Origin: Lachnospiraceae bacterium
GTDB taxonomy: Bacteria > Bacillota > Clostridia > Lachnospirales > Lachnospiraceae
Reading direction: 5' to 3'
DNA: 64,000 nt
NCBI GenBank assembly: GCA_017936785.1
Contig: JAGBEV010000014.1
Location: 82,985 to 146,984 of the forward strand
Positions 1-64,000 of the stretch are shown here, in pieces. The notes beneath the pieces were generated by a model that did no database searches, had not been told where the DNA came from, and saw only the letters and a program-made list of their open reading frames with translations. Numbering within the stretch: the stretch's first letter is position 1; every line of letters begins with the position of its first letter. The translations under genes were made by a program, and so were the position numbers.

Positions 1-406
1 CTGCACTTCTTCCATAAGGAGAACAATTCCTGGCACCGACCACTGCCACGGCAGCAGCCGAAGGATCAGGAAGTTTTCCTTTAACAAACAAGACAGACGG
101 CGGAGCATCAATTTGCTTCAGCTTGTCCGGATAACCTGCGAGATGTTTTGGTATACACCATATTTTATTATAAAGAAGCTTTTGATATTCCTTTTTTATA
201 TTCCATTTTTCTTTTTGTGCCTTCAACGCTGTTTTTTGTTTTTCAGACAATTCAAATTGCTCTCCCCACCTGTACATATTCTCATACCCTCTAAATTGTT
301 CGTACAATTTTTCCACAGTCTTATCTCCAATACCGGAAACATTTTTCCAAAAAAATGCATAGGCACACTCTTTATGCCAACGTTCATCCATAATTATTTC
401 TTTCAT
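1..406 (-). CDS. dprA: DNA processing protein DprA, N-terminal part (cut by window edge)
   Basis: The first 135 residues of DprA, which loads RecA on incoming single-stranded DNA during transformation; the rest lies beyond the left edge. The N-terminal part (AFFWKNVSGIGDKTVEKLY) looks like the helical SAM-like domain. It is followed by the family hallmark entry to the Rossmann fold, DAPPSVLFVKGKLP and then VAVVGARNCSPYGR. The start at 406 has an ACGGAG ribosome binding site 8 nt upstream; a second in-frame ATG lies 5 codons downstream. It starts 23 nt after the comM stop, the usual comM-dprA order, so the two are probably co-transcribed. The catalytic-fold C-terminus cannot be judged here. 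Confidence 0.88.
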   Translation of the reverse strand, partial: MKEIIMDERWHKECAYAFFWKNVSGIGDKTVEKLYEQFRGYENMYRWGEQFELSEKQKTALKAQKEKWNIKKEYQKLLYNKIWCIPKHLAGYPDKLKQIDAPPSVLFVKGKLPDPSAAAVAVVGARNCSPYGRSA

Positions 407-429
407 TATTCATACTCCGTTTTCCTTTT

Positions 430-1950
430 TTATCCATCCAGCATACCCCGGTACGACGCAGCCTCCAGTATATGCCCGGATCCAATCCATTCGCTTTCTT
501 CCAGATCTGCTATGGTTCTTGCCACACGCAGCAGACGGTGATATCCTCTGATACTTAAATCTTTGGTTGAATAATATTTTCGTACAATTCTTTCTGCTTC
601 TTTTGTCATCCTGCACAAAAGATCTATCTGTGATGCCGGAATTCTACTGTTAAACATATTTTTACCATTTCGCATCTGCTGCATTTTTCTTGCCTTCAAC
701 ACACGTTTTCTGATTTCTTTGCTCATTTCCTTTTTCTCCTGCCGGCGTATGGATTCATAACTATTTCTCATAACACTTACAGACAGATCGATACGGTTTA
801 AAACAGGTCCCGATATACTATGTATATATCTGTGTACTTCTTTTTCGCTGCAGCTGCATCGGTTTTGATCCGGAAAATAGCCGCAGGGGCATGGATTCAT
901 AGCAGCCACCAGCATAAAATCACAAGGATAGGTATAACTTCCGCTTTTTCTTGTTATGGTCACCTTTCCCTCCTCCATAGGCTGCCTCAGCATATCCAAA
1001 GTCTGCCTTTTCATCTCCGGCAGTTCATCCAGAAATAACACCCCATGATTCGCAAGAGAAATCAGCCCCGGTTTTGGTATTGTCCCTCCTCCGATAAGAG
1101 CCTGGGGCGTAACTGTATGATGCGGGCTTAAAAAAGGTCTCTCTTCAATAAAATACGCATCTTCATTTAATAATCCTGCCACACTGTAGACCTTTGATGT
1201 ATCTAACATTTCTTCTTTGCTCATAGGCGGCAATATGCCCGGCATGGCTGCTGCCAGCATAGATTTTCCCGTTCCCGGCGGTCCTGATAACAAAAGATTA
1301 TGAAAACCTGCTGCCGCAATTTCTGCTGCCCGCTTTGCCACACTTTGTCCGATGATATCAGCAAAATCCGGCATTTTCTGTTGTGCATTTTTCTTTTTTC
1401 TCTTAAAAGGATTTTTCTCTTCCGGCTTTTCAAAAGCAGCGGGATCATCCACATAATCTATAACTTCGTGAAATGTCTCCACTCCGATTACCTTAATACC
1501 TTCAATACATTCCCCTTCCCTCCGGTTACATTCCGGTATGATGCAAGCCTCAATTCCTTTTTCCTTCGCCATAAGAAGAATGGGCAAAATTCCTTTTATT
1601 CCCCGAACGCCTCCATCCAATCCAAGTTCTCCCACTGCCATTATCTTACCGGGCTTTGGCAGCACCAGCCTGCCCATACATGCCAAAACTGCCATAGCAA
1701 TAGGCACATCAAAGGCTGAACCTCCTTTTCTGATTCCCGCCGGGGACAAATTGACAGTAAACCGCTTAGGCGGCATAGTATATCCAATATTTTTTAGCGC
1801 CACCCGTACTCTATCCCCGGATTCTTTTACTTCACTTCCCAGAAAACCCACCATATCAATGCATGGCAAGCCTTCTGCCATATCCACTTCAACTGTAACC
1901 GGATAGCCTCCCACTCCGTATACAGCACCTGTTAAAACAGAATGAACCAT
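430..1950 (-). CDS. comM: YifB/ComM family Mg-chelatase-like AAA+ ATPase
   Basis: A 506-residue ComM/YifB protein, a hexameric helicase-like ATPase that in other bacteria promotes branch migration during integration of transforming DNA. The N-terminal domain has the family pattern VEVDMAEGLPCIDMVG and VKESGDRVRVALKNIGY. Walker A is GPPGTGKS, and the sensor region contains AAMNPCPCGYF with a cysteine cluster. The start is placed at 1950 (MVHSVLTG) because an AGGAGG sits just upstream at 1955-1960; an upstream ATG at 1989 would add 13 residues that the family lacks. It lies between pilT and dprA, all minus strand, suggesting a DNA-uptake neighbourhood. Confidence 0.93.
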   Translation of the reverse strand: MVHSVLTGAVYGVGGYPVTVEVDMAEGLPCIDMVGFLGSEVKESGDRVRVALKNIGYTMPPKRFTVNLSPAGIRKGGSAFDVPIAMAVLACMGRLVLPKPGKIMAVGELGLDGGVRGIKGILPILLMAKEKGIEACIIPECNRREGECIEGIKVIGVETFHEVIDYVDDPAAFEKPEEKNPFKRKKKNAQQKMPDFADIIGQSVAKRAAEIAAAGFHNLLLSGPPGTGKSMLAAAMPGILPPMSKEEMLDTSKVYSVAGLLNEDAYFIEERPFLSPHHTVTPQALIGGGTIPKPGLISLANHGVLFLDELPEMKRQTLDMLRQPMEEGKVTITRKSGSYTYPCDFMLVAAMNPCPCGYFPDQNRCSCSEKEVHRYIHSISGPVLNRIDLSVSVMRNSYESIRRQEKKEMSKEIRKRVLKARKMQQMRNGKNMFNSRIPASQIDLLCRMTKEAERIVRKYYSTKDLSIRGYHRLLRVARTIADLEESEWIGSGHILEAASYRGMLDG

Positions 1951-2081
1951 AAAACCTCCTACTACACCTATGTTATTTTTTCTTTTCATTGAAATTCTGA
2001 CAGAAAATGCCAGATATGCAGAAAATAATTGAATTGTTGATAAATTTGTAAATACAGAAAATGAAAACGATTTGTTTTTAG

Positions 2082-2113
2082 AATCTTCCTGCCCTGCTAT
2101 GGGCAGGAAGATT
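2082..2113 (-). terminator. Perfect inverted repeat downstream of pilT, probable terminator
   Basis: A perfect 13-bp stem (aatcttcctgccc) closed by a 6-nt loop lies between the pilT stop and comM. The U-tract on the minus strand is poor, so termination may be weak. The stem itself is unambiguous. Confidence 0.5.
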
Positions 2114-2157
2114 TGATATTTTTAATAAATAATAATAGAAATAATCCAAAAACACTT

Positions 2158-3219
2158 TTAAATTAACTGACTGCGCATCTTATCCGGATTCTGTGCATAT
2201 TGGATACAGTTTTCTCTGGAAATCTTGCGGCTCATATAAAGCTGCATCAGATAATCATCCATAGTGCACATACCTTCACGCTTACTGGTCTGGATAACAG
2301 AAGGAAGCTGATGGGATTTTCCTTCACGGATCAGGTTTTTAACCGCTGCATTCGCATGCATAACTTCGAAAGCTGCCACACGGCCATCCTCAGTAATATT
2401 AGGAACCAGCGTCTGGGAAATGATGCAGACCAAAACTGCTGAAAGCTGTACTCTGATCTGCTGCTGCTGATGGGGCGGGAATGTATCGATAATACGGTCT
2501 ACAGTACTTGCCGCATCAATGGTATGTAAGGTGGACAATACCAGGTGGCCGGTCTCAGCTGCCGTAATAGCAGTACTGATGGTCTCATAGTCACGCATCT
2601 CACCTACCAGAATTACGTCCGGATCTTCACGAAGCGCAGCTCTTAAGGCATTTGCAAAGCTCTCCGTATCCTGTCCGATCTCACGCTGGTTGATCATTGC
2701 CATATTGTGATTATGGGAATACTCAATAGGTTCCTCCAAAGTGATGATATGTGCATCACGGCTCTTGTTGATCTTATCAATAATGGATGCCAATGTGGTA
2801 GATTTACCGCTACCGGTAGGTCCTGTTACCAGAATCAGTCCTCTCTTACGGGTATACAGATCGATAACCGACTGAGGAATACCAAGCTGTTCCGCCTGAG
2901 GAATTTCCGTAGTAACAGTACGAAGCGCTATGCCGATGCAGCCTCTCTGTTTGAACACATTTACACGATAACGTCCGATTCCCGGAAACGCCACAGACAT
3001 ATCGTACTCTCCCCGTTCCTCAAATTTTTCTCTCTGCTTGGGCTTTAACATATTGACACAAAGCTCTAATGTATCATTTGCCGTCAATACCGGATAGTCC
3101 AGTTTCGTCAGATGACCGTTCAGACGCATTATGGGAGGAAGTCCCACTGTAATGTGAATATCCGAAGCACCTGCATTATAAGCGACTGTTAAAATTTCTT
3201 CCAAAGTAGGCATTGCCAT
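2158..3219 (-). CDS. pilT: PilT-family type IV pilus retraction ATPase
   Basis: A 353-residue PilT/GspE-type secretion ATPase, a hexamer that powers pilus retraction at the inner face of the membrane. Visible motifs are Walker A GPTGSGKST, the Asp box (VILVGEMRDYET) and the His box (TGHLVLSTLHT). The N-terminal part (LTVAYNAGASDIHITVG) is the family PAS-like domain. I place the start at 3219 (MAMPTLEE) because an AAGGAG lies at 3229-3234; the longer reading frame would run into the end of sigK. It begins 31 nt after the sigK stop. No pilin, PilB or PilC is in the window, so a role in twitching or DNA uptake is inferred only from family and from the comM-dprA neighbours. Confidence 0.9.
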   Translation of the reverse strand: MAMPTLEEILTVAYNAGASDIHITVGLPPIMRLNGHLTKLDYPVLTANDTLELCVNMLKPKQREKFEERGEYDMSVAFPGIGRYRVNVFKQRGCIGIALRTVTTEIPQAEQLGIPQSVIDLYTRKRGLILVTGPTGSGKSTTLASIIDKINKSRDAHIITLEEPIEYSHNHNMAMINQREIGQDTESFANALRAALREDPDVILVGEMRDYETISTAITAAETGHLVLSTLHTIDAASTVDRIIDTFPPHQQQQIRVQLSAVLVCIISQTLVPNITEDGRVAAFEVMHANAAVKNLIREGKSHQLPSVIQTSKREGMCTMDDYLMQLYMSRKISRENCIQYAQNPDKMRSQLI

Positions 3220-3250
3220 TTCTTTTTTCTCCTTTACCTTCCCAACTTGA

Positions 3251-3898
3251 TTACATAGTTGTGTTGTCCTCAAACGCAATCCGAAGCTTTCTCAAAGCCT
3301 TTTTCTCGATCCGGGATACATAGCTGCGGGAAATCCCCATCATCTGTCCGATCTCCCTTTGGGTCATCTCCCGATCTCCCACAAGAGCATATCGCAGCCT
3401 GATCACTTCCAATTCCCGTTCACTTAAGGTATCATGTAAGATCTCTCTCAGCCTGTTAATGTCCTCTCTGGCTGACAGAAGTTCAAAGGCATCTGTCCCC
3501 TCCGCACATGTAATATCCAGCAGATTGATTTCATTTCCTTCTTTATCCGTACCAATGGGTTCATATAAGGATACATCCCTGGCACTTTTCTTACGCGCAC
3601 GAAGCATCATCAAAAGTTCGTTATCAATGCACCTTGCAGCATAGGTCGCCAGTTTATTCCCTTTGGTACCGTCAAAGGTCTGGATTGCCTTGATCAATCC
3701 TATTGTTCCGATAGAAATCAGATCTTCCGGATTTTCTTCCACATTCTGATATTTTTTCACAATGTGGGCTACCAGTCTCAAATTTCGTTCTATGAGAATC
3801 TGCTTTGCTTTTTCGGACTCTTCCTTATTGCCCTCCAAATACATGCGGATATAGTAAGCCTCTTTTTCCTCACTTAAGGGTTTTTGAAATGTCTGCAT
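3251..3898 (-). CDS. sigK: RNA polymerase sporulation sigma factor, SigK-like, without pro-peptide
   Basis: A 215-residue sigma-70 family protein closest to late mother-cell sigma-K. Region 2 contains ERNLRLVAHIVKKY, EDLISIGTIGLIKAI and LATYAARCI. The linker has the sigma-K signature DVSLYEPIGTDKEGNEINL, and region 4.2 is TQREIGQMMGISRSYVSRIE. The protein starts at MQTFQKPLSEE, equivalent to the mature part of B. subtilis sigma-K; the hydrophobic pro-sequence is absent, and an in-frame stop lies about 13 codons upstream. The ATG at 3898 is preferred over a TTG at 3901; the ribosome binding site (GGGGGA) is modest. No skin-type insertion interrupts it. Confidence 0.9.
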   Translation of the reverse strand: MQTFQKPLSEEKEAYYIRMYLEGNKEESEKAKQILIERNLRLVAHIVKKYQNVEENPEDLISIGTIGLIKAIQTFDGTKGNKLATYAARCIDNELLMMLRARKKSARDVSLYEPIGTDKEGNEINLLDITCAEGTDAFELLSAREDINRLREILHDTLSERELEVIRLRYALVGDREMTQREIGQMMGISRSYVSRIEKKALRKLRIAFEDNTTM

Positions 3899-3926
3899 CA
3901 AAAATCCCCCGGAACCGGTTTTACTA

Positions 3927-3956
3927 TATTGTATGCGAAAGGCTTAATTAAGGTTT
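3927..3956 (-). promoter_or_regulatory. Putative sigma-E/sigma-K type promoter of sigK
   Basis: Reading the minus strand, CATACAATA (3935-3927) fits the sigma-K -10 pattern CATAnnnTA and the sigma-E -10 CATACAAT. An AAACC lies 16-17 nt upstream as a possible sigma-K -35. Transcription would start about 20 nt before the sigK ATG. A further upstream TATAAT (3974-3969) with TTGCAC 17 nt away could be a vegetative promoter. Both are readings by eye. Confidence 0.42.
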
Positions 3957-4037
3957 CACAACATATTTATTATACAAACATTACGAGTAAAGTGCAAGAA
4001 GTTTGTCCCAACTGTCAAAACTCAGGAATTACTGATA

Positions 4038-4066
4038 TAGTCATTTTATTTTGTTTATGGTACAAT
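4038..4066 (+). promoter_or_regulatory. Putative sigma-A promoter of the yfhO-like gene
   Basis: An extended -10 (TGgTACAAT, TACAAT at 4061-4066) has a weak TAGTCA 17 nt upstream. It sits about 40 nt before the ATG at 4108, and an AAAGGA ribosome binding site lies at 4094-4099. Confidence 0.42.
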
Positions 4067-4107
4067 ACAAGCAAAAAATATGAAACACTGTGAGAAAGGA
4101 ATTCTTT

Positions 4108-7100
4108 ATGAATACATTTGTTAAAAAAATAAATCCAAAGATCTGTGGTCAATATCTGGCAGCCTATCTGATACCGGCACTGATCCTGCTTGCTATGATA
4201 CCAGTTTCTAACGGACTTTTCGGGGTTTTTGGTATTTTTTTGATCCCGCTTTCTGCCATTTCTTTTTTATTCTTTTTGCTACACACCAGCTTTTTTTCAG
4301 TCTCCTCACATCTGCTTACACTAAGTTTTTCTTGTGCCTATGCATTATCCGGCTTTTGTCTGGCAAACAATAATTCCGTAAAAAGCCTGCTCTGCTATAT
4401 TCTGCTTCCGCTATTGTTTTTATCTTTGGATGTACTGCTGGCAAAAGGCAGCTTTCTTCCGATAACACTGATTTTTTCGCTGCTTTTGTGTATAGAACCC
4501 ATAACCGGATGTATTTTGTTTTTCTATCTGATCGGGTTTGTGATTTTGATTCCTGAATGCCCAATCGGAAAAAGGGTTGCCGATCTGCTCCACATAACAC
4601 TTTTATTTTTATTTGCGCTGGGGCTTTCTGCCGCTTTTTCCATCCCCCAGTTACACAATTTTTTTGCTTCTGTTTCTAAGAATCCATACACAGGTTTTTC
4701 CATCAACTACCCTTGGGCAAATCTTCTTGCCAGATTTCTTCCCGGCTCTGTATTATCATCTGCCTTTTCTTCCGGTCGTGGAATGGATCTGTATTGTGGA
4801 CTGCTCTCTTTTTTCGGTCTGGTCCTTTACTTTTTCAACAATACCATTTCCTTTAAAAAGAGAATGCGCACCTTGTTATACACATTATTGGTGCTGCTTA
4901 CCCTGCAGACAACACCATTTCAATATCTGATCGAGCTTTGCAATGTAACTGACACCGCTTATTTATACTATAGCTTTTTCTTTGTATTCCTGGTTCTGAT
5001 GCTTGCCTGTGAAGCAATCGGTTCTCTTAGTGAATATTACACCGGAAACCTGACTGCCGGTCTGTGCATTACGTTCTTTATGATCATTACAGCTCTCATC
5101 GGCAGTGCACACAACTATATCTTTGCTACTCTCTTACTGATCGGATCATTCCTGGTCCTTTACATTATTCTTCTACCTTTTGTCCAAAAAGAAAGGTATC
5201 CCCATGTAAAAAAAATACTTTGCTTTGTCTTATTAGCAGAGCTTGCTTTCAATGGTCTTTTTTGCAGCAACACTAAATTGATTCCTTCTTCTGTATCCTT
5301 AGAGGATCGTTTTGCCTTGTCAGTGCCACAGGAAAATAAAAGCTCATCCGATATAACAGCAGATCCGATTCCAAACGAAGAAGCATATATTTCTTTTTAT
5401 GAAAAAGCAATTTCAAATGAAGTTTACGGCACATTTAATGCCGTTAATCAGTATGTCAGCTTTACCTCTGAAGAAGAAACCGCTTATAATCCACACAGAA
5501 TTCTTGACTTTTTTGAAGAATTCAATCTCAAATGCCATAAACTTGGCATTGATACAGACATCCTTCAAACATCAGATGCCACTATATCCTTTGATACTTC
5601 TGACCTCTATGAGATCACAGATGAGACCAACAGAATCTATAATTTTCATTCGTACCATAAAGCATTATCATATGATCATATTATCATTCCCTATACGGTA
5701 GAATTCCAATCTCCCGGAATCTATCTCATTTATGATAATATCAGCGGCAATCTTATGCGTTTTGATATCACAAAAGAAGATCTCAGCGCAAAGGGATATC
5801 TGTCTCTTGCACCTTCTGAAGAAATTAATCTGAATTTCCGTTTAAATGTTTATTCCTTTGACGAAGACGGCTTCCAGACAGTTCCGGATCTTCTGGTCGA
5901 TTATATGAGCGCAAATAACACTTCATTTTCTTCTATGATGTATCTGATCTATTTTGTGATTACCTGTATCTGCATATTGATTCTTCTGGCACTGACAGTC
6001 AATCATCACAAAAAACCACTGCTAATGTGGTTTTCATCACAAAAAGAAGCAGTCATGAATTGGCACTTTTATGAAAAGGCATTACACTGGTTCCGGGAAA
6101 ATGCTGTTTATCTTGCAGCCTTTGCAGTCCCTTTTTTCTTATTTGTCATTTCCATGATCCTATTCAGCTGCGAGCCATTTGGCAGCCAATCCTTTTTGGA
6201 TGAGGACGGCTATCCCTCTGTCCTTGCAGGTTCTCTTGGGTACTATCATAACCTGAAAAGCGGCAATACAGTCCTCAGTATGCTTATGGGCTATGCCACC
6301 AACATATATTCTGCAAGCAATACGGTATATACTGCTTTCCTGTTGCCGTTTTCTCCCTCATCCCTTCCCAGTGTACTATTACTGTCAGAAGCTGTATTAC
6401 TGGGGCTTTGCGGCTTTTCCGTTGTATACTATCTGACGCACAGATGGAATGGTCCGAAGGCATACAAAAAGGATTTCCGGCTTCTTGCGCCCGCATTCCT
6501 CTATACCATTAACGCTTTCATGCTGGCAATGCATAGCTATGTGTATTCCTGGTACCTGCTGTTTTTTATCCTGCCTCTACTGATTTTATCAGTTGAACGC
6601 CTGCTATATCAGAAAAAATGGTTTGGCTATACCATACTGCTTGCACTATCTATCTTTACCAACACCAATATTGCACTCTATCTCTGCATCTTTCTGGTAC
6701 TGTACTTTTTTACCTGCAGATTTGAAAATTTTACGGACTTCATCAGAAAAGGACTGCGTTTTACTGTCTTTTCCCTTCTTGCCGCCCTATGTTCTCTATG
6801 CAATATCATCACGATCTTATTGGGTGTCACCGGCTCCGGCTACAGCGAAAAAGATAGTATTTTCCCCTCCTTTGGTTTCCACGGCTCTTTCTTTGACCAG
6901 TGGAAGAAATTAATGATCTTCACCCCTTCCGGTGCCGTCAATACCAATGATGGCGGTATCAATCTCTATATGAGCCTGCTGTGTCTGGTTTTGCTTGCAG
7001 TTTTTCTAACAAACCGCTGCATAAGCCTAAGACGTAAGCTTACCTTTGCACTGCCTTCTGCTTTTCTGCTTTTCAGTTTCAATGAGCAGATTCTCTCTTA

Positions 7101-8661
7101 TATGTGGAATGGTATGCATTATCAGTCCAACGTTCCGAACCGCTATGTTTTTCTTCTTGTATTTTTATGCAGCATTATGGCTTATGACGGGCTGCTTGTG
7201 ATCCGCCGACAAAGCATCCTCAAAATGTCTCTTTTGTGCCTGTCAGCAGTTGCCTTTCTGACATTATGCCAGTTTGTCGGTGATGGAAATGCCTTATTCT
7301 GCTATGTATGCTCACTGGCACTTATTCTGCTGTATCTGTTGCTGCATCTGATATATAAAAAGTTTCCAAAATACAGGCGCTTTTACTATCCGGTCATGAT
7401 TCTTGTGCTGTTTGCTGAACTTTCTGCCAACTGGTTTTATACATGCACCACATTTAGCTTGACCAGTCCCATTCCCTATGGTGATTATGAAACGCAAAGT
7501 GAGGTAAATACTTCCCTGCTTGCAGATGCTGACAGCTTTTCACGTTTCTGCACGCCTGCTACTTTTTGCCTGAATACAGGTAATTTTTCCAACACACCAA
7601 ACGGAAATGTATTTATTTCCACATTATCAACCTTCCAACAGACACTAAATTCTCTTTATGGCAACTATGGCGGGGATAATTTCATTTGCAGCAACTACGA
7701 TTCCACTCCATGGGGACAATCTGTTGCCGCAAACGGCTACATTTCCGTGCCCCTTTATGCAACACAGACCTTACGCGATCTGGCACAATACGAATATATC
7801 GGCTATGCCAACCAATGCTATTTATTTAAAAATCCGGATGCCCTGCATTTAGGCTTCTATATCCCTCTGGATTTAGCTACGGAATTTGATACTGCTTCAC
7901 TACCGGATTTTATGAATATCTTTACCGATTGTTATACTGCCAACAGCTATGCTCCATTGCTTACACCTCTTGCATTGAGCGTAAATACCGGCGAAGAAAA
8001 CTCCATAACATTCCTAAACAATAATCTTGAGAAAATCAATATTGCGGAAGCTGATGCCATATTGTCTTCTCCCAAAACTGCGGAGTCAGCTTCTTCTGCT
8101 AATTCTTCTCTTTACCTTAAAATGGATTTTACCCCGGCAAAATCAGGGCAGGTTTATCTGAGCCTAAATGAATTTATCTGTCTTGGTTACTATACAGCAG
8201 GAGAAAAAGCAAGCATAACCATTCCATATCCCAATAAAACACCGGATATTTCAAAGGAGTATTTTCTCTATACTTTCGACGATGATGTTTATGAAAAATT
8301 TATCAGAGAAGTATCAAAAAATCAGTTGGAAAATATTACTATTGACGACAATGTGATCACTGCCACATCCGATTATGAAGAAGACGGTTATACAATGCTA
8401 AGCCTCCCTTATGATGAAAACTGGAAGGCATACATTGACGGAATAGAAGTGCCTGTTGAAAATGTATTGAATTCTGCGGTGTTTGTTCACACACCTGCCG
8501 GCAGCCATGAAATAAAACTGATCTATGATGTGACTATCTATCAGATCTGCACATGGATTTCATTTATCACAACATTTGCAGTCATCCTGATTTATTGTTT
8601 CCTAAAACGCCGCCGTCCATCCTGTTTCAACACAGATAACACAGTATCAACTAATATATAA
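4108..8661 (+). CDS. Giant YfhO-family membrane protein with two YfhO-like halves
   Basis: A 1517-residue multi-pass protein of the YfhO family, GT-C-fold enzymes that transfer sugars from polyprenyl-phosphate donors to surface polymers on the outer face of the membrane. Single YfhO proteins are usually about 800-900 residues. Here the two halves resemble each other: roughly residues 15-370 (LLARFLPGS, GLLSFFGLVLYFF) and 665-1130 (KLMIFTPSG, SLLCLVLLAVFL). Each membrane block is followed by a large soluble region. The C-terminus has the YfhO ending SLPYDENWKAYIDG, a final membrane helix and a KRRRPS tail. The first half lacks the first extracytoplasmic loop seen in the second (FGSQSFLDEDGYPSV). 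The ATG at 4108 has a good ribosome binding site; a GTG at 4090 is less likely. Its 3' end overlaps the convergent gene by 70 bp. The acceptor polymer is unknown. Confidence 0.82.
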   Translation: MNTFVKKINPKICGQYLAAYLIPALILLAMIPVSNGLFGVFGIFLIPLSAISFLFFLLHTSFFSVSSHLLTLSFSCAYALSGFCLANNNSVKSLLCYILLPLLFLSLDVLLAKGSFLPITLIFSLLLCIEPITGCILFFYLIGFVILIPECPIGKRVADLLHITLLFLFALGLSAAFSIPQLHNFFASVSKNPYTGFSINYPWANLLARFLPGSVLSSAFSSGRGMDLYCGLLSFFGLVLYFFNNTISFKKRMRTLLYTLLVLLTLQTTPFQYLIELCNVTDTAYLYYSFFFVFLVLMLACEAIGSLSEYYTGNLTAGLCITFFMIITALIGSAHNYIFATLLLIGSFLVLYIILLPFVQKERYPHVKKILCFVLLAELAFNGLFCSNTKLIPSSVSLEDRFALSVPQENKSSSDITADPIPNEEAYISFYEKAISNEVYGTFNAVNQYVSFTSEEETAYNPHRILDFFEEFNLKCHKLGIDTDILQTSDATISFDTSDLYEITDETNRIYNFHSYHKALSYDHIIIPYTVEFQSPGIYLIYDNISGNLMRFDITKEDLSAKGYLSLAPSEEINLNFRLNVYSFDEDGFQTVPDLLVDYMSANNTSFSSMMYLIYFVITCICILILLALTVNHHKKPLLMWFSSQKEAVMNWHFYEKALHWFRENAVYLAAFAVPFFLFVISMILFSCEPFGSQSFLDEDGYPSVLAGSLGYYHNLKSGNTVLSMLMGYATNIYSASNTVYTAFLLPFSPSSLPSVLLLSEAVLLGLCGFSVVYYLTHRWNGPKAYKKDFRLLAPAFLYTINAFMLAMHSYVYSWYLLFFILPLLILSVERLLYQKKWFGYTILLALSIFTNTNIALYLCIFLVLYFFTCRFENFTDFIRKGLRFTVFSLLAALCSLCNIITILLGVTGSGYSEKDSIFPSFGFHGSFFDQWKKLMIFTPSGAVNTNDGGINLYMSLLCLVLLAVFLTNRCISLRRKLTFALPSAFLLFSFNEQILSYMWNGMHYQSNVPNRYVFLLVFLCSIMAYDGLLVIRRQSILKMSLLCLSAVAFLTLCQFVGDGNALFCYVCSLALILLYLLLHLIYKKFPKYRRFYYPVMILVLFAELSANWFYTCTTFSLTSPIPYGDYETQSEVNTSLLADADSFSRFCTPATFCLNTGNFSNTPNGNVFISTLSTFQQTLNSLYGNYGGDNFICSNYDSTPWGQSVAANGYISVPLYATQTLRDLAQYEYIGYANQCYLFKNPDALHLGFYIPLDLATEFDTASLPDFMNIFTDCYTANSYAPLLTPLALSVNTGEENSITFLNNNLEKINIAEADAILSSPKTAESASSANSSLYLKMDFTPAKSGQVYLSLNEFICLGYYTAGEKASITIPYPNKTPDISKEYFLYTFDDDVYEKFIREVSKNQLENITIDDNVITATSDYEEDGYTMLSLPYDENWKAYIDGIEVPVENVLNSAVFVHTPAGSHEIKLIYDVTIYQICTWISFITTFAVILIYCFLKRRRPSCFNTDNTVSTNI

Positions 8662-9824
8662 AGAACTAATAAATATACACCCATCGCACATATTGCATGT
8701 GCCCAGCGTATTCCCGTGGGAAGCTGGAACATTGAAAACGCTATGGAAAACAACAATGCATAGACAGCATCTTGTGATGCTGTCGAATCCCATTTTTCTT
8801 TCATAAAGAAAACCATAAGAATTACCAGATAACTGACTGTATAATATCCGCTCCATATGGGCACAACAATCATAATAGTGGTCAAAATCAGATATCTTTT
8901 CCATGGAGTCTTTTGGATAAAAAAGGCGGCAAGCAGCATAACCAGCACAACACATGATGCAATTTGCATAACAGCTTTCTGGCTGGTAATACAACTCACT
9001 GCTGCAGCAGCACTGATACAATCCGTCAATGTTGAAATCGTATGTAACATTAATTGATTCTGCAGCATTTGAACCAATCCATGTATTCCATCAAAAAAGA
9101 CAAATGGTACAAAAAAACACAAAATACCATAAATCAGTAACCTTACTGTTTCTTTCCACCTTTTTTCTTTTATATAAAGCAATCCGAATACAGCAGGGTA
9201 TATTTTTAAGCCAGCTGCTACCGCAATCAGGATCAAAGCAATTTCTTTTTTAATCTTGTTATCTGAGTCTTTCAAATATAATGCCAGAATCAGTATAAAT
9301 GATATAACAGCAGCTAAACTTCCTCTTTCCAAAACCCCGGATATAAACGTATACGAAAAACAGACACTCACAATAAGCGCCAAGCTCTTTTCAACATTTC
9401 CAAGTACTTTAATCACAGCATAAAAAAGCATGATTACAGTAATCAAAGCAAAACCCGCATAAACCAGTATACTGTATGTATTTGCTGATAACGGCTCCCA
9501 AATACCGATACTGTTTTCCGGAAGAATACAAGCGAGCAAATGGAAAAACATATATGCCAGCGGTGGAAAACAAACATTACAATTGAGCTCATATACTTTT
9601 TCCTTTCCATTAGACACATATGCTATATGATTCAAAAAATCTGCAAACCGATCATTACCGTTCTGAAATATAATGTTATTCCAAATGTCTCCATGGGTAA
9701 TAATCAAAGAAAAACCAGTAAAAATCCACCCTGCCAGAATGATAAAGAAAAAAATCTGCCAGATACTGATTTCTTTCTTCTGTTTTTGTTTCTCCATCTC
9801 ACATTCTCCCCGTTTTATATTCAT
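8592..9824 (-). CDS. GT87-like (DUF2029) polyprenol-dependent glycosyltransferase
   Basis: A 410-residue membrane protein with about ten hydrophobic helices. It has the pattern of GT87/DUF2029 mannosyltransferase-like enzymes, especially AAGLKIYPAVFGLLYIKEKR followed by a tryptophan, and the upstream loop CFPPLAYMFFHLLA. Such enzymes use polyprenyl-phosphate sugars outside the membrane. It is the last gene of the nine-gene sugar operon, 17 nt after rfbG. Two starts are possible: 9824 (AAAGG nearby) and 9797 (MEKQKQKK, with GGGGAG 9 nt before). The last 70 bp overlap the oppositely oriented yfhO-like gene; both overlapping ends encode basic cytoplasmic tails. Substrate cannot be read from sequence. 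Confidence 0.7.
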   Translation of the reverse strand: MNIKRGECEMEKQKQKKEISIWQIFFFIILAGWIFTGFSLIITHGDIWNNIIFQNGNDRFADFLNHIAYVSNGKEKVYELNCNVCFPPLAYMFFHLLACILPENSIGIWEPLSANTYSILVYAGFALITVIMLFYAVIKVLGNVEKSLALIVSVCFSYTFISGVLERGSLAAVISFILILALYLKDSDNKIKKEIALILIAVAAGLKIYPAVFGLLYIKEKRWKETVRLLIYGILCFFVPFVFFDGIHGLVQMLQNQLMLHTISTLTDCISAAAAVSCITSQKAVMQIASCVVLVMLLAAFFIQKTPWKRYLILTTIMIVVPIWSGYYTVSYLVILMVFFMKEKWDSTASQDAVYALLFSIAFSMFQLPTGIRWAHAICAMGVYLLVLYILVDTVLSVLKQDGRRRFRKQ

Positions 9825-9841
9825 TTCAAAACCTTTCTAAC

Positions 9842-10945
9842 CTATTTCATCCACTCTGCTTCTTTACAAAACGCATTAATCTGGTCATCCATACACCGAC
9901 AGATATCGTTTCCGGCCAAGTAAACATCCAGCCACTCTGTAATCCGTTCAACTGCTGTCTCAATTTTCCAGACCGGATGCCATCCCGTCATACGCTTTAA
10001 ATGGCTGCAGTCAAGCTTCAAAAAATTTGCTTCATGAGGACCTTCATTACATACCTGCTCCCATTTTATATGCATTCGCCCCTGCTGTGTGCCATTATGT
10101 CCGGTCCTGCTATTCCACTTTTCACAAAACATCTGTACAAGCTGTCCTGTTGACAGGCATCCTTCATCATCCGGTCCCACATTATAGTAACCGGCTATGC
10201 CCTGATCCTCGTACTGTTTCATAGCAATATACAGATAAGCACATACCGGCTCCAGCACATGCTGATAAGGTCTTGTGGAATATGGATTCCGGATCAGGAT
10301 ATTTTTTCCCTCTTCCAGTGCTCTCACACAGTCCGGAATGATCCGGTCCTTTGCAAAATCTCCTCCGCCGATCACATTGCCCGCACGCATACAGCTGACA
10401 GCGGTCTGTGTCTGTCCAAAAAATGAGTTGACGTAGCAGTGTGTCACAAGCTCAGAACAGGATTTAGAATTAGAATATGGATCATATCCGTCAAGTTCTT
10501 CATTTTCACGGTATCCCCACTCCCACTCCTTATTTTTGTATACTTTATCCGTTGTTACATTAACAAAACTTCTGACTTCCGGATGCAGCCTAACGCATTC
10601 CAGTACATTGACCGTCCCCATTACATTTGTCTCATAGGTTGTCACCGGATTCCGGTAGCCTTCCCTGACAATAGGCTGTGCCGCCAAATGAATGACGATC
10701 TGAGGCTGCACTTCATCGAAAACCTTCTTTAAATGCTGTAAATCTCTGATATCACCATGGATAGAACGAATTTCCCGATTCAGTTTACATAACTCAAACA
10801 AACTGGGATCTGTGGGGGCATCCAGTGCATAACCTGTAATCTGTGCCCCCGCTAAAAGCAGCACACGGCACATCCATGCTCCCTTAAATCCGGTATGCCC
10901 GGTAATCAATATCTTTTTCCCCTGATAAAATGACAGATCAAGCAT
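9842..10945 (-). CDS. rfbG: CDP-glucose 4,6-dehydratase
   Basis: A 367-residue extended short-chain dehydrogenase that converts CDP-D-glucose to CDP-4-keto-6-deoxyglucose, the second step of CDP-3,6-dideoxyhexose synthesis. It shows the NAD-binding GHTGFKG, HLAAQPIVREGY, the TTDKVY motif with catalytic Thr/Asp, YDPYSNSKSCSE with the Tyr-x3-Lys pair, and the RfbG-typical RAGNVIGGGDFAKDR and TRPYQHVLEP. It starts 3 nt after the preceding reductase gene, with GAGGGA as ribosome binding site, so the two are probably translationally coupled. With rfbF and rfbH in the same operon, the assignment is firm. Confidence 0.94.
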   Translation of the reverse strand: MLDLSFYQGKKILITGHTGFKGAWMCRVLLLAGAQITGYALDAPTDPSLFELCKLNREIRSIHGDIRDLQHLKKVFDEVQPQIVIHLAAQPIVREGYRNPVTTYETNVMGTVNVLECVRLHPEVRSFVNVTTDKVYKNKEWEWGYRENEELDGYDPYSNSKSCSELVTHCYVNSFFGQTQTAVSCMRAGNVIGGGDFAKDRIIPDCVRALEEGKNILIRNPYSTRPYQHVLEPVCAYLYIAMKQYEDQGIAGYYNVGPDDEGCLSTGQLVQMFCEKWNSRTGHNGTQQGRMHIKWEQVCNEGPHEANFLKLDCSHLKRMTGWHPVWKIETAVERITEWLDVYLAGNDICRCMDDQINAFCKEAEWMK

Positions 10946-10948
10946 CTG

Positions 10949-11866
10949 TTATTCCCTCTCTTTTCTTGCCCATTCAATAGTCTTCTTAATTCCCGCCTCA
11001 AAAGATGTTTCCGGCATCATTCCCGTATCCTGTATCAACGCACTGATATCTGCACACAAATGCATTACCTGTCCTTTAGTATATGGAATATCACCATATC
11101 CCGGTTCCTGATTGGGATCAATCTCATTTTTTATGATCTCTATGTATTCCTTAAGGCTTCTTGCATTTCCACTTCCAAGGGGATAAACTCTGCCGTGTTT
11201 TCCCTTTTGTCCCAGCAATAGCAGTGCCTTTGCCGCATCTGCACTGTAAAGATAATCCCATTGCTGCCTGCCTTCTGTAAAATGTGTCGGTTTTTTCTCT
11301 GACATTTCCCGGATTGCCATCATGATCATACTATCCGCACCGTCATGGGGACCATAAACGCTCAATATCCTTGTCCAGATATGTCTGATCTCAAGCTGTT
11401 CACACAATATCCGTGTCAAGCCTCCGGCAGCAAGCTTAGCCATTCCATAACCGTTTTCAGGCTCCACTGGTGTGTTTTCTCTAAGTTTTCCTTCCTGTCT
11501 GCCATATTCAGCCTGACTGCCAGCTCCTACAAAAGTATGACATCCCAAAGCCTTGGCGAGCCTGACAGCATCCAGCGCATAGCCGATATTTTTTGCCTGT
11601 ATAACCGTATCATTGCGATACGCTCTACCTGCTCCTTCCCATGCAAGATGATAAAAAATATCATAATCCCCGCTTAACTTTTTTGCAGCCTCTGCATAAT
11701 CACACAGATCCAATTCCAGCACTTTGATAAAAGGAGCCCTGGGCAAATCATCTTTACGCAAAGAATCTTTCCTGCATACTGCCAAAGCTTCGATATGTTG
11801 TTGTTTACATACGTCAAGCAAGGCACAGCCAATGGCGCCTGTGGGTCCTGTGATCACAATCTTCAC
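10949..11866 (-). CDS. NAD-dependent epimerase/dehydratase-type reductase of the sugar operon
   Basis: A 305-residue extended SDR. GPTGAIG is the dinucleotide-binding motif and NGYGMAK supplies the Tyr-x3-Lys catalytic pair. In CDP-dideoxyhexose clusters, a reductase of this size acts last, either on the C4 ketone (abequose/paratose synthase type) or on the two-carbon branch (YerF type in yersiniose synthesis). Because a YerE-like ThDP enzyme is encoded two genes upstream, the second role is an attractive inference, but sequence alone does not separate them. It starts 13 nt after the glycosyltransferase stop and is followed 3 nt later by rfbG. Confidence 0.72.
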   Translation of the reverse strand: MKIVITGPTGAIGCALLDVCKQQHIEALAVCRKDSLRKDDLPRAPFIKVLELDLCDYAEAAKKLSGDYDIFYHLAWEGAGRAYRNDTVIQAKNIGYALDAVRLAKALGCHTFVGAGSQAEYGRQEGKLRENTPVEPENGYGMAKLAAGGLTRILCEQLEIRHIWTRILSVYGPHDGADSMIMMAIREMSEKKPTHFTEGRQQWDYLYSADAAKALLLLGQKGKHGRVYPLGSGNARSLKEYIEIIKNEIDPNQEPGYGDIPYTKGQVMHLCADISALIQDTGMMPETSFEAGIKKTIEWARKERE

Positions 11867-11879
11867 GGATTTTCCTCCA

Positions 11880-12812
11880 TCAAAAGTTAATACGCTCTTC
11901 TTCCACTACCAAAGGTCTGTTCATAACCCTTTGATTGATACTGCTGATATATTCTCCGATAAACCCGATAAAAAACAATTGAAGGGAACCCAGGAAAAAC
12001 ATTCCGATCAAAACCGGTGCCATACCGGCAGCAAAGCGGTCCCACCAAATAAGTTTAAATACCAGATAGATCAAACCAATGATAACACTGACAAATCCGC
12101 AGAACATTCCGATAAAAGTGCAAAGTCTCAAACCAAACTTAGTATAGGAAGTAATGCTGAGCATGGCTGCATCATACAGCGTATAAAAATTATTTTTACT
12201 TTTTCCCGCTCTTCTCCTGGGCTGTTCATAAGGAATCTCTTTTCGCTTATATCCCAGTTCTGCCACAATTCCCCTCATAAAAGGAGTAGGGTCTTTTAAA
12301 TCCCGCAATACCTGAATAAAATCCTTATCATAAAGCCCTGATCCGGTAAAATGTTCAATCTGCTCCACTCCGGAAAATTTGTTCAGCAGTTTGTAATAAA
12401 GGCTTCGTATGCCATACATAATCTTATTTTCCTTACTGCTGGTCTTGATACCGATAACGATCTTATATCCTTTTTCCCATTCTGTAATATATCTTGGTAT
12501 CAGATCTACCGGGTCCTGGAAATCACAAACCATAGCAATGGTACAATCTCCTGTAGTCTGAAGAATGCCATAATAGGGAGAATTAAACTGTCCAAAATTT
12601 TTAGCATTAAAAATTGCCTTAATATGAGGATTCTGCCTGCATATTTCCCTCAGTTTTATTCGTGTTGTATCCTTAGAATCGTTATCAATGAAAACCAGTT
12701 CATAGTCATAATCAGACAATTCCCCTTCGAAGAGAGCAACGATTGCCTCACTCATGGGTCCCACATTTTCTTCTTCATTATAGCATGGTATCAGAATACT
12801 GATCTTTTTCAT
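11880..12812 (-). CDS. GT2 glycosyltransferase, GtrB/CsbB-like polyprenyl-phosphate sugar synthase
   Basis: A 310-residue DPM1-like family 2 glycosyltransferase. The N-terminal catalytic part has ISILIPCYNEEENV, the IDNDSKD and CDFQDPVDLIP acidic motifs, and RRRAGKSKNNFYTLYD near the membrane boundary. Two C-terminal membrane helices (about 228-250 and 266-288) match GtrB, ArnC and CsbB. Such enzymes place a sugar on undecaprenyl phosphate at the cytoplasmic face. In B. subtilis a CsbB-type enzyme works with a YfhO-type transferase, and a YfhO-like gene is adjacent here. No GtcA-type flippase is in the window. Donor nucleotide sugar unknown. Confidence 0.85.
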   Translation of the reverse strand: MKKISILIPCYNEEENVGPMSEAIVALFEGELSDYDYELVFIDNDSKDTTRIKLREICRQNPHIKAIFNAKNFGQFNSPYYGILQTTGDCTIAMVCDFQDPVDLIPRYITEWEKGYKIVIGIKTSSKENKIMYGIRSLYYKLLNKFSGVEQIEHFTGSGLYDKDFIQVLRDLKDPTPFMRGIVAELGYKRKEIPYEQPRRRAGKSKNNFYTLYDAAMLSITSYTKFGLRLCTFIGMFCGFVSVIIGLIYLVFKLIWWDRFAAGMAPVLIGMFFLGSLQLFFIGFIGEYISSINQRVMNRPLVVEEERINF

Positions 12813-12830
12813 TCCATCATCCTCTTTTGG

Positions 12831-14627
12831 TCATGACTCCCGAAACAGGGGAATCAGCATATTTTCCTCAAATTCTTTTTCATCAATAGGTGGATTCATA
12901 TACTCCAATGGTTTTGATTCCATCTGCCCGTCTTTTCTCTTATAAGAAACCTGTTTGGGCACTGCTGTCAATCCAATAGGGGTAAATACCTCACAGATTA
13001 CCGGTCCTTCATATTCCAGCACTTCCCTTACCTTATCCCTTAATTCCTCATTGGAATGAATCCGGAAGGTTTTTAATCCATATGCCTCTGCAATATGGGC
13101 AATATGGGGAATCGATAAATCTGAGCTCTCATCACATGCTACAAAATGTTTTGCAAATACATTGGTCTGTGTCGCCTTGATAGCGCCGTATCCCCGGTTA
13201 CTCAACACAAAAATTTTAATTGGCAGATTCAGCCTGCGGATTGTTTCCAGCTCCTGAATATTCATAACAAAACCGCCGTCGCCATTAACCCCCACTGTCC
13301 TCTTTCTGCCGCTTGCAAGACACGCCCCGATAGTAGATGGCAGTCCGTATCCCATAGAAGCAAGTCCTTTGGTACAGAATACTCTCTGACCTTTTTTTAC
13401 CCTGAAAGCCTGCATGGAAATATCAATGCAGCTTCCTGAACTTCCCGATACATATACATCTTTTTCCGTCAACTGCTCCGAAATGGTATCCAACAGGCAA
13501 TAAGTATTTACCAATTCTTTTTGTTCCCAGTATTCCGGCTGGACAATAGGATATTTTTGTTTCAGCCTGTCAGCATAATCAAACCAGTCTTTTCTGGATT
13601 TTCTTTGTATTCTGTCTTTATATTTTAGGAAAGTGTCTATGAATTGCTTTGCATCTGCACATACGGGAATATCCGGTCTTACATTGATCTTATGCAGTTC
13701 CGCACTGTCGATATCCACCATGATCTTAACCGCTTCTCTCGCAAATCCGTCAAAATTATAGCCTGTTTGAAGAAGATTCAGCCTTGCTCCGATGCTCATA
13801 AAGAAATCTGAATTCTGCTGGATAAAGTTGGCATAACGATGCCCCAGTCCTCCCGGTCTGCCGTAATACAAAGGATTGCTTTCCTCTATCAGATCAATAC
13901 CATTCCATGTGGTCAGTACCGGAATTTCCAATACTTTGATCAATTCTTCAAATTCAGGGATGCCGCCTGACAGACGTATACCGTTTCCAGCCAGTAATAC
14001 AGGTCTTTCTGAAGCATTCAATCTATCAATAATATCCAAAACTATATTATCCAGCTGAGGAACTTTTTCCGCAACAGGATAAAATCCAATCAATTCACTT
14101 TCTTCCACCATGCTTGCCTGTACATCCAATGGAATATCCAGCCATACCGGTCCTTTCCTGCCATGCACAGCCTCATATAATGCCCTGTCCATATGATATT
14201 TTATCATCTGTGGTTCATCTACAACTGCTGCATATTTGGTAATGGGCTTTACTACAGAAATAATATCCAGTTCCTGCATTCCCTGCTGGCGAAGTCCCTG
14301 ATCTCTGATCATATCCAGCCGCTTTACCTGTCCCGATACAACAAACATGGGAGTGGACTCCAGGAATGCTCCTGCAACACCTGTCAGGGCATTGGTCCCT
14401 CCCGGTCCGGTAGTTACCATGAGAAGTCCAATGGTATTATTGACTCTGGCATAGGCTTCCGCCGCAATAGCGCATCCCTGCTCATGCTGACAGCAGACAA
14501 ATTGAATCTTTCTGCTTTTTCCCAGAGAATCATTTAAATGCATGGCACCGCCTCCGGGCAGCATAAACATATGTCCCACATTTAATTCTTCTAATCTCTG
14601 AATTATATAATCCGATACTTTTATCAC
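12831..14627 (-). CDS. Thiamine-diphosphate-dependent enzyme, acetolactate synthase/YerE-like
   Basis: A 598-residue ThDP enzyme with the three-domain acetohydroxyacid synthase layout. The catalytic Glu is in CCQHEQGCAIAAEAYAR (E49). TTGPGGTNALTGVAGA follows, and the ThDP/Mg motif runs from GDGG (449) to N477. It is not near ilvN, ilvC or any branched-chain amino acid gene. Instead it lies 6 nt after rfbH, inside the CDP-dideoxysugar operon. In Yersinia, YerE is a ThDP flavoenzyme that takes a two-carbon unit from pyruvate and adds it to CDP-4-keto-3,6-dideoxyglucose, giving a branched sugar. That role is inferred from context; true acetolactate synthase activity is the alternative. Confidence 0.78.
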   Translation of the reverse strand: MIKVSDYIIQRLEELNVGHMFMLPGGGAMHLNDSLGKSRKIQFVCCQHEQGCAIAAEAYARVNNTIGLLMVTTGPGGTNALTGVAGAFLESTPMFVVSGQVKRLDMIRDQGLRQQGMQELDIISVVKPITKYAAVVDEPQMIKYHMDRALYEAVHGRKGPVWLDIPLDVQASMVEESELIGFYPVAEKVPQLDNIVLDIIDRLNASERPVLLAGNGIRLSGGIPEFEELIKVLEIPVLTTWNGIDLIEESNPLYYGRPGGLGHRYANFIQQNSDFFMSIGARLNLLQTGYNFDGFAREAVKIMVDIDSAELHKINVRPDIPVCADAKQFIDTFLKYKDRIQRKSRKDWFDYADRLKQKYPIVQPEYWEQKELVNTYCLLDTISEQLTEKDVYVSGSSGSCIDISMQAFRVKKGQRVFCTKGLASMGYGLPSTIGACLASGRKRTVGVNGDGGFVMNIQELETIRRLNLPIKIFVLSNRGYGAIKATQTNVFAKHFVACDESSDLSIPHIAHIAEAYGLKTFRIHSNEELRDKVREVLEYEGPVICEVFTPIGLTAVPKQVSYKRKDGQMESKPLEYMNPPIDEKEFEENMLIPLFRES

Positions 14628-14633
14628 AAATCT

Positions 14634-15983
14634 TCAACTCCTAACTGCATCCGTAATGACCTCTGCCATATAGTCGATCATTTCATCAGTCATTCCCGGA
14701 TATACGCCTACCCAGAAGGTGTCATTCATAATCCGGTCCGTATTGACAAGTTCTCCAACAATGCGGTATCCGTTTCCTTCCGCCCTCATCTGATCAAAAC
14801 AGGGATGCTTGGTCAGGTTGCCTGCAAATAACATTCTTGTCTGCACGCCATGATCTTCCACATATTCAACTACCCTCTTTCTCTCCACCCCTTCCCTGCA
14901 GGTAAGGAGAAATCCAAACCAACTGGGCACGGAGTTTTCACAGGGAACGGGCAAAATCAGCTTCTTTTGTACATTTTCAAGACCCTTGTACAGCCTTTCA
15001 AAATTTTGCCGCCTTCTCTCCACAAAAGAAGGAAATTTCTCTATTTGGGCACATCCGATGGCAGCCTGCATGTCCGTTGCCTTCAGATTGTATCCAAAAT
15101 GGGAATATACATATTTGTGATCATATCCTAAAGGCAGTTTCCCGAATTGTCTGTCAAAGCGATGTCCGCACAGATTATCCTGCCCGGAAGCACAAATACA
15201 GTCCCTTCCCCAATCCCTGAAGGAACGGATGCATTTGTGAAGAAGCGGGTTGTTGGTATAAACTGCACCGCCTTCTCCCATAGTCATATGATGAGGCGGA
15301 TAAAAACTGGAAGTTCCCACATCCCCAATAGTTCCGGTAAACTTCTCTTTTCCATCAATTACATATTTACTGCCCAAAGCATCACAATTATCTTCGATCA
15401 GCCAGAGACCATGTTTGTCACAAAATTTTTTCACTTCTCCCAGATCAAAAGGATTGCCTAAGGTATGCGCCGCCATGACCAATTTCGTTTTTGGCGATAA
15501 GGCTGCCTCCAATTGTGTCACATCCAGATTATACTGGGGAATGGTCACGTCAACGAATACAGGAACCACCCCATATTGTATTGCCGGTGTTACCGTAGTG
15601 GGAAATCCCGCTGCCACTGTGATCATTTCATCTCCGGGACGAACCTGCCTTTCTCCCAAAAGAGGAGACGTCAATGCCATAAATGCAATCAGATTTGCCG
15701 ATGAACCGGAATTGACCAAAGAACAGAATTTCACTCCCAGATAATCGGCAAACGCCTTTTCAAATTGTGCCGTATATCGCCCTGAGGTCAGCCAGAATTC
15801 CAGTGCTGAGTCCACCAGATTTGTCATCTCTCTGCTGTCATATACTCTGGACGCATAAGGAATTCTCTGTCCCCGTACAAATTCTTTTTTTTGATTATGG
15901 TAAGTATTACAATATTCCTCTACCAGCTTTAGGATTTGTTCCCTTGCCTGCTGCTCGGTCATATTTTCAAACAAATTATCCAT
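14634..15983 (-). CDS. rfbH: CDP-4-keto-6-deoxyglucose 3-dehydrase (PMP, [2Fe-2S])
   Basis: A 449-residue aminotransferase-fold enzyme for C3 deoxygenation. The Schiff-base lysine is replaced by histidine in SSFYPPHHMTMGEGG (His231/232), the mark of the dehydrase branch. Cys200, Cys262, Cys264 and Cys272 give the C-x-C-x7-C pattern for the [2Fe-2S] cluster that relays electrons. This type needs a reductase partner (RfbI/AscD/E3), which is not encoded in the window. Start 15983 (MDNLFENM) fits family length and lies 5 nt after the rfbF stop; a longer open frame overlapping rfbF is not used. Third gene-pair partner of rfbF and rfbG. Confidence 0.93.
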   Translation of the reverse strand: MDNLFENMTEQQAREQILKLVEEYCNTYHNQKKEFVRGQRIPYASRVYDSREMTNLVDSALEFWLTSGRYTAQFEKAFADYLGVKFCSLVNSGSSANLIAFMALTSPLLGERQVRPGDEMITVAAGFPTTVTPAIQYGVVPVFVDVTIPQYNLDVTQLEAALSPKTKLVMAAHTLGNPFDLGEVKKFCDKHGLWLIEDNCDALGSKYVIDGKEKFTGTIGDVGTSSFYPPHHMTMGEGGAVYTNNPLLHKCIRSFRDWGRDCICASGQDNLCGHRFDRQFGKLPLGYDHKYVYSHFGYNLKATDMQAAIGCAQIEKFPSFVERRRQNFERLYKGLENVQKKLILPVPCENSVPSWFGFLLTCREGVERKRVVEYVEDHGVQTRMLFAGNLTKHPCFDQMRAEGNGYRIVGELVNTDRIMNDTFWVGVYPGMTDEMIDYMAEVITDAVRS

Positions 15984-15988
15984 CCTGA

Positions 15989-16762
15989 TTACCATACCTT
16001 CCATGGCGCCCTGCCACTGCTCCACAATTCTTCCAAACGAATCTTTTCCCTTTTCGTATCCATACACTGCCAAAAGCCGTTGTACATATACGCTTTCAGT
16101 TCACCTTTATCTGCCAATGTCTGAAGAGGTTCTTTTTCAAAAACAGTTTCATCCCCTTCTATGTAATCAAAAATTTCCGGTTCCATTACCATAAATCCTG
16201 CATTGGCACGGCTTCCATCGCTGACATCTTTTTCCCTGAAGCATCTGATGGTATTATCCACATCAATATCCAGTATTCCAAATCTTTGTCCCAAAGTAAC
16301 AGCCGTTACCGTTGCAATTTTTCCATGTGACCTATGAAAATCCAACAGCTTATTGATATTGATATCAGACACTGCATCTCCGTAAGTCAGCATAAACGGC
16401 TCATTTCCAACATATTTCTGCACCCGCTTCACCCTGCCTCCGGTCATGGTCTTTAATCCTGTATCAACTAAAGTAACCTTCCATTGTTCCGATTCATTAT
16501 TATGAACAGTCATTTCGTTCCCTTTTGTAAAATCAAAAGTAACATCACAATTATAGAGATAATAATCCGCAAACCACTCTTTGATCATATGCTGTTTATA
16601 ACCGCAGCAAATAATAAACTCATTAAAGCCATAATGAGAATACTGCTTCATAATATGCCATAATATAGGCTTCTCTCCGATTTCTATCATAGGTTTCGGT
16701 TTTAAATGGCTCTCTTCACTGATACGTGTCCCAAAACCTCCTGCTAAAATAACAACTTTCAT
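15989..16762 (-). CDS. rfbF: Glucose-1-phosphate cytidylyltransferase
   Basis: A 257-residue nucleotidyltransferase that makes CDP-glucose from CTP and glucose-1-phosphate, the committed step of the pathway. It has the N-terminal VVILAGGFGTRISEESHLKP and PKPMIEIGEKPILWHIMK motifs, TYGDAVSD in the active site, and the RfbF-typical AGFMVMEPEIFDYI and GFWQCMDTKRE. The ATG at 16762 is chosen because GGAG lies 8 nt before it; a GTG three codons upstream is within that site. It follows the aldolase gene by 17 nt and is followed by rfbH after 5 nt. Confidence 0.95.
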   Translation of the reverse strand: MKVVILAGGFGTRISEESHLKPKPMIEIGEKPILWHIMKQYSHYGFNEFIICCGYKQHMIKEWFADYYLYNCDVTFDFTKGNEMTVHNNESEQWKVTLVDTGLKTMTGGRVKRVQKYVGNEPFMLTYGDAVSDININKLLDFHRSHGKIATVTAVTLGQRFGILDIDVDNTIRCFREKDVSDGSRANAGFMVMEPEIFDYIEGDETVFEKEPLQTLADKGELKAYMYNGFWQCMDTKREKIRLEELWSSGRAPWKVW

Positions 16763-16779
16763 TTTTCGCACTCCAAAAT

Positions 16780-18396
16780 TTATTTTTTGTTAAATATACT
16801 TTCCGTTATAAACCGGATTTCCATTGTAGTACTTGTAGTCCTGCAAAAATCCTCAAACATGTCCGCTATTTCTTCATTCAGCTCGTCCCATTTCCCATCA
16901 GGATTTAAAGTGGGCAAAGAAGCATCCGCATAACTTTCATTATATTTGTGTTTAAAGCCGTCAAAACCTGCAATTGCTATATGAGAAACCTGCAGCCTGT
17001 CCATCAATCTAAGACAGTTGATAACAGCATTATCAAAATGCTCCCATCCAAATTTAACAACTCTGTTAAAGTTGATAATAATTTCATCCTGCTCCGGCTC
17101 CGTCTTTATGTTGGAAAGCAGAATCTTCTTCGTCCTGTTAAACTGCTGTGTATAGATTTCTCTGGCATACTGATATCTTGCTGAATTAATGACAAATAAA
17201 TAATCATATTCATAAACAGGATTCAGTGCATTTACTCCTATAACAAGAGGATCATTTTTCTCAATATAAGCTTTGATCTTATCCTTTTCTATGTCTATGG
17301 TTTTTCCCGGCGCCAGCAAAAGGACTTCCCTTTCTCCTATGACCTGCTTTAACTCTGCCAAAACATTTTCATCATTTACGATTCTGTTTTGATTTTCATT
17401 GTATTTTTTCTCTAACAGATCATAATCATATTTTTTGCGTGCTGCCGGTGAAAGGGATTGAATAATATTCCTCATATCATGTGCGTTTGTCCTATGATTT
17501 TGAGTTAAATATGCAATATTATTTACATGACAGCAATACATTCCCGCAATGAAATAAGATGTGGAATATCCCCACGAATAGTTTTCCTGAAAATACTCCA
17601 TATACATATCGATTGCATCCATGATCACATTCATGTCATAATTACAATAACACTTATTATTAAGATAATTGGCAATCAATTCCGTAGTGGTATTGCCGGC
17701 TCCTCTGCCCATACCACACAAGCTGGCATCTATGATCATTCCCCTGCTGCTCTTTGTCAGCATTTCTACAAAATGAATGGATAAGGAAAAGGATAACTGC
17801 TGATTATTATGAGAATGAAACCCCAGCTTAATATCCGGATTTAATTCCTTATCTAAAACGGTTACGATTCTATCCAGATCATCCTGATACATTGCACCAA
17901 AAGTATCTACAACCGACAAACTTTCCGGATGTACTTCGTTGATCATATGTGCCAGTTCAACTAAATCTTCTTCACTATACGCCAGGGTATTTGCCGCCTG
18001 GTAATAAACCTTATAACCTTTTTCTCTGATTTTAATGCCTATGGCAATGCCTTCCCGGAATTTCTCATAAGGGAACACAACTCTGATGGCATCAATAGAC
18101 TTTCCATCCCTGGGCGGGAGATATTCCAGATCATACCGGTCCCAGTCAATCATCACCACATAGGTGGAACGATTGCTTTTATGATAAAGATACTGCTCCA
18201 GATCCTTTGGGACATGATAAAAAGTGCTGCCTTCTTCATGATCATTGTTTTTCAGCCAGCCGCATTCTATAATATCCACATTTGCATCCTGCATTTTTTT
18301 GATGATGCCTTTAATTGCCGGCGTCCCAAACCGGGATTCCACAATATATGCCCCATCCCTTAAAGTACAATCCAGCAATTCAATCCTTTTATTCAT
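16780..18396 (-). CDS. DRE-TIM metallolyase (4-hydroxy-2-oxovalerate aldolase-like) with extra C-terminal domain
   Basis: A 538-residue two-domain protein. The N-terminal half is an HMGL-like TIM barrel: LLDCTLRDGAYIVES carries the metal/catalytic Arg-Asp, and LGFHSHNNQQLSF supplies the HxH metal ligands. These enzymes condense or cleave 2-oxo acids. The C-terminal part from about residue 345 (EVLLLAPGKTIDIEKDKIKA) looks Rossmann-like, with no known function that I recognise. The start at 18396 (MNKRIELLD) follows an AAAGGGTGA site; an upstream ATG overlapping the previous gene is rejected. It sits between the FkbM gene and rfbF, so a role in surface-sugar synthesis is likely. One option is making or using the 2-oxo acid needed by the ThDP enzyme; substrate unknown. 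Confidence 0.72.
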   Translation of the reverse strand: MNKRIELLDCTLRDGAYIVESRFGTPAIKGIIKKMQDANVDIIECGWLKNNDHEEGSTFYHVPKDLEQYLYHKSNRSTYVVMIDWDRYDLEYLPPRDGKSIDAIRVVFPYEKFREGIAIGIKIREKGYKVYYQAANTLAYSEEDLVELAHMINEVHPESLSVVDTFGAMYQDDLDRIVTVLDKELNPDIKLGFHSHNNQQLSFSLSIHFVEMLTKSSRGMIIDASLCGMGRGAGNTTTELIANYLNNKCYCNYDMNVIMDAIDMYMEYFQENYSWGYSTSYFIAGMYCCHVNNIAYLTQNHRTNAHDMRNIIQSLSPAARKKYDYDLLEKKYNENQNRIVNDENVLAELKQVIGEREVLLLAPGKTIDIEKDKIKAYIEKNDPLVIGVNALNPVYEYDYLFVINSARYQYAREIYTQQFNRTKKILLSNIKTEPEQDEIIINFNRVVKFGWEHFDNAVINCLRLMDRLQVSHIAIAGFDGFKHKYNESYADASLPTLNPDGKWDELNEEIADMFEDFCRTTSTTMEIRFITESIFNKK

Positions 18397-18419
18397 ATGC
18401 TCACCCTTTTTCTCTCTGA

Positions 18420-19529
18420 TCACTCAATCCACGCATACAAAACAGTGTCATCCATTTCCACAGAATGATGTCTGACCGCCATTTTATATTCAGGAACCAT
18501 GGACTTCAATAACAACGGAACGGAATACATATCAACTCCGTTATGATAAATGCAGACAGCTACTAAAGGGCGATATTTTTCAATAATATCCTTTGCACCT
18601 AACAACATATTATATTCATAGCTTTCTATATCCGCTTTTAAAAAGGTAACCGGTTCTTCAATGAATTCATCTAATGCCACAATCCTGCATTCCTCTTTAC
18701 CCGGATCTGCAGTAGCTTTTTCATCCCATGATCTTTCTGTCATTTTGGACCCCAGACCATTATTTCCTGCATTTCTTTCCAACCTGCCTATAACACTTTT
18801 GGCACCTACTCCATAGGGATATAATTCAATGGCTCCATCTTTGATATTCCACTCTTTTTTCAATCTATCCACTCTGTGTTCCATTGCTGTAAAATTGCCC
18901 GGATCAGGTTCAAATGCAATAATCTTTTGAAATCCTCCATCTCTTTCCCACATATATTTCTCAATTGAATCACCTACAAATGCCCCACAGTCTACAAAAA
19001 CTTCTTTTGGATTTTTCCCCATATGAGAAGGAACAGCAAAATACTGCTTTTCATTTACATATTCGATATCAGGATATACTCCTGCCATTCTGCATTTTAT
19101 GACTTCTTTGTAAATTTTTTTAGACTCCAGATCCTCTAACAGATCATAACATGCCAATATATCTTCTTTATGAGTTTTGAATATTACTTCATCAATATGA
19201 TACCAGTCTATGCCACTATGATCTAACTGACTGCCCACTGCTATAACTACCCGCTTTTGCGGAGAACAAATTAATACACATACAGAATCCCTTTTTCCCA
19301 ATTCCTTTGGACTGATAATCTCTTTATCATCAAAAAATTTGCCCCATTTATCAGGATTATTGTCGCAATATCCCTTGATCATGAAGCCTTCATCAGTCAG
19401 ACGTTTCAGACCTTCCCGATATAATTCCGCTGTATTCCCCGTTCCCCATATGTAAAGATTCTTTCCTTTAATATTGGGCATATCACTTAATAAACTTACC
19501 AGTTCTTCCCTGTTTCTATCTTCAGCCAT
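18420..19529 (-). CDS. FkbM-family methyltransferase with N-terminal Rossmann-like domain
   Basis: First gene of the sugar operon, about 369 residues. The N-terminal part (LYIWGTGNTAELYREGL, then YCDNNPDKWGK) resembles the nucleotide-binding domain often fused to sugar-modifying enzymes. The C-terminal part is an FkbM SAM-methyltransferase: VFVDCGAFVGDSIEKYM, IIAFEPDPGNFTAMEHR and FLKADIESYEYNMLLGA. It probably O-methylates a sugar in the surface polymer. The start at 19529 has GGAG 6 nt upstream; a longer start at 19571 has only a weak AGAG, so I prefer the shorter form. The stop lies 23 nt before the aldolase start. Confidence 0.82.
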   Translation of the reverse strand: MAEDRNREELVSLLSDMPNIKGKNLYIWGTGNTAELYREGLKRLTDEGFMIKGYCDNNPDKWGKFFDDKEIISPKELGKRDSVCVLICSPQKRVVIAVGSQLDHSGIDWYHIDEVIFKTHKEDILACYDLLEDLESKKIYKEVIKCRMAGVYPDIEYVNEKQYFAVPSHMGKNPKEVFVDCGAFVGDSIEKYMWERDGGFQKIIAFEPDPGNFTAMEHRVDRLKKEWNIKDGAIELYPYGVGAKSVIGRLERNAGNNGLGSKMTERSWDEKATADPGKEECRIVALDEFIEEPVTFLKADIESYEYNMLLGAKDIIEKYRPLVAVCIYHNGVDMYSVPLLLKSMVPEYKMAVRHHSVEMDDTVLYAWIE

Positions 19530-19606
19530 TTCAATCTCCAATTTACTAAAGCTTTCATAAAATATTTTCATTTCTCTTTAAAAAAATCATAATTTTTTAC
19601 AAAATA

Positions 19607-19635
19607 ATTTTAGTATAGCCCCCTTACTTTGTCAA
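19607..19635 (-). promoter_or_regulatory. Sigma-A promoter of the nine-gene sugar operon
   Basis: On the minus strand, TTGACA (19635-19630), 17 nt, then TAAAAT (19612-19607). It is the only good promoter seen ahead of the FkbM gene, and the following genes are tightly spaced. The stop codon of a decayed Rpn-type gene overlaps the -10 box. Confidence 0.68.
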
Positions 19636-19800
19636 TGTTGAACGACCTTGCCCAATAATCAATCTGGTACTTTTTATCTTCTTCAGTAGCCAGATCCACC
19701 TGTGTTAAGTCTACCATAGACAGCACAAACTTGTCACTATAAACCGAATGATTTTTCACATTTAACAGTTTATATGTGGAATAGAATTGTGTTTTAAATA
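19610..19800 (-). pseudogene. C-terminal remnant of an Rpn/PD-(D/E)XK nuclease family transposase
   Basis: No start codon or full domain remains, but the minus strand reads in one frame to a TAA at 19610-19612. It gives a tail typical of Rpn-type PD-(D/E)XK recombination-promoting nucleases: YKLLNVKNHSVYSDKFVL, then VDLTQVDLATEEDKKYQID and a final YWARSFN. The N-terminal catalytic part is missing; the frame stays open upstream to about 19880 without clear similarity. It marks a past mobile-gene insertion beside the sugar cluster. The left boundary is approximate. Confidence 0.62.
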
Positions 19801-19906
19801 AGATTTTTAGATATGAGTAATAATTAAAGTTAGTACAGCTCCTATATGATTTAATGAAAAATGAAATTACCGGCGAATTGCCGCAAGAATAAAAGACCGC
19901 TTTTCA

Positions 19907-19942
19907 AGCAAAAAAATCATAGCATGAAATATATTTTCATGC
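19907..19942 (-). terminator. Intrinsic terminator downstream of hemW
   Basis: A perfect 8-bp stem (gcatgaaa, 5-nt loop, tttcatgc, 19922-19942) is followed on the minus strand within about 6 nt by a run of seven T. It ends the lepA-hemW transcript about 70 nt after the hemW stop. Confidence 0.62.
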
Positions 19943-20012
19943 AAGATATTTCTATTTTATATTCAAATAATTAAAAATAATTTATATTGCAGGTTCCATT
20001 TCCTGACTGCAG

Positions 20013-21269
20013 TCATAAAATCAAAAACTTCTCAAACACATAATTGCTTAAATCCATTCCATAATCCGTCAGATAAACGCGATCTTTCTGCTGTTCTATT
20101 ACCAATAAGCCCTGCTCTGCCAGTTTTTTCAAAACATCTCCATACACTTCAGGCATTTTTCGTCCAAAACAAGCCTCAAACCTTTCCAGAGACACGCCTT
20201 CGCTCATCCGAAGTCCCAGATACATATACTCTGCCATTTCATCCTGCAAAGTAAGTCTTTCATATTCCTCATAGATTGGGCAGCACTTTCCTGTTCCATC
20301 TGCCTCTTTCTCCTGTCCACATCTGACAAAGTCCCCATTGTTTTCAAAATCTGTCTGTCCCCAAATCTGCAAGTATTCCTTCAAATCGCTGATATTTTTC
20401 CATCTGGTATGATTCATAAAAGAGGATGCCCCCAACCCCAGTCCCAGATATGGAATCCTCTTCCAATAACCACTGTTATGTTTTGATTCAAAACCGGGCT
20501 TTGCATAATTTGAAATCTCATACCGTCCATAACCGGCTTCCCCAAGTTTTTCCTTGGTCAGATGATACATTTCCCGGTCTTCCTCTTCATCAGGAAGCAG
20601 ATCCGGACGCTGTGAATAAACCTCATAAAAAGGCGTTCCTTCCTCCAAAATCAAGCTGTAAGCGGAAATATGCTCCGGTTTCAGAGCAATGACCTTCTCC
20701 AGACTTTCCAAATAACTTTTCACACTTTGTCCCGGCAGGGAAGAAATTAAATCTACATTTAAGTTTTTAAATCCAACTTCTACCGCATCAGAAAAAACAC
20801 TTAGAAAATCCTCATAATCATGAATTCTGCCCAATAATTTTAATTCCTCAGCATTTGCGGACTGCAATCCGATACTGAGCCTGTTTACTCCGTTTTCTCT
20901 TAAATTTTGCAGTCCATTTTTGTCAATAGTTGCAGGATTTATTTCAACTGTGACCTCTGCATCCTCTATCACATCAAAACTGTTCCGGATACATTCCAAT
21001 ATACATACCAGCGCCTCTGCCCCCATTACAGAAGGTGTCCCGCCGCCAAAATATATAGTCTCAATCTGTTGGCTTCCGGAAAAAATTGTCTCTTTTTCAT
21101 TTCCCGCTTCTCTTTGGCTGCTATGTTTAAAAACTTTACCATAATATTCAATTTCGTGACATAGCGCTTCTACATACCGATTTCTGGTTTCCTCATCAGC
21201 CGGCATAGATAAAAAATCACAATATCTGCACTTTCTCACACAAAAGGGAATATGAACATACAATTCCAT
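20013..21269 (-). CDS. hemW: Radical SAM heme chaperone HemW
   Basis: A 418-residue radical SAM protein, formerly annotated as oxygen-independent coproporphyrinogen oxidase-like; HemW proteins bind and deliver heme. The N-terminus VHIPFCVRKCRYCDFLS carries the CxxxCxxC cluster motif. YFGGGTPSVMGAEAL and NRLSIGLQSANAEEL follow, and the C-terminal HemN domain ends in LTDYGMDLSNYVFEKFL. AGGAGG precedes the ATG at 21269. It lies 67 nt after lepA, the usual lepA-hemW order in Firmicutes. The next gene in that conserved order, hrcA, is not here; the sugar cluster starts instead. Confidence 0.93.
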   Translation of the reverse strand: MELYVHIPFCVRKCRYCDFLSMPADEETRNRYVEALCHEIEYYGKVFKHSSQREAGNEKETIFSGSQQIETIYFGGGTPSVMGAEALVCILECIRNSFDVIEDAEVTVEINPATIDKNGLQNLRENGVNRLSIGLQSANAEELKLLGRIHDYEDFLSVFSDAVEVGFKNLNVDLISSLPGQSVKSYLESLEKVIALKPEHISAYSLILEEGTPFYEVYSQRPDLLPDEEEDREMYHLTKEKLGEAGYGRYEISNYAKPGFESKHNSGYWKRIPYLGLGLGASSFMNHTRWKNISDLKEYLQIWGQTDFENNGDFVRCGQEKEADGTGKCCPIYEEYERLTLQDEMAEYMYLGLRMSEGVSLERFEACFGRKMPEVYGDVLKKLAEQGLLVIEQQKDRVYLTDYGMDLSNYVFEKFLIL

Positions 21270-21336
21270 CCCGGATTATCCTCCTGCCGCTTCTATCCTG
21301 CGCCCGCTCTGCCACTTGATCTGTTTTACCCTTACA

Positions 21337-23154
21337 CTATTTTTTGTCGTCCAGCTTCAGAACGCTCATAAATGCAGATTGAGGAATCTCTACGTTTCCG
21401 ATCTGCCTCATTCGCTTTTTGCCCTCTTTCTGTTTCTCCAACAGTTTTTTCTTACGGGTAATATCGCCGCCATAGCATTTTGCCAAAACGTCCTTGCGCA
21501 TAGCCTTTACAGTTTCTCTGGCAATGACCTTGCCTCCTACAGCAGCCTGTATGGGAATTTCAAATAGATGACGGGGAATCTCATCTTTTAATTTCTCGCA
21601 CATTTTCCTTCCCCTGTCATAAGCACTGTCTTTATGAACAATAAAGGACAGCGCATCCACTTCTTCCTTATTGATCAGAATATCCAGTTTAACCAGTTCA
21701 GACTGTTCATAGCCCTTCAACTCATAGTCAAAGGAAGCATAACCTCTGGAACGGGATTTTAAAGCATCAAAGAAGTCATAAATAATTTCATTTAAAGGAA
21801 GTTCATATTTCAGCAAAGCTCTTTTTTCTTCCATATATTCCATACCAAGGTAAACGCCCCGCCGTTCCTGGCACAGTTCCATAATGGAGCCGATAAATTC
21901 CGTCGTTACCATGATCTCCGCCGTAACAATAGGCTCCTCCATATATTCAATTTCTGCCGGATCGGGCAGATTGCTTGGATTAGTCAGTTCAATAACCTCT
22001 CCGTTGGTCTTATGCACCTTATAAATAACTCCCGGCGCTGTGGTGACCAGATCCAGATTATATTCTCTTTCCAGCCTTTCTTGAATGATTTCCAAATGCA
22101 ATAGTCCGAGAAAACCACAGCGGAATCCGAATCCCAAAGCAATGGAAGTTTCCGGCTCATAATTTAACGAAGCATCATTTAACTGCAGTTTTTCCAGTGC
22201 ATCCCGCAGATCCGGGTATTTAGCTCCGTCTGCCGGGTACATGCCGCAGTAAACCATGGAATTGACCTTTTTGTAACCCGGAAGAGGTTCTGCACAGGGG
22301 TTGTCCGCATCCGTAACCGTATCGCCTACTGCCGTATCCTTTACATTTTTAATGGAAGCCGTAATATATCCTACCATGCCTGCCGCCAGTTCTTCACAGG
22401 GTATAAACTGCCCCGGTCCGAAATATCCCACTTCCACGACCTCTGCAGTAGCTTTCGTAGCCATCATTTTAATTTTCGTGCCCTTCCTCACTCTTCCTTC
22501 CATCAGCCGGCAGAAAATGATCACCCCTTTATAAGAATCATAAAGGGAATCAAAGATCAGAGCTGATAAAGGTGCATCGGGATTTCCTGAAGGGGCAGGA
22601 ATTTTAGCCACGATCTGCTCTAACACATCTTCTATGCCGATTCCGTTTTTGGCAGAGATCAAAGGTGCATCCTGAGCTTCTATTCCAATGACATCTTCTA
22701 TTTCATCTTTTACTCTTTCCGGCTCCGCACTGGGCAGATCGATTTTGTTGATAACCGGAAATACATCCAGATCATGATCCAATGCCAGATACACATTGGC
22801 AAGGGTCTGTGCCTCGATTCCCTGTGCCGCATCCACCACCAGAATTGCGCCGTCACATGCCGCTAAAGCTCTGCTTACCTCATAATTAAAATCTACATGA
22901 CCGGGGGTGTCGATCAAATTGAATATATACTCTTCCCCGTCCCTGGCATTATAGATAATGCGCACAGTCTGCGCCTTAATGGTAATGCCTCTTTCTCTCT
23001 CCAGATCCATATTATCGAGAACCTGCGCCTGCATTTCACGACTGGTAAGCAGACCTGTTTTTTCTATAATTCTATCCGCAAGAGTGGATTTACCGTGGTC
23101 AATATGCGCCACAATACAGAAGTTGCGGATTTTACTTTGATCATATTGCTGCAT
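21337..23154 (-). CDS. lepA: Elongation factor 4 (LepA)
   Basis: A 605-residue translational GTPase, full family length, that back-translocates stalled ribosomes. G-domain motifs: [13 protein letters not shown] (G1), RGITIK (G2), DTPGHVDF (G3) and [11 protein letters not shown] (G4). The LepA-specific C-terminus contains [20 protein letters not shown] and then [23 protein letters not shown] lies 9 nt before the ATG. It follows spoIIP by 80 nt on the same strand and probably shares a transcript with hemW. Confidence 0.97.
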
Positions 23155-23234
23155 GGGGTTTCCTCCGTTTTATCTACTGTGTAAGAGTATAACAAAATTC
23201 TCAATTCATGGCAATGTGAAATGCCTTCCTCTTT

Positions 23235-24455
23235 CTACGGTTTCTCGCCTTTTAGGACCATTGCAAGGATATGCGCAATGGGCTCGACGGCATTCATGGC
23301 TTCTTCCACGGTATTGGTCTGGGCTCCCACCTCGATCAGCAGGCTTTTGGCACGGTAATGCATATTATACCGGAGACCTTTTAAGTAAATATTTCTTGCA
23401 AAATTGGGGTAATATTCCTCTGCGGCAAGCTTCATCTGGAAGGAAAATGCAAGATTTTCTTCAATATAGGGGTTTTCCAGATAATCAATATTCCCTTTAC
23501 TGTTTAAATAACTCAATCCGTTAAAAAACATAAACTGCGCCGTATTTCTGCCTCCCACATCTGTTACCAGCCTGGTAGTATCCGCCACACCATCTCTGTG
23601 CAAATCAATAACCACCTCTATGGAGGGATTTTCCTCAAGAATCTGTTCAATGGCAGGACCTGCGGCTGAATATGCATAATCCCTGCTCTCCACATCATAT
23701 ACTCCGGTGTGGTGGATGACGTTAAAACCATATTCATCCTGCAGGATCTGCGCCAGTTTATCTCCTACCCCCACAATGCTGGTGGAAGCATCTCCCGGAA
23801 TGCTGTCAGCAAATCCTTCCTGGGAATGAGTGTGATAGATTAAAATCTGCGGCTGTGAGGCATCTGTGGAGATAGTTGCATCATACTCCAGCATTTTTCT
23901 TGCATTGAGCCGGTCCTCTCCGATATTTGTAGAGCTGTCCACTGTATAAAAATGCTTCTTTAAATAATCAAAATCCAGCAATGCCTCATAATCCAGAACC
24001 TGTGCCGGTTCAGCTGCTTTGATAAATTCTTTGGATTCTCCGCTCTGTACTCCGTTTTCCGCCAGTATTTCCTCCTGTTGTCCCTCCGTCAGAAATACTT
24101 CATTCATGCTCTCATCTTCTGCCATCCCTTCATTATGCTGCTCATCTGTCTCAATTTCCCCGGGATTTAATTCATATGCCATCAAAAGTTCTCTGGCTCC
24201 TGCCGAATTTTCCACACAGATCTCCGGTTCCATGTATTTTTCCATATATCCGTAATACCCGCTGGAAAAACCGGCTGCCATTTTATATACGCTGCTATCA
24301 TCGGTATCGTATTCATCCAACATATAGGAAATGCCCGGATAGACCAGGCAGAATAATTGTTCCTTTAAGCCTAAAGACAGCAAAATCAACAGACAAACCA
24401 TGGCAATTAAAAACAACAGGTTTTCCTGTCTTCCTTTTACCCATTTTCTTCTCAT
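23235..24455 (-). CDS. spoIIP: Stage II sporulation protein P (SpoIIP)
   Basis: A 406-residue membrane-anchored peptidoglycan amidase/endopeptidase of the engulfment machinery, acting with SpoIID and SpoIIM in the mother cell. A single N-terminal membrane helix (about 12-32) is followed by an acidic linker. The catalytic domain contains ILIYHTHSQEGF, VVIDLHRDGV and LLIEVGAQTNTVEEAMNAVE. The start at 24455 (MRRKWVKG) has a GGTGAT site and fits the expected short cytoplasmic stretch. A longer open frame upstream would run through the rpsT terminator. Position before lepA-hemW is conserved in Firmicutes. Confidence 0.93.
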   Translation of the reverse strand: MRRKWVKGRQENLLFLIAMVCLLILLSLGLKEQLFCLVYPGISYMLDEYDTDDSSVYKMAAGFSSGYYGYMEKYMEPEICVENSAGARELLMAYELNPGEIETDEQHNEGMAEDESMNEVFLTEGQQEEILAENGVQSGESKEFIKAAEPAQVLDYEALLDFDYLKKHFYTVDSSTNIGEDRLNARKMLEYDATISTDASQPQILIYHTHSQEGFADSIPGDASTSIVGVGDKLAQILQDEYGFNVIHHTGVYDVESRDYAYSAAGPAIEQILEENPSIEVVIDLHRDGVADTTRLVTDVGGRNTAQFMFFNGLSYLNSKGNIDYLENPYIEENLAFSFQMKLAAEEYYPNFARNIYLKGLRYNMHYRAKSLLIEVGAQTNTVEEAMNAVEPIAHILAMVLKGEKP

Positions 24456-24469
24456 GTTATCACCAATTA

Positions 24470-24496
24470 AATATATGAGTAAAAATGCCTGTCTAT
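24470..24496 (-). promoter_or_regulatory. Putative sigma-E promoter of spoIIP
   Basis: Reading the minus strand, CATATATT (24477-24470) lies 16 nt after ATA (24496-24494), close to the sigma-E pattern ATA-N16-18-CATACAAT. It would give a leader of only about 10 nt holding the GGTGAT site. SpoIIP is a sigma-E gene in B. subtilis, which supports but does not prove this. Confidence 0.35.
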
Positions 24497-24511
24497 GCCT
24501 CATATGAAAGG

Positions 24512-24547
24512 ACAAAAAAACCAACCAGCGGGTAAACTGATTGGTTT
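24512..24547 (-). terminator. Intrinsic terminator of rpsT
   Basis: An 11-bp stem (aaaccaaccag paired with ctgattggttt, one G-U pair), 8-nt loop, followed on the minus strand by seven T. It separates rpsT from spoIIP. Confidence 0.8.
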
Positions 24548-24629
24548 CTGAATTCTTTTCATCATACCGGGATGACGGACCCGGTATCATCAAATTTTAC
24601 ATTTATAATTCTTATCTCTATTCCAAAAA

Positions 24630-24893
24630 CTAGGCAATACCGTTAACAGCTTTTGTCAAACGGGAAACCTTTCTGGATGCATTGTTTTTGTGATAAACGC
24701 CCTTTGTAGCTGCTTTATCAATTGCAACTGTAGCATCTCTTAATGCTGCTTTTGCTGCATCTGCATCTTTTGCATCAATTGCTGCGTAAACTTTTTTGAT
24801 CGCAGTTTTAACGCCGGATTTGATTGCTTTGTTTCTCTCAGCCTTTGTTCTGTTTACTAAAATTCTTTTCTTAGCAGATTTGATGTTAGCCAT
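24630..24893 (-). CDS. rpsT: 30S ribosomal protein S20
   Basis: An 87-residue basic ribosomal protein that binds 16S rRNA in the body of the small subunit. The sequence starts MANIKSAKKRILVNRTKAE and ends in NNASRKVSRLTKAVNG, both typical of bS20. An AGGAGG lies about 9 nt before the ATG. The gene has its own strong promoter, a leader of about 85 nt with a hairpin, and its own terminator, so it is monocistronic. The gpr gene diverges from it. Confidence 0.97.
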   Translation of the reverse strand: MANIKSAKKRILVNRTKAERNKAIKSGVKTAIKKVYAAIDAKDADAAKAALRDATVAIDKAATKGVYHKNNASRKVSRLTKAVNGIA

Positions 24894-24931
24894 AACTCAC
24901 ACCTCCTATTATCTAATAGTCATATCTCTAT

Positions 24932-24961
24932 GCCTGTGTCACGCTTCATCCAGACACGGGC
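24932..24961 (-). promoter_or_regulatory. Hairpin in the rpsT leader
   Basis: In the rpsT 5' leader (minus), GCC-c-GTGTC pairs with GACAC-a-GGC around a 12-nt loop. Ribosomal protein mRNAs often carry autoregulatory leaders; whether this is one is not known. Confidence 0.35.
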
Positions 24962-24986
24962 AGACTAATGCGAACACACGCATATT

Positions 24987-25015
24987 ATAATAGCTGAAAC
25001 CAATTTTAATGTCAA
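24987..25015 (-). promoter_or_regulatory. Sigma-A promoter of rpsT
   Basis: Reading the minus strand, TTGACA (25015-25010), 17 nt, then TATTAT (24992-24987). The start site would be near 24980, giving a leader of about 85 nt. Confidence 0.75.
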
Positions 25016-25117
25016 TACATATTTCATATTTTTCTGGAAAAAATACCTGTAAAAAGTTGTGACCTGTTTCGTGGTCATCAGAAGTCCCGGCATATAATTT
25101 TTTCAGGAGGTCAACCT

Positions 25118-26044
25118 ATGCAGACACAACAAATCCGTACCGACCTGGCTCTGGAAGCTCATGAAAGCATCGACCAGTCCACCACCCATATTCATGGCAT
25201 AGAAGTCAATGAAAAGGATTTTAAAGAGGATCAGGTGCATATCACCACTGTTTCCGTTACAACAAAAAATGCGGCAAAAGCATTGGGAAAACCTATGGGA
25301 ACCTATATCACCATAGAAGCACCTGCGCTGGATATTCCCGATGACGGCAGCCACCGGGAGGTTTCCACACATTTAGCTTCCATTCTCAAAGAACTGATTC
25401 CCGATTTTGAAAACGAAAAATCCATTCTCGTCATAGGGCTGGGAAACCGGGATGTCACTGCTGACTCTTTAGGTCCCCATGTAATTGATAATCTCTGCAT
25501 TACAAGACATATTATCCTGGAATACGGAACTGCCGCCTATGATAAGAGCCGTATGCACTCCATCAGTTCCCTTGCCCCCGGCGTTATGGCTCAAAACGGC
25601 ATGGAAACTGCTGAAATCATTAAGGGTGTCATAGACCAGACTTCTCCTGATATTGTCATTGTCATAGATTCTCTTGCTGCCAGAACGCTCCACAGATTAA
25701 ACCGTACCATACAGATTACCGATACAGGCATACATCCCGGTTCCGGTGTGGGAAATCACAGAAATGCACTGACAGAAGAAAGTCTGGGCGTTCCCGTCAT
25801 TGCCATTGGCATTCCTACCGTTGTAGATGCAGCAACCATCGTCTGGGACGCATTAGAAGATTTTTCCAAAAAGTCACATCATTCCATTGACCTTCACATG
25901 CTCCAGGATGACTGCTCCAACACTATGCTCCAGGAATTAAACAATATGTATGTGACCGGCAAAGACGTAGATGCGATCATCAAGCGTCTGAGCTTTACCA
26001 TTTCCGAAGCCCTCAACATGGCATTTGACGAAATAGAAGCCTAG
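25118..26044 (+). CDS. gpr: Germination protease GPR
   Basis: A 308-residue aspartic-type protease that is made as a zymogen in the forespore and degrades small acid-soluble spore proteins at germination. Recognisable blocks: IRTDLALEAHE near the N-terminus, LVIGLGNRDVTADSLGPHV, SSLAPGVMAQNGMETAEI, IDSLAARTLHRLN, DTGIHPGSGVGNHR and IAIGIPTVVDAATI. It is shorter than B. subtilis GPR (about 370 residues), lacking most of the late insertion before the final helix. Only five residues precede IRTDLA, so the pro-segment is short. AGGAGG at 25105-25110 fixes the start. It diverges from rpsT and its last 4 bp overlap the stop of the convergent TPM gene. Confidence 0.92.
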   Translation: MQTQQIRTDLALEAHESIDQSTTHIHGIEVNEKDFKEDQVHITTVSVTTKNAAKALGKPMGTYITIEAPALDIPDDGSHREVSTHLASILKELIPDFENEKSILVIGLGNRDVTADSLGPHVIDNLCITRHIILEYGTAAYDKSRMHSISSLAPGVMAQNGMETAEIIKGVIDQTSPDIVIVIDSLAARTLHRLNRTIQITDTGIHPGSGVGNHRNALTEESLGVPVIAIGIPTVVDAATIVWDALEDFSKKSHHSIDLHMLQDDCSNTMLQELNNMYVTGKDVDAIIKRLSFTISEALNMAFDEIEA

Positions 26045-26862
26045 TGGCGTCCGCCGCCTCCACCGTGTGAATGGCCGCCGGAGGATATATGGTGTCCGCC
26101 ACCGCCTCCACCGCCGCCGCTGCTTCTCTCAATATGACGGCTGGTGGTATGCTTCGTCACAAAAAGATCCCTTCTGTCATTGAACACAGGACGTCCGCCT
26201 GCCACATAAGTACTTGCTGTTGTGGTTTTCTTCCCTTTATTATGATATACACCAACGATCACATAAATAAGGGTAATGATAAATGCAGCAAATAAAACAA
26301 TGCCCATACTGTAAACCGGCGCAGCTTTGCCTGACATAGTGCGGCTTAAAGAATTCACATAAGTCTTATATGCCTTGTATGGATCTGCATTTACTGTTGC
26401 ACACACATCATCGATCAATTCATTGATCTCATAAGTGGAATACTCCATTTCTACTCTGCCGCAGGTGGAAAACCAGCAATATCCGTTTGCCCAATTGTCC
26501 AGATAAAGGGCTCCGTCCCCCCACGGTTCATCATAGCCGAACATATGGTTATCATAAAAATCATCGGCATAGTTCATCATGTCATAATCCGAAGCAATGG
26601 AAGAATCATTGATGGTCACCAGAATAATGTCACAACCCACTTCCTTTTCCTTCTCTGCGATCAGCTCCCTCAGATCATCTTCCTGTGCATCTGTCAGCTT
26701 ATCCGCATAATCGAAAACCCTTTCCGTTTCCGTACATTGGTCATTGGTTCGTGTATATTCCTTCTGATCAGATCCTGCTGCAATTTTCACCCCTATGAAA
26801 ATTACCAGCAGCACACCCAGCGCAATAAAAAGGAACCGAAAATGTCTTAAATAATTTTTCAT
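26041..26862 (-). CDS. TPM-domain membrane protein with Gly/His-rich tail
   Basis: A 273-residue protein. It has an N-terminal membrane helix (about 9-28), then a TPM (YgcG-type) domain outside the membrane with VFDYADKLTDAQEDDLREL, GCDIILVTINDSS and GDGALYLDNW. A second helix lies near 185-207. The tail ends in ERSS, eight glycines, and HHISSGGHSHGGGGGRH, a possible metal-binding or low-complexity segment. TPM proteins have been linked to photosystem repair and phosphatase activity elsewhere; the bacterial role here is not known. It follows the zinc-ribbon protein by 1 nt, so the two likely act together. Confidence 0.75.
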   Translation of the reverse strand: MKNYLRHFRFLFIALGVLLVIFIGVKIAAGSDQKEYTRTNDQCTETERVFDYADKLTDAQEDDLRELIAEKEKEVGCDIILVTINDSSIASDYDMMNYADDFYDNHMFGYDEPWGDGALYLDNWANGYCWFSTCGRVEMEYSTYEINELIDDVCATVNADPYKAYKTYVNSLSRTMSGKAAPVYSMGIVLFAAFIITLIYVIVGVYHNKGKKTTTASTYVAGGRPVFNDRRDLFVTKHTTSRHIERSSGGGGGGGGHHISSGGHSHGGGGGRH

Positions 26863-26863
26863 A

Positions 26864-27847
26864 TCAGATCACCCCCAAAATTCCGTTTAATAAGGCGCCG
26901 ATCGCCATAATGCTTGCAAAAAGCGTAGCGGCATAAGCAGCCATTTTTCCAAAGGAAATCGGGGCTTTTCCTACCAATTTACCCGTTTGTCCGTTTAATC
27001 TGAAAAAGTAATCTTTTCCGTTAAAGCGGTACACATAATTCCACACAGGCAGTAACGCATAATTTTGGGCAGTTCTGTTACAACGGCAATCGTCCATTTC
27101 CGGCGTTACGCTGTCATAACCCACAATGCTCTCCCGCATCAGGGCAGACGCATCATTTCTTGCTTTCTGCTTTGCCCTTGGCTCTAAGGTATCCCCTGAA
27201 ACGCTGTACACTTCTCCCAAATATCCCGACATATATTTTGCCTGAAAATTTACCAATGCTCCATAATCATAAGGTTCTAACAGATCCATTTCCCCATCGG
27301 GCATGGCAATGGAAGCATCAACAGGAATTCTGGAAAAATCCACATCCATATCCCTGTAAATCTGAAAAATGGAGGTTTCCGTGTATTCCGTATCTCCACT
27401 GGTCCAGCGCCTGATCTTCTTAGCTTTTGCCGCAAACCTGTAATGGCAGTCAAAGTCATAGAGGAAAAAGGGAATATAATCTCCTTCAATTTTATCCAGA
27501 TAAGATGCTTTTAAAAAATTAGACGGCAAAAACAATTTTTTGCCAAATTCCTTTTTGATCAGTTCTTTTGCCTTTTCCTTTCCTATTGCAAAAGGAAGGA
27601 TCAGATGCGGTTCGTATTCTCCGCTGATCCTTTGTTCAAAAATAGTATAAGCACCACAATGCTCACATTTATTGGCACTGTCATACTGCTTAGGCTGCAT
27701 GGGAGCTCCGCAGGCAGCACATTGTGACATATTGCTGCCTGCAACCATTTCTTCACTGTCAATGCTTTCACAGTGCGGGCAGCACATACTGTCTTTCTCC
27801 GGTGACCACAAAATATTGGCACCGCAGTTTTTACATTTAAATATCAT
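26864..27847 (-). CDS. Zinc-ribbon membrane protein of unknown function
   Basis: A 327-residue protein. Three CxxC zinc-ribbon pairs lie in the first 75 residues (CKNCGANI, CCPHCES, CAACGAP, CEHCGAY). A soluble middle region carries LPFAIGKEKAKELIKKEF and DYIPFFLYDFDCHYRFAAKA, and there is one C-terminal hydrophobic helix (about 305-327). This architecture recurs beside TPM-domain genes in Firmicutes, but I do not know a tested function. It starts 27 nt after xpt and ends 1 nt before the TPM gene, suggesting an xpt-zinc ribbon-TPM transcript. Confidence 0.65.
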   Translation of the reverse strand: MIFKCKNCGANILWSPEKDSMCCPHCESIDSEEMVAGSNMSQCAACGAPMQPKQYDSANKCEHCGAYTIFEQRISGEYEPHLILPFAIGKEKAKELIKKEFGKKLFLPSNFLKASYLDKIEGDYIPFFLYDFDCHYRFAAKAKKIRRWTSGDTEYTETSIFQIYRDMDVDFSRIPVDASIAMPDGEMDLLEPYDYGALVNFQAKYMSGYLGEVYSVSGDTLEPRAKQKARNDASALMRESIVGYDSVTPEMDDCRCNRTAQNYALLPVWNYVYRFNGKDYFFRLNGQTGKLVGKAPISFGKMAAYAATLFASIMAIGALLNGILGVI

Positions 27848-27874
27848 GTTTAACCCCTCTCCTTTTATCCTTCT

Positions 27875-28450
27875 TTATTGCTCTTTAAAAACAACAGTTC
27901 CGTTTTCAAAACGATCGATAATTGCCAGTGATTCCAGCCTGAGCCCTTTGCTGCGGATCAGATCTCCTCCATGCTGAAAGCCCTTTTCCACTGCTATTCC
28001 GATGCCTTCTACCGTAGCGCCTGAACTGTGCACCAGGTCCACCAAACCTTCCAGGGCACAGCCGTTTGCCAGGAAATCATCAATGATCAGCACATGATCT
28101 TCCGGACTCAGATATTTCCTGGAAACGATCACATCATATACCCGCTTATGGGTAAAGGACTGAATTTTGGTCTGGTAAACATCTCCGTCAATATTGATGC
28201 TCTGAGCCTTTTTGGCAAATACTACAGGAACATGAAAATATTGTGCCACAACACACGCTATCCCAATTCCCGAAGCCTCGATGGTCAATATTTTGTTAAT
28301 GGGAGCATCTGAAAAAAGGCGTTTGAACTCCTTTCCCATCTCATTGAATAATTCAATATCCATCTGATGGTTTAAAAAGCTGTCAACCTTTAAAACCCCT
28401 CCTTCTTTTACAATCCCATCTTTTAAAATCCGTTCCTCCAAAAGTCTCAT
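27875..28450 (-). CDS. xpt: Xanthine phosphoribosyltransferase
   Basis: A 191-residue purine salvage enzyme converting xanthine and PRPP to XMP. The PRPP motif is [13 protein letters not shown]. The hood and base-binding part includes [16 protein letters not shown] and [14 protein letters not shown], typical of Xpt rather than of adenine or hypoxanthine enzymes. Family length is normal. The ribosome binding site is GGAGGG. No purine riboswitch could be recognised in the 122 nt upstream, and no xanthine permease gene is adjacent. Confidence 0.92.
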
Positions 28451-28572
28451 GGATATCCCTCCGCATATTTATCATCATTTGTTATCAGTTTACAACAATA
28501 AACGACCTTTTTCCATAGTAATTTCTGTCCCTTTTCCATAAATTTATTTTTACATATTTAGCGAACTTTTTC

Positions 28573-29988
28573 TCACTCTTTCTGCAAAATTTGCAGGATT
28601 TCTTCCACAACTATTCCTACACCCTCGGATTTATGGGATTTTGTCACATAATTTGCAGCATTTTTTGCAGTATCAGAAGCATTTTCTACCGCAATACCGA
28701 TTCCTGCATAAGCTAACATATCTGCATCATTATCTCCGTCACCAAATGCCAGACACTCCTCAGGCTCTATGCCGATTTGTTCCAAAAGCCACTTCAAAGA
28801 AGTTCCCTTTGATACTCCCTCCGGCGTAATTTCTATTAAATGCTCAATGGATGAGGTTATGGATATGCCTTTTATTTCATTTGTTAATTTTTGTTTTAAC
28901 TTTTCTCTTTCATCTTTTTGTGCACTGATAAATGAAATACTTTCCAATTCTTTTTTATGTTCCTTAACAAACCCGCCCATATCATCCACTGCATTTCTGG
29001 TGGTGCGCACATATTCCGCTGCTTTTTGGGAGCCAAACCTTTCCGGATGTTCATAATATTCCTTATCACAATAGGCTCTTCCCTGCCAGAACACTTCCAT
29101 TGTTATAAGAAATCTCTCTTTTGCCTGTAAATATTCCTTCAAAAGTGCTTCTGCCCCATCCTCCTTCAGGAAGCTGCGGCGGATACATTCCCCGTTCTGA
29201 CTGACTACAGCCCCATTAGATGTAATGGCATATTGCGTTTTGGCTATTTCGGCAATTTCCGCCGGAAGGGTATCATATGCCCTTCCGCTGGCGATGATCA
29301 ACCCGATTCCATTTTCCATGGCAGCTTTTATGACCTTTGTGGTATGTTCAGATAATTTTCCCTGTTCATTCAGAATGGTTCTGTCCAAGTCTGTGGCGAT
29401 GCAGCGGATATTAGTGGAAATACTTAGTTTACTTTTTAATTTATCAGGTTTTAATAACACCTGATATGTGTGATAAATCTGATCTGCTGTCTGAAACAAT
29501 TGTCCGCTGTCCTCCGTCATCACAAGATATTCCACATCATACAAAAAAATGCGCAGATGAGTCAGCGTCATTCCGTTTCTGATATAAAAGGCAATTCTCC
29601 GCCTGCGCAGCTCCCGGTCCCATGGATCAATGCCAAATCTTGGGTTCTCTACCTCCAGGATCAGATTTCCCAGTTCTTTCTTTCTGATTTCTTCTTTCAG
29701 CATGGCAAAACACCGGCTGCCATACCCCTTTCCCCGTATGTCTCCCGAAACTGCAAAATAGTCAAGGAGTACTGCATCTTTTGCTTCAGAAGTCACACAA
29801 AAACAATAGCTGACCATTTTTTCCGTTCCATTTAAATATTCAAAAATGCCATAGCATAAATATTTTCCCGATTCCCGAAGCATCAGAATCCTTTCTAAGG
29901 GCTTGATTTCTCCCTTTGCAAAGTCCTGCGGCATTTTTTTATGATAGATTTCCGCAATTTCTTCTTTATTTAATAATCGGATCATCAT
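28573..29988 (-). CDS. GNAT acetyltransferase fused to Cof-type HAD phosphatase
   Basis: A 471-residue two-domain protein. Residues about 1-165 form a GNAT N-acetyltransferase with the acetyl-CoA loop DIRGKGYGSRCFAMLKEEI. Residues about 190-470 are a Cof/YidA-type HAD hydrolase: motif I IATDLDRTIL, motif II IIASGRAY, a C2 cap, and motif III/IV FGDGDNDADMLAYAG. Cof hydrolases dephosphorylate sugar phosphates and cofactors. The join is continuous with no frameshift. Substrates of either half are unknown. It stands alone between xpt and the divergent amino-acid transporter. Confidence 0.85.
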   Translation of the reverse strand: MMIRLLNKEEIAEIYHKKMPQDFAKGEIKPLERILMLRESGKYLCYGIFEYLNGTEKMVSYCFCVTSEAKDAVLLDYFAVSGDIRGKGYGSRCFAMLKEEIRKKELGNLILEVENPRFGIDPWDRELRRRRIAFYIRNGMTLTHLRIFLYDVEYLVMTEDSGQLFQTADQIYHTYQVLLKPDKLKSKLSISTNIRCIATDLDRTILNEQGKLSEHTTKVIKAAMENGIGLIIASGRAYDTLPAEIAEIAKTQYAITSNGAVVSQNGECIRRSFLKEDGAEALLKEYLQAKERFLITMEVFWQGRAYCDKEYYEHPERFGSQKAAEYVRTTRNAVDDMGGFVKEHKKELESISFISAQKDEREKLKQKLTNEIKGISITSSIEHLIEITPEGVSKGTSLKWLLEQIGIEPEECLAFGDGDNDADMLAYAGIGIAVENASDTAKNAANYVTKSHKSEGVGIVVEEILQILQKE

Positions 29989-30104
29989 TTCCTACGCCCT
30001 CTTTCCTTTTGTCATGATCTATAAAAAAATTACCCATATGGGGTTCCTCATATGCTTCATGAACAAAAAATTCATTTTTCTGCATTTTATGCACACTTTC
30101 CATA

Positions 30105-30133
30105 TTGCGCCAATTTTCTTACTCTGATATAAT
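30105..30133 (+). promoter_or_regulatory. Sigma-A promoter of the amino-acid ABC operon
   Basis: TTGCGC (30105-30110), 17 nt, TATAAT (30128-30133) with an extended TGa before it. The small palindrome tgcat-ttt-atgca at 30081-30093 just upstream might be an operator. Confidence 0.65.
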
Positions 30134-30171
30134 AACCCACAAATGGATTTATGAAAAGAGGAGGAACTATC

Positions 30172-30969
30172 ATGAAAAAATGTAACAAACTTGTTGCACT
30201 GGGATTGATCGGCGCTATGGCATTATCCTTATGTGCATGCGGCAGCAAAGTAGCAGAGAATACTGTTTTCTCTGTAGATGATCTGCCCGGAAAGACAATC
30301 GGTGTTCAGTTAGGTACAACCGGCGATATCTATGCATCCGATTATGAAGAGGAAGGCTCCACCATCGAGCGTTTCAACAAAGGGAATGATGCGGTTCTTG
30401 CTTTAAAGCAGGGCAAGATCGACTGCGTTATCATTGACAGCCAGCCTGCTCAGGCATTTGTCAGCAAAAATGATGATTTAACCATTCTGGATGAGGAATT
30501 TGCTGTGGAAGAATATGCGATCTGCATCAGCAAGGACAACAAGGAATTAACAGAAGCATTCAATGATGCTTTAGCAGAATTAAAAGCTGACGGAACACTT
30601 GACCAGATCGTTGCAAATTACATCGGTGATGATACAAAGGGTACCTGCCCTTATGAAACACCCGAAGGAACCGAATATCCTAACGGAACCTTGACAATGG
30701 CAACCAATGCCGCTTTCGAACCCTATGAATATTATGCAAATAATGAAGTTATAGGTATCGACGCTGACATGGCAAAAGCCATCTGTGACAAGCTGGGATA
30801 TGAACTGGTGATAGAGGATATGGAATTTGATTCCATTATCACTGCTGTTCAGTCCGGTAAAGCTGATTTCGGCGCTGCCGGCATGACAGTAACTGAAGAC
30901 CGTCTGAAGAACATTGATTTCACAGATTCCTATACAACCGCAACACAGGTTATCATTGTAAGAAAGTAG
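30172..30969 (+). CDS. Amino-acid ABC transporter binding lipoprotein, apparently circularly permuted
   Basis: A 265-residue family 3 solute-binding protein with a lipoprotein signal (ALSLCACGS; lipidated Cys 21 or 23). The order of its parts is reversed. Residues 33-152 are what is normally the second half: LPGKTIGVQLGTTGDIYA, LALKQGKIDCVIIDSQPA, EEYAICISKDNKEL, LAELKADGTLDQIVANY. After a linker, residues 171-265 are what is normally the first half: GTLTMATNAAFEPYEYY, GIDADMAKAICDKLGY, AVQSGKADFGAAGMTVTED followed by RLKNIDF with the carboxylate-binding Arg244. The chain ends at the hinge (QVIIVRK). All halves are complete. AGGAGG before the ATG at 30172 fixes the start. It is followed by a terminator, then the permease and ATPase genes. 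Confidence 0.88.
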   Translation: MKKCNKLVALGLIGAMALSLCACGSKVAENTVFSVDDLPGKTIGVQLGTTGDIYASDYEEEGSTIERFNKGNDAVLALKQGKIDCVIIDSQPAQAFVSKNDDLTILDEEFAVEEYAICISKDNKELTEAFNDALAELKADGTLDQIVANYIGDDTKGTCPYETPEGTEYPNGTLTMATNAAFEPYEYYANNEVIGIDADMAKAICDKLGYELVIEDMEFDSIITAVQSGKADFGAAGMTVTEDRLKNIDFTDSYTTATQVIIVRK

Positions 30970-30991
30970 TAAAATGTGATATGATGTACAA

Positions 30992-31020
30992 GGGCTGTAG
31001 CTTCCGCTATAGCCCTTTTT
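30992..31020 (+). terminator. Terminator/attenuator between binding protein and permease
   Basis: A 9-bp stem (gggctgtag with ctatagccc, one G-U pair), 6-nt loop, then five T. Partial termination here would leave more binding protein than membrane components, a common arrangement. Confidence 0.72.
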
Positions 31021-31046
31021 AAACGATACAAAGAGGAGGAAGAAAT

Positions 31047-31733
31047 TTGGATTCATTTATTCAAAAATTTCAACAATGTTTTATTGACGATAACCGGTAC
31101 ATGTATTTGTTAAAAGGTTTGGGAACAACTCTTTCCATCACTCTTTTTGCTGTGATCCTGGGCGTCTTTCTGGGATTTTTGGTGGCGATCATCCGTTCCA
31201 CCTATGACAAAACAGGCAAATTAAAAATTCTGAATTTTATTTGCAATTTTTATCTGACGATTATCCGCGGAACTCCTGTAATGGTGCAGTTATTGATCAT
31301 GTATTATGTCATATTTGCAACCTCTTCCAACAAAACGGTGGTTGCAATTTTATCCTTTGGTATTAACTCAGGCGCCTATGTGGCTGAAATCGTCCGTTCA
31401 GGTATCATGTCCATTGACCAGGGACAGTTTGAAGCCGGCAGAAGCCTTGGTTTCTCCTATCCCAGCACCATGGTATATATTATCATGCCCCAGGCATTTA
31501 AAAATGTTCTTCCTGCTCTGGCAAACGAATTTATCGTATTGTTAAAGGAAACTTCCATTTGCGGTTATATCGGCTTATCTGATTTGACCAGAGGCGGCGA
31601 TATTATCCGAAGCGTTACATATGAAGCTTTCCTTCCCCTGATCGCCGTGGCTTTGATCTATTTATGTATGGTTATGATTTTAACTGCACTTGTAAAGAAA
31701 CTGGAAAGGAGGCTGAGAAACAGTGAGCGATAA
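31047..31733 (+). CDS. Amino-acid ABC transporter permease
   Basis: A 228-residue polar amino-acid (HisMQ/GlnP-type) permease with about five membrane helices. [21 protein letters not shown] lies near the conserved entry motif. The EAA loop that contacts the ATPase is [20 protein letters not shown]. The start is a TTG at 31047; AGGAGG at 31034-31039 is 7 nt away and no ATG is as well placed. The stop overlaps the ATPase start by 11 bp, indicating coupling. Confidence 0.93.
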
Positions 31734-32508
31734 AAATACTTTTAATTATGAAACACAGGCACCCATTCAGGATGGAGATATTTTATTTCAGATCGATAAT
31801 CTCTGTAAATCCTTCGGCTCCCTTTCTGTACTGAAAAACATTTCCACTGAGATCAGAAAAGGGGAGGTTGTGGTTATTATCGGACCTTCCGGTTCCGGTA
31901 AATCCACGTTCCTGCGTTCTTTAAATCTGTTGGAAGACCCTACGGAAGGAACCATTCTCTTTGAAGGAAAAGATATTACGGATAAACATGCCAATGTCAA
32001 CAAATACCGCCAGAATATCGGTATGGTATTCCAGCATTTTAATCTGTTTCCTCATATGACTATCCTGCGCAATATGACCCTTGCTCCCGTTAAGCTTTTG
32101 AAAATGCCGGAAGCCGATGCCCAAAAAATGGCAATGGATTATTTAAAACGTGTGGGATTAGAGGAAAAAGCCAGCGCCTACCCCAACCAGTTATCCGGCG
32201 GGCAGAAACAGCGTATTGCCATTGTAAGGGCATTGTGTATGCAGCCTGATGTATTATTATTCGATGAACCCACATCCGCTCTTGATCCCGAAATGGTAGG
32301 GGAAGTTCTGGAAGTTATGAAGGATCTTGCCAAATCAGGCATGACCATGCTGGTAGTAACCCATGAAATGGGATTTGCCAAAGAAGTCGGCTCCAGAGTT
32401 TTATTTATGGATGACGGAAGGATCGTGGAAGAAAATACCCCTCATGAAATCTTTTCCAATCCCCAAAGCGACAGATTGAAGGATTTCTTATCCAAGGTAT
32501 TGATCTAA
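31723..32508 (+). CDS. Amino-acid ABC transporter ATP-binding protein
   Basis: A 261-residue GlnQ/HisP-type ATPase. Walker [11 protein letters not shown]-loop [11 protein letters not shown], signature [11 protein letters not shown], Walker [14 protein letters not shown] and switch His VTHEMGFA are all intact. The start is GTG at 31723 with AGGAGG 10 nt upstream. The N-terminal 18 residues before the ABC core are longer than in many homologues. It completes the importer with the permuted binding protein and the TTG-start permease. The transported amino acid cannot be read from the sequence. Confidence 0.94.
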
Positions 32509-32587
32509 CGCTGCTGCATCCTGCAAATGTTTAAAGAACTGATGTTATTTATACACGGTAAAGGAATACAGATACCACATATATGCA

Positions 32588-32635
32588 AAAAAATAACACA
32601 AAAAACATGTGAATACTGCTTTTGTGTTATTTTTT
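32588..32635. terminator. Bidirectional terminator between convergent genes
   Basis: A perfect 16-bp inverted repeat (aaaaaataacacaaaa, 16-nt loop) with A/T runs on both ends. It serves the ABC operon (plus) and the aldo/keto reductase (minus). Confidence 0.82.
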
Positions 32636-32641
32636 ATGGCT

Positions 32642-33562
32642 TTAAGGCAGTTTATTTCCTGCAGCCCCATACAATTCATACCACTCTTCCCTGGTCAGGC
32701 GGATATCCGCTCCTTCTGCGATTCCCGGCGTCCGTTTTATATTGGTAGTCCCTACTACCACCTGCATATCCGCAGGATGGCGCAAGATCCACGCTGTGGC
32801 AATTCCGTTTACCGTTGTATCATATTTTTCTGCCAGACGTTTCAGAACTTCATTTAACTGCCCGTAATGGGGATTTCCAAGAAAAGTTCCTTCAAATACC
32901 CCATACTGGAAAGGGCTGTAACACTGGATTGTGATTTTGTTGCATCTGCAATAATCCAAAACACCTGCATCTCTGTTGATTCCGTGGGAATCTGTGGTAT
33001 TCAGATAGGCAGGCGCATCCAAAAGCAATGTGTGCGCCAGAGAAAACTGCAATTGATTGATTTCGATCGGCTGTTTTACACAGGTCTTTAAGAGCTCGAT
33101 CTGTCCGGGTGTATGATTGCTGACACCGAAATACAATACTTTTCCCTGCTTTTGCAGCCAGTCAAAGGCTTCTGCCACTTCCTCCGGCTCCATAAGCAGA
33201 TCGGGTCTGTGCAAAAGCAGATAATCCAGATGGTCTGTATGAAGACGCTTTAAGCTGCCTTCCACACTTTTCACAATATGCTCTTTAGAAAAGTCATATT
33301 CGGTATACTCTCCCGGTCTGATGCCACATTTGCTCTGAATGATCAGTTTTTCTCTCATACCGGGCATATCCTTTAAAGCATCCCCAAAAATCCTCTCACA
33401 GTTTCCGCCGCCATAAATATCTGCATGATCCCAAAAATGAATCCCCAGCTCCAATTGTTTATCTATAAGCTCCTGTACTTCTCTGACACTCATTTCTCCA
33501 ATACGCATACAGCCCTGAATAACTGCCGGGACTATTTTATCTTTTATTTTTACTTGTTTCAT
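32642..33562 (-). CDS. Aldo/keto reductase
   Basis: A 306-residue NADPH-dependent TIM-barrel oxidoreductase of the YdhF-like group. The catalytic tetrad is visible: Asp and Tyr in WDHADIYGGG, Lys in IIQSKCG and His in YLLLHRPDLL. The cofactor site includes YFGVSNHTPGQIELL and VVVGTTNIKR. The start at 33562 (MKQVKIKD) follows AGGAG by 7 nt. Monocistronic by position. Natural substrate unknown. Confidence 0.9.
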   Translation of the reverse strand: MKQVKIKDKIVPAVIQGCMRIGEMSVREVQELIDKQLELGIHFWDHADIYGGGNCERIFGDALKDMPGMREKLIIQSKCGIRPGEYTEYDFSKEHIVKSVEGSLKRLHTDHLDYLLLHRPDLLMEPEEVAEAFDWLQKQGKVLYFGVSNHTPGQIELLKTCVKQPIEINQLQFSLAHTLLLDAPAYLNTTDSHGINRDAGVLDYCRCNKITIQCYSPFQYGVFEGTFLGNPHYGQLNEVLKRLAEKYDTTVNGIATAWILRHPADMQVVVGTTNIKRTPGIAEGADIRLTREEWYELYGAAGNKLP

Positions 33563-33706
33563 ACAAATGCTCCTTTTCTTTTCATATTCCAAAACTGGCA
33601 TGATTAAAAAAACAAAATCTGGCTATTTTACTCGATCCACTCTGGGATTAATATGCAAATAACATAATTTTACATCGGATTATCCATGAATGAGGAGGCA
33701 CAAACA

Positions 33707-34261
33707 ATGAATACTCAAAACAAAACAATGAAAATTGTACTTGCCGGATTATTTGCAGCCTTAACCTGTGTTGCAACCATGATCATCCGGATTCCCACTT
33801 TTAAAGGATACGTACATATCGGAGACTGCATGGTCATTGCATCCGGTATTATCTTAGGACCTGTTGTAGGCGGGCTTGCAGCCGGAATCGGCTCCATGCT
33901 TGCTGACTTACTTGGCGGCTATTACGTATTTTCCGTTGCAACATTTGTGATCAAATTCCTCGCAGCACTGGCTGCCGGATTTACATTTACAGCATTTCAG
34001 AAATTATTCAAAAAATACAATCTGCCGGGCACGATTCTTGCAGGTCTGGCTTCTGAAATCGTTGTAGTATCAGGCTATTTCCTGTTTGAAATCTTTTACG
34101 AAGGCTTTGCTGCTGCAGTGGCAGAAATCTTCCCTAACTGCGTACAGGGAATTACCGGTCTGATACTTGCTGCCGCTTTGACACCGATTCTCTTAAAGAT
34201 TCCCATGATCAGGGATATCAAAGTAGGACTGAATTTAAAACAACAATCTATGGCGAAGTAG
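33707..34261 (+). CDS. ECF transporter S component
   Basis: A 184-residue integral membrane protein with about six helices, the substrate-binding S component of an energy-coupling-factor vitamin importer. Family features are an N-terminal LAGLFAALTCVATM (the Ala-rich face that binds the T component), GYVHIGDCMVIASGIILGP, and AAGIGSMLADLLGGYYVF. The start at 33707 has GAGGAGG 8 nt upstream. No EcfA or EcfT gene is nearby, so it presumably shares a general ECF module. The vitamin cannot be assigned; pantothenate-, pyridoxine- and thiamine-precursor types look alike here. Confidence 0.85.
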   Translation: MNTQNKTMKIVLAGLFAALTCVATMIIRIPTFKGYVHIGDCMVIASGIILGPVVGGLAAGIGSMLADLLGGYYVFSVATFVIKFLAALAAGFTFTAFQKLFKKYNLPGTILAGLASEIVVVSGYFLFEIFYEGFAAAVAEIFPNCVQGITGLILAAALTPILLKIPMIRDIKVGLNLKQQSMAK

Positions 34262-34270
34262 ATCTTTGAA

Positions 34271-34289
34271 ATTGCAAAGTCTTTGCAAT
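34271..34289. repeat. Short perfect palindrome
   Basis: attgcaaag, one base, ctttgcaat: a 9-bp perfect inverted repeat just after the ECF S gene, in very AT-rich DNA. Role unclear. Confidence 0.4.
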
Positions 34290-34332
34290 AAAAAAATATT
34301 TGAAATAGAAAAATATTTAAATATAGAAATAA

Positions 34333-34415
34333 GGCTGCCGCATAAAGAAAATATCAAATGTTAAAAAAACGATTCTCATACTATTGAATATTTTCTCTTT
34401 GCAGCAGCCTCCTTT
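34333..34415 (+). terminator. Long imperfect hairpin terminator of the ECF S gene
   Basis: Arms of 22 nt (34333-34354 and 34388-34409, 19 of 22 paired) around a 33-nt loop, followed by a T-rich stretch (tccttttta). It separates the ECF S gene from the convergent aguB. Confidence 0.6.
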
Positions 34416-34461
34416 TTATAACAGGAGCATTTCCGGAATCCGCTCCCGCTTTTCCCATTTC

Positions 34462-35337
34462 TTACTTACACAGATCCTTGTAACATTCCGGTCTGCGGTC
34501 CCGAAACAGCCCCCATTCCAGCCTTTCCTCCGCATTTTTATCCAGATCATATGCTGCGATCAGAATCTCTTCCCGGTCTTTGGACGCACTCTTTATGATT
34601 TCTCCCGTAATATCTGTCATAAAGGAAAAGCCATAAAAGTTTAAAGCGGATGACTGACCTCCGTTTTCTTTGCAGGGTTCCACTTTTTCCTCACCGATAC
34701 GATTTGCCGCAATGACCGGAACCGTATTGGCCGCTGCATGTCCCTGCATGGTCCTCCTCCAATGAAGGCTGCTGTCGCTTCCCAGAATAGGTTCACTGCC
34801 TATGGCTGTAGGATATAAAATCAATTCTGCGCCTTTTACAGCAAGGGCACGGGCAGTTTCAGGAAACCACTGGTCCCAGCAGATACCAATGCCGATTCTG
34901 CCATATTGGGTATCCCATACCGGAAATCCTGTATTCCCCGGAGAAAAATAGAATTTTTCCTGATAATAATGGTCATCAGGAATATGTGTCTTGCGGTAAA
35001 TGCCCAAAAATGAACCATCTCCATCGATCACTGCAATGGAATTATATAGCCTGTTTTCATCCTTTTCGTAAAAGCTGACGGGTATTACTACTGACAATTC
35101 CTCTGCCACTTTCATAAAATGCCGTACAGCGGCATTTTCCATGACAGGTGTGGCAAAGCTGTAATAATCATATCTGCGTTCCTGACAAAAATAGGGACGT
35201 TCAAATAATTCCGGCAGCAATATGATATCAGCTCCCTGTGCAGCCGCCTCTCTCACCATCTTATCAGCTTTTTTTATATTATCCTCTACTTGTCCGCTCA
35301 TTCTCATCTGAATGGCAGCTACTGATACATTTCTCAT
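34462..35337 (-). CDS. aguB: N-carbamoylputrescine amidase
   Basis: A 291-residue nitrilase-fold enzyme that hydrolyses N-carbamoylputrescine to putrescine. The Glu-Lys-Cys triad is visible in ILLPELFERPYF, IYRKTHIPDDHYYQEKFYF and GICWDQWFPE. YPTAIGSEP and RRTMQGHAAANTVPV are typical of plant-type AguB enzymes. It is the last gene of the polyamine operon, 55 nt after aguA, completing the agmatine route to putrescine. Confidence 0.94.
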   Translation of the reverse strand: MRNVSVAAIQMRMSGQVEDNIKKADKMVREAAAQGADIILLPELFERPYFCQERRYDYYSFATPVMENAAVRHFMKVAEELSVVIPVSFYEKDENRLYNSIAVIDGDGSFLGIYRKTHIPDDHYYQEKFYFSPGNTGFPVWDTQYGRIGIGICWDQWFPETARALAVKGAELILYPTAIGSEPILGSDSSLHWRRTMQGHAAANTVPVIAANRIGEEKVEPCKENGGQSSALNFYGFSFMTDITGEIIKSASKDREEILIAAYDLDKNAEERLEWGLFRDRRPECYKDLCK

Positions 35338-35392
35338 ATGCCTGTTTTCCTTTCCTGCATACTATCTGTAATCTTCTATATCCAATATATAA

Positions 35393-36529
35393 TTACAAAG
35401 GGATCTGCTGGGTAATACAATGGATATTTCCTCCGCCCACAATGACACTTCTTGCCATAACAGGTACTATTTTTCTATCAGGGAAGGCATGTTCCATCAA
35501 CTGTACTGCCAGACCATCATTTTCGTCACCGAACTGGGGAAGTATAATACTATGGTTGGAAATATAGAAGTTTACATAACTAGCCGCCAATCTTTCTCCT
35601 GCCTGACGTATATCTTCGCCCTCTTCAAAAACAAAGCCCTCACATTCTTCCTTTGTAATACAGACCGGCTTCCTGGGAATGGGCAGCTTTATGACCTCCA
35701 ATGTTCTTCCTTTTGCATCTTTCTCATTACATAACACCCCATATGCTTCTTTTGAATAAGCATACTGGGGATCGTTTTCATCATCTGTCCATGCAAGGAC
35801 AACTGTTCCCGGCTTCACAAAGGCACATACATTGTCCACATGTTCATTGGTTTCATCCCCATAGATTCCATGCGGCAGCCAAATAACTTTTTCACCGCCA
35901 AGATAATTGCATAACGCTTGTTCTATTTCTTCTTTGGTCATAGAGGGATTTCTTCCCGGGCTTAACAGACATGCCTCTGTTGTTATAATAGTTCCTTCTC
36001 CGTCCGTATGAACAGAACCGCCTTCTAATACAAACGGTGTCGCATCCACACATGGATAATCCAACTGCCTGCAAAGCTCTTTTGCCACCAGGTCATCCTT
36101 TTCCCAATGGGCATAAAGTCCGTCATAGGTTCCGCCCCATGCGTTGAAGGTCCAGCTGATCCCTTGTACTTCTCCTTCCCGGTTCCGTACAAAGGTAGGC
36201 CCCACATCTCTTGCCCATGCGTCATCGGATGCAATTTCCAAAACCTGCATATTTTCGTAGTTACCACATTTAGATAACATCTGTTTTGCTTCTTTTACAT
36301 GCTCTTTATCAGCCAGCATAAACAGCTTTTCATCTGCCCCGATGGCATTGGCGATTTCACAAAAGGTTTTTTTGGCATCCCTGCCTTCATATATCCATGA
36401 TCCGGGTCTTACGGGCCAGATCATGATGCAGCCAAAATGTTGTTCAAATTCTCCGGGCATGATAAAAGCATCTTTTAAATTATATTGATTTATTTTATTA
36501 TTTAGCATTTCTGTCTTTGACATTTTCAT
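35393..36529 (-). CDS. aguA: Agmatine deiminase
   Basis: A 378-residue pentein-fold enzyme converting agmatine to N-carbamoylputrescine and ammonia. FIMPGEFEQHFGCIMIWP, SDDAWARDVGPTFV, VLEGGSVHTDGEGT and HGIYGDETNEHVDN hold the binding and catalytic residues. The nucleophilic Cys is in VGGGNIHCITQQ. The ATG at 36529 follows AAGG; a second ATG two codons later is possible. It lies 66 nt after nspC, in the same operon as speA, which makes its substrate. Confidence 0.95.
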   Translation of the reverse strand: MKMSKTEMLNNKINQYNLKDAFIMPGEFEQHFGCIMIWPVRPGSWIYEGRDAKKTFCEIANAIGADEKLFMLADKEHVKEAKQMLSKCGNYENMQVLEIASDDAWARDVGPTFVRNREGEVQGISWTFNAWGGTYDGLYAHWEKDDLVAKELCRQLDYPCVDATPFVLEGGSVHTDGEGTIITTEACLLSPGRNPSMTKEEIEQALCNYLGGEKVIWLPHGIYGDETNEHVDNVCAFVKPGTVVLAWTDDENDPQYAYSKEAYGVLCNEKDAKGRTLEVIKLPIPRKPVCITKEECEGFVFEEGEDIRQAGERLAASYVNFYISNHSIILPQFGDENDGLAVQLMEHAFPDRKIVPVMARSVIVGGGNIHCITQQIPL

Positions 36530-36595
36530 TATCAGCCTTTTATTCCATCTAAACGATCTTATCTCTTTTTTTCTGCAGCATTCATTGACCTTTAT

Positions 36596-37741
36596 TTATG
36601 ATAAACGTTCTTTAAAATCTATATATCCAAAAGTCTTTACGATTTGGCAGTCCCCGCCTGTCTTTTGAATGGCGATTGCAGGCAACGGCATTCCATTAAA
36701 TGTGTTATTTTTTACCATGGAATAAATCGCCATATCCTCAAACAACAGTTTATCACCAATTTTAATTTCCTTATCAAAAGAATAATCTCCGATCACATCT
36801 CCTGCCAGACAGGTGGCTGAAGAAAGTCTGTAGGTATATGCCTTCTCTCCCGGCTCTCCACCATCCTTTAACGGCGGTCTGTAGGGCATTTCCAGCACGT
36901 CAGGCATATGGCATGCTGCAGAAGCATCCAATATGAGGATTTCCAAGCCGTTTTTTACCTTATCAAGTACTTCTGTTATCAAATAGCCTGCATTCAGCGC
37001 AATGGCTTCTCCCGGCTCTAAATATACTTCTACTCCATAAGTTTCTTTCATATGACGGATACAGTCTTTTAAAAGCTCTATATCATAGTCTTCCCTTGTA
37101 ATATGATGTCCGCCGCCCATATTCAGCCACTTGATCTGTGACAGAAAGGGGGCAAATTTTTCTTCCACTGCATCCAGGGTCTTTTTCAGATCATCTGCAT
37201 TCTGTTCGCAGAGAGTATGGAAATGCAAGCCTTCCACATCCTTTGGCAAACACACGTTATGTTTCTCTTCCAGCCATTTTCCCAGCTGCTCCAGTGTCAT
37301 TCCCAGACGGGAACCATAGGCGCAGGGATCATAAATGGCATGTCCTTCCTGGGTGGAACACTCCGGATTGATGCGAATACCAATACTGCTGTTTTTACAC
37401 AGCTCATGAAACTTTTCATATTGACCGGCTGAATTAAAAACAATGTGATCACAAATCCGGTCCAGTTCTTCTATTTCTTCTTTTTTGTAAGCAGGACAGA
37501 AAACATGGTTTTCCTTTCCCATTTCTTCCATTCCCAGCCTTGCCTCATATAAACCGCTGGCTGTTGTTCCGCTGATATACTTTCCGATCAGGGGATAGGA
37601 ATAAAAGAAGGAAAAAGCCTTCTGTGCCAGCAAAATATGGCATCCGGTGTCCTGTTCCACCTTCTGCAAAATAGTCAAATTGTGAATTAACTTTTCTTCA
37701 TCCACCACATAACAGGGTGTGGGAAGTTTACATAATTCCAT
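36596..37741 (-). CDS. nspC: Carboxynorspermidine/carboxyspermidine decarboxylase
   Basis: A 381-residue fold-III PLP decarboxylase. The PLP lysine is in HILLAQKAFSFF. NMGGGHHITREDYD binds the phosphate, and YLEPGEAIALNAGYLI and LDASAACHMPDVLEMPYRP are NspC signatures. It converts carboxyspermidine (made by the preceding gene product) to spermidine. It starts 6 nt after the dehydrogenase stop. A diaminopimelate decarboxylase is excluded by these motifs. Confidence 0.94.
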   Translation of the reverse strand: MELCKLPTPCYVVDEEKLIHNLTILQKVEQDTGCHILLAQKAFSFFYSYPLIGKYISGTTASGLYEARLGMEEMGKENHVFCPAYKKEEIEELDRICDHIVFNSAGQYEKFHELCKNSSIGIRINPECSTQEGHAIYDPCAYGSRLGMTLEQLGKWLEEKHNVCLPKDVEGLHFHTLCEQNADDLKKTLDAVEEKFAPFLSQIKWLNMGGGHHITREDYDIELLKDCIRHMKETYGVEVYLEPGEAIALNAGYLITEVLDKVKNGLEILILDASAACHMPDVLEMPYRPPLKDGGEPGEKAYTYRLSSATCLAGDVIGDYSFDKEIKIGDKLLFEDMAIYSMVKNNTFNGMPLPAIAIQKTGGDCQIVKTFGYIDFKERLS

Positions 37742-37747
37742 TATACA

Positions 37748-39007
37748 CTACTCCACAGTCCGGGGATTTTCTTCCACTACCCAGGGCAGTCCCCATTTAT
37801 TTAAAGCATCCATATAAGGGTCAGGATCAAATTCTTCAATATTGAAGACACCTGCACCGCTCCATGTGCCGGTTACTAACATCATGGCTCCGATCATTGC
37901 CGGTACGCCTGTAGTATAGGAAATTGCCTGGGAACCTACTTCTTTGTAGCATTCCTGATGATCACATACATTATAGATATAGATGGTCTTTTCTTTTCCA
38001 TCCTTTTTACCGTGGAAAATACAGCCGATATTGGTCTTTCCTACTGTTCTGGGTCCCAAAGATGCAGGATCAGGCAGAAGGGCTTTTAAAAACTGAATGG
38101 GCACGATCTGTTTCCCTTCAAACTCAATGGGTTCTGTAGAAAGCATTCCTACATTTTCCAGACATTTCATATGTGTTAAATAGCTCTGTCCAAAGGTCAT
38201 AAAGAAACGGATTCTTTTTACTCCCGGAATATTCTTTGCTAAAGATTCGATTTCCTCGTGGTGAAGAAGATACATATCCTTCATGCCTACCTGTGGGAAA
38301 TCATACTCCCTTTTAATGCTCATAGGCTCTACTTCTATCCATTTGCCGTTTTCCCAGTAGGAACCGGGTGCAGAAACTTCACGAAGATTGATTTCCGGAT
38401 TAAAATTAGTAGCAAAGGGGTAACCGTGATCGCCGCCGTTACAGTCCAAAATATCAATGGTATCGATCTCATCAAAATAATGTTTTAAGGCATAAGCGGA
38501 AAAGACACTGGTTACGCCGGGATCAAAGCCGCTTCCCAAAAGTCCGGTAATTCCCGCTTCTTTAAATTTTTCTTCATAAGCCCACTGCCAGGAATAATCA
38601 AAATATGCAGTAAAGCCCAGACGCTTACAGCGTTCCTCGTATACCTTTCTCCATGCAGGATCATTGGTATCCTCTGCCTCATAATTAGCCGTATCAATAT
38701 AGGAAACCTTACATTCCACACAGGCATCCATAATGGACAGATCCTGATAAGGCAGTGCCACATTTAAAACCGCATCCGGCTTGTATGCCTTGATCAAAGC
38801 TGCGACTTCTTCACTTTTATCCGCATCCACCTGTGCTGTTGTAACTTTGGTCTTCGTCCATTTGTCCACTTCTTCTTTTACTGCATCACATTTGGATTTA
38901 GTACGGCTTGCAATACAGATCTCTGTAAAAACCTCACTGTTCTGACAGCACTTTTTGATCGCTACCTGTGCGACACCGCCGCATCCGATAATTAATAACC
39001 TGCTCAT
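37748..39007 (-). CDS. Carboxynorspermidine/carboxyspermidine dehydrogenase (saccharopine dehydrogenase-like)
   Basis: A 419-residue NAD(P)H-dependent enzyme that reductively couples aspartate semialdehyde with putrescine or diaminopropane. The Rossmann motif is LLIIGCGGVAQVAIKKC; GLLGSGFDPGVTSVFSAYAL and DILDCNGGDHGYPFATNF are characteristic of this branch. The C-terminus GAGVFNIEEFDPDPYM matches. Its ATG overlaps the speE stop by 4 bp, and nspC follows 6 nt later. A true lysine-pathway saccharopine dehydrogenase is less likely, given the operon. Confidence 0.92.
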   Translation of the reverse strand: MSRLLIIGCGGVAQVAIKKCCQNSEVFTEICIASRTKSKCDAVKEEVDKWTKTKVTTAQVDADKSEEVAALIKAYKPDAVLNVALPYQDLSIMDACVECKVSYIDTANYEAEDTNDPAWRKVYEERCKRLGFTAYFDYSWQWAYEEKFKEAGITGLLGSGFDPGVTSVFSAYALKHYFDEIDTIDILDCNGGDHGYPFATNFNPEINLREVSAPGSYWENGKWIEVEPMSIKREYDFPQVGMKDMYLLHHEEIESLAKNIPGVKRIRFFMTFGQSYLTHMKCLENVGMLSTEPIEFEGKQIVPIQFLKALLPDPASLGPRTVGKTNIGCIFHGKKDGKEKTIYIYNVCDHQECYKEVGSQAISYTTGVPAMIGAMMLVTGTWSGAGVFNIEEFDPDPYMDALNKWGLPWVVEENPRTVE

Positions 39008-39861
39008 GAATTTTCCTCCTCTTCCAGTAAATCTTCAACGTATTTAGGCAGCATAAAAGCGCCCATGTGCAGATTGGTGGTATAATACCATGTTTCCAGA
39101 TTGCGGTTATTAAACCGCTCCGGTTTAAAATCATTTAAAGGGTGATACTTTTTGGAAGCAAATCCGAAAAGCCAGTAGCCTGAGGGACAGGTGGGAATAT
39201 GCGCCTGATACACCCGGCTGATGGGAAAACTCTTATAGGCTTTCCTGTGCATGCTCCGGCATGCCACTTCATCCTCATCATAAAAGGGGCTTCCGTGCTG
39301 ATATACCATAATGCCGTCTTCCTTCAGGGCTTTATAACAGCTTCCGTAAAATTCTTTGGTAAAAAGTCCTTCCGTATGTCCGAAAGGATCTGTGGAATCA
39401 TTTACGATAATATCATAAGCATTGATCTTGTCACGCAAGAACCGCAGACCGTCTTCATAAAAAATTTTCACTCTGGAGTCCTCAAATCCTTTTGCCGTCT
39501 CAGGGAAAAACTTTCTGCATACATCCACAAACATATCATCGGATTCCACCACATCGATTTCTTCGATTTCGGAATAGCGACAGAATTCTCTTGCCACGCC
39601 CCCGTCACCGCCGCCGATGATCAGCACTTTTTTTACATCAGGGTGAACGCTCATGGGAACATGGGTTACCATTTCATTATAAATAAACTCGTCAGCTTCA
39701 GAAAATATAATATCTCCGTCCAGAGTTACAAATCGTCCGAACTCCGGCGACTCAAAAACATCGATTCTCTGGTAATCACTTTGAGCACTATATAATTGTT
39801 TGTCCGTACGAATGGAGATCTTAACATTTGCAGTATGCATTTCAGAAAACCACATTTCCAT
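39004..39861 (-). CDS. speE: Spermidine synthase (aminopropyltransferase)
   Basis: A 285-residue aminopropyltransferase. VLIIGGGDGGVAREF is the decarboxylated-AdoMet site and IIVNDSTDPFGHTEGLFTKE contains the catalytic Asp loop. The N-terminal beta domain has GRFVTLDGDIIFSEADEFIY. Start at 39861 with AGGAGGG 8 nt away. It sits between speA and the carboxyspermidine genes. SpeE needs decarboxylated AdoMet from SpeD, and speD is not in the window, so it may depend on a distant speD or have a changed role. Confidence 0.9.
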   Translation of the reverse strand: MEMWFSEMHTANVKISIRTDKQLYSAQSDYQRIDVFESPEFGRFVTLDGDIIFSEADEFIYNEMVTHVPMSVHPDVKKVLIIGGGDGGVAREFCRYSEIEEIDVVESDDMFVDVCRKFFPETAKGFEDSRVKIFYEDGLRFLRDKINAYDIIVNDSTDPFGHTEGLFTKEFYGSCYKALKEDGIMVYQHGSPFYDEDEVACRSMHRKAYKSFPISRVYQAHIPTCPSGYWLFGFASKKYHPLNDFKPERFNNRNLETWYYTTNLHMGAFMLPKYVEDLLEEEENS

Positions 39862-39923
39862 AGCTGCGCCCTCCTATAGTTTACATAACTTATATGTTTT
39901 CATGGTAATAAAAAGACTCTGTT

Positions 39924-41381
39924 TCAATTTATTGATTTGATAACATTTAACCTTTTAACTTCCGGGTCCTCGGTTCCCTGCAAAGAACACCCTTTTTCTC
40001 CTGCGTACAGAATAAAATCAATGATCTCTTTGCTGATCTTCTCTCCCGGCGCCAGAATGGGAATTCCCGGCGGATAGCACATAACAAATTCTCCGCACAC
40101 TGCCCCTTCTGTTTCTTCAATGGGAAGGGAAACCTTTTGGGAATAAAATGCCTTCTGGGGACTCATGGCAACCTGAGGCTGAATATATTCTCCCGTTACC
40201 AGATCGCTTCCGTCCCGTTCATAAAGCCGTTTAATATCCGCCAGGGCTCCTACCAGCCGCTCTATATCCCTGATTCTGTCCCCTATGGAAATATACGCAA
40301 GAATATTGCCAATATCACCGAATTCTATCTGAATATCGTATTCATCCCGCAAAAGATCATAGACCTCTATTCCTGTCAGTCCGATACCCTGGGTATGAAT
40401 AGACAGCTTTGTCACATCATAATCAAAAATACTGCCGCCATTGACCAGTTCCTTGCTGTACGCATAATATCCACCGATAGCATTGATCTCATTTCTGGCA
40501 TATTCTGCCATCTGTACCACCTTGGCAAAGGATTCCCTTCCCCGCAGCGCCAGATTTCTTCTGGAAATATCCAGGCTGGATAAAAGCAGGTATGAGGCAC
40601 TGGTTGTCTGTGTCAGATTGATGATCTGCCTCACATAATCTGCATTGACCCCGTTATTGGTCAAAAGCAGGGAGCTCTGGGTCAGGCTTCCGCCGGATTT
40701 GTGCATGGAAACCGCTGCATAGTCCGCCCCTGCTGCCATAGCGGATATGGGAAGATTTTCTCCAAAGTATAAATGGGTTCCGTGAGCCTCATCCACCAAT
40801 ACCTGAATGCCATAACCATGAGCAAGCTCCACAATGCTTTTCAGATCAGAGCAAATGCCGTAGTATGTGGGATTATTGACCAACACTGCAACTGCATCAG
40901 GGTTTTCTTTGATAATCTGCTCCAAAGGTTCTGTTTCTATTCCAAGGGCAATGCCGATCTGGCTGTTGACTTCAGGCTCCACATAAACGGGAACTGCACC
41001 ACAGATGACCAAAGCATTGATAACGCTTTTATGGACATTTCTGGGCAGGATGATCTTGTCTCCGGCTTTGCATACGGACAGGATCATACTCTGTACTGCA
41101 GAGGTGGTTCCTCCGATCATCAGAAAGGCATGCTCAGCTGAAAATGCATCTGCGGCGAGTTCTTCCGCTTCTCTGATGACGGAAATCGGATGACACAGGT
41201 TGTCTAAGGGTTTCATGGAATTTACGTCCAGACCCACGCATTTTTCTCCTAAGAGTTCTACTAACTCAGGATTGCCCCTGCCTCGCTTATGTCCCGGTAC
41301 GTCAAAGGGTACTACTCTTTTCTTTCTGAACTTTTCAAGCGCCTCGTAGATTGGGGCGGATTTTTGTCTTTCCAGATCCAT
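39924..41381 (-). CDS. speA: Arginine decarboxylase, SpeA type (Orn/Lys/Arg decarboxylase family)
   Basis: A 485-residue fold-I PLP decarboxylase. The N-terminal PFDVPGHKRGRGNPEL and MIGGTTSAVQSMI blocks and the PLP lysine in AVSMHKSGGSLTQSS are family marks. The C-terminal domain ends with CYPPGIPILAPGEKISKEII. Length fits the short Firmicutes SpeA/YaaO group. Arginine is the likely substrate, because aguA and aguB downstream use agmatine; lysine or ornithine cannot be ruled out from sequence. GAGGTG precedes the ATG. It is the first gene of the polyamine operon, behind a leader of about 380 nt with a terminator. Confidence 0.9.
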   Translation of the reverse strand: MDLERQKSAPIYEALEKFRKKRVVPFDVPGHKRGRGNPELVELLGEKCVGLDVNSMKPLDNLCHPISVIREAEELAADAFSAEHAFLMIGGTTSAVQSMILSVCKAGDKIILPRNVHKSVINALVICGAVPVYVEPEVNSQIGIALGIETEPLEQIIKENPDAVAVLVNNPTYYGICSDLKSIVELAHGYGIQVLVDEAHGTHLYFGENLPISAMAAGADYAAVSMHKSGGSLTQSSLLLTNNGVNADYVRQIINLTQTTSASYLLLSSLDISRRNLALRGRESFAKVVQMAEYARNEINAIGGYYAYSKELVNGGSIFDYDVTKLSIHTQGIGLTGIEVYDLLRDEYDIQIEFGDIGNILAYISIGDRIRDIERLVGALADIKRLYERDGSDLVTGEYIQPQVAMSPQKAFYSQKVSLPIEETEGAVCGEFVMCYPPGIPILAPGEKISKEIIDFILYAGEKGCSLQGTEDPEVKRLNVIKSIN

Positions 41382-41483
41382 TGTGCACCTCGTTTTTTGC
41401 GGTAAATGAATGTGTTAATTGTAAGGATAGTTGCAATTATTTACTCCGACGTGCCAAGCCAGTGGGGTCTCATTGCTCACACA

Positions 41484-41508
41484 AAAAGCAGGTGTCACCA
41501 CCTGCTTT
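41484..41508 (-). terminator. Intrinsic terminator in the speA leader
   Basis: A perfect 10-bp stem (aaagcaggtg) with a 4-nt loop, ending on the minus strand in five T. It lies about 100 nt before the speA start, so it can only act as an attenuator. Complementary 8-mers at 41441-41448 and 41552-41559 (ttactccg/cggagtaa) flank it and could form an alternative pairing. Confidence 0.75.
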
Positions 41509-41639
41509 CTAGTTTTAAAGTCATATACATAAGAAGTATAAGCTTTTCATCCGGAGTAATTAAAACAAATATATTGCTTTTCTTATTGACCGTTTCACAA
41601 GATGATGTGTACTACACTGATTATTAAGTAATCAACTTA

Positions 41640-41760
41640 TAAAATTGAGCTTTTAACTCTATCAATAATGTGGCATAAGGCCACCCTCGGCAATTGCCCC
41701 GCCTGTCCGTTGGCTTATTATAAAGGGCTTATATTTGCGTAATTATCCATAACGCTCATA
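41640..41760 (-). promoter_or_regulatory. Candidate structured leader RNA (riboswitch-like) upstream of speA
   Basis: The leader RNA (minus) begins with GCGTTAT pairing to ATAAtTACGC. It continues with GCC-N8-GGC, a GGCAATTGCC palindrome and a GTGGC-CTTAT-GCCAC hairpin. An outer TATAATAA can pair with TTATTgATA. With the downstream terminator this resembles an aptamer plus expression platform. It does not match any riboswitch class whose consensus I can recall. A polyamine, arginine or related ligand is a guess from the operon. Confidence 0.45.
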
Positions 41761-41767
41761 CATTCAT

Positions 41768-41796
41768 ATCATTGCATAACCCACCGGGTTTGTCAA
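41768..41796 (-). promoter_or_regulatory. Sigma-A promoter of the polyamine operon
   Basis: Reading the minus strand, TTGACA (41796-41791), 17 nt, AATGAT (41773-41768) with an extended TGc. It lies just after the stop of the DUF3048 gene; the transcript start would be near 41761. Confidence 0.65.
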
Positions 41797-41823
41797 TGTT
41801 CTTTTTTGTGCATTTCTGCTTTT

Positions 41824-42927
41824 TTATTCTACTACAAGATCATCCCAGACATCATCTGCAACAAGGGCGATGTAGGTCTTTCCTGTATTTAAAGTTATCT
41901 CATTTCCGTCTTTGTCATAATACTTGGTGGGATAGATATCATCCTGTTTGGACCAGGTTACAGGAATGGCTTTTCCGCCTGTAATATAATAACCGCTCAT
42001 TCTATTGCTTTCTTTGACCCAGAAATTCATATAGCCGTTATCATCATACTGCTCATATGAGCATTCCTGAAGGATCACGTTGGTAAATTCCATATAAGAA
42101 CCGTTTCCTGCATCCTTATATTCGCTGCCATATTCAGAATAACGGTATGTATTGCTTTCAGCAATATATTCCAGACAGGAATTGTTATGTTCAAAAGGAA
42201 GCTCGATATTGGTACAATCAATAGAACCATTTTCACCGCTTAAATCAACCGGAGCCGATTCGGAAGCAAACTGGAAATGTGCTCCCTGATAATATTCATT
42301 ATACTCTCTGGATACACCTGAATTATCAAACTTCTTATCTAAGTCACCGCTTAAAATGTACTCTGTAAACTCTCTGGATTTACCGTTATTTACACGGCTG
42401 AAACCACCATTAAAGTTATCCACATAAGGATTTACAAGGAAATAATCGATGTAGAAAGGACCTCCATCATGGCACACAACTGCATTCCATTCAGGCGCCA
42501 GCTGTAAATTGGTGGTACGTGTGCTTCGAATGCTGCCCAGCTGTTCGATCTTTTCCCAGTCTTTTACCAATACCATAAATCTGGTAATATGACCGTTCAT
42601 AGTGCTGTTCATCATTTCATAAACAACATCTGCTTCACTGATTCCGTAATGAGGCAAAGCTGCTTTCTCATTATCGATCATAACTGCAATGGGTCTTTGA
42701 TTTTTGAGACTTTCATCAATCCACTCATTGGTCAGTTCGCTGCGGTACATGCCGTCTCTGGTCTCTTCCACAACAACTTCTTCTGCCGGTTCTTCTACGG
42801 TTACGGTATCCTCAACTGCACTTTCCTGCTCTACCGGCTCTTCTTCTGCCGGCTCTTTACCGCCGCATGCTGCAAGGCTTAAACTTAAACCGCATGCCAA
42901 TAAAATATACACTAGTTTTTTCTTCAT
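41824..42927 (-). CDS. DUF3048 (YerB-like) lipoprotein
   Basis: A 367-residue lipoprotein. The signal peptide ends in LSLAACGGK (lipidated Cys about 21), followed by a Glu/Val-rich linker (about 25-58). The DUF3048 domain has NQRPIAVMIDNEKAALPHYG, EADVVYEMM and RFMVLVKDWEKIEQLGSIRS. Its second part contains YITGGKAIPVTWSKQDD. B. subtilis YerB is the best-known relative; its function is unknown to me. It has its own near-perfect promoter and is monocistronic, with the polyamine promoter starting right behind it. Confidence 0.85.
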   Translation of the reverse strand: MKKKLVYILLACGLSLSLAACGGKEPAEEEPVEQESAVEDTVTVEEPAEEVVVEETRDGMYRSELTNEWIDESLKNQRPIAVMIDNEKAALPHYGISEADVVYEMMNSTMNGHITRFMVLVKDWEKIEQLGSIRSTRTTNLQLAPEWNAVVCHDGGPFYIDYFLVNPYVDNFNGGFSRVNNGKSREFTEYILSGDLDKKFDNSGVSREYNEYYQGAHFQFASESAPVDLSGENGSIDCTNIELPFEHNNSCLEYIAESNTYRYSEYGSEYKDAGNGSYMEFTNVILQECSYEQYDDNGYMNFWVKESNRMSGYYITGGKAIPVTWSKQDDIYPTKYYDKDGNEITLNTGKTYIALVADDVWDDLVVE

Positions 42928-42964
42928 ATCCCTATCCTCTTTGTTAAAATTTTGTTACGAAAAT

Positions 42965-42993
42965 ATTATAGGAAAATTTCAAAGGCTTGTCAA
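42965..42993 (-). promoter_or_regulatory. Consensus sigma-A promoter of the DUF3048 gene
   Basis: Reading the minus strand, TTGACA (42993-42988), 17 nt, TATAAT (42970-42965): a perfect match to the vegetative consensus, about 40 nt before the gene. Confidence 0.82.
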
Positions 42994-43003
42994 TGTATAT
43001 GGG

Positions 43004-43032
43004 AAAAGCCGGCACAAAAAGCCGGCTTTTTT
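43004..43032 (-). terminator. Terminator of the RR-HK-ABC operon
   Basis: Perfect 10-bp stem aaaagccggc with a 7-nt loop and T runs on both strands, 30 nt after the permease stop. Confidence 0.78.
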
Positions 43033-43063
43033 CCATCGTCAGGAAAAACAGTTTTCCAGACTT

Positions 43064-45589
43064 TTATTCTATTATTTTTAACCGTTCCACAATACTGTCT
43101 TTACTCATCTGTCCATATGCCAAAAAGGGTATGATACAGGAGAATATCAGCAATACAGGTGTACACAACAGAATGGGCATAATGTTAAAGTAATATTTGA
43201 AGAACCATACCATTCCCGAAGCTGCATCTACCAGAATACCGCAGATCAGACTTCCGATAGTAAGGGAAAACAGAATCGTCAGACACGCATATATCATTCC
43301 TTCAAAGATCAGCATGATACGTAACTGTTTTCTGGTCATACCTACTGCTTCCATCATGGCAAATTCCTGTTTTCTGGTCAATATGCTTGTTACAATGGCA
43401 TTGATAAAGTTCAGAATTCCGATCAGCGCCAGAATAAAACTCAAAGAACCTCCAATGATCCAGAACATGGAAACATAACTTTCAAATTCATCTATATAAG
43501 TCTGTCTGGATACATAAGTAAGCTCGGAATTGCCGTTTTCCGTATAGGCTTTTAAAAATTCTTCCACCAAAGCCTGCTCATCCTCCTCCACTTCCAGAGT
43601 AGTAACCAGAGCACCGCTTCTATCTGTATGGGAAAGATATTCTTCTGCCGGCAGAATGACTCTGACCCCCAAAGCCGGATAAGATCTGGTAGACAGCGGA
43701 TAAGGTAGATTTGCCACTGAAACTGCCGTATACTCTTTCTTTGTTCCATCATTGAATTCCAGACAGATCTTTTCTCCGGCATTGAAAATCCAATCAGCCT
43801 CATCCTGATTTTCTTCTGCCAAAAGAATATAATCTCCCATTATAAATTCTTCCCAGGTTATGGATTTTCCCCGGAATTCCAGTTCATCAAAAGCGCCTTC
43901 ATCCACACCGTAAATGTCTGCATCCATATTTCCGTCCTTTTGGATTCCTGCAATGGTATCCTCCATCCACGGATCATTTTTTAATGTCTCATGGCAGTCA
44001 ATAAAATCCTGTACCTTTTCCTTTCCTTCCTGATCCAATATTGCAAAGCCCCCTGTAGTATAGACCTGAAAAGAAGATTCCACCCCTTCCAGCTCTTCAA
44101 ACATAGCGCACTCTTCCTGACTGACACCATCATAAATCCTGACTGACGCACCCAGATTGAGAACCGATTGATGTGTAACCTGAATATCCCCTACTATGGA
44201 ATTGGAGATATATGCCTCCATATCAAAGCTGTGTACGATACTGTAGACCAGATTTACCAGGATCAGACTCATGGAAAGGGACATAACTACGACTACAACT
44301 TTTTTACGGCTTCTTTTAATATTTTCCACCGCCATGGAGAAGGCAGAAACCTTCCGGCTCTTTTTTGTTTTTTTCTTTACGGATGATTTTTCCGTATAGC
44401 GGACCGCTTCAACAGGCGAAACTTTTGCCGCCAGACGACAGGGCTTATTGCAGCTTAGGAATACTGTTAAAAAAGTAAAGATAACTGCTGCCGCATAGAT
44501 CAAAGGATTCATGGAAAACGCCACAAAACGGAATGTAAAATTTCCCGTAACAATCGGCAGCAATATTCTGGATAAAATCGTGCCCAGCAACAATCCCAGG
44601 GGAATTCCTATAACCGATAACAGCATTGCCTGTCTGTACACCAGTTTTTTTAATTGTTTTGCCGTAGTACCAATTGTCTTTAATAAGCCATATTCATGGA
44701 TTTCTCCTGTAACATTGATATAGAATACATTATAAATGATCAGATATCCCGAAAGGAGGATAATAAACAATATTCCTCCGATCAATGCCACTGCCTGCCA
44801 GTCCACTTCACTTGCCGCATACCCCCAGTTTACACCATAATCAGTAAGTTCCGGATCATAACCGTTTCTTTCCAGAACTTCAATTAACTGTCCCTTAATA
44901 TCCCAGCTTGAGGAAAAATTCCAATTCACGTTCATATAACCGGTAAGTGAACGGAAATCGCTCTCAACATATGGAATCTGCGGTGTGGGTGCCAGTTCAT
45001 CTGCCAGTTCTTTGGAAATCCAGCATTCCTGTGCCATTGCCACAGGATCACCCTCCCAAAAACCACATAAGGTAAATTCCTCTTTCACGATCCTGCCGTC
45101 AATATCAATTTCCAAAGGAACTTTTGCGCCTATTTTGCGGGGGACTCCCAAAGCATCCAGCACCAGCGTGCTGGCAGCAATATCCATTTTTTCCTTTGGC
45201 ATGGTTCCTTCTTCCGGATAACTGAAGCTGAACCTGGCATAAGTATCATCTGCATAATTTACTTCCGTGTTTACCTTGGACAATTGGTCATTTGCCCCTC
45301 TGCCTACAATGACCGCCATACAAATATCCTTTACTGCCGGATCTTTTGATAATTTTTCAAAATCCTCGGGTAAAGCATATTTCAGTCCTGCCATATGGGA
45401 GCCTCCCACCTGGCGGAAGGTACTTTCCTGAGAACTCTTGATCAGACTGCCTCCGATGGAAAATACTGCAGTAAACAAAATACAGGTCAGCATGATCGCC
45501 AGGACCGCAATGAAATTCTTTTTCTTGTTTGCCATCAATGACCTGGCGGAAATCTTCCTGATGACTTTCTGATTCTTTACCTTAAGCAT
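43064..45589 (-). CDS. FtsX-family ABC transporter permease (two MacB/FtsX domains)
   Basis: An 841-residue permease. One N-terminal helix (about 27-48) is followed by a large extracytoplasmic domain, then three helices of the first FtsX domain (around 270-390, with EIHEYGLLKTIGTTAKQLKK). After a linker come another helix, a second outer domain, and the last three helices (NAIVTSILTRKQEFAMMEAV and then GMTRKQLRIML). The repeated E-x-G/A-x-x-K/A-x-x-G-x-x-x-x-Q-L motif is typical of LolC/BceB-like permeases used in antimicrobial-peptide sensing or lipoprotein handling. The ATG at 45589 overlaps the ATPase stop by 8 bp. Substrate unknown. Confidence 0.88.
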   Translation of the reverse strand: MLKVKNQKVIRKISARSLMANKKKNFIAVLAIMLTCILFTAVFSIGGSLIKSSQESTFRQVGGSHMAGLKYALPEDFEKLSKDPAVKDICMAVIVGRGANDQLSKVNTEVNYADDTYARFSFSYPEEGTMPKEKMDIAASTLVLDALGVPRKIGAKVPLEIDIDGRIVKEEFTLCGFWEGDPVAMAQECWISKELADELAPTPQIPYVESDFRSLTGYMNVNWNFSSSWDIKGQLIEVLERNGYDPELTDYGVNWGYAASEVDWQAVALIGGILFIILLSGYLIIYNVFYINVTGEIHEYGLLKTIGTTAKQLKKLVYRQAMLLSVIGIPLGLLLGTILSRILLPIVTGNFTFRFVAFSMNPLIYAAAVIFTFLTVFLSCNKPCRLAAKVSPVEAVRYTEKSSVKKKTKKSRKVSAFSMAVENIKRSRKKVVVVVMSLSMSLILVNLVYSIVHSFDMEAYISNSIVGDIQVTHQSVLNLGASVRIYDGVSQEECAMFEELEGVESSFQVYTTGGFAILDQEGKEKVQDFIDCHETLKNDPWMEDTIAGIQKDGNMDADIYGVDEGAFDELEFRGKSITWEEFIMGDYILLAEENQDEADWIFNAGEKICLEFNDGTKKEYTAVSVANLPYPLSTRSYPALGVRVILPAEEYLSHTDRSGALVTTLEVEEDEQALVEEFLKAYTENGNSELTYVSRQTYIDEFESYVSMFWIIGGSLSFILALIGILNFINAIVTSILTRKQEFAMMEAVGMTRKQLRIMLIFEGMIYACLTILFSLTIGSLICGILVDAASGMVWFFKYYFNIMPILLCTPVLLIFSCIIPFLAYGQMSKDSIVERLKIIE

Positions 45590-46265
45590 GATCCTCACCG
45601 CCTTTTACGATGATACCGTCTTCAATACGGATGATCTTGTCTGCCATCTGGGCAATTTCTTCATTATGGGTGATCATTACAATGGTCTGACCGAACTTCT
45701 GCCCCGTGATCTTTAACAGGCTTAAAACATCCTGGCTTGTCCTGGAATCCAGATTTCCTGTAGGCTCATCCGCAAGCAGAATGGTTGGTTTTGAAGCAAG
45801 GGCTCTTGCGATTGCAACTCTCTGCTGCTGACCGCCGGATAACTGGCTGGGCATACTGTTTTTCTTTTCAGAAAGTCCCAGTGCAGTTATAACTTCTTCT
45901 ACATATGCCTCATCCACTTCGTTTCCGTCTAACTGAATGGGCAGAACAATGTTTTCATATACATTCAGCACCGGGACCAGATTAAATGCCTGAAATACAA
46001 ATCCGATCTTTCTTCTTCTGAAAATGGTAAGGGCTTCATCTTTTAATGCAAAAATGTCCTTATCATCCACATATACTTTACCGGATGTAGGTCTGTCCAA
46101 TCCGCCCAGCATATGTAACAGGGTGGATTTGCCGCTGCCGCTGGTTCCTACGATTGCCACAAACTCTCCCTGCTCAATGGAAAGGCTGACACCGTTTAAT
46201 GCTTTTACCTGATTTTCTCCGTCTCCATAAAATTTCTTTAAATCGTCGGTTTTTAATACAACCAT
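45582..46265 (-). CDS. ABC transporter ATP-binding protein (LolD/MacB type)
   Basis: A 227-residue ATPase partnering the FtsX-type permease. Walker A GTSGSGKST, Q-loop VFQAFNLVPVLN, signature LSGGQQQRVAI, Walker B ILLADEPTGNLD and switch MITHNEEIA are complete. GGAGAG precedes the ATG. It is separated from the histidine kinase gene by a terminator-like hairpin and a probable response-regulator site, so it can be transcribed independently of the regulators. Confidence 0.94.
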   Translation of the reverse strand: MVVLKTDDLKKFYGDGENQVKALNGVSLSIEQGEFVAIVGTSGSGKSTLLHMLGGLDRPTSGKVYVDDKDIFALKDEALTIFRRRKIGFVFQAFNLVPVLNVYENIVLPIQLDGNEVDEAYVEEVITALGLSEKKNSMPSQLSGGQQQRVAIARALASKPTILLADEPTGNLDSRTSQDVLSLLKITGQKFGQTIVMITHNEEIAQMADKIIRIEDGIIVKGGEDHA

Positions 46266-46286
46266 GATTTCACTCTCCTTTAAAAA

Positions 46287-46318
46287 TATAGTCTGTGTTT
46301 CTTACAACACAGACTATA
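46287..46318 (-). terminator. Hairpin with U-tract between kinase and ABC genes
   Basis: A perfect 13-bp inverted repeat (tatagtctgtgtt) with a 6-nt loop, followed on the minus strand by five T, directly before the ABC ribosome binding site. The TATAGT -10 box of the local promoter lies in the 5' arm. Read-through RNA from the kinase gene would form the hairpin; RNA started locally (near 46306) would lack most of the 5' arm. Confidence 0.65.
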
Positions 46319-46324
46319 ACAAAG

Positions 46325-46356
46325 CAATCTTTCTACAATCTTTCTGAAATCTTACA
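46325..46356 (-). promoter_or_regulatory. Three 11-bp-phased repeats, probable response-regulator binding site
   Basis: On the plus strand, caatctttct occurs at 46325 and 46336, with a 7/10 copy at 46347, exactly 11 bp apart. They cover the -35 zone of a promoter whose -10 is TATAGT (46318-46313, minus). This spacing is typical of OmpR/PhoB-type activators, and such a regulator is encoded two genes upstream. Confidence 0.55.
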
Positions 46357-46380
46357 GTTTTGAAAGATTTTCAGCAAAAA

Positions 46381-47226
46381 TCAGACTTTTGGCAGGAAGA
46401 TTTGAAATTTGGAGCCGGAGCCGGGATTGGAAGTTACTTTGATGTAGCCGTTCTGGGATTCAATGATCTGTCGCGCCAGGTATAGACCGATGCCTACGCC
46501 TTCGTCGGTGCGGACATTTTTTCCACGGTAGAATCTGCCGAATATCCGGGGAATCTCTTCCTCTTCGATGCCGATGCCATGGTCCCTGACCTGGATGCAC
46601 AAAAACATTTCGTAAACCAATACTGTAATTGAAATTTGCGAGGCTTCAGGGGAATATTTGATGGCATTGTCCACAATATTAAATAAGGCTTCTTTTGTCC
46701 ATTTAGGGTCAAAAACAGCCCCGGCGGAGGCTGCCTCATTTTTAATGGTGATTCCCTTTTTCCCTGCCTTTGCTGCAGCAAGTTCTATTACTTCTTTTAT
46801 AAGGGGTTCTACATCCTGTTTTTCCGGATAGAGCTGGAAGGTTCCTGATTCCAAACGGGATGTTTTCACAAGGGATTGAATGAGAAAATCCAGTTTTTCC
46901 GACTGTCTGTGAATCTCCTCTACCATTTTCATAGTCTGTTCATCTAAAGACCGCTCTTCCAAAAGCTGTGCATATAAAAGAATATTGGCAAGGGGCGTCT
47001 TGGTCTGGTGGGATATATCCGTTACCAGTTCCTTAATGGCAGTACGCTCATCTTCTATTTTTTTAGCGGATAATTTTGAGGAAGTCAGATATCTTTTCCA
47101 CTTTACTTCCAGCTTGGATAATTCGCTTTCATCATAATCCTGTTCGCAAAAATTCCCATCTATGGCATCATCCAGCATCTGATTTAATCTGTTAAAAATT
47201 TTTCTGTTCCCTATTGGTTTCATCAA
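46381..47226 (-). CDS. Sensor histidine kinase without membrane segments
   Basis: A 281-residue kinase. The H-box is LVTDISHQTKTPLANILLY (His73), the N-box ALFNIVDNAIKYSP, G1 VRDHGIGI, F-box PRIFGRFYRG and G2 GVGIGLYLARQ. The first 60 residues are hydrophilic and no membrane helix or PAS domain is visible, unlike BceS-type kinases with two helices. It starts 18 nt after the response regulator gene. Signal input may come through the ABC permease or another protein; this is inference. Confidence 0.92.
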   Translation of the reverse strand: MMKPIGNRKIFNRLNQMLDDAIDGNFCEQDYDESELSKLEVKWKRYLTSSKLSAKKIEDERTAIKELVTDISHQTKTPLANILLYAQLLEERSLDEQTMKMVEEIHRQSEKLDFLIQSLVKTSRLESGTFQLYPEKQDVEPLIKEVIELAAAKAGKKGITIKNEAASAGAVFDPKWTKEALFNIVDNAIKYSPEASQISITVLVYEMFLCIQVRDHGIGIEEEEIPRIFGRFYRGKNVRTDEGVGIGLYLARQIIESQNGYIKVTSNPGSGSKFQIFLPKV

Positions 47227-47244
47227 TTAGAAATCTCCAAATTC

Positions 47245-47901
47245 TTATACTTTCCATACATATCCGACACCATAGACAGTCTGAATGTACTTCGTTTCTT
47301 TTGTCTCCAGTTTATCCCGAAGTCTCTTAATGGTAACGGACAAAGCGTTTTCATCCACATACTCAGCTCCGTCTGTCCAGACCTTATCTAAAAGCACATC
47401 TCTCTGCATGGTCATATTGCGGTTCTCTACGAGAATTTTTAATAACTTCTGTTCGGTTTTACTCAATTCTACAGACTGACCGTTTTTTTGGAAAATCATC
47501 TTGTCAAAATCCAGTTCCATATCTCCAAACCGATATACCGCCTGATGACTGTTTCGCTTTTGCAATATTTTTTCAATCCTCGCCCGCAGCACCATAAGGC
47601 TGAAGGGCTTTGTCATATAATCATCAGCTCCCAGATTCAGTCCCATGACCTCGTCTGTCTCCAGATCGTTTGCCGTCAGGATAATGACCGGTACATCGGA
47701 ATGAGTTCTCAATTTCTTTAAGAAATCAAAACCGTTTCCATCAGGCAGATTGATATCCAGAATGATCAGATCCATCTCTTTTACATCCTTAGCTTCTGCA
47801 AGGGATGCGTACTGATAAAACCGAAAATCTTCCTGTTTTAACGCCATTGCTATTCCGTTGTTTAGTCCCTGATCATCTTCTATGATCGCAATATTTGTCA
47901 T
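47245..47901 (-). CDS. OmpR-family response regulator
   Basis: A 218-residue regulator. The receiver domain has acidic pocket residues Asp9/Asp10, phosphoacceptor Asp49 (LIILDINLPDG), and the conserved Thr (ILTAND) and Lys (YMTKPFSL). The C-terminal winged helix is NGQSVELSKTEQKLLKILVE and ENALSVTIKRLRDKLE. It is the first gene of the RR-HK-ABC operon. Its probable target is the set of phased repeats before the ABC genes. Confidence 0.94.
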   Translation of the reverse strand: MTNIAIIEDDQGLNNGIAMALKQEDFRFYQYASLAEAKDVKEMDLIILDINLPDGNGFDFLKKLRTHSDVPVIILTANDLETDEVMGLNLGADDYMTKPFSLMVLRARIEKILQKRNSHQAVYRFGDMELDFDKMIFQKNGQSVELSKTEQKLLKILVENRNMTMQRDVLLDKVWTDGAEYVDENALSVTIKRLRDKLETKETKYIQTVYGVGYVWKV

Positions 47902-47999
47902 TTATGAATTTCCTCTTCTTTTTCATTTTGTTAAAAATTTCATGCAGAAGAAACAGCAATGCAGACCGGCTGTCCCATATCCCTTTCAGATCACATAAT

Positions 48000-49418
48000 T
48001 CACATCAAGAATCTTGCCCAGCCGCCGAAAATCTGAAGCAATTTAATTTGCAAAGCCTTCTTCCACGAAATCTCCTGAGGCATCATGCCTTCCGGCGCCA
48101 AAGAAATATTTTCATCTATAACAGTCAGCGACTGTGCTTCATAATGCTCCATTTCCCGTTTCATATCCGCATTCAATTCTTCACTGTTGATCACCAACAT
48201 CATTTCCGTATCCATATATGTGCTGCGCATATCCCAGTTAAAAGAACCGATCCCTACCAGATCATCATCTATGGTAAAACATTTGCCGTGATAGGATATT
48301 CCGCCATCGTATTCCAGAATATTGACTCCCGTATCCAGAATATCGCCTTTATTTTCGGCATAATCCATGGTGCCGAAAGGATTTCCGTTGTTTGCCACAG
48401 AATTGGTCATCATGGTAACATTTTCAACCTGCCCACAGATTTCTGATAATTGTTCCAGCATCCAGTCATTACACAGAATATAAGGCGTATGAAAGCAAAC
48501 CTCTTCTTTGGCGTTTTTCATCAATTGTGTCATTTCATAATAAACCAGAGGCTCTTTTGCCTTAACAGATGTGGGATTGGTGATCAGACGGATTTCCTTT
48601 ACCGGTTTTGTAACAGTTTCATAATCACATGATTCAAACCAGTCGGGATGTTCTTCCTGCATATCAGCATATCTTTCCCGCAGCTTTTCCTTTGCATTTT
48701 TCACTCCCGGAAGTTTCCCTGTCAAAGTTTTTCCATGAAAATCCCGGCATTCAGGCTGATTCCAGATATTTTCATAATACTCCTCTAATCTGTTTAATGA
48801 ATCTGCTTCTCCTCTTTCACAATACACCAACACATCCCAGTCATAATTTTTATATCCGGGTCCGTCTCCCAAAAAATAGTCATAGGTATTTCGTCCGCCC
48901 ACAATATAAGCAGTCTCATCCACGATCAGATATTTGTCATGAAGACGTCCCATAAGTTTCCATGGCGTCAGAAGATTTACCGGATTATAAAGCCTTATCT
49001 CCACATTTTCCGTAACAGATAAGGCATAAAAATACGAATTTCCTTCCATGGAAATCAAACCGGGCATTCCGTCCGTCAGTATGGAAACTTTAACGCCTCT
49101 TTCCGCCGCAGCCTGTAAAGCTGCCAGCATATCTTTTCCACTTTCGTCAGCACTAAATTGAAAAGTAGATAGAATAATGCGCTCCCTGGCATGTGAGATC
49201 AAACGGATTCTTTCTTTTAAAGCATCTCCGTTATCAGGAATTACAGCCGCTCTTTCTCCTATATACTCCATACCGTAAAACTGTGCCGCATCAAAATTTT
49301 CTTTTGTCTCCTCTGTCACTTCCGGCTGTTTGACAAAAGGGAGGATTGCTCCTAAAATAACATAACAAATAAAAACCAATACAAATAATAGAATTGTTTT
49401 TCCAGACATTTTTCCCAA
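48000..49418 (-). CDS. Phospholipase D-family (cardiolipin synthase-like) membrane protein
   Basis: A 472-residue protein with one N-terminal membrane helix (about 8-28) and two HKD motifs, RLHDKYLIVDETAYIVGGRN and YHGKCFTIDDDLVGIGSFN. The order helix, HKD1, HKD2 fits cardiolipin synthase C-like or other PLD-superfamily phosphatidyltransferases. The start is either a TTG at 49418, well spaced from AGAGGA, or an ATG at 49409. It lies about 100 nt before the regulator gene. Actual phospholipid substrate unknown. Confidence 0.85.
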   Translation of the reverse strand: MGKMSGKTILLFVLVFICYVILGAILPFVKQPEVTEETKENFDAAQFYGMEYIGERAAVIPDNGDALKERIRLISHARERIILSTFQFSADESGKDMLAALQAAAERGVKVSILTDGMPGLISMEGNSYFYALSVTENVEIRLYNPVNLLTPWKLMGRLHDKYLIVDETAYIVGGRNTYDYFLGDGPGYKNYDWDVLVYCERGEADSLNRLEEYYENIWNQPECRDFHGKTLTGKLPGVKNAKEKLRERYADMQEEHPDWFESCDYETVTKPVKEIRLITNPTSVKAKEPLVYYEMTQLMKNAKEEVCFHTPYILCNDWMLEQLSEICGQVENVTMMTNSVANNGNPFGTMDYAENKGDILDTGVNILEYDGGISYHGKCFTIDDDLVGIGSFNWDMRSTYMDTEMMLVINSEELNADMKREMEHYEAQSLTVIDENISLAPEGMMPQEISWKKALQIKLLQIFGGWARFLM

Positions 49419-49517
49419 TTTTCATTCCTCTTTATCCAAAACACAGTATTTTATCCAATGAAACAACTATACCATTTACAAAAAGAAATACAATTAAGAA
49501 AATATTAAATTAAAAAA

Positions 49518-50543
49518 TTATATTATGGAAAGCAGTTTTTCTACATCCTCTTCCCTCGTCGCCCAGCTTGTGGCAAACCGGACAACGGCATGCCCCTCAT
49601 CCTTTTTCTCCCAAAAGCCAAAGGAAACCTGTTTGGAAAGTTCTTCCATCTGCTTATTGGACAAAATGATAAACTGCTGGTTGGTCGGCGAATCTATGGC
49701 AAAAGAATATCCCTTTTTATGAAATCCTTCTTTTAATTTCTCTGCCATTTTAATTGCATGGGCACTGATCTCAAAATACAGATCATCGCTAAAAAGGACA
49801 TCAAACTGAATGCCTAACAGCCTTCCCTTTGCCAACAGCGCCCCATGCTGCTTCACAATAGTCATAAAATGAGCCGGCGCATTTCCTTCCGGAAACACCA
49901 CCGCTTCTCCCATAAGTGCTCCCACTTTTGTCCCGCCTATGTAAAACACATCACAATTCTCAGCCATAAAAGGCAATGTTACATCTGTCCCGGAAGCCGC
50001 CAGCCCATACCCCAGTCTTGCTCCATCCAGATATAAAGGAATCTTATATTCCTTACAGATTTCATGTATTTCCTTCAATTCCCCTGCCGTATATAACGTT
50101 CCATATTCTGTAGGATGGGAAATATAGACCATTCCCGGAAATACCATATGTTCATGATTTTCATCCTCATAAAATCCTCTTAGATATTCCCTCAATTCCT
50201 CACCGCAGATTTTACCTGCATGTTCCGGCAAAGCCAAAACTTTATGCCCTGTAAGCTCTATGGCTCCAGCCTCATGAACATTCACATGTCCGCTTTCCGC
50301 TGCGATTACGCCCTCATAAGAGGCAAGCATGGAACCGATCACGATCTGATTGGTCTGAGTCCCTCCTGTCAGGAAAAATACCTCCCCATGATCACACCTG
50401 CATAATTCCTTAATCTTCCTCTTCGCCCTTTCACAATACTCATCCGTCCCATACCCGGGCAACTGCTCCATATTTGTTTCCCTCAATTTATCTAAAATCT
50501 TCTCATGAGCCCCTTCCATATAATCACTGGCAAAAGATAACAT
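49518..50543 (-). CDS. Low-specificity L-threonine aldolase-like PLP enzyme
   Basis: A 341-residue fold-I PLP enzyme of the beta-eliminating lyase/threonine aldolase family. The N-terminal SFASDYMEGAHEKIL, the VFFLTGGTQTNQI phosphate region, YLDGARLGYGLA with the PLP Asp, and the Schiff-base Lys in YIGGTKVGALMGEAVVF are visible. The start at 50543 has AGGAGG; an upstream ATG would add 16 residues foreign to the family. Cleaves L-threonine or allo-threonine to glycine and acetaldehyde in relatives. It has its own promoter. Confidence 0.88.
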   Translation of the reverse strand: MLSFASDYMEGAHEKILDKLRETNMEQLPGYGTDEYCERAKRKIKELCRCDHGEVFFLTGGTQTNQIVIGSMLASYEGVIAAESGHVNVHEAGAIELTGHKVLALPEHAGKICGEELREYLRGFYEDENHEHMVFPGMVYISHPTEYGTLYTAGELKEIHEICKEYKIPLYLDGARLGYGLAASGTDVTLPFMAENCDVFYIGGTKVGALMGEAVVFPEGNAPAHFMTIVKQHGALLAKGRLLGIQFDVLFSDDLYFEISAHAIKMAEKLKEGFHKKGYSFAIDSPTNQQFIILSNKQMEELSKQVSFGFWEKKDEGHAVVRFATSWATREEDVEKLLSII

Positions 50544-50604
50544 ACTGTTTCCTCCTTTTTGTTTGTTATCAACTCCCACCAACAAACACATTCTTCTAAA
50601 GGAA

Positions 50605-50633
50605 ATAATAATAGAATTCTCCCTTCATGTCAA
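50605..50633 (-). promoter_or_regulatory. Sigma-A promoter of the threonine aldolase-like gene
   Basis: Reading the minus strand, TTGACA (50633-50628), 17 nt, TATTAT (50610-50605), about 60 nt before the start codon. Confidence 0.72.
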
Positions 50634-50669
50634 AAAATCCAATCAGCCGTCAGAGCCGCCGTACCTATT

Positions 50670-51827
50670 CTAAACCACCCTGTTCATTGGCAATTCATTA
50701 TTTACCCCTTTAGACACCAGAATCTGGTGCAGATCAATGATCCCATTATGGAAGGTTGCCGCACAGGACGCAAGATACAATTCCCACATTCTGGCAAATT
50801 CCTCTCCTTTTTCCGCTGCGATCTCTTCCCTGTGATTTAGGAAATTTTCTCTCCAGCACAATAAAGTTCTGGTATAATGTCTTCTCAGGCTTTCCACATC
50901 CAGAGTATAAAAATTGTACTCCGGAAGCAGGTTCATGATCTCCCTGAGGCTGGGAATCGTACCTCCGGGAAATATATATTTTCTTACCCATGGATCTCCT
51001 TCATGCTCCTTTTGGGCACTGATATAGTGAAGCAGGAAAAGACCGCCCGGTTTTAAAACCTTTTCCACATTTTTCATAAACAATTCATAATTGCCTCTTC
51101 CCACATGCTCGATCATTCCCACGCTGACTACTTTATCAAACTGCATTCCGCTGTCCGATAATTCCCGATAGTCCATCAGCTTTACTTCCAGTTTGTCAGA
51201 AAGCCCTTCTTTTTGTATATCCCCGGAAAACTTTTCATACTGCTCTTTGCTCAGGGTAATCCCCACGCCTTTTACCCCATATTTTTCTGCTGCACGTTTT
51301 AAAAGAAAGCCCCAGCCGCATCCGACATCCAACAACTTTTCTCCTTCTTTTAAATGCAGTTTTTCCAAAATATGATCCACCTTATGAATCTGCGCTTCAT
51401 ACAGGGTATCTTCCTCATTTTGAAAATATCCGCAGGAATAACTCATGCTTTCATCCAGCCACAGACTGTAAAAGTCATTTCCGATATCATAATGGGAAGA
51501 AACCTCCTTCTTTTGATTTTTGGCTCCTTTGGATGTATGAAGGAGCTTGCGCAAAGCAGATTTATCCTTATGGAATTTGCCCATCTGCCCCATAAATAAG
51601 TCCAAAACCTCATACAGATCCCGGTCTGTATCAATGTCTCCCCTCATGTAGCCCTCGCCTAAAGCTAAAGATGTACTGGTAAACAATTCCTTTTTATCCG
51701 GCTCCTTATTGAGAATCACCGTAAACTCCGGATTCCCCTCTCCGATCTTCTGAACGCCTTTTTGGGTTCTGATACAAAATGACACGGGAATGATTTCTCC
51801 CAGATAATCCGTAATAAACTCCTGCAT
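50670..51827 (-). CDS. cfa: Cyclopropane-fatty-acyl-phospholipid synthase
   Basis: A 385-residue SAM-dependent enzyme that adds a methylene bridge to unsaturated lipid chains. The N-terminal domain has FTSTSLALGEGYMRGDID. The catalytic part has SSHYDIGNDFYSLWLDESM, YSCGYF, LLDVGCGWGFLLKRAAEKYG (SAM site) and GVGITLSKEQYEKF. FPGGTIPSLREI and WELYLASCAATFHNG are the C-terminal Cfa marks. AGGAG lies 8 nt before the ATG. A palindromic element fills its upstream region. Confidence 0.94.
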   Translation of the reverse strand: MQEFITDYLGEIIPVSFCIRTQKGVQKIGEGNPEFTVILNKEPDKKELFTSTSLALGEGYMRGDIDTDRDLYEVLDLFMGQMGKFHKDKSALRKLLHTSKGAKNQKKEVSSHYDIGNDFYSLWLDESMSYSCGYFQNEEDTLYEAQIHKVDHILEKLHLKEGEKLLDVGCGWGFLLKRAAEKYGVKGVGITLSKEQYEKFSGDIQKEGLSDKLEVKLMDYRELSDSGMQFDKVVSVGMIEHVGRGNYELFMKNVEKVLKPGGLFLLHYISAQKEHEGDPWVRKYIFPGGTIPSLREIMNLLPEYNFYTLDVESLRRHYTRTLLCWRENFLNHREEIAAEKGEEFARMWELYLASCAATFHNGIIDLHQILVSKGVNNELPMNRVV

Positions 51828-51937
51828 ATAAAAACTCCTTTCCTGTCAGGCTTATGATTTTATATAAATCATTGCCAAAAGGAGCTTGGATAATTCCAGT
51901 TTTTGTAAGTTTGGATAGCGGTTGTGAAAAAAAGTTT

Positions 51938-51966
51938 AGTATAACGGACGAAGCGGGAGATGCGAA
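51938..51966 (-). promoter_or_regulatory. Possible cfa promoter partly inside the palindromic element
   Basis: Reading the minus strand, TTCGCA (51966-51961), 17 nt, TATACT (51943-51938). The -35 box lies in the left arm of the long inverted repeat, the -10 just outside it. Confidence 0.4.
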
Positions 51967-52120
51967 AATGGTTTATATATATCACGGAAACCCGCTTTCG
52001 CTTGGATAAAAACGCAGCGGTACTAAGAATTTTGGGCGGCTTGCGCCTGCAAAATTCAAGTGCCGGCGTTTTTATACAGTTTCCTTTGATATATATAAAC
52101 CATTTTCACATCTCCCGCTT
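51951..52120. repeat. Long palindromic element A (170 bp)
   Basis: Outer arms of about 41 bp (51951-51991 and 52079-52120) match except for about two positions. Inside is a second perfect 10-bp pair (ataaaaacgc, 52006-52015 with 52066-52075), and then gaattttg/caaaattc (52027-52034 with 52050-52057) around a GC-rich core. The whole element folds into one long hairpin. It contains no gene and fills the stretch between the SDR gene and cfa. No flanking target duplication was evident by eye. Confidence 0.75.
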
Positions 52121-52180
52121 CTGCTCTCTGGCTCAGGTCAGTGTTTATGATTTCATATTATTTGCCGGGTAAATTAAATT

Positions 52181-52945
52181 TTATAAGTCTGCGCCGTGGT
52201 CTACTACCATTACCTGACCGGTTACTGCAGAGGATTCATCGGATGCAAGGAATAACAGCACATTTGCCACTTCGTCAGGCATACATGGAGGAAGGGAATT
52301 ATCCGCATGTTTATTCATGGCGGACAACATATCCATATCCAGCTTATCCTTCTGCAGATTCATTGTCATGGGAGTGACAACTGTTCCGGGACAGACTGCG
52401 TTACAGCGGACATTTACGCCTGCGCCTCTCATGGCAATGTTTTTGGTAAGTCCTATGACTGCGGCTTTACTTGCCACATAGGCTGCCCCGCCGTTTCCGC
52501 AATAACCTGCTACGCTTGCCACATTTACAATAGAGCCGGATTTCTTTTCCATCATAATTTTGGCACAGTTTCTTGTTACATACATGGTCCCTTTTGTATT
52601 GATATCGATCAGATAATCAATGGTTTCATCAGAAACCTTTTCCACAGCTTCAAGACCACCGTCAAGGACACCTGCATTGTTTACGAGAATATCCACAGTC
52701 CCAAACTTTTCCAGTGTTTTTTCCACCAATGCTGCACATTGATTCGGCTTTGAAATATCACACGGCACGCTCAATACTTCCCCACCTGCGGCACGGATGC
52801 CTGCTGCCACTTCCTCAAGCTGTGCTTCCCTTCTTGCGGAAATCACAACCCTGGCACCTTCCCTGGCAAACATTTCAGCCGCCTTTGCTCCAATACCGGA
52901 ATTTCCTCCGGTGATCACTGCAACCTTACCTTCTAATCTGCCCAT
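52181..52945 (-). CDS. Short-chain dehydrogenase/reductase
   Basis: A 254-residue classical SDR. Cofactor motif ITGGNSGIGAKAAEMF, NNAG motif ILVNNAGVLDGG, catalytic Ser in IVNVASVAGYCG and Tyr-x3-Lys in AYVASKAAVIGLTKN are present, with the C-terminal GQVMVVDHGADL. The Arg at the end of the second strand (VVISARREAQ) suggests NADP(H). Gut Clostridia carry many hydroxysteroid and sugar dehydrogenases of this type; the substrate here is not known. It follows the DUF1622 gene by 22 nt, so they may be co-transcribed. Confidence 0.9.
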   Translation of the reverse strand: MGRLEGKVAVITGGNSGIGAKAAEMFAREGARVVISARREAQLEEVAAGIRAAGGEVLSVPCDISKPNQCAALVEKTLEKFGTVDILVNNAGVLDGGLEAVEKVSDETIDYLIDINTKGTMYVTRNCAKIMMEKKSGSIVNVASVAGYCGNGGAAYVASKAAVIGLTKNIAMRGAGVNVRCNAVCPGTVVTPMTMNLQKDKLDMDMLSAMNKHADNSLPPCMPDEVANVLLFLASDESSAVTGQVMVVDHGADL

Positions 52946-52967
52946 AACATATACCTCCTATATTTAT

Positions 52968-53348
52968 TTAATTATTTTGCTTCTTCTCTTTGCCGTACTC
53001 AGCATTGTCAGCAAGCGCCTTTTCCTTTTCATCCTTTTCCTCTTTGATTTCCCAATGGATGAGGAATGTTAATGCTGCTCTTAATGCAATAATGCCTGCT
53101 GCCGTAGCGATTTCAGTCCATTCCCTGACTACAACAGTTTTTAAGATCTCACTGCCCAATTTAAATTCCAGCCCCATGGCAAGCCCTTTTGCCAGAGTAA
53201 GACGGGTATTGGGGGAACGGGTAATATAATTAAAAATTCCTCTCACGCCGGATGCAACAATAATTCCCACACCTACAAATTCAAAAATAAGAATCGCAAA
53301 TTCAACAATATAATTCAGACAACTTTGAAGCATATGAATCAGATTCAT
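52968..53348 (-). CDS. DUF1622 membrane protein
   Basis: A 126-residue membrane protein with three hydrophobic segments. CLNYIVEFAILIFEFVGVGI, then RLTLAKGLAMGLEFKLGSEI and WTEIATAAGIIALRAALTF match the DUF1622 family. A charged C-terminal tail (EIKEEKDEKEKALADN) faces the cytoplasm. The start at 53348 follows GGAGGG; an earlier ATG at 53372 is less likely. Function unknown. Confidence 0.82.
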   Translation of the reverse strand: MNLIHMLQSCLNYIVEFAILIFEFVGVGIIVASGVRGIFNYITRSPNTRLTLAKGLAMGLEFKLGSEILKTVVVREWTEIATAAGIIALRAALTFLIHWEIKEEKDEKEKALADNAEYGKEKKQNN

Positions 53349-53564
53349 TTCCCGCCCTCCTATGTATACCATATCCTAATACTATCATTATCTTTCTAAA
53401 CCACACTTTATAAGCAATGATCTTATATGTATTTTACAACATATATATGATACAATCCATTGTTTTTTCATTTTATTTCCTATTTTCTTAATTTGTTAGA
53501 AAATTTGCATGATCAGAGCAATCAGTAAGTGAATTGGGCAGTATCAAGCAAAAGAGATTGTGGG

Positions 53565-53945
53565 TTACACAATCTCTGTCTTCCAAAATCCGTGCAGGTT
53601 ACAATAGGCATATGCTGCAACCGGTTCATCACCATTCAGGATCTCAAAATCTGCCGCAGGCTTTCCCGCTGCCTCAAGATAAGCAAACTGCCCGCCTTTC
53701 TTTGTCTCCAAAAATATCCATTCAATACTGTGTTCTTCCGTCATGGGATGTTCCACGCTGCCAACCTGCACATGAATTTTATTTCCGTTTCTTTCAACAG
53801 AAGGAAGATGCTTTTCTCCTGCTCCTTCTGACATGGTGCTGTCAAGTATGCCGGCTCCCTGGGGCAGATCTTTTGCCACCTCCTCTTTACAGCCGCAGAT
53901 ACAGTAAAGAATTGACTCTTTCCATTTGATAAATACAGGTTCCAT
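53565..53945 (-). CDS. Superoxide reductase (desulfoferrodoxin family) lacking a normal centre I
   Basis: A 126-residue protein. The catalytic iron centre II is complete: the EKHLP motif with Lys and His, SVEHPMTEEHSIEWI with two His, and AYCNLHGF with the Cys and last His. The N-terminal desulforedoxin domain is degenerate: only YCICGC is seen in place of the usual four-Cys site. It should reduce superoxide to peroxide using electrons from rubredoxin. Rubrerythrin, which removes peroxide, is the gene 69 nt upstream on the same strand. Confidence 0.87.
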   Translation of the reverse strand: MEPVFIKWKESILYCICGCKEEVAKDLPQGAGILDSTMSEGAGEKHLPSVERNGNKIHVQVGSVEHPMTEEHSIEWIFLETKKGGQFAYLEAAGKPAADFEILNGDEPVAAYAYCNLHGFWKTEIV

Positions 53946-54014
53946 TTGACTTTTCTCCTTTTCTACTCTTATATTTAAACCCGGGATTGAGACTGCCTGA
54001 CATTATCTCTTAAT

Positions 54015-54626
54015 TCAGGCTTTCCGGGTGCTGTCTGCAAAAGGAGACTGCTCCAGTCTGATAAAATAGCCCTTGTCATGTTCGCAGACAGGGCACATTT
54101 CAGGCGCCTTTTCACCTTCATAGATATAGCCGCAGTTTAAACAGATCCAGGCTGTTTTTCCATCAGAGCCATGAAGCTTGTTCTGCTCTATATATTCTGC
54201 ATATCTGCCAAAACGGTCTCCATGATATTTCTCGATCTCAGCGATCATGAAAAAAGACGCCGCAACCTTATCAAAACCTTCTTCCTTTGCTTTCTCACCG
54301 AATTTCTTATAAACATCATCATGTTCTTCATACTCATTGTGCTGCGCCATACGCAAAAGTTCTGCAAGATCTTCTGTAAGGTCCACCGGATAACCGCCGT
54401 CCACATGAATAGTCTCTCCTGCCAGCTCTTTTAAATGATTATAAAAGATCTCCGCATGCTCTTTTTCCTGGTCGGCGGTATAGGTAAATACCTGGGCAAT
54501 TGCCTGCTGTTTCTGCTTTCTTGCCACCCCTGCCCCAAAAGTATAACGGTTTCTTGCCTGGCTTTCTCCTGCAAAGGCTCTCATCAAATTGTCTTTTGTT
54601 TCGCTGTTTTTAAAATCTACTGCCAT
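54015..54626 (-). CDS. rbr: Rubrerythrin
   Basis: A 203-residue peroxidase of anaerobes. The N-terminal ferritin-like diiron domain has FAGESQARNRYTFG, DQEKEHAEIFYNHL and AEIEKYHGDRF supplying Glu and His ligands. The C-terminal rubredoxin-like domain is WICLNCGYIYEG and APEMCPVCEHDKGYF, with the four iron Cys. It reduces hydrogen peroxide to water. AGGAGG lies before the ATG. It is followed by the superoxide reductase gene, giving a two-step oxygen-defence pair. Confidence 0.96.
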   Translation of the reverse strand: MAVDFKNSETKDNLMRAFAGESQARNRYTFGAGVARKQKQQAIAQVFTYTADQEKEHAEIFYNHLKELAGETIHVDGGYPVDLTEDLAELLRMAQHNEYEEHDDVYKKFGEKAKEEGFDKVAASFFMIAEIEKYHGDRFGRYAEYIEQNKLHGSDGKTAWICLNCGYIYEGEKAPEMCPVCEHDKGYFIRLEQSPFADSTRKA

Positions 54627-54711
54627 ATTCTTCCTCCTTCATCCGGAACTATTTTTATTTTCTTTTTCAGTGTTCCCAGGATTTTCCTTAAAATTCATTT
54701 CATATCTACTT

Positions 54712-56952
54712 TTACAAATAAGGGTTTTCTGATTTTGCCTTTAAACACATAAACCTTCTGTCCACTTCTTTCTGCAGAGAATCCACTACATCCTTATATT
54801 CTTCTTTTTTCAGATGCTTCGTCCTTCCCATCATGGACAGCCATTCAAGGACGGGAATTTTCTTTCCGCTTTTCTCAGGATCATAGCTTAATGTGGTAAT
54901 TCCACGCTCAACCTCATAAAGCGGAAAGTAACAGCAATCCACCGCTGCTTCAATAACCTTTCGTTCCTTATTGGGCGGATCATTCCAGTTCAGCGGACAT
55001 GCCGATATGGATTTTACATAAGCACAGCCGTCCTTTTTAGCATAATCCGCAGCTTTTGCAGCTTTCTTGATAAAATCCACAGGATTGGATTCCGCCACCG
55101 TTGCCACATAGGGAATATTGGCAGCCGCCATAAGCTGAGGCATATCTTTATGAAAATAATGCTTCCCATACTGATGATTTCCCACATGGGAAGTGGAGCT
55201 TCTGGCTCCTTTCGGTGTGGAATAGGATAACTGATAACCGGTATTCATATAGCCGCCGTTATCATATTCAAACAACAGCAGACGGTGCCCCCGCAATGCC
55301 GTGGCAAGGGCCGAACCCATACCGATATCCATTCCGCCGTCACCGCTGACCATGATAAAAGTGATCTCTCCGGGAGGAAGCTCTCCCTTTTCCTGTTTTC
55401 TGTAACAGATTTCTGCAAGCCCGCTTAAGGTAGCCGCTCCGTTTTGGAACAGGTTGTGCAGATAAGGCACTTTAAAGGAAGTCTTGGGATAAGGCGTGGT
55501 AACGATCATCCCGCAGCCTGTCTGAAACAACAACACAACAGGATCTTCAATGGCACGCAAAAGCAGGTTTACGTTGACAGGAATACCGCATCCCGGACAT
55601 GCCCCATGCCCCGGAGCAAGCCGCTTTGGCACACCGGCAGTCTGATTGATCTGACCGCCCTTGACCTGTTTTCTCCCGTCCTCTCCCAGTATAACTTCTG
55701 TTGCGTCTATTTCTGTTTTTTCCCTGGTAAGAGGGGCAAAAAAAGGCTTATTCTCTTTGCCGGCTTTCTGAGGGTCTCCTTTTTCAATGCCATAATAAGA
55801 AAAATCCATATTGGAGGATTGTTCCGCCATGTCAAACATGGCAATGGCATCTTCCACAAAGAAATCTTTTCCTCCCAGCCCATAGACCAGACTCGTTACC
55901 TTTCCCTGACATCCGTACTTTTGCATCAGCGCACGTATTTCCAGTGACAGATTTCCCCCCTGTGCCCCATAGCTGTCCTGTCTGTCTCCGATCACTATAT
56001 TTTTAGCATGCATCAGCTCCTTTGCCAGTTCTTTCTGGGGAAAAGGTCTTAAGGCTTCCAGGGTCAACAGTCCCACCTTTTTTCCTTCACTTCTCAAACG
56101 GTCCACTGCCACCATTGCCGTATCAAAAGAGGACCCTAAGAGAATCAGCAGGGTATCCGCATCCTCATGAAAATACCCTTCATACCATCCATAATTTCTC
56201 CCGGACAAAGTTCCGAATTCTGCAAACAGTCCGGGCAGAACCGTTCTCACCTCTTCCATGGCAAGATGAAGCTGATAACGGTTATTGATCAGGTCCGGCT
56301 CATTCATATAGGAACCTACCGTAACAGGATGCTCCAGGTCCAGAAAAGGATAGGGCTCCTTTTTTTCTCCTATAAAAGCTTTCACATCTTCATCATGTTC
56401 AAAGCGCATACATCTTCTTTTCTGATGGCTGGTAAAAAATCCGTCATATGCCACAGCCACCGGCAGTCTTACGGTTTCAGCCAGCCTTAAAGCTATTATA
56501 TTGAAGTCATATACCTGCTGTGCCGAATGGGCAAATAAAATAGACCATCCTGCATTTAACAGATACATGATATCGCTGTGGTCTCCTTTAATGGAAAGAG
56601 GTCCCGAAACAGTTCTGCACGCCACATTCATGACCATAGGATATCTTGTTCCCGACTGGACCGGAAACTGTTCTATGGCATATAAGAGACCGTTGGCACT
56701 GGTGGCATTGATGACTCTTCCGCCTCCTACTGCCGCCCCATAGCAGATACCTGCAGCACTATGCTCTCCTTCTGCTGCGATCATGATCAGATCCGTTTTT
56801 CCATCAGCTTTCATCTGGTCCAGATTTTCCGCGATCTGTGTGGACGGTGTAATGGGATAATATCCCATAAGGTCATAGCCGATCTGTCTGATGGCAATGG
56901 AAGCCATTTCATTTCCGCTTGCAAATTCCATAACCTGATTACATTCCCGCAT
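54712..56952 (-). CDS. 2-oxoacid:ferredoxin oxidoreductase, fused alpha-beta subunit
   Basis: A 746-residue fusion. The N-terminal alpha part (about 1-400) has MGYYPITPSTQIAENLD and EGEHSAAGICYGAAVGGGR. The C-terminal beta part (from about 455) has the cluster Cys in GHGACPGCGIPV, QTGCGMIVTTPYP, and the ThDP motif VSGDGGMDIG ending in EYDNGGYMNTG. It oxidatively decarboxylates a 2-oxo acid to the CoA thioester and reduces ferredoxin. It starts 1 nt after the gamma-delta gene. Pyruvate, 2-oxoisovalerate or another oxo acid cannot be told apart by reading; the split into two fused chains differs from the single-chain clostridial PFOR. Confidence 0.9.
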   Translation of the reverse strand: MRECNQVMEFASGNEMASIAIRQIGYDLMGYYPITPSTQIAENLDQMKADGKTDLIMIAAEGEHSAAGICYGAAVGGGRVINATSANGLLYAIEQFPVQSGTRYPMVMNVACRTVSGPLSIKGDHSDIMYLLNAGWSILFAHSAQQVYDFNIIALRLAETVRLPVAVAYDGFFTSHQKRRCMRFEHDEDVKAFIGEKKEPYPFLDLEHPVTVGSYMNEPDLINNRYQLHLAMEEVRTVLPGLFAEFGTLSGRNYGWYEGYFHEDADTLLILLGSSFDTAMVAVDRLRSEGKKVGLLTLEALRPFPQKELAKELMHAKNIVIGDRQDSYGAQGGNLSLEIRALMQKYGCQGKVTSLVYGLGGKDFFVEDAIAMFDMAEQSSNMDFSYYGIEKGDPQKAGKENKPFFAPLTREKTEIDATEVILGEDGRKQVKGGQINQTAGVPKRLAPGHGACPGCGIPVNVNLLLRAIEDPVVLLFQTGCGMIVTTPYPKTSFKVPYLHNLFQNGAATLSGLAEICYRKQEKGELPPGEITFIMVSGDGGMDIGMGSALATALRGHRLLLFEYDNGGYMNTGYQLSYSTPKGARSSTSHVGNHQYGKHYFHKDMPQLMAAANIPYVATVAESNPVDFIKKAAKAADYAKKDGCAYVKSISACPLNWNDPPNKERKVIEAAVDCCYFPLYEVERGITTLSYDPEKSGKKIPVLEWLSMMGRTKHLKKEEYKDVVDSLQKEVDRRFMCLKAKSENPYL

Positions 56953-56953
56953 C

Positions 56954-58108
56954 CTACACCTCTCCTCCTTTCATACGCTTTTCCGTCAAATAGGACTCGC
57001 TTGTCACATAACCATCCGGTCCTGCCTTCTCATAGTAAACAGGACTTCTCTGTAACTGCTGGTTCGGCAGAAAATACTGTTTTTCCGGGTGTTCTGCTTC
57101 CACACCGCTTACCAGCGCCTGAACGGGACATACATCCACACACCGCAGACATCCCTTGCAGTGATAATAATCCAGCCCTTTATTGATCATCATTTCCCTG
57201 CCTTTAAACTCTCCTTTTTGAAACTGGAATACCATATCTGGACATGCAGTATCGCACAGCCCGCAGTTAATACATCTTTCCGGTATGAATACAGGGAAAA
57301 ATCCCTGTCTGGACGGAGACAGATCGTTTACTACACTGTTGCCATAACAGGGATTGATGCCGCCTGCAGGTGCAGTCTCATACCCCCATGTGGGTATATC
57401 CTGATTTTTCTCCCCGGCACTTTCACCAACGTTTCTTTGGGAACTTTTTTTACCGCCTGCTTCTTTGCCTACAGAATGTACTTCTTCATATCCTCTGCGG
57501 ATTCCTTCCAGATTTCCTGCAAGAGCTGCAGGATATTTTTTGCCAAGGGTTTTTTCACAGATTTCATATAGATATTCCGGCTTTATAAATCCCATGATCT
57601 TTGCCATGGCTCCCAGCATGACCACATTCACACGGGATTTTGTTTCTATGGCGATCTTCTGGGCATCCACATAGTAAATGCCATGAAAATCCCCAAGCCC
57701 TTTCAATGCGTTTTCTGCCATCCCGCTGTTTTTATCCATTTCCTTTGGGTCCGTGCTTTGGCCCATGGTATTGATGATAATATCCGTGTTCTCATTACAT
57801 CCATTTAGAACAGAAAAATCCGTCAAAAGTGCATCATGAAAAATTGCCAGCAAATGTGGCTCTTTAATGGGGGAATGAAGACGGATATCCTGATCTGCTG
57901 CACTGTAACGAATAAAACCTTTTACCGGCGTTCCCGTTTTCTCCGATCCATAGCTGGAAAAGCTGGCGCTGTTTAACCCAAGATACTGCAGTCCCAGTTC
58001 TCCCAGCATTTTTCCGCACAAATTGGCTCCCAAGCCTCCGATACTCTCCAAGCGGATCTCATAATAACCGTTTTCATTGGTAACCGGTAACATGACTGTT
58101 TCTTTCAC
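56954..58108 (-). CDS. 2-oxoacid:ferredoxin oxidoreductase, fused gamma-delta (ferredoxin) subunit
   Basis: A 384-residue fusion. The N-terminal gamma domain has EIRLESIGGLGANLCGKMLG and SFSSYGSEKTGTPVKGFI. A linker (about 210-255) leads to a 2[4Fe-4S] ferredoxin-like delta domain with CINCGLCDTACP and CKGCLRCVDVCPVQAL. The start is GTG at 58108 with AAGGGGG 7 nt before it. It begins 13 nt after the rubredoxin stop and is followed directly by the alpha-beta gene, so the enzyme is encoded by two fused genes. Confidence 0.9.
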   Translation of the reverse strand: MKETVMLPVTNENGYYEIRLESIGGLGANLCGKMLGELGLQYLGLNSASFSSYGSEKTGTPVKGFIRYSAADQDIRLHSPIKEPHLLAIFHDALLTDFSVLNGCNENTDIIINTMGQSTDPKEMDKNSGMAENALKGLGDFHGIYYVDAQKIAIETKSRVNVVMLGAMAKIMGFIKPEYLYEICEKTLGKKYPAALAGNLEGIRRGYEEVHSVGKEAGGKKSSQRNVGESAGEKNQDIPTWGYETAPAGGINPCYGNSVVNDLSPSRQGFFPVFIPERCINCGLCDTACPDMVFQFQKGEFKGREMMINKGLDYYHCKGCLRCVDVCPVQALVSGVEAEHPEKQYFLPNQQLQRSPVYYEKAGPDGYVTSESYLTEKRMKGGEV

Positions 58109-58121
58109 CTGATAGCCCCCT

Positions 58122-58283
58122 TTATTCTTCCTGCTTTTGGAAATATTCTTTTCCTACCATGCACAGGGGACAGAGATAATCCTCCGGCACATCTTCCCAT
58201 TTGGTTCCCGGAGCAATTCCCTTTTCCGGATCTCCCAGATCTTCATCATAAATGTAGGCACATACTGTACAAATATATTTCAT
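58122..58283 (-). CDS. Rubredoxin
   Basis: A 53-residue rubredoxin. The iron site is formed by YICTVCAYIYDEDLGDP and DYLCPLCMVGKEYF (two CxxC pairs), with the usual GTKWEDVPED between them. The ribosome binding site is AAGGGGAT. It is the first gene before the fused 2-oxoacid:ferredoxin oxidoreductase and could feed electrons to the superoxide reductase and rubrerythrin encoded 4 kb away. Confidence 0.93.
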   Translation of the reverse strand: MKYICTVCAYIYDEDLGDPEKGIAPGTKWEDVPEDYLCPLCMVGKEYFQKQEE

Positions 58284-58361
58284 GATTTCATCCCCTTTTG
58301 ATTTTTTTGTTTAGTATGACTGAATTTCTTCCTTTTTATCCATACCTCAACAGACAGAACC

Positions 58362-58418
58362 GTACAAAAAATAAGACTGTTGCATTTAAAATATTTTTAA
58401 ATACAACAGCCTTATTTT
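58362..58418 (-). terminator. Strong terminator of the CPBP protease gene
   Basis: Arms of 24 nt (58368-58391 and 58395-58418) with two mismatches and a 3-nt loop, followed on the minus strand by six T. It separates the CPBP gene from the rubredoxin operon. Confidence 0.78.
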
Positions 58419-58441
58419 GTATGATCCGTTTTTATATTTAA

Positions 58442-59362
58442 TTACATTGCACCTGCATCCTGAATGTCTGCTCCCTCCACGGGTAATTTTGCTTCTGACA
58501 TTTCCACAGGTTTTATTTTTCCCAAAAGCCTGTAGAATAAAATCAGCAGTGCCAGACTCAGGAAACTGATAAGCGCCACTAACGGCAGCATATAGGTTTC
58601 CGGCAGCGCTCCCCATACTGCGTCAACAAAATTGGATGATAAATTTACCGCACCATGCAGCAGCATACACAACCAGATATTGTGGTATTTGCCATATACA
58701 TATCCCAATATCAGACCAAGGAAAAAAGCATAAGTTCCCTGGACCAGATTGGCATGAATAACGCCGAATGCCAATGCCTGAATACAGTTTACAACCCAGA
58801 ATTTAGTACTCACCCTGCCTGCCAGACGGAAGATGATGCCCCTGCATAACACTTCTTCTCCCATAGGTGCCAAGATCACTGTTGCAATAAACACAACAGG
58901 TGTCATTTCTCCAATACCTACTGTTTCCATCAGTTCAAGATAACCTTGCAGCAAATTAGGAAACAGCATATCCAGAACGCCTAATGCACCGCTGATAAAA
59001 ATCTGCAATAACATACCGGCAAGCACAATGATCACAATTCCCTTTATGCCTGCTTTTTCTGTATTTTGAGGTCTTTTTTTCTTACCGTATGCCAGATAGT
59101 ACCACAAACCAAATACCACTAATCCTATAACCTGATATACTAAGACCACACTTCCCACAGAATTCATATACTGTTCCGAAACCAGCTGCATCAGTTCATT
59201 TTGTGACAAGCCCGCATCAGCATTTTGGAACCCAACTGCAATGCTTATACAAAACATGATCACTATTGCTGCTCCGAATTGTAACGCCAGCGACAAAAAC
59301 GCAGGCAGAACTGCTACAAAAAACCAGCCGATTTTTCCCCAGATACTTTTTTTCATTTCCAC
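58442..59362 (-). CDS. CPBP-family intramembrane metalloprotease
   Basis: A 306-residue membrane protein with about eight helices. The CPBP (Abi) motifs are MGEEVLCRGIIF (Glu-Glu-x3-Arg), AFGVIHANLVQGTYAF (Phe-x3-His) and LCMLLHGAVNLSSNF. Relatives process prenylated proteins or bacteriocin-related peptides and often give self-immunity. The next gene upstream encodes an unknown membrane protein and then an ABC-2 exporter, so a shared role in export or immunity is possible but unproven. Confidence 0.88.
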   Translation of the reverse strand: MEMKKSIWGKIGWFFVAVLPAFLSLALQFGAAIVIMFCISIAVGFQNADAGLSQNELMQLVSEQYMNSVGSVVLVYQVIGLVVFGLWYYLAYGKKKRPQNTEKAGIKGIVIIVLAGMLLQIFISGALGVLDMLFPNLLQGYLELMETVGIGEMTPVVFIATVILAPMGEEVLCRGIIFRLAGRVSTKFWVVNCIQALAFGVIHANLVQGTYAFFLGLILGYVYGKYHNIWLCMLLHGAVNLSSNFVDAVWGALPETYMLPLVALISFLSLALLILFYRLLGKIKPVEMSEAKLPVEGADIQDAGAM

Positions 59363-59387
59363 AACTTCCTCTTTTCATGTATTTTTA

Positions 59388-60554
59388 TTACATCTTATCA
59401 GTTATGGCTTCTTTTTTCCAGTCCTCTGGCAAATATTGGGTGCTTATGCGGTTTTCCGGTTTCTCGTCAAAAAGGTATAAGACAACAAGAAAAACCCATT
59501 CCAAAGGCTTCATCACCAGATAGACTACATCTGCACTCCAGGGATTTGTGATCCATTTTGATATGGGATATCCGTAAGTATCATAAAAATTCCTGACAGC
59601 CCTGTGGAAACGCGGCGTTTTTTCCTCCAAAAGCTGCTCAAAGGCATTCGCCACACACAACTGTCTGTTGACCACAATGCGTTGTCCCCTTCTGATCCCA
59701 TAGCGGGTTGGCTTTACCAGCCCTCTATGCCCCTGGAGGGAAACTGTGCACAGATAATGTGCATCATACTCTACCGGCGGCGGTGAAATCTCCCTGGATA
59801 AAACCCAGTCACTGGTTTTTGTAAACGCCTGTATCACACTGTCCGGTTTCTGCCCCAGCAGACACAAAATACAGATCACGATACCGTATAAAGGAATCAT
59901 GGCGATCAATGCTGCCCAGTACATATTCGCGCCTTTGCAAAGAAAAGCATTACATTTTGCCAGAAAACCATTTTCATATTTTACCTGCATCTGTTCTTCC
60001 GCCTGCTGCCTGATCAGATCCTTAAACATATCTGCCACATGAATTAAAAATAATATAGGAACAGTACACAGGGAGAAAATAAAGATAAAATTTTCTGCCA
60101 AAACCTGACCGGGAGAAATGCCTTCCGGTCTTGCCCAGCAGATCAGCTGGACCAAAAACAGCACGTTTACAATAATACCTCCATAAACGCCGCCAATACA
60201 CAAAACTTTTGCAAGGGGTGCAAGATGCCTGCCGGCAAACTTTATGATCAGATAAGATACAAACCCTGCCACTGCCAGAACCACCAATGTGAGCATATGA
60301 TCACCATTGACCGGCGTATGTACACTAGAGAACCCCATCATACGATTAATGGGTTTATAATATTCCAGCGGGCCCCATAAGCCAAATGCCAATACCATAT
60401 AAACCAATCCGATACCAAATGCAATACATTCAAAAAAGAATTTTTTCTTTTTCTTTACTGCAAATACAATATCCATGATCACCAGTACACCCGGTAAAAG
60501 TACCAATATGAGCAAAATTCCATCCACTGCCAATTCATTCATAAATTCACTCAT
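59388..60554 (-). CDS. Multi-pass membrane protein of unknown function (possibly DUF6688)
   Basis: A 388-residue protein. About six hydrophobic segments lie in the first 235 residues, then a soluble C-terminal part containing LCTVSLQGHRGLVKPTRYG, RRGQRIVVNRQLCVANAFEQ and FYDTYGYPISKWI. A last hydrophobic stretch is LVMKPLEWVFLVVLYLFD. I think it belongs to the DUF6688 group, with moderate certainty. It lies between the CPBP protease and the ABC-2 permeases, all on one strand with short gaps. Confidence 0.6.
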   Translation of the reverse strand: MSEFMNELAVDGILLILVLLPGVLVIMDIVFAVKKKKKFFFECIAFGIGLVYMVLAFGLWGPLEYYKPINRMMGFSSVHTPVNGDHMLTLVVLAVAGFVSYLIIKFAGRHLAPLAKVLCIGGVYGGIIVNVLFLVQLICWARPEGISPGQVLAENFIFIFSLCTVPILFLIHVADMFKDLIRQQAEEQMQVKYENGFLAKCNAFLCKGANMYWAALIAMIPLYGIVICILCLLGQKPDSVIQAFTKTSDWVLSREISPPPVEYDAHYLCTVSLQGHRGLVKPTRYGIRRGQRIVVNRQLCVANAFEQLLEEKTPRFHRAVRNFYDTYGYPISKWITNPWSADVVYLVMKPLEWVFLVVLYLFDEKPENRISTQYLPEDWKKEAITDKM

Positions 60555-60581
60555 AAATTTGCTCCTTCTTACTCTCCTGCT

Positions 60582-61250
60582 TTATCCTGTGGAGTTGCTT
60601 TTATTATAAAACAAAAGCGGCAGGGAAAAGGTTGCGTTTTTTCTCCAAAAAACTGCCCCTATGGTCAAAAGGATTCCACTTATCAATAAATAATGTTTTC
60701 CGCCGGGACCGCTCCCATACTGCATGGAAAAAAGCCAGAAGCTGCCCAATTGCTTAAAGCCTGCGCCGAAATTGACTACATAATACATCAAGGGGATCAT
60801 ATAGGCAAAGACCACCTGATCGGACAAGGCAAAGACAAACATCCCCATGCCTCCCAGAAACAGGGCATTTGCCATCATACCATAAAATATACCCCAAAAA
60901 TCAAAAATACAATTTCCCCACTTCAGATATAAAAGGAAAACACATTCCATTACTATCATAAAAAAAACTGCCCAAATAATCCTGATAATATGGAGAACGG
61001 TCATGGATTCCTTTTTGCTGGCGATCAGATCTCTGATATCCTTATTCATATCCGGTATAAAGACCGGAATCAAAAGGACTATTCCCCACAAGGATAAATA
61101 TCCTTCCATAATTTTAGCCACCTGGTACTGCTCCAGATTTTTGGTCCCCATAAAAAGCGGTGCTGCAAGACACATCACAATACATACAAGCAGATGGGGA
61201 AGCAGATTATATTTCAGATTTATTTTTGAAATTTTCAGATATCTTTCCAC
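60582..61250 (-). CDS. ABC-2 type transporter permease, second subunit
   Basis: A protein of about 222 residues with six hydrophobic segments (from KYNLLPHLLVCIVMCLAA to YLLISGILLTIGAVFW). The reading frame stays open well into the upstream permease gene. The best start is the GTG at 61250 (VERYLKISK), preceded by GGAG at 12 nt, which overlaps the upstream gene by 44 bp. It resembles the membrane half of ABC-2 exporters, and the position after the first permease supports this. The start remains uncertain. Confidence 0.62.
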   Translation of the reverse strand: MERYLKISKINLKYNLLPHLLVCIVMCLAAPLFMGTKNLEQYQVAKIMEGYLSLWGIVLLIPVFIPDMNKDIRDLIASKKESMTVLHIIRIIWAVFFMIVMECVFLLYLKWGNCIFDFWGIFYGMMANALFLGGMGMFVFALSDQVVFAYMIPLMYYVVNFGAGFKQLGSFWLFSMQYGSGPGGKHYLLISGILLTIGAVFWRKNATFSLPLLFYNKSNSTG

Positions 61251-62472
61251 GTCTTCCCATGACTCCTTTCCTCTTGAGATCGTAAACAACCATGGTCGCT
61301 GCCATAGTGACCAGAGCTGCCACCGTATATAAAATTCTGTTGCGCACAAGCTGAGGCAGCATTTCCCTAAACATCTGATATTTTCCCACAGAATTAAATC
61401 TGGGGATCAGATTCCAGCCTGCCCCCACCAAGGAAGCCGAACCGGTAAATACGGAGTTGAACCAGACCGCTGCACAGATAAGGATTCCCAACAGGCTTTC
61501 TGTCAGCTCTGTAAGCAGATATGACAATGCAGTCACAAATAAAATAATAGGAAGAAGCCATCCAAAGGAATATTTCAAATAAGCAAAATAATCCGGTACG
61601 GCTCCTGCACCATAAGCAATATACAGAGATTGTGTCAGAGGAAGGCATGAAACCAACAGCACCGGCACAAACATCATGAGCACCATTCCCAGATATCTTG
61701 CGCCTACAATTGCCGCTGCTCCTGCTTTTTTGGAATAGATTACCCCTTTGATATAACTTCTTTTGTCCTTGAGCACTCTGGTCACGCCAAAAAATGCCGG
61801 AAGAATTCCCAGAACGATTCCCAGATAATCGCTGAACAATCTGGCATATGCTCCTGTTACCTTATCTTTATATAGGATATCCTCATAATCGGATAATTCC
61901 TGTTCATAAGTTTTATCTACAATGCCATGTTTTTTTAACTGCTCTTCTTCATAATCGCTGCCGGGACCGATAACCTCTGCAACCTTTGCCATGATTTTCT
62001 CAAACTGTTCATAGGTAATGGAAGGGTCCATGGTAATACTCCAGGGAACCTTTTCAATATTCACATATCTGCCGTTTTCATCTAGGGAAACTGAACTTCC
62101 TTCCAAATAAACATCATATGCCGTTTCCCACTCTTCACGGCTCATGCCGCTTAATTCCGAAATACATGCAGCAATTTGCTCTCTTTCCTCTTCCGATAAA
62201 GTGACTTCTTTATAAAATCCAACAGGGTAGGTAATAAAAGGACCCTCCCGTTCAAATTCCACTACCAGATCTTTTAAAGTTCCGTTCATAATTATATTTT
62301 CATCATCAGAATATGCGCTCCCGTAATCACCTGCCCCGGGCTGGGGTCTCTGCAGCGCAACTTCTTCTCCCATCTGTGATATATAAAACAAAAAAAGCAG
62401 GATCACATATGCATAAAAAACAATGCTTTTCAGCCACAATGCACATTCTTTTTTTAACAAACTTCCAAACAT
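61207..62472 (-). CDS. ABC-2 type transporter permease, first subunit
   Basis: A 421-residue membrane protein. The N-terminal SIVFYAYVILLFLFYISQMG helix is followed by a large outside domain (about 40-215, acidic). Five more helices include LSDYLGIVLGILPAFFGVTR, the pattern of ABC-2 exporters with a long first loop. The C-terminal tail is basic (DLKRKGVMGRRGK). Its start overlaps the ATPase stop by 19 bp, so translation is coupled. Cargo unknown. Confidence 0.78.
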   Translation of the reverse strand: MFGSLLKKECALWLKSIVFYAYVILLFLFYISQMGEEVALQRPQPGAGDYGSAYSDDENIIMNGTLKDLVVEFEREGPFITYPVGFYKEVTLSEEEREQIAACISELSGMSREEWETAYDVYLEGSSVSLDENGRYVNIEKVPWSITMDPSITYEQFEKIMAKVAEVIGPGSDYEEEQLKKHGIVDKTYEQELSDYEDILYKDKVTGAYARLFSDYLGIVLGILPAFFGVTRVLKDKRSYIKGVIYSKKAGAAAIVGARYLGMVLMMFVPVLLVSCLPLTQSLYIAYGAGAVPDYFAYLKYSFGWLLPIILFVTALSYLLTELTESLLGILICAAVWFNSVFTGSASLVGAGWNLIPRFNSVGKYQMFREMLPQLVRNRILYTVAALVTMAATMVVYDLKRKGVMGRRGKISENFKNKSEI

Positions 62473-63350
62473 ATTTTATCACCGCCTTTTTCATTCATAA
62501 GATACAGATAAGCATCCTCTACATTTGGCTCACAGCTTTTTGCACCTTCAAAGGGCTTTTCCTCTGCCACAAACCGCACATCAGCCATGCTGCCCTTTGT
62601 CAGCATTCCTGTTACGATATAATCCTTTTTAATCTTTTCTAACTCCATGCGGGATACCTCTGCCGTATAAATCTTTCCGGAGGCTTTCTCCAATAACTCC
62701 TCCACCGTTCCTACAAATTTCAGGGTCCCCTCATCCAACACTGCAATATTTTCACAGGTTGCCTCCACATCCCCTACAATATGGGTGGATAAAATAACAA
62801 TCCTTTCTTCTGCGATCTCACAAAGCAGATTGCGGAAACGAACCCGTTCTTCCGGGTCCAGTCCGGCAGTGGGCTCATCTACGATCAGCACTTTGGGATC
62901 ATTCAAAAGCGCCTGGGCAATTCCCAGCCTTCTTCTCATACCTCCCGACATGGCTTTTACTTTTGTTTTGAAATTATTCTGCAGATTCACCCTCTCTAAC
63001 AATACGGGAATCCGTTCTTTCCTCTCCTTTTTTGATAATCCGGACAAGGTTCCCAGATAATCCATTGCCTCATACACACTCATGTTTCCATACATGGAAA
63101 AATCCTGAGGCAGATATCCGGTCATACTGCGGATTTCAGAGCTGTTCTCTATCCCGATTCCGCAGACGGTTACTGTTCCACCATTTGCCTTATGCAAAGT
63201 TGCCAGAATCTTCATTAAGGTGGTCTTGCCTGCACCGTTTCTTCCAAGCAGACCGAACATTCCGGTGGGAATGGTCATGGTTATGTCTTTCAGGGCATGT
63301 TTTCTGCCGTAGTATTTGTTGACCTTTTCCAGTTTGATTTGTGTTTCCAT
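62454..63350 (-). CDS. ABC transporter ATP-binding protein (CcmA/NatA type)
   Basis: A 298-residue ATPase of the ABC-2 exporter class. Walker A GLLGRNGAGKTTLMK, Q-loop GYLPQDFSMYG, signature AMSGGMRRRLGIAQA, Walker B VLIVDEPTAGLDP and switch STHIVGDVE are intact. The C-terminal 70 residues form the regulatory tail. The start at 63350 (METQIKLE) has AAGGAGG 9 nt before it; the upstream open frame is Pro/Ser-rich and low complexity, and is not coding in my view. It leads the ABC-DUF6688-CPBP gene row. Confidence 0.93.
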   Translation of the reverse strand: METQIKLEKVNKYYGRKHALKDITMTIPTGMFGLLGRNGAGKTTLMKILATLHKANGGTVTVCGIGIENSSEIRSMTGYLPQDFSMYGNMSVYEAMDYLGTLSGLSKKERKERIPVLLERVNLQNNFKTKVKAMSGGMRRRLGIAQALLNDPKVLIVDEPTAGLDPEERVRFRNLLCEIAEERIVILSTHIVGDVEATCENIAVLDEGTLKFVGTVEELLEKASGKIYTAEVSRMELEKIKKDYIVTGMLTKGSMADVRFVAEEKPFEGAKSCEPNVEDAYLYLMNEKGGDKICLEVC

Positions 63351-63409
63351 TGAAAATGTCCTCCTTGTTGGTATGGGATTGGGGGAAGGGGAAGGTTGTG
63401 GGGACGGAC

Positions 63410-63662
63410 GGAAAGAGGAAAACAGGGAGGGGCGCATTGGGCTTTTGGGGGCTGGAGTTAAAAAATGGGTTTTTCTAACAGAATGGGGAAGTTTATGGCT
63501 TCTGCCGGGTCGCCGTCAATGCGGCATCCATGCCGCAGAGACGGCTGAACAGCCCGTCCGGGGCTGTTCTCCCTGGGTATTGTGCCATTCTGTAAGAAAA
63601 ATCACATTTTTTAACAACAGCCCCCAAAAGCCCAATGCGCCCCTCCCTGTTTTCCTCTTTCC
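63410..63662. repeat. Very long inverted repeat, element B copy 1 (253 bp)
   Basis: Arms of 77-78 bp (63410-63486 and 63585-63662) pair; the outermost 45 bp are exact, and the remainder has about five differences. The 98-bp spacer holds two further perfect hairpins. One is gccgtc-aa-tgcggcat-cc-atgccgca-ga-gacggc (63512-63545). The other is aacagccc-gtccg-gggctgtt (63548-63568). The whole would form a three-way junction as RNA or a cruciform as DNA. No open frame in it looks like a gene. Confidence 0.85.
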
Positions 63663-63914
63663 TGTTTTCCTTCTGCCCCGGAAACTTTATTTCATGGCTT
63701 CTTTGCCGGTTTTTGTGTCATCACTTTACCTGTTGTCTTTCCAACCTGTTTTCCCAACCATCATACTTATATTCAGCAGTTATCTTTTCTGCTGTGATTT
63801 TATAATAAAACTTAAATCCCTATTCTTTCCCTACTCCCTGTCAGAAATTTCCGATGCCAATATAGTTCTTCTTGTAGTGGGGATGGTATTGGTATAGGCG
63901 GCGGATGATGGTAT
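63663..63914. other. Intergenic stretch with no recognised feature
   Basis: The 250 bases between the two element B copies hold no gene, promoter or terminator that I can support. A plus-strand open frame crosses it but has low-complexity composition and no family likeness. Confidence 0.5.
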
Positions 63915-64000
63915 ATGTTTTTGGGGGCTTTATGAATAAATGGCGGTTTTTCTTACCGAACGGTTCAATCCCTAGGGAAACACAGCCATGGATGGCTGTG
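63915..64000. repeat. Element B copy 2, cut by the window end
   Basis: Reading plus, tttttgggggct, aaatgg, tttttcttaccgaacgg and cctaggga follow the same order as the reverse complement of the copy 1 right arm (ttttgggggct, aaaatg, tttttcttacagaatgg, cccaggga). Next comes a perfect cacagccat-gg-atggctgtg hairpin, in the place of the copy 1 inner hairpin. The second arm would lie beyond the window. Confidence 0.68.

Follow-up and report, generated by a model that had tools for sequence, protein, structure and literature searches.

The window analysed here is a stretch of DNA of 64,000 nucleotides. At 30172..30969 of its forward strand lies an open reading frame which, as judged from its translation, phmmer and Pfam, encodes a family 3 solute-binding lipoprotein of 265 amino acids whose parts come in permuted order. 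The frame opens with an ATG at 30172 and closes with a stop codon at 30967-30969, and a ribosome binding site, GGAGG (30160..30164, forward strand), can be read off the sequence, ending 7 nt 5′ of the ATG. The first codons (30172..30240, forward strand) specify a signal peptide with the lipobox-like motif LCAC; Cys23 would be the lipidated residue. On the same strand follow the genes for an amino-acid ABC permease (31047..31733; PF00528 and HEQRo_perm_3TM) and a GlnQ-like ABC ATPase (31723..32508; PF00005). The lipoprotein signal expected by the original prediction can be read in the translation, and the complete ABC operon that it described was confirmed by Pfam and NCBIfam. Between the binding-protein and permease genes there is a 12-bp hairpin followed by a U-run (30990..31017, forward strand; fold z −5.4), which may favour output of the binding protein over that of the permease. 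We found no ligand-indicating RNA near the operon in the window, where the only Rfam match was a TwoAYGGAY RNA (63455-63617, reverse strand, 91 bits) 30 kb away. The reverse strand at 28573-29988 encodes a 471-aa protein, with a GNAT acetyltransferase domain (a weak match, 22.5 bits versus 20.7) before a HAD-like hydrolase.

We compared the protein with solved structures and family profiles. In a phmmer search of the PDB, residues 170-265 matched chain residues 8-104 of AncQR (4zv1, 233 aa; 81.5 bits), and residues 30-152 matched chain residues 107-232 (76.3 bits). Nearly the whole AncQR chain is covered once by these two swapped, non-overlapping stretches, and both lobes are complete, in agreement with the original prediction that the usual second half (33-152) precedes the usual first half (171-265) and that all family 3 blocks are present once each. 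PF00497 (SBP_bac_3) scored 128.1 bits against a cut-off of 26.4, not as one collinear match but, as had been predicted, as two partial matches in swapped order: the best stretch joined residues 174-265 to model positions 1-92 of 132, and the other, seen in the whole-genome scan, joined window positions 30448-30627 to model positions 85-131. NCBIfam TIGR01096 also gave two stretches, the best being 33-151 on model positions 124-250. When a canonical close relative (L023) was run likewise as a control, it gave one PF00497 stretch (40-253, model 1-131 of 132), which excludes a profile artefact as the source of the split; set against this single stretch, the swapped stretches bear out the natural circular permutation that had been proposed.

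Canonical proteins, which make up the amino-acid cluster among type II binding proteins, run collinearly from lobe I through lobe II to the last part of lobe I; the window protein lacks this topology. Nor does the chain contain two or more complete domains, as GlnP-type tandem proteins do, and each half is present once: the sole tblastn matches below E 1 in the 64-kb window were the two within the frame itself. No MglB-like or sugar-binding match was found in Pfam, in NCBIfam (17 families) or among the best 60 of 98 PDB sequences. Among the best 60 of 91 PDB chains there was no solved structure with the permuted order, and only the tandem protein 6h30 had a stretch spanning its domain junction. 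The possibility of two unrelated lobes was considered and rejected.

We placed the cut with the lobe limits of TmArgBP. As given in PMC9402392, lobe 1 of this protein comprises residues 1-90 and 190-211, lobe 2 runs from residue 96 (a Gln) to residue 183, and the hinges are residues 91-95 and 184-189; the layout given in PMC4022495 is the same under another numbering. In the phmmer alignment, residues 171-265 of the window protein correspond to residues 8-103 of the TmArgBP chain (4PRS), and residues 35-140 to residues 112-215, where the 4prs chain numbers appear to be offset by one from those of the paper. A rearranged query, in which the QVIIVRK strand was put before the remaining lobe II, gave one stretch on 4prs 95-196. 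By this alignment and the published limits, lobe II starts with the Gln of QVIIVRK and the motif is its first strand, not a hinge, which puts the cut in the loop after that strand. Here the original prediction has to be revised, as it had the chain end at a hinge motif and placed the permutation at the hinge, with altered hinge connectivity, whereas by the alignment the cut lies inside lobe II and both hinge strands would be continuous.

Read along the chain (all on the forward strand), residues 33-109 (30268..30498) form most of lobe II, the canonical second part, according to the AncQR and TmArgBP alignments and the limits in PMC9402392. They are followed by the uncut hinge segment from lobe II to lobe I, FAVEEY (residues 110-115, 30499..30516), aligned to the TmArgBP hinge 184-189, and by the C-terminal strand and helices of canonical lobe I (residues 116-152, 30517..30627; PDB alignment). 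A linker leading from the canonical C-terminus to the canonical N-terminus (residues 153-170, 30628..30681) was delimited in an alignment of 89 permuted proteins. The N-terminal part of canonical lobe I (residues 171-253, 30682..30930; PDB alignment) then leads into the second uncut hinge segment, from lobe I to lobe II, YTTAT (residues 254-258, 30931..30945), aligned to the TmArgBP hinge 91-95, and into QVIIVRK (residues 259-265, 30946..30966), which starts at the residue aligned to Gln96 and is now the last strand of the chain. Both inter-lobe segments (about residues 254-258 and 110-115) are present and continuous in the alignment to TmArgBP. The layout suggests that the termini, and with them the lipid anchor, moved from lobe I to lobe II, the old termini being bridged by the 18-residue linker.

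The linker and the end of the chain are conserved. In a set of 89 distinct permuted proteins, 88 of them 46-93% identical to that of the window, linker length ranges from 15 to 19 residues, 77 of the 89 having 18, and the mean conservation of the linker is 0.72, similar to that of the C-terminal part of lobe I; the linker carries a shared motif, YIG...PY..P....NG. The distance from the strand Gln to the chain end is 6 or 7 residues in 98 of 103 permuted ORFs (94 of these 103 being distinct). Thr49, Thr50, Asp89, Thr239 and Arg244 are invariant in the 89 proteins. Arg244 and Asp89 are identical to the aligned AncQR residues and correspond to R75 and D157 of GlnH, which hold the amino-acid backbone. 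Against four relatives, dN/dS was 0.026-0.050, pointing to purifying selection, although the ratios are rough because dS was 1.4-2.2.

These data bear on the possibility that the gene is a fragment cut from a longer tandem protein, is broken, or results from misassembly. Tandem binding domains do occur in relatives (L115 and L120), and in one relative (L116) the gene is split over two frames. The window gene, however, is an intact frame with its own ribosome binding site, signal and stop, no other copy of either lobe exists in the window, the same order is found in many independent assemblies, and the low dN/dS is that of a maintained gene, as the original prediction, which held it to be intact and not broken, would have it. 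We regard a fragment or artefact as having a negligible chance; a broken gene, a truncated tandem and an assembly error are each ruled out by the conservation of the permuted order.

We conclude that the product of the gene is very probably a functional substrate-binding lipoprotein, circularly permuted by nature, that serves a polar amino-acid ABC importer with one permease gene and one ATPase gene. Once folded, the chain would form a two-lobe flytrap of the ordinary kind, in which neither hinge strand would be interrupted. In lobe I, the conserved linker would bridge what were once the N and C termini; the new ones would lie in lobe II, which the lipid anchor would therefore hold. A zwitterionic amino acid would be held via the retained Arg244 and Asp89 and passed to a homodimeric permease. 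Instead, two copies might complete each other's flytrap, with the last strand or lobe I of one pairing with lobe II of the other in a domain-swapped dimer, or a second binding protein might be needed. In the homologue TmArgBP, the C-terminal helix mediates a domain-swapped dimer (PMC4022495), and at one locus (L050/L124) two permuted genes precede the permease; yet a single chain holds every element of a complete flytrap, and a second permuted gene was seen only in L050 among 80 loci (the best 80 of 263), making completion between molecules improbable.

We analysed how widely the permuted order occurs. A permuted ORF was present in 80 of 80 loci (the best 80 of 263 encoding loci), with 81 permuted ORFs in total; as these loci were found with patterns from the window protein, the figure is not a prevalence, and some of them are the same place twice (for example L012 and L085, or L050 and L124). 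L082 also carries a canonical, diverged binding protein. Records with the permuted order include Kineothrix sp. MSJ-39, Roseburia hominis An869 and Parasporobacterium paucivorans DSM 15970. Of 61 genomes (the window's own and its relatives), 22 had a match at E 1e-30 or better, and 13 of the 22 were of this permuted type. In Lachnospiraceae, the family in which the original prediction had suggested looking for this order, at least 202 of 298 genomes had a match at E 1e-25 or better and at least 57 a full-span permuted one (a manual count of full-span matches at E 4.4e-62 or better, with the tandem protein G202 excluded); the permuted order was seen in all 18 of the 57 genomes from which DNA was examined. 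Among 245 genomes sampled from the order, at least 26 gave matches at E 1e-50 or better, 4 of these belonging to other families, and at least 6 of 398 genomes across the phylum passed E 1e-45, comprising 4 permuted (one, G410, from another family) and 2 canonical. Counts in these large samples are lower bounds, because the best 7 to 10 candidates were scored per genome. Contamination of the window's own assembly (G000) is reported as 8.77%, but the finding does not depend on it, since three genomes of the same genus also have the gene, at 84-91% identity. Because profile searches split permuted proteins into two fragments, such proteins can be mistaken for partial or tandem ones.

The operon is usually kept along with the permuted gene. 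In the 80 loci (best of 263), a permease lies directly 3′ of 79 of the 81 permuted ORFs, and a permease together with an ATPase 3′ of 70; two of the nine ORFs without an ATPase match had less than 1 kb of DNA remaining. A lipobox-like motif was present in 67 of the 81. At L085/L012, no permease was found in the 1.7 kb of DNA examined for L085, and the diverged permuted genes L117, L121 and L122 had neither permease nor ATPase within 2-3 kb downstream. At L050:2969-4729 (= L124), a single permease gene is preceded by two permuted genes in a row, of which the first has diverged more and is followed by the second rather than directly by the permease. Permease and ATPase were both found at 26 of 26 canonical loci (L021-L026 and L135-L154). 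The same operon occurs in six canonical relatives, whose permease is 55-72% identical, and whose binding protein is 49-71% identical per half, to that of the window; permuted and canonical relatives serve the same operon type in related genomes. A 12-bp hairpin in the gap before the permease gene was also found in L009 and L010, and any perfect hairpin of at least 8 bp in 27 of 91 permuted and 9 of 31 canonical loci. Rfam searches of 16 of the 80 loci gave two matches, neither of them on the operon's own strand: a Clostridiales-1 RNA (L075) and a cobalamin riboswitch (L100).

Domain order across loci was read with five segment profiles, in which a, b and c denote the early, middle and late parts of lobe II, the last with the C-terminal helices, and N and n denote lobe I. 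The window type reads abcNn and the canonical type Nnabc. All 20 loci picked from the search of the 298 family genomes for their split matches came out canonical, indicating that the profiles tell the types apart. Eight ORFs have abcNn fused to the permease (for example L015, L018 and L127). At L116:1392-2985 such a permuted binding protein-permease fusion extends over two overlapping frames, either a broken gene or an assembly error. L115:1413-4331 (reverse strand) encodes three near-identical canonical domains and a permease in one chain of 973 aa. A distant fused group (L118, L119 and L120) also has lobe II ahead of lobe I; the profiles caught its lobe II only partly (acNn, abNn and cNncNn), and blastp and tblastn found the remaining lobe II in front in L120 (as L027) and L119. 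L120:2088-5534 (forward strand) combines two lobe II-lobe I domains, a permease and an ATPase in one chain of 1149 aa, with a similar chain in L162/L172. In other families of the phylum, chains like those of the distant fused group occur in L162/L172, L168/L174 and L169, and a canonical tandem fusion in L170; the segment order of L163 and L165 was ambiguous.

A second permuted type was found at L028, L029 and L125, which read cNnab, the cut falling between a lobe II helix and the last lobe II strand. A search with L029 found this type in at least 32 of the 298 family genomes, and of 30 such loci examined (L177-L206), 29 read cNnab and one cNnb. The permeases of L028, L029 and L125 form a separate branch (SH-aLRT 100). 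One bacterial family thus has two permutations with different cuts, and by alignment both types would place both termini in lobe II.

The trees speak to the number of origins of the abcNn type. In the protein tree, the main permuted group was separated from canonical proteins with 100/99 support, and five permuted proteins (L019, L123, L128, L132 and L133) nested among canonical ones. Two changes were needed on the protein tree and three on the tree of each half. A single permuted clade was not rejected by the AU test (p-AU 0.41). This test and the half trees used 75 of 134 rows, namely all 29 canonical or tandem proteins and 46 hand-picked permuted ones, leaving out L020, L117, L121 and L122 (long branches) and three second-type rows. 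The permease tree was poorly resolved, with permuted and canonical lineages interleaved. Parts of the linker motif occur in the five nested proteins as well as in the main permuted group, and for this reason we consider it more likely that the abcNn permutation arose once. It probably came from a tandem canonical pair, as in the permease-fused relatives, in which lobe I of the first domain and lobe II of the last were lost. Such a source is plausible, since tandem domains exist (L115 and L170) and 6h30 is collinear with the window protein across its inter-domain linker. No partial-tandem intermediate of the permuted lineage was seen among the loci examined, and the inter-domain linker of L115 has no resemblance to the permuted linker.

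An origin of this kind could have left the permuted form as a neutral relic of tandem duplication and loss, the two forms being interchangeable. This view concerns why the permutation exists and is compatible with a working permuted binding protein; we give it close to an even chance. Permuted and canonical versions occur in the same operon type with similar permeases, and none of the 57 permuted genomes was among the at least 59 canonical ones. Permuted and second-type (32) genomes likewise shared none (Fisher p 0.0013), and second-type and canonical genomes shared one (G179); we do not rely on this mutual exclusion, because the genomes are related, the best 8 candidates were taken from each, and the number of canonical genomes is a lower bound. 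On the other hand, the second cut, by alignment, again puts both ends in lobe II, and conservation extends to linker and chain end; these findings hint that the position of the tether may be selected. In a broader proposal, which we put forward tentatively and rate somewhat short of even, Lachnospiraceae repeatedly permuted amino-acid-binding lipoproteins, with two cuts in separate transporter lineages, each of which would have shifted both termini out of lobe I into lobe II, and with them the membrane tether or the point of fusion to the permease; tether position would then be selected, since it would govern docking of the flytrap on the homodimeric permease. Protein engineers make use of circularly permuted binding proteins, and such permutation has been invoked for the history of the flytrap fold. 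To our knowledge, natural permuted and canonical pairs are mostly too diverged for comparison; with pairs 49-71% identical and a second cut at hand, the effect of chain order and anchor position on folding, ligand closure and docking becomes testable.

Among known systems, the closest are TmArgBP, AncQR and GlnH (family 3, PF00497), which share with the window protein the same blocks, lobe content, backbone-binding Arg and Asp, and ABC operon partners, and from which it differs in block order, in having its termini, by alignment, in lobe II rather than lobe I, and in its conserved linker. Glycine-betaine- and molybdate-binding proteins have the type II fold. For them, circular permutation relationships were detected with CPSARST between structures of less than 24% identity (PMC2395249), whereas the order of the window protein differs from that of canonical relatives at 49-71% identity per half. 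Natural permutation is thus already known for other binding proteins, both these glycine-betaine binders and TpMglB-2 (Tp0684) of Treponema pallidum, described in PMC4990184 as 'Type Ic / Cluster Bc'. For family 3 proteins, none was found among the matches listed in the literature, mostly open-access, which leaves its absence unproven. TpMglB-2, like the window protein, is a naturally permuted binding lipoprotein of an ABC importer. According to PMC4990184, it still binds ligand and changes conformation, homologues of its topology also occur in Gram-positive gut bacteria, and adaptation to anchoring was raised by its authors as an idea for the permuted sugar binder. It is, however, of the Type I, sugar-binding fold and of another sequence family, and its cut adds a fourth hinge crossing, whereas the window protein, by alignment, keeps the two hinge strands. 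The tandem transporter GlnPQ (6h30) matches residues 33-259 of the window protein in one stretch across its domain junction, so that the second half of its domain 1, the linker and the first half of its domain 2 are collinear with the permuted chain, and its inter-domain linker of 14 residues (PMC8025302) compares with 15-19 in the permuted proteins. GlnPQ nevertheless has two complete canonical domains fused to the permease, whereas the window protein is one permuted domain.
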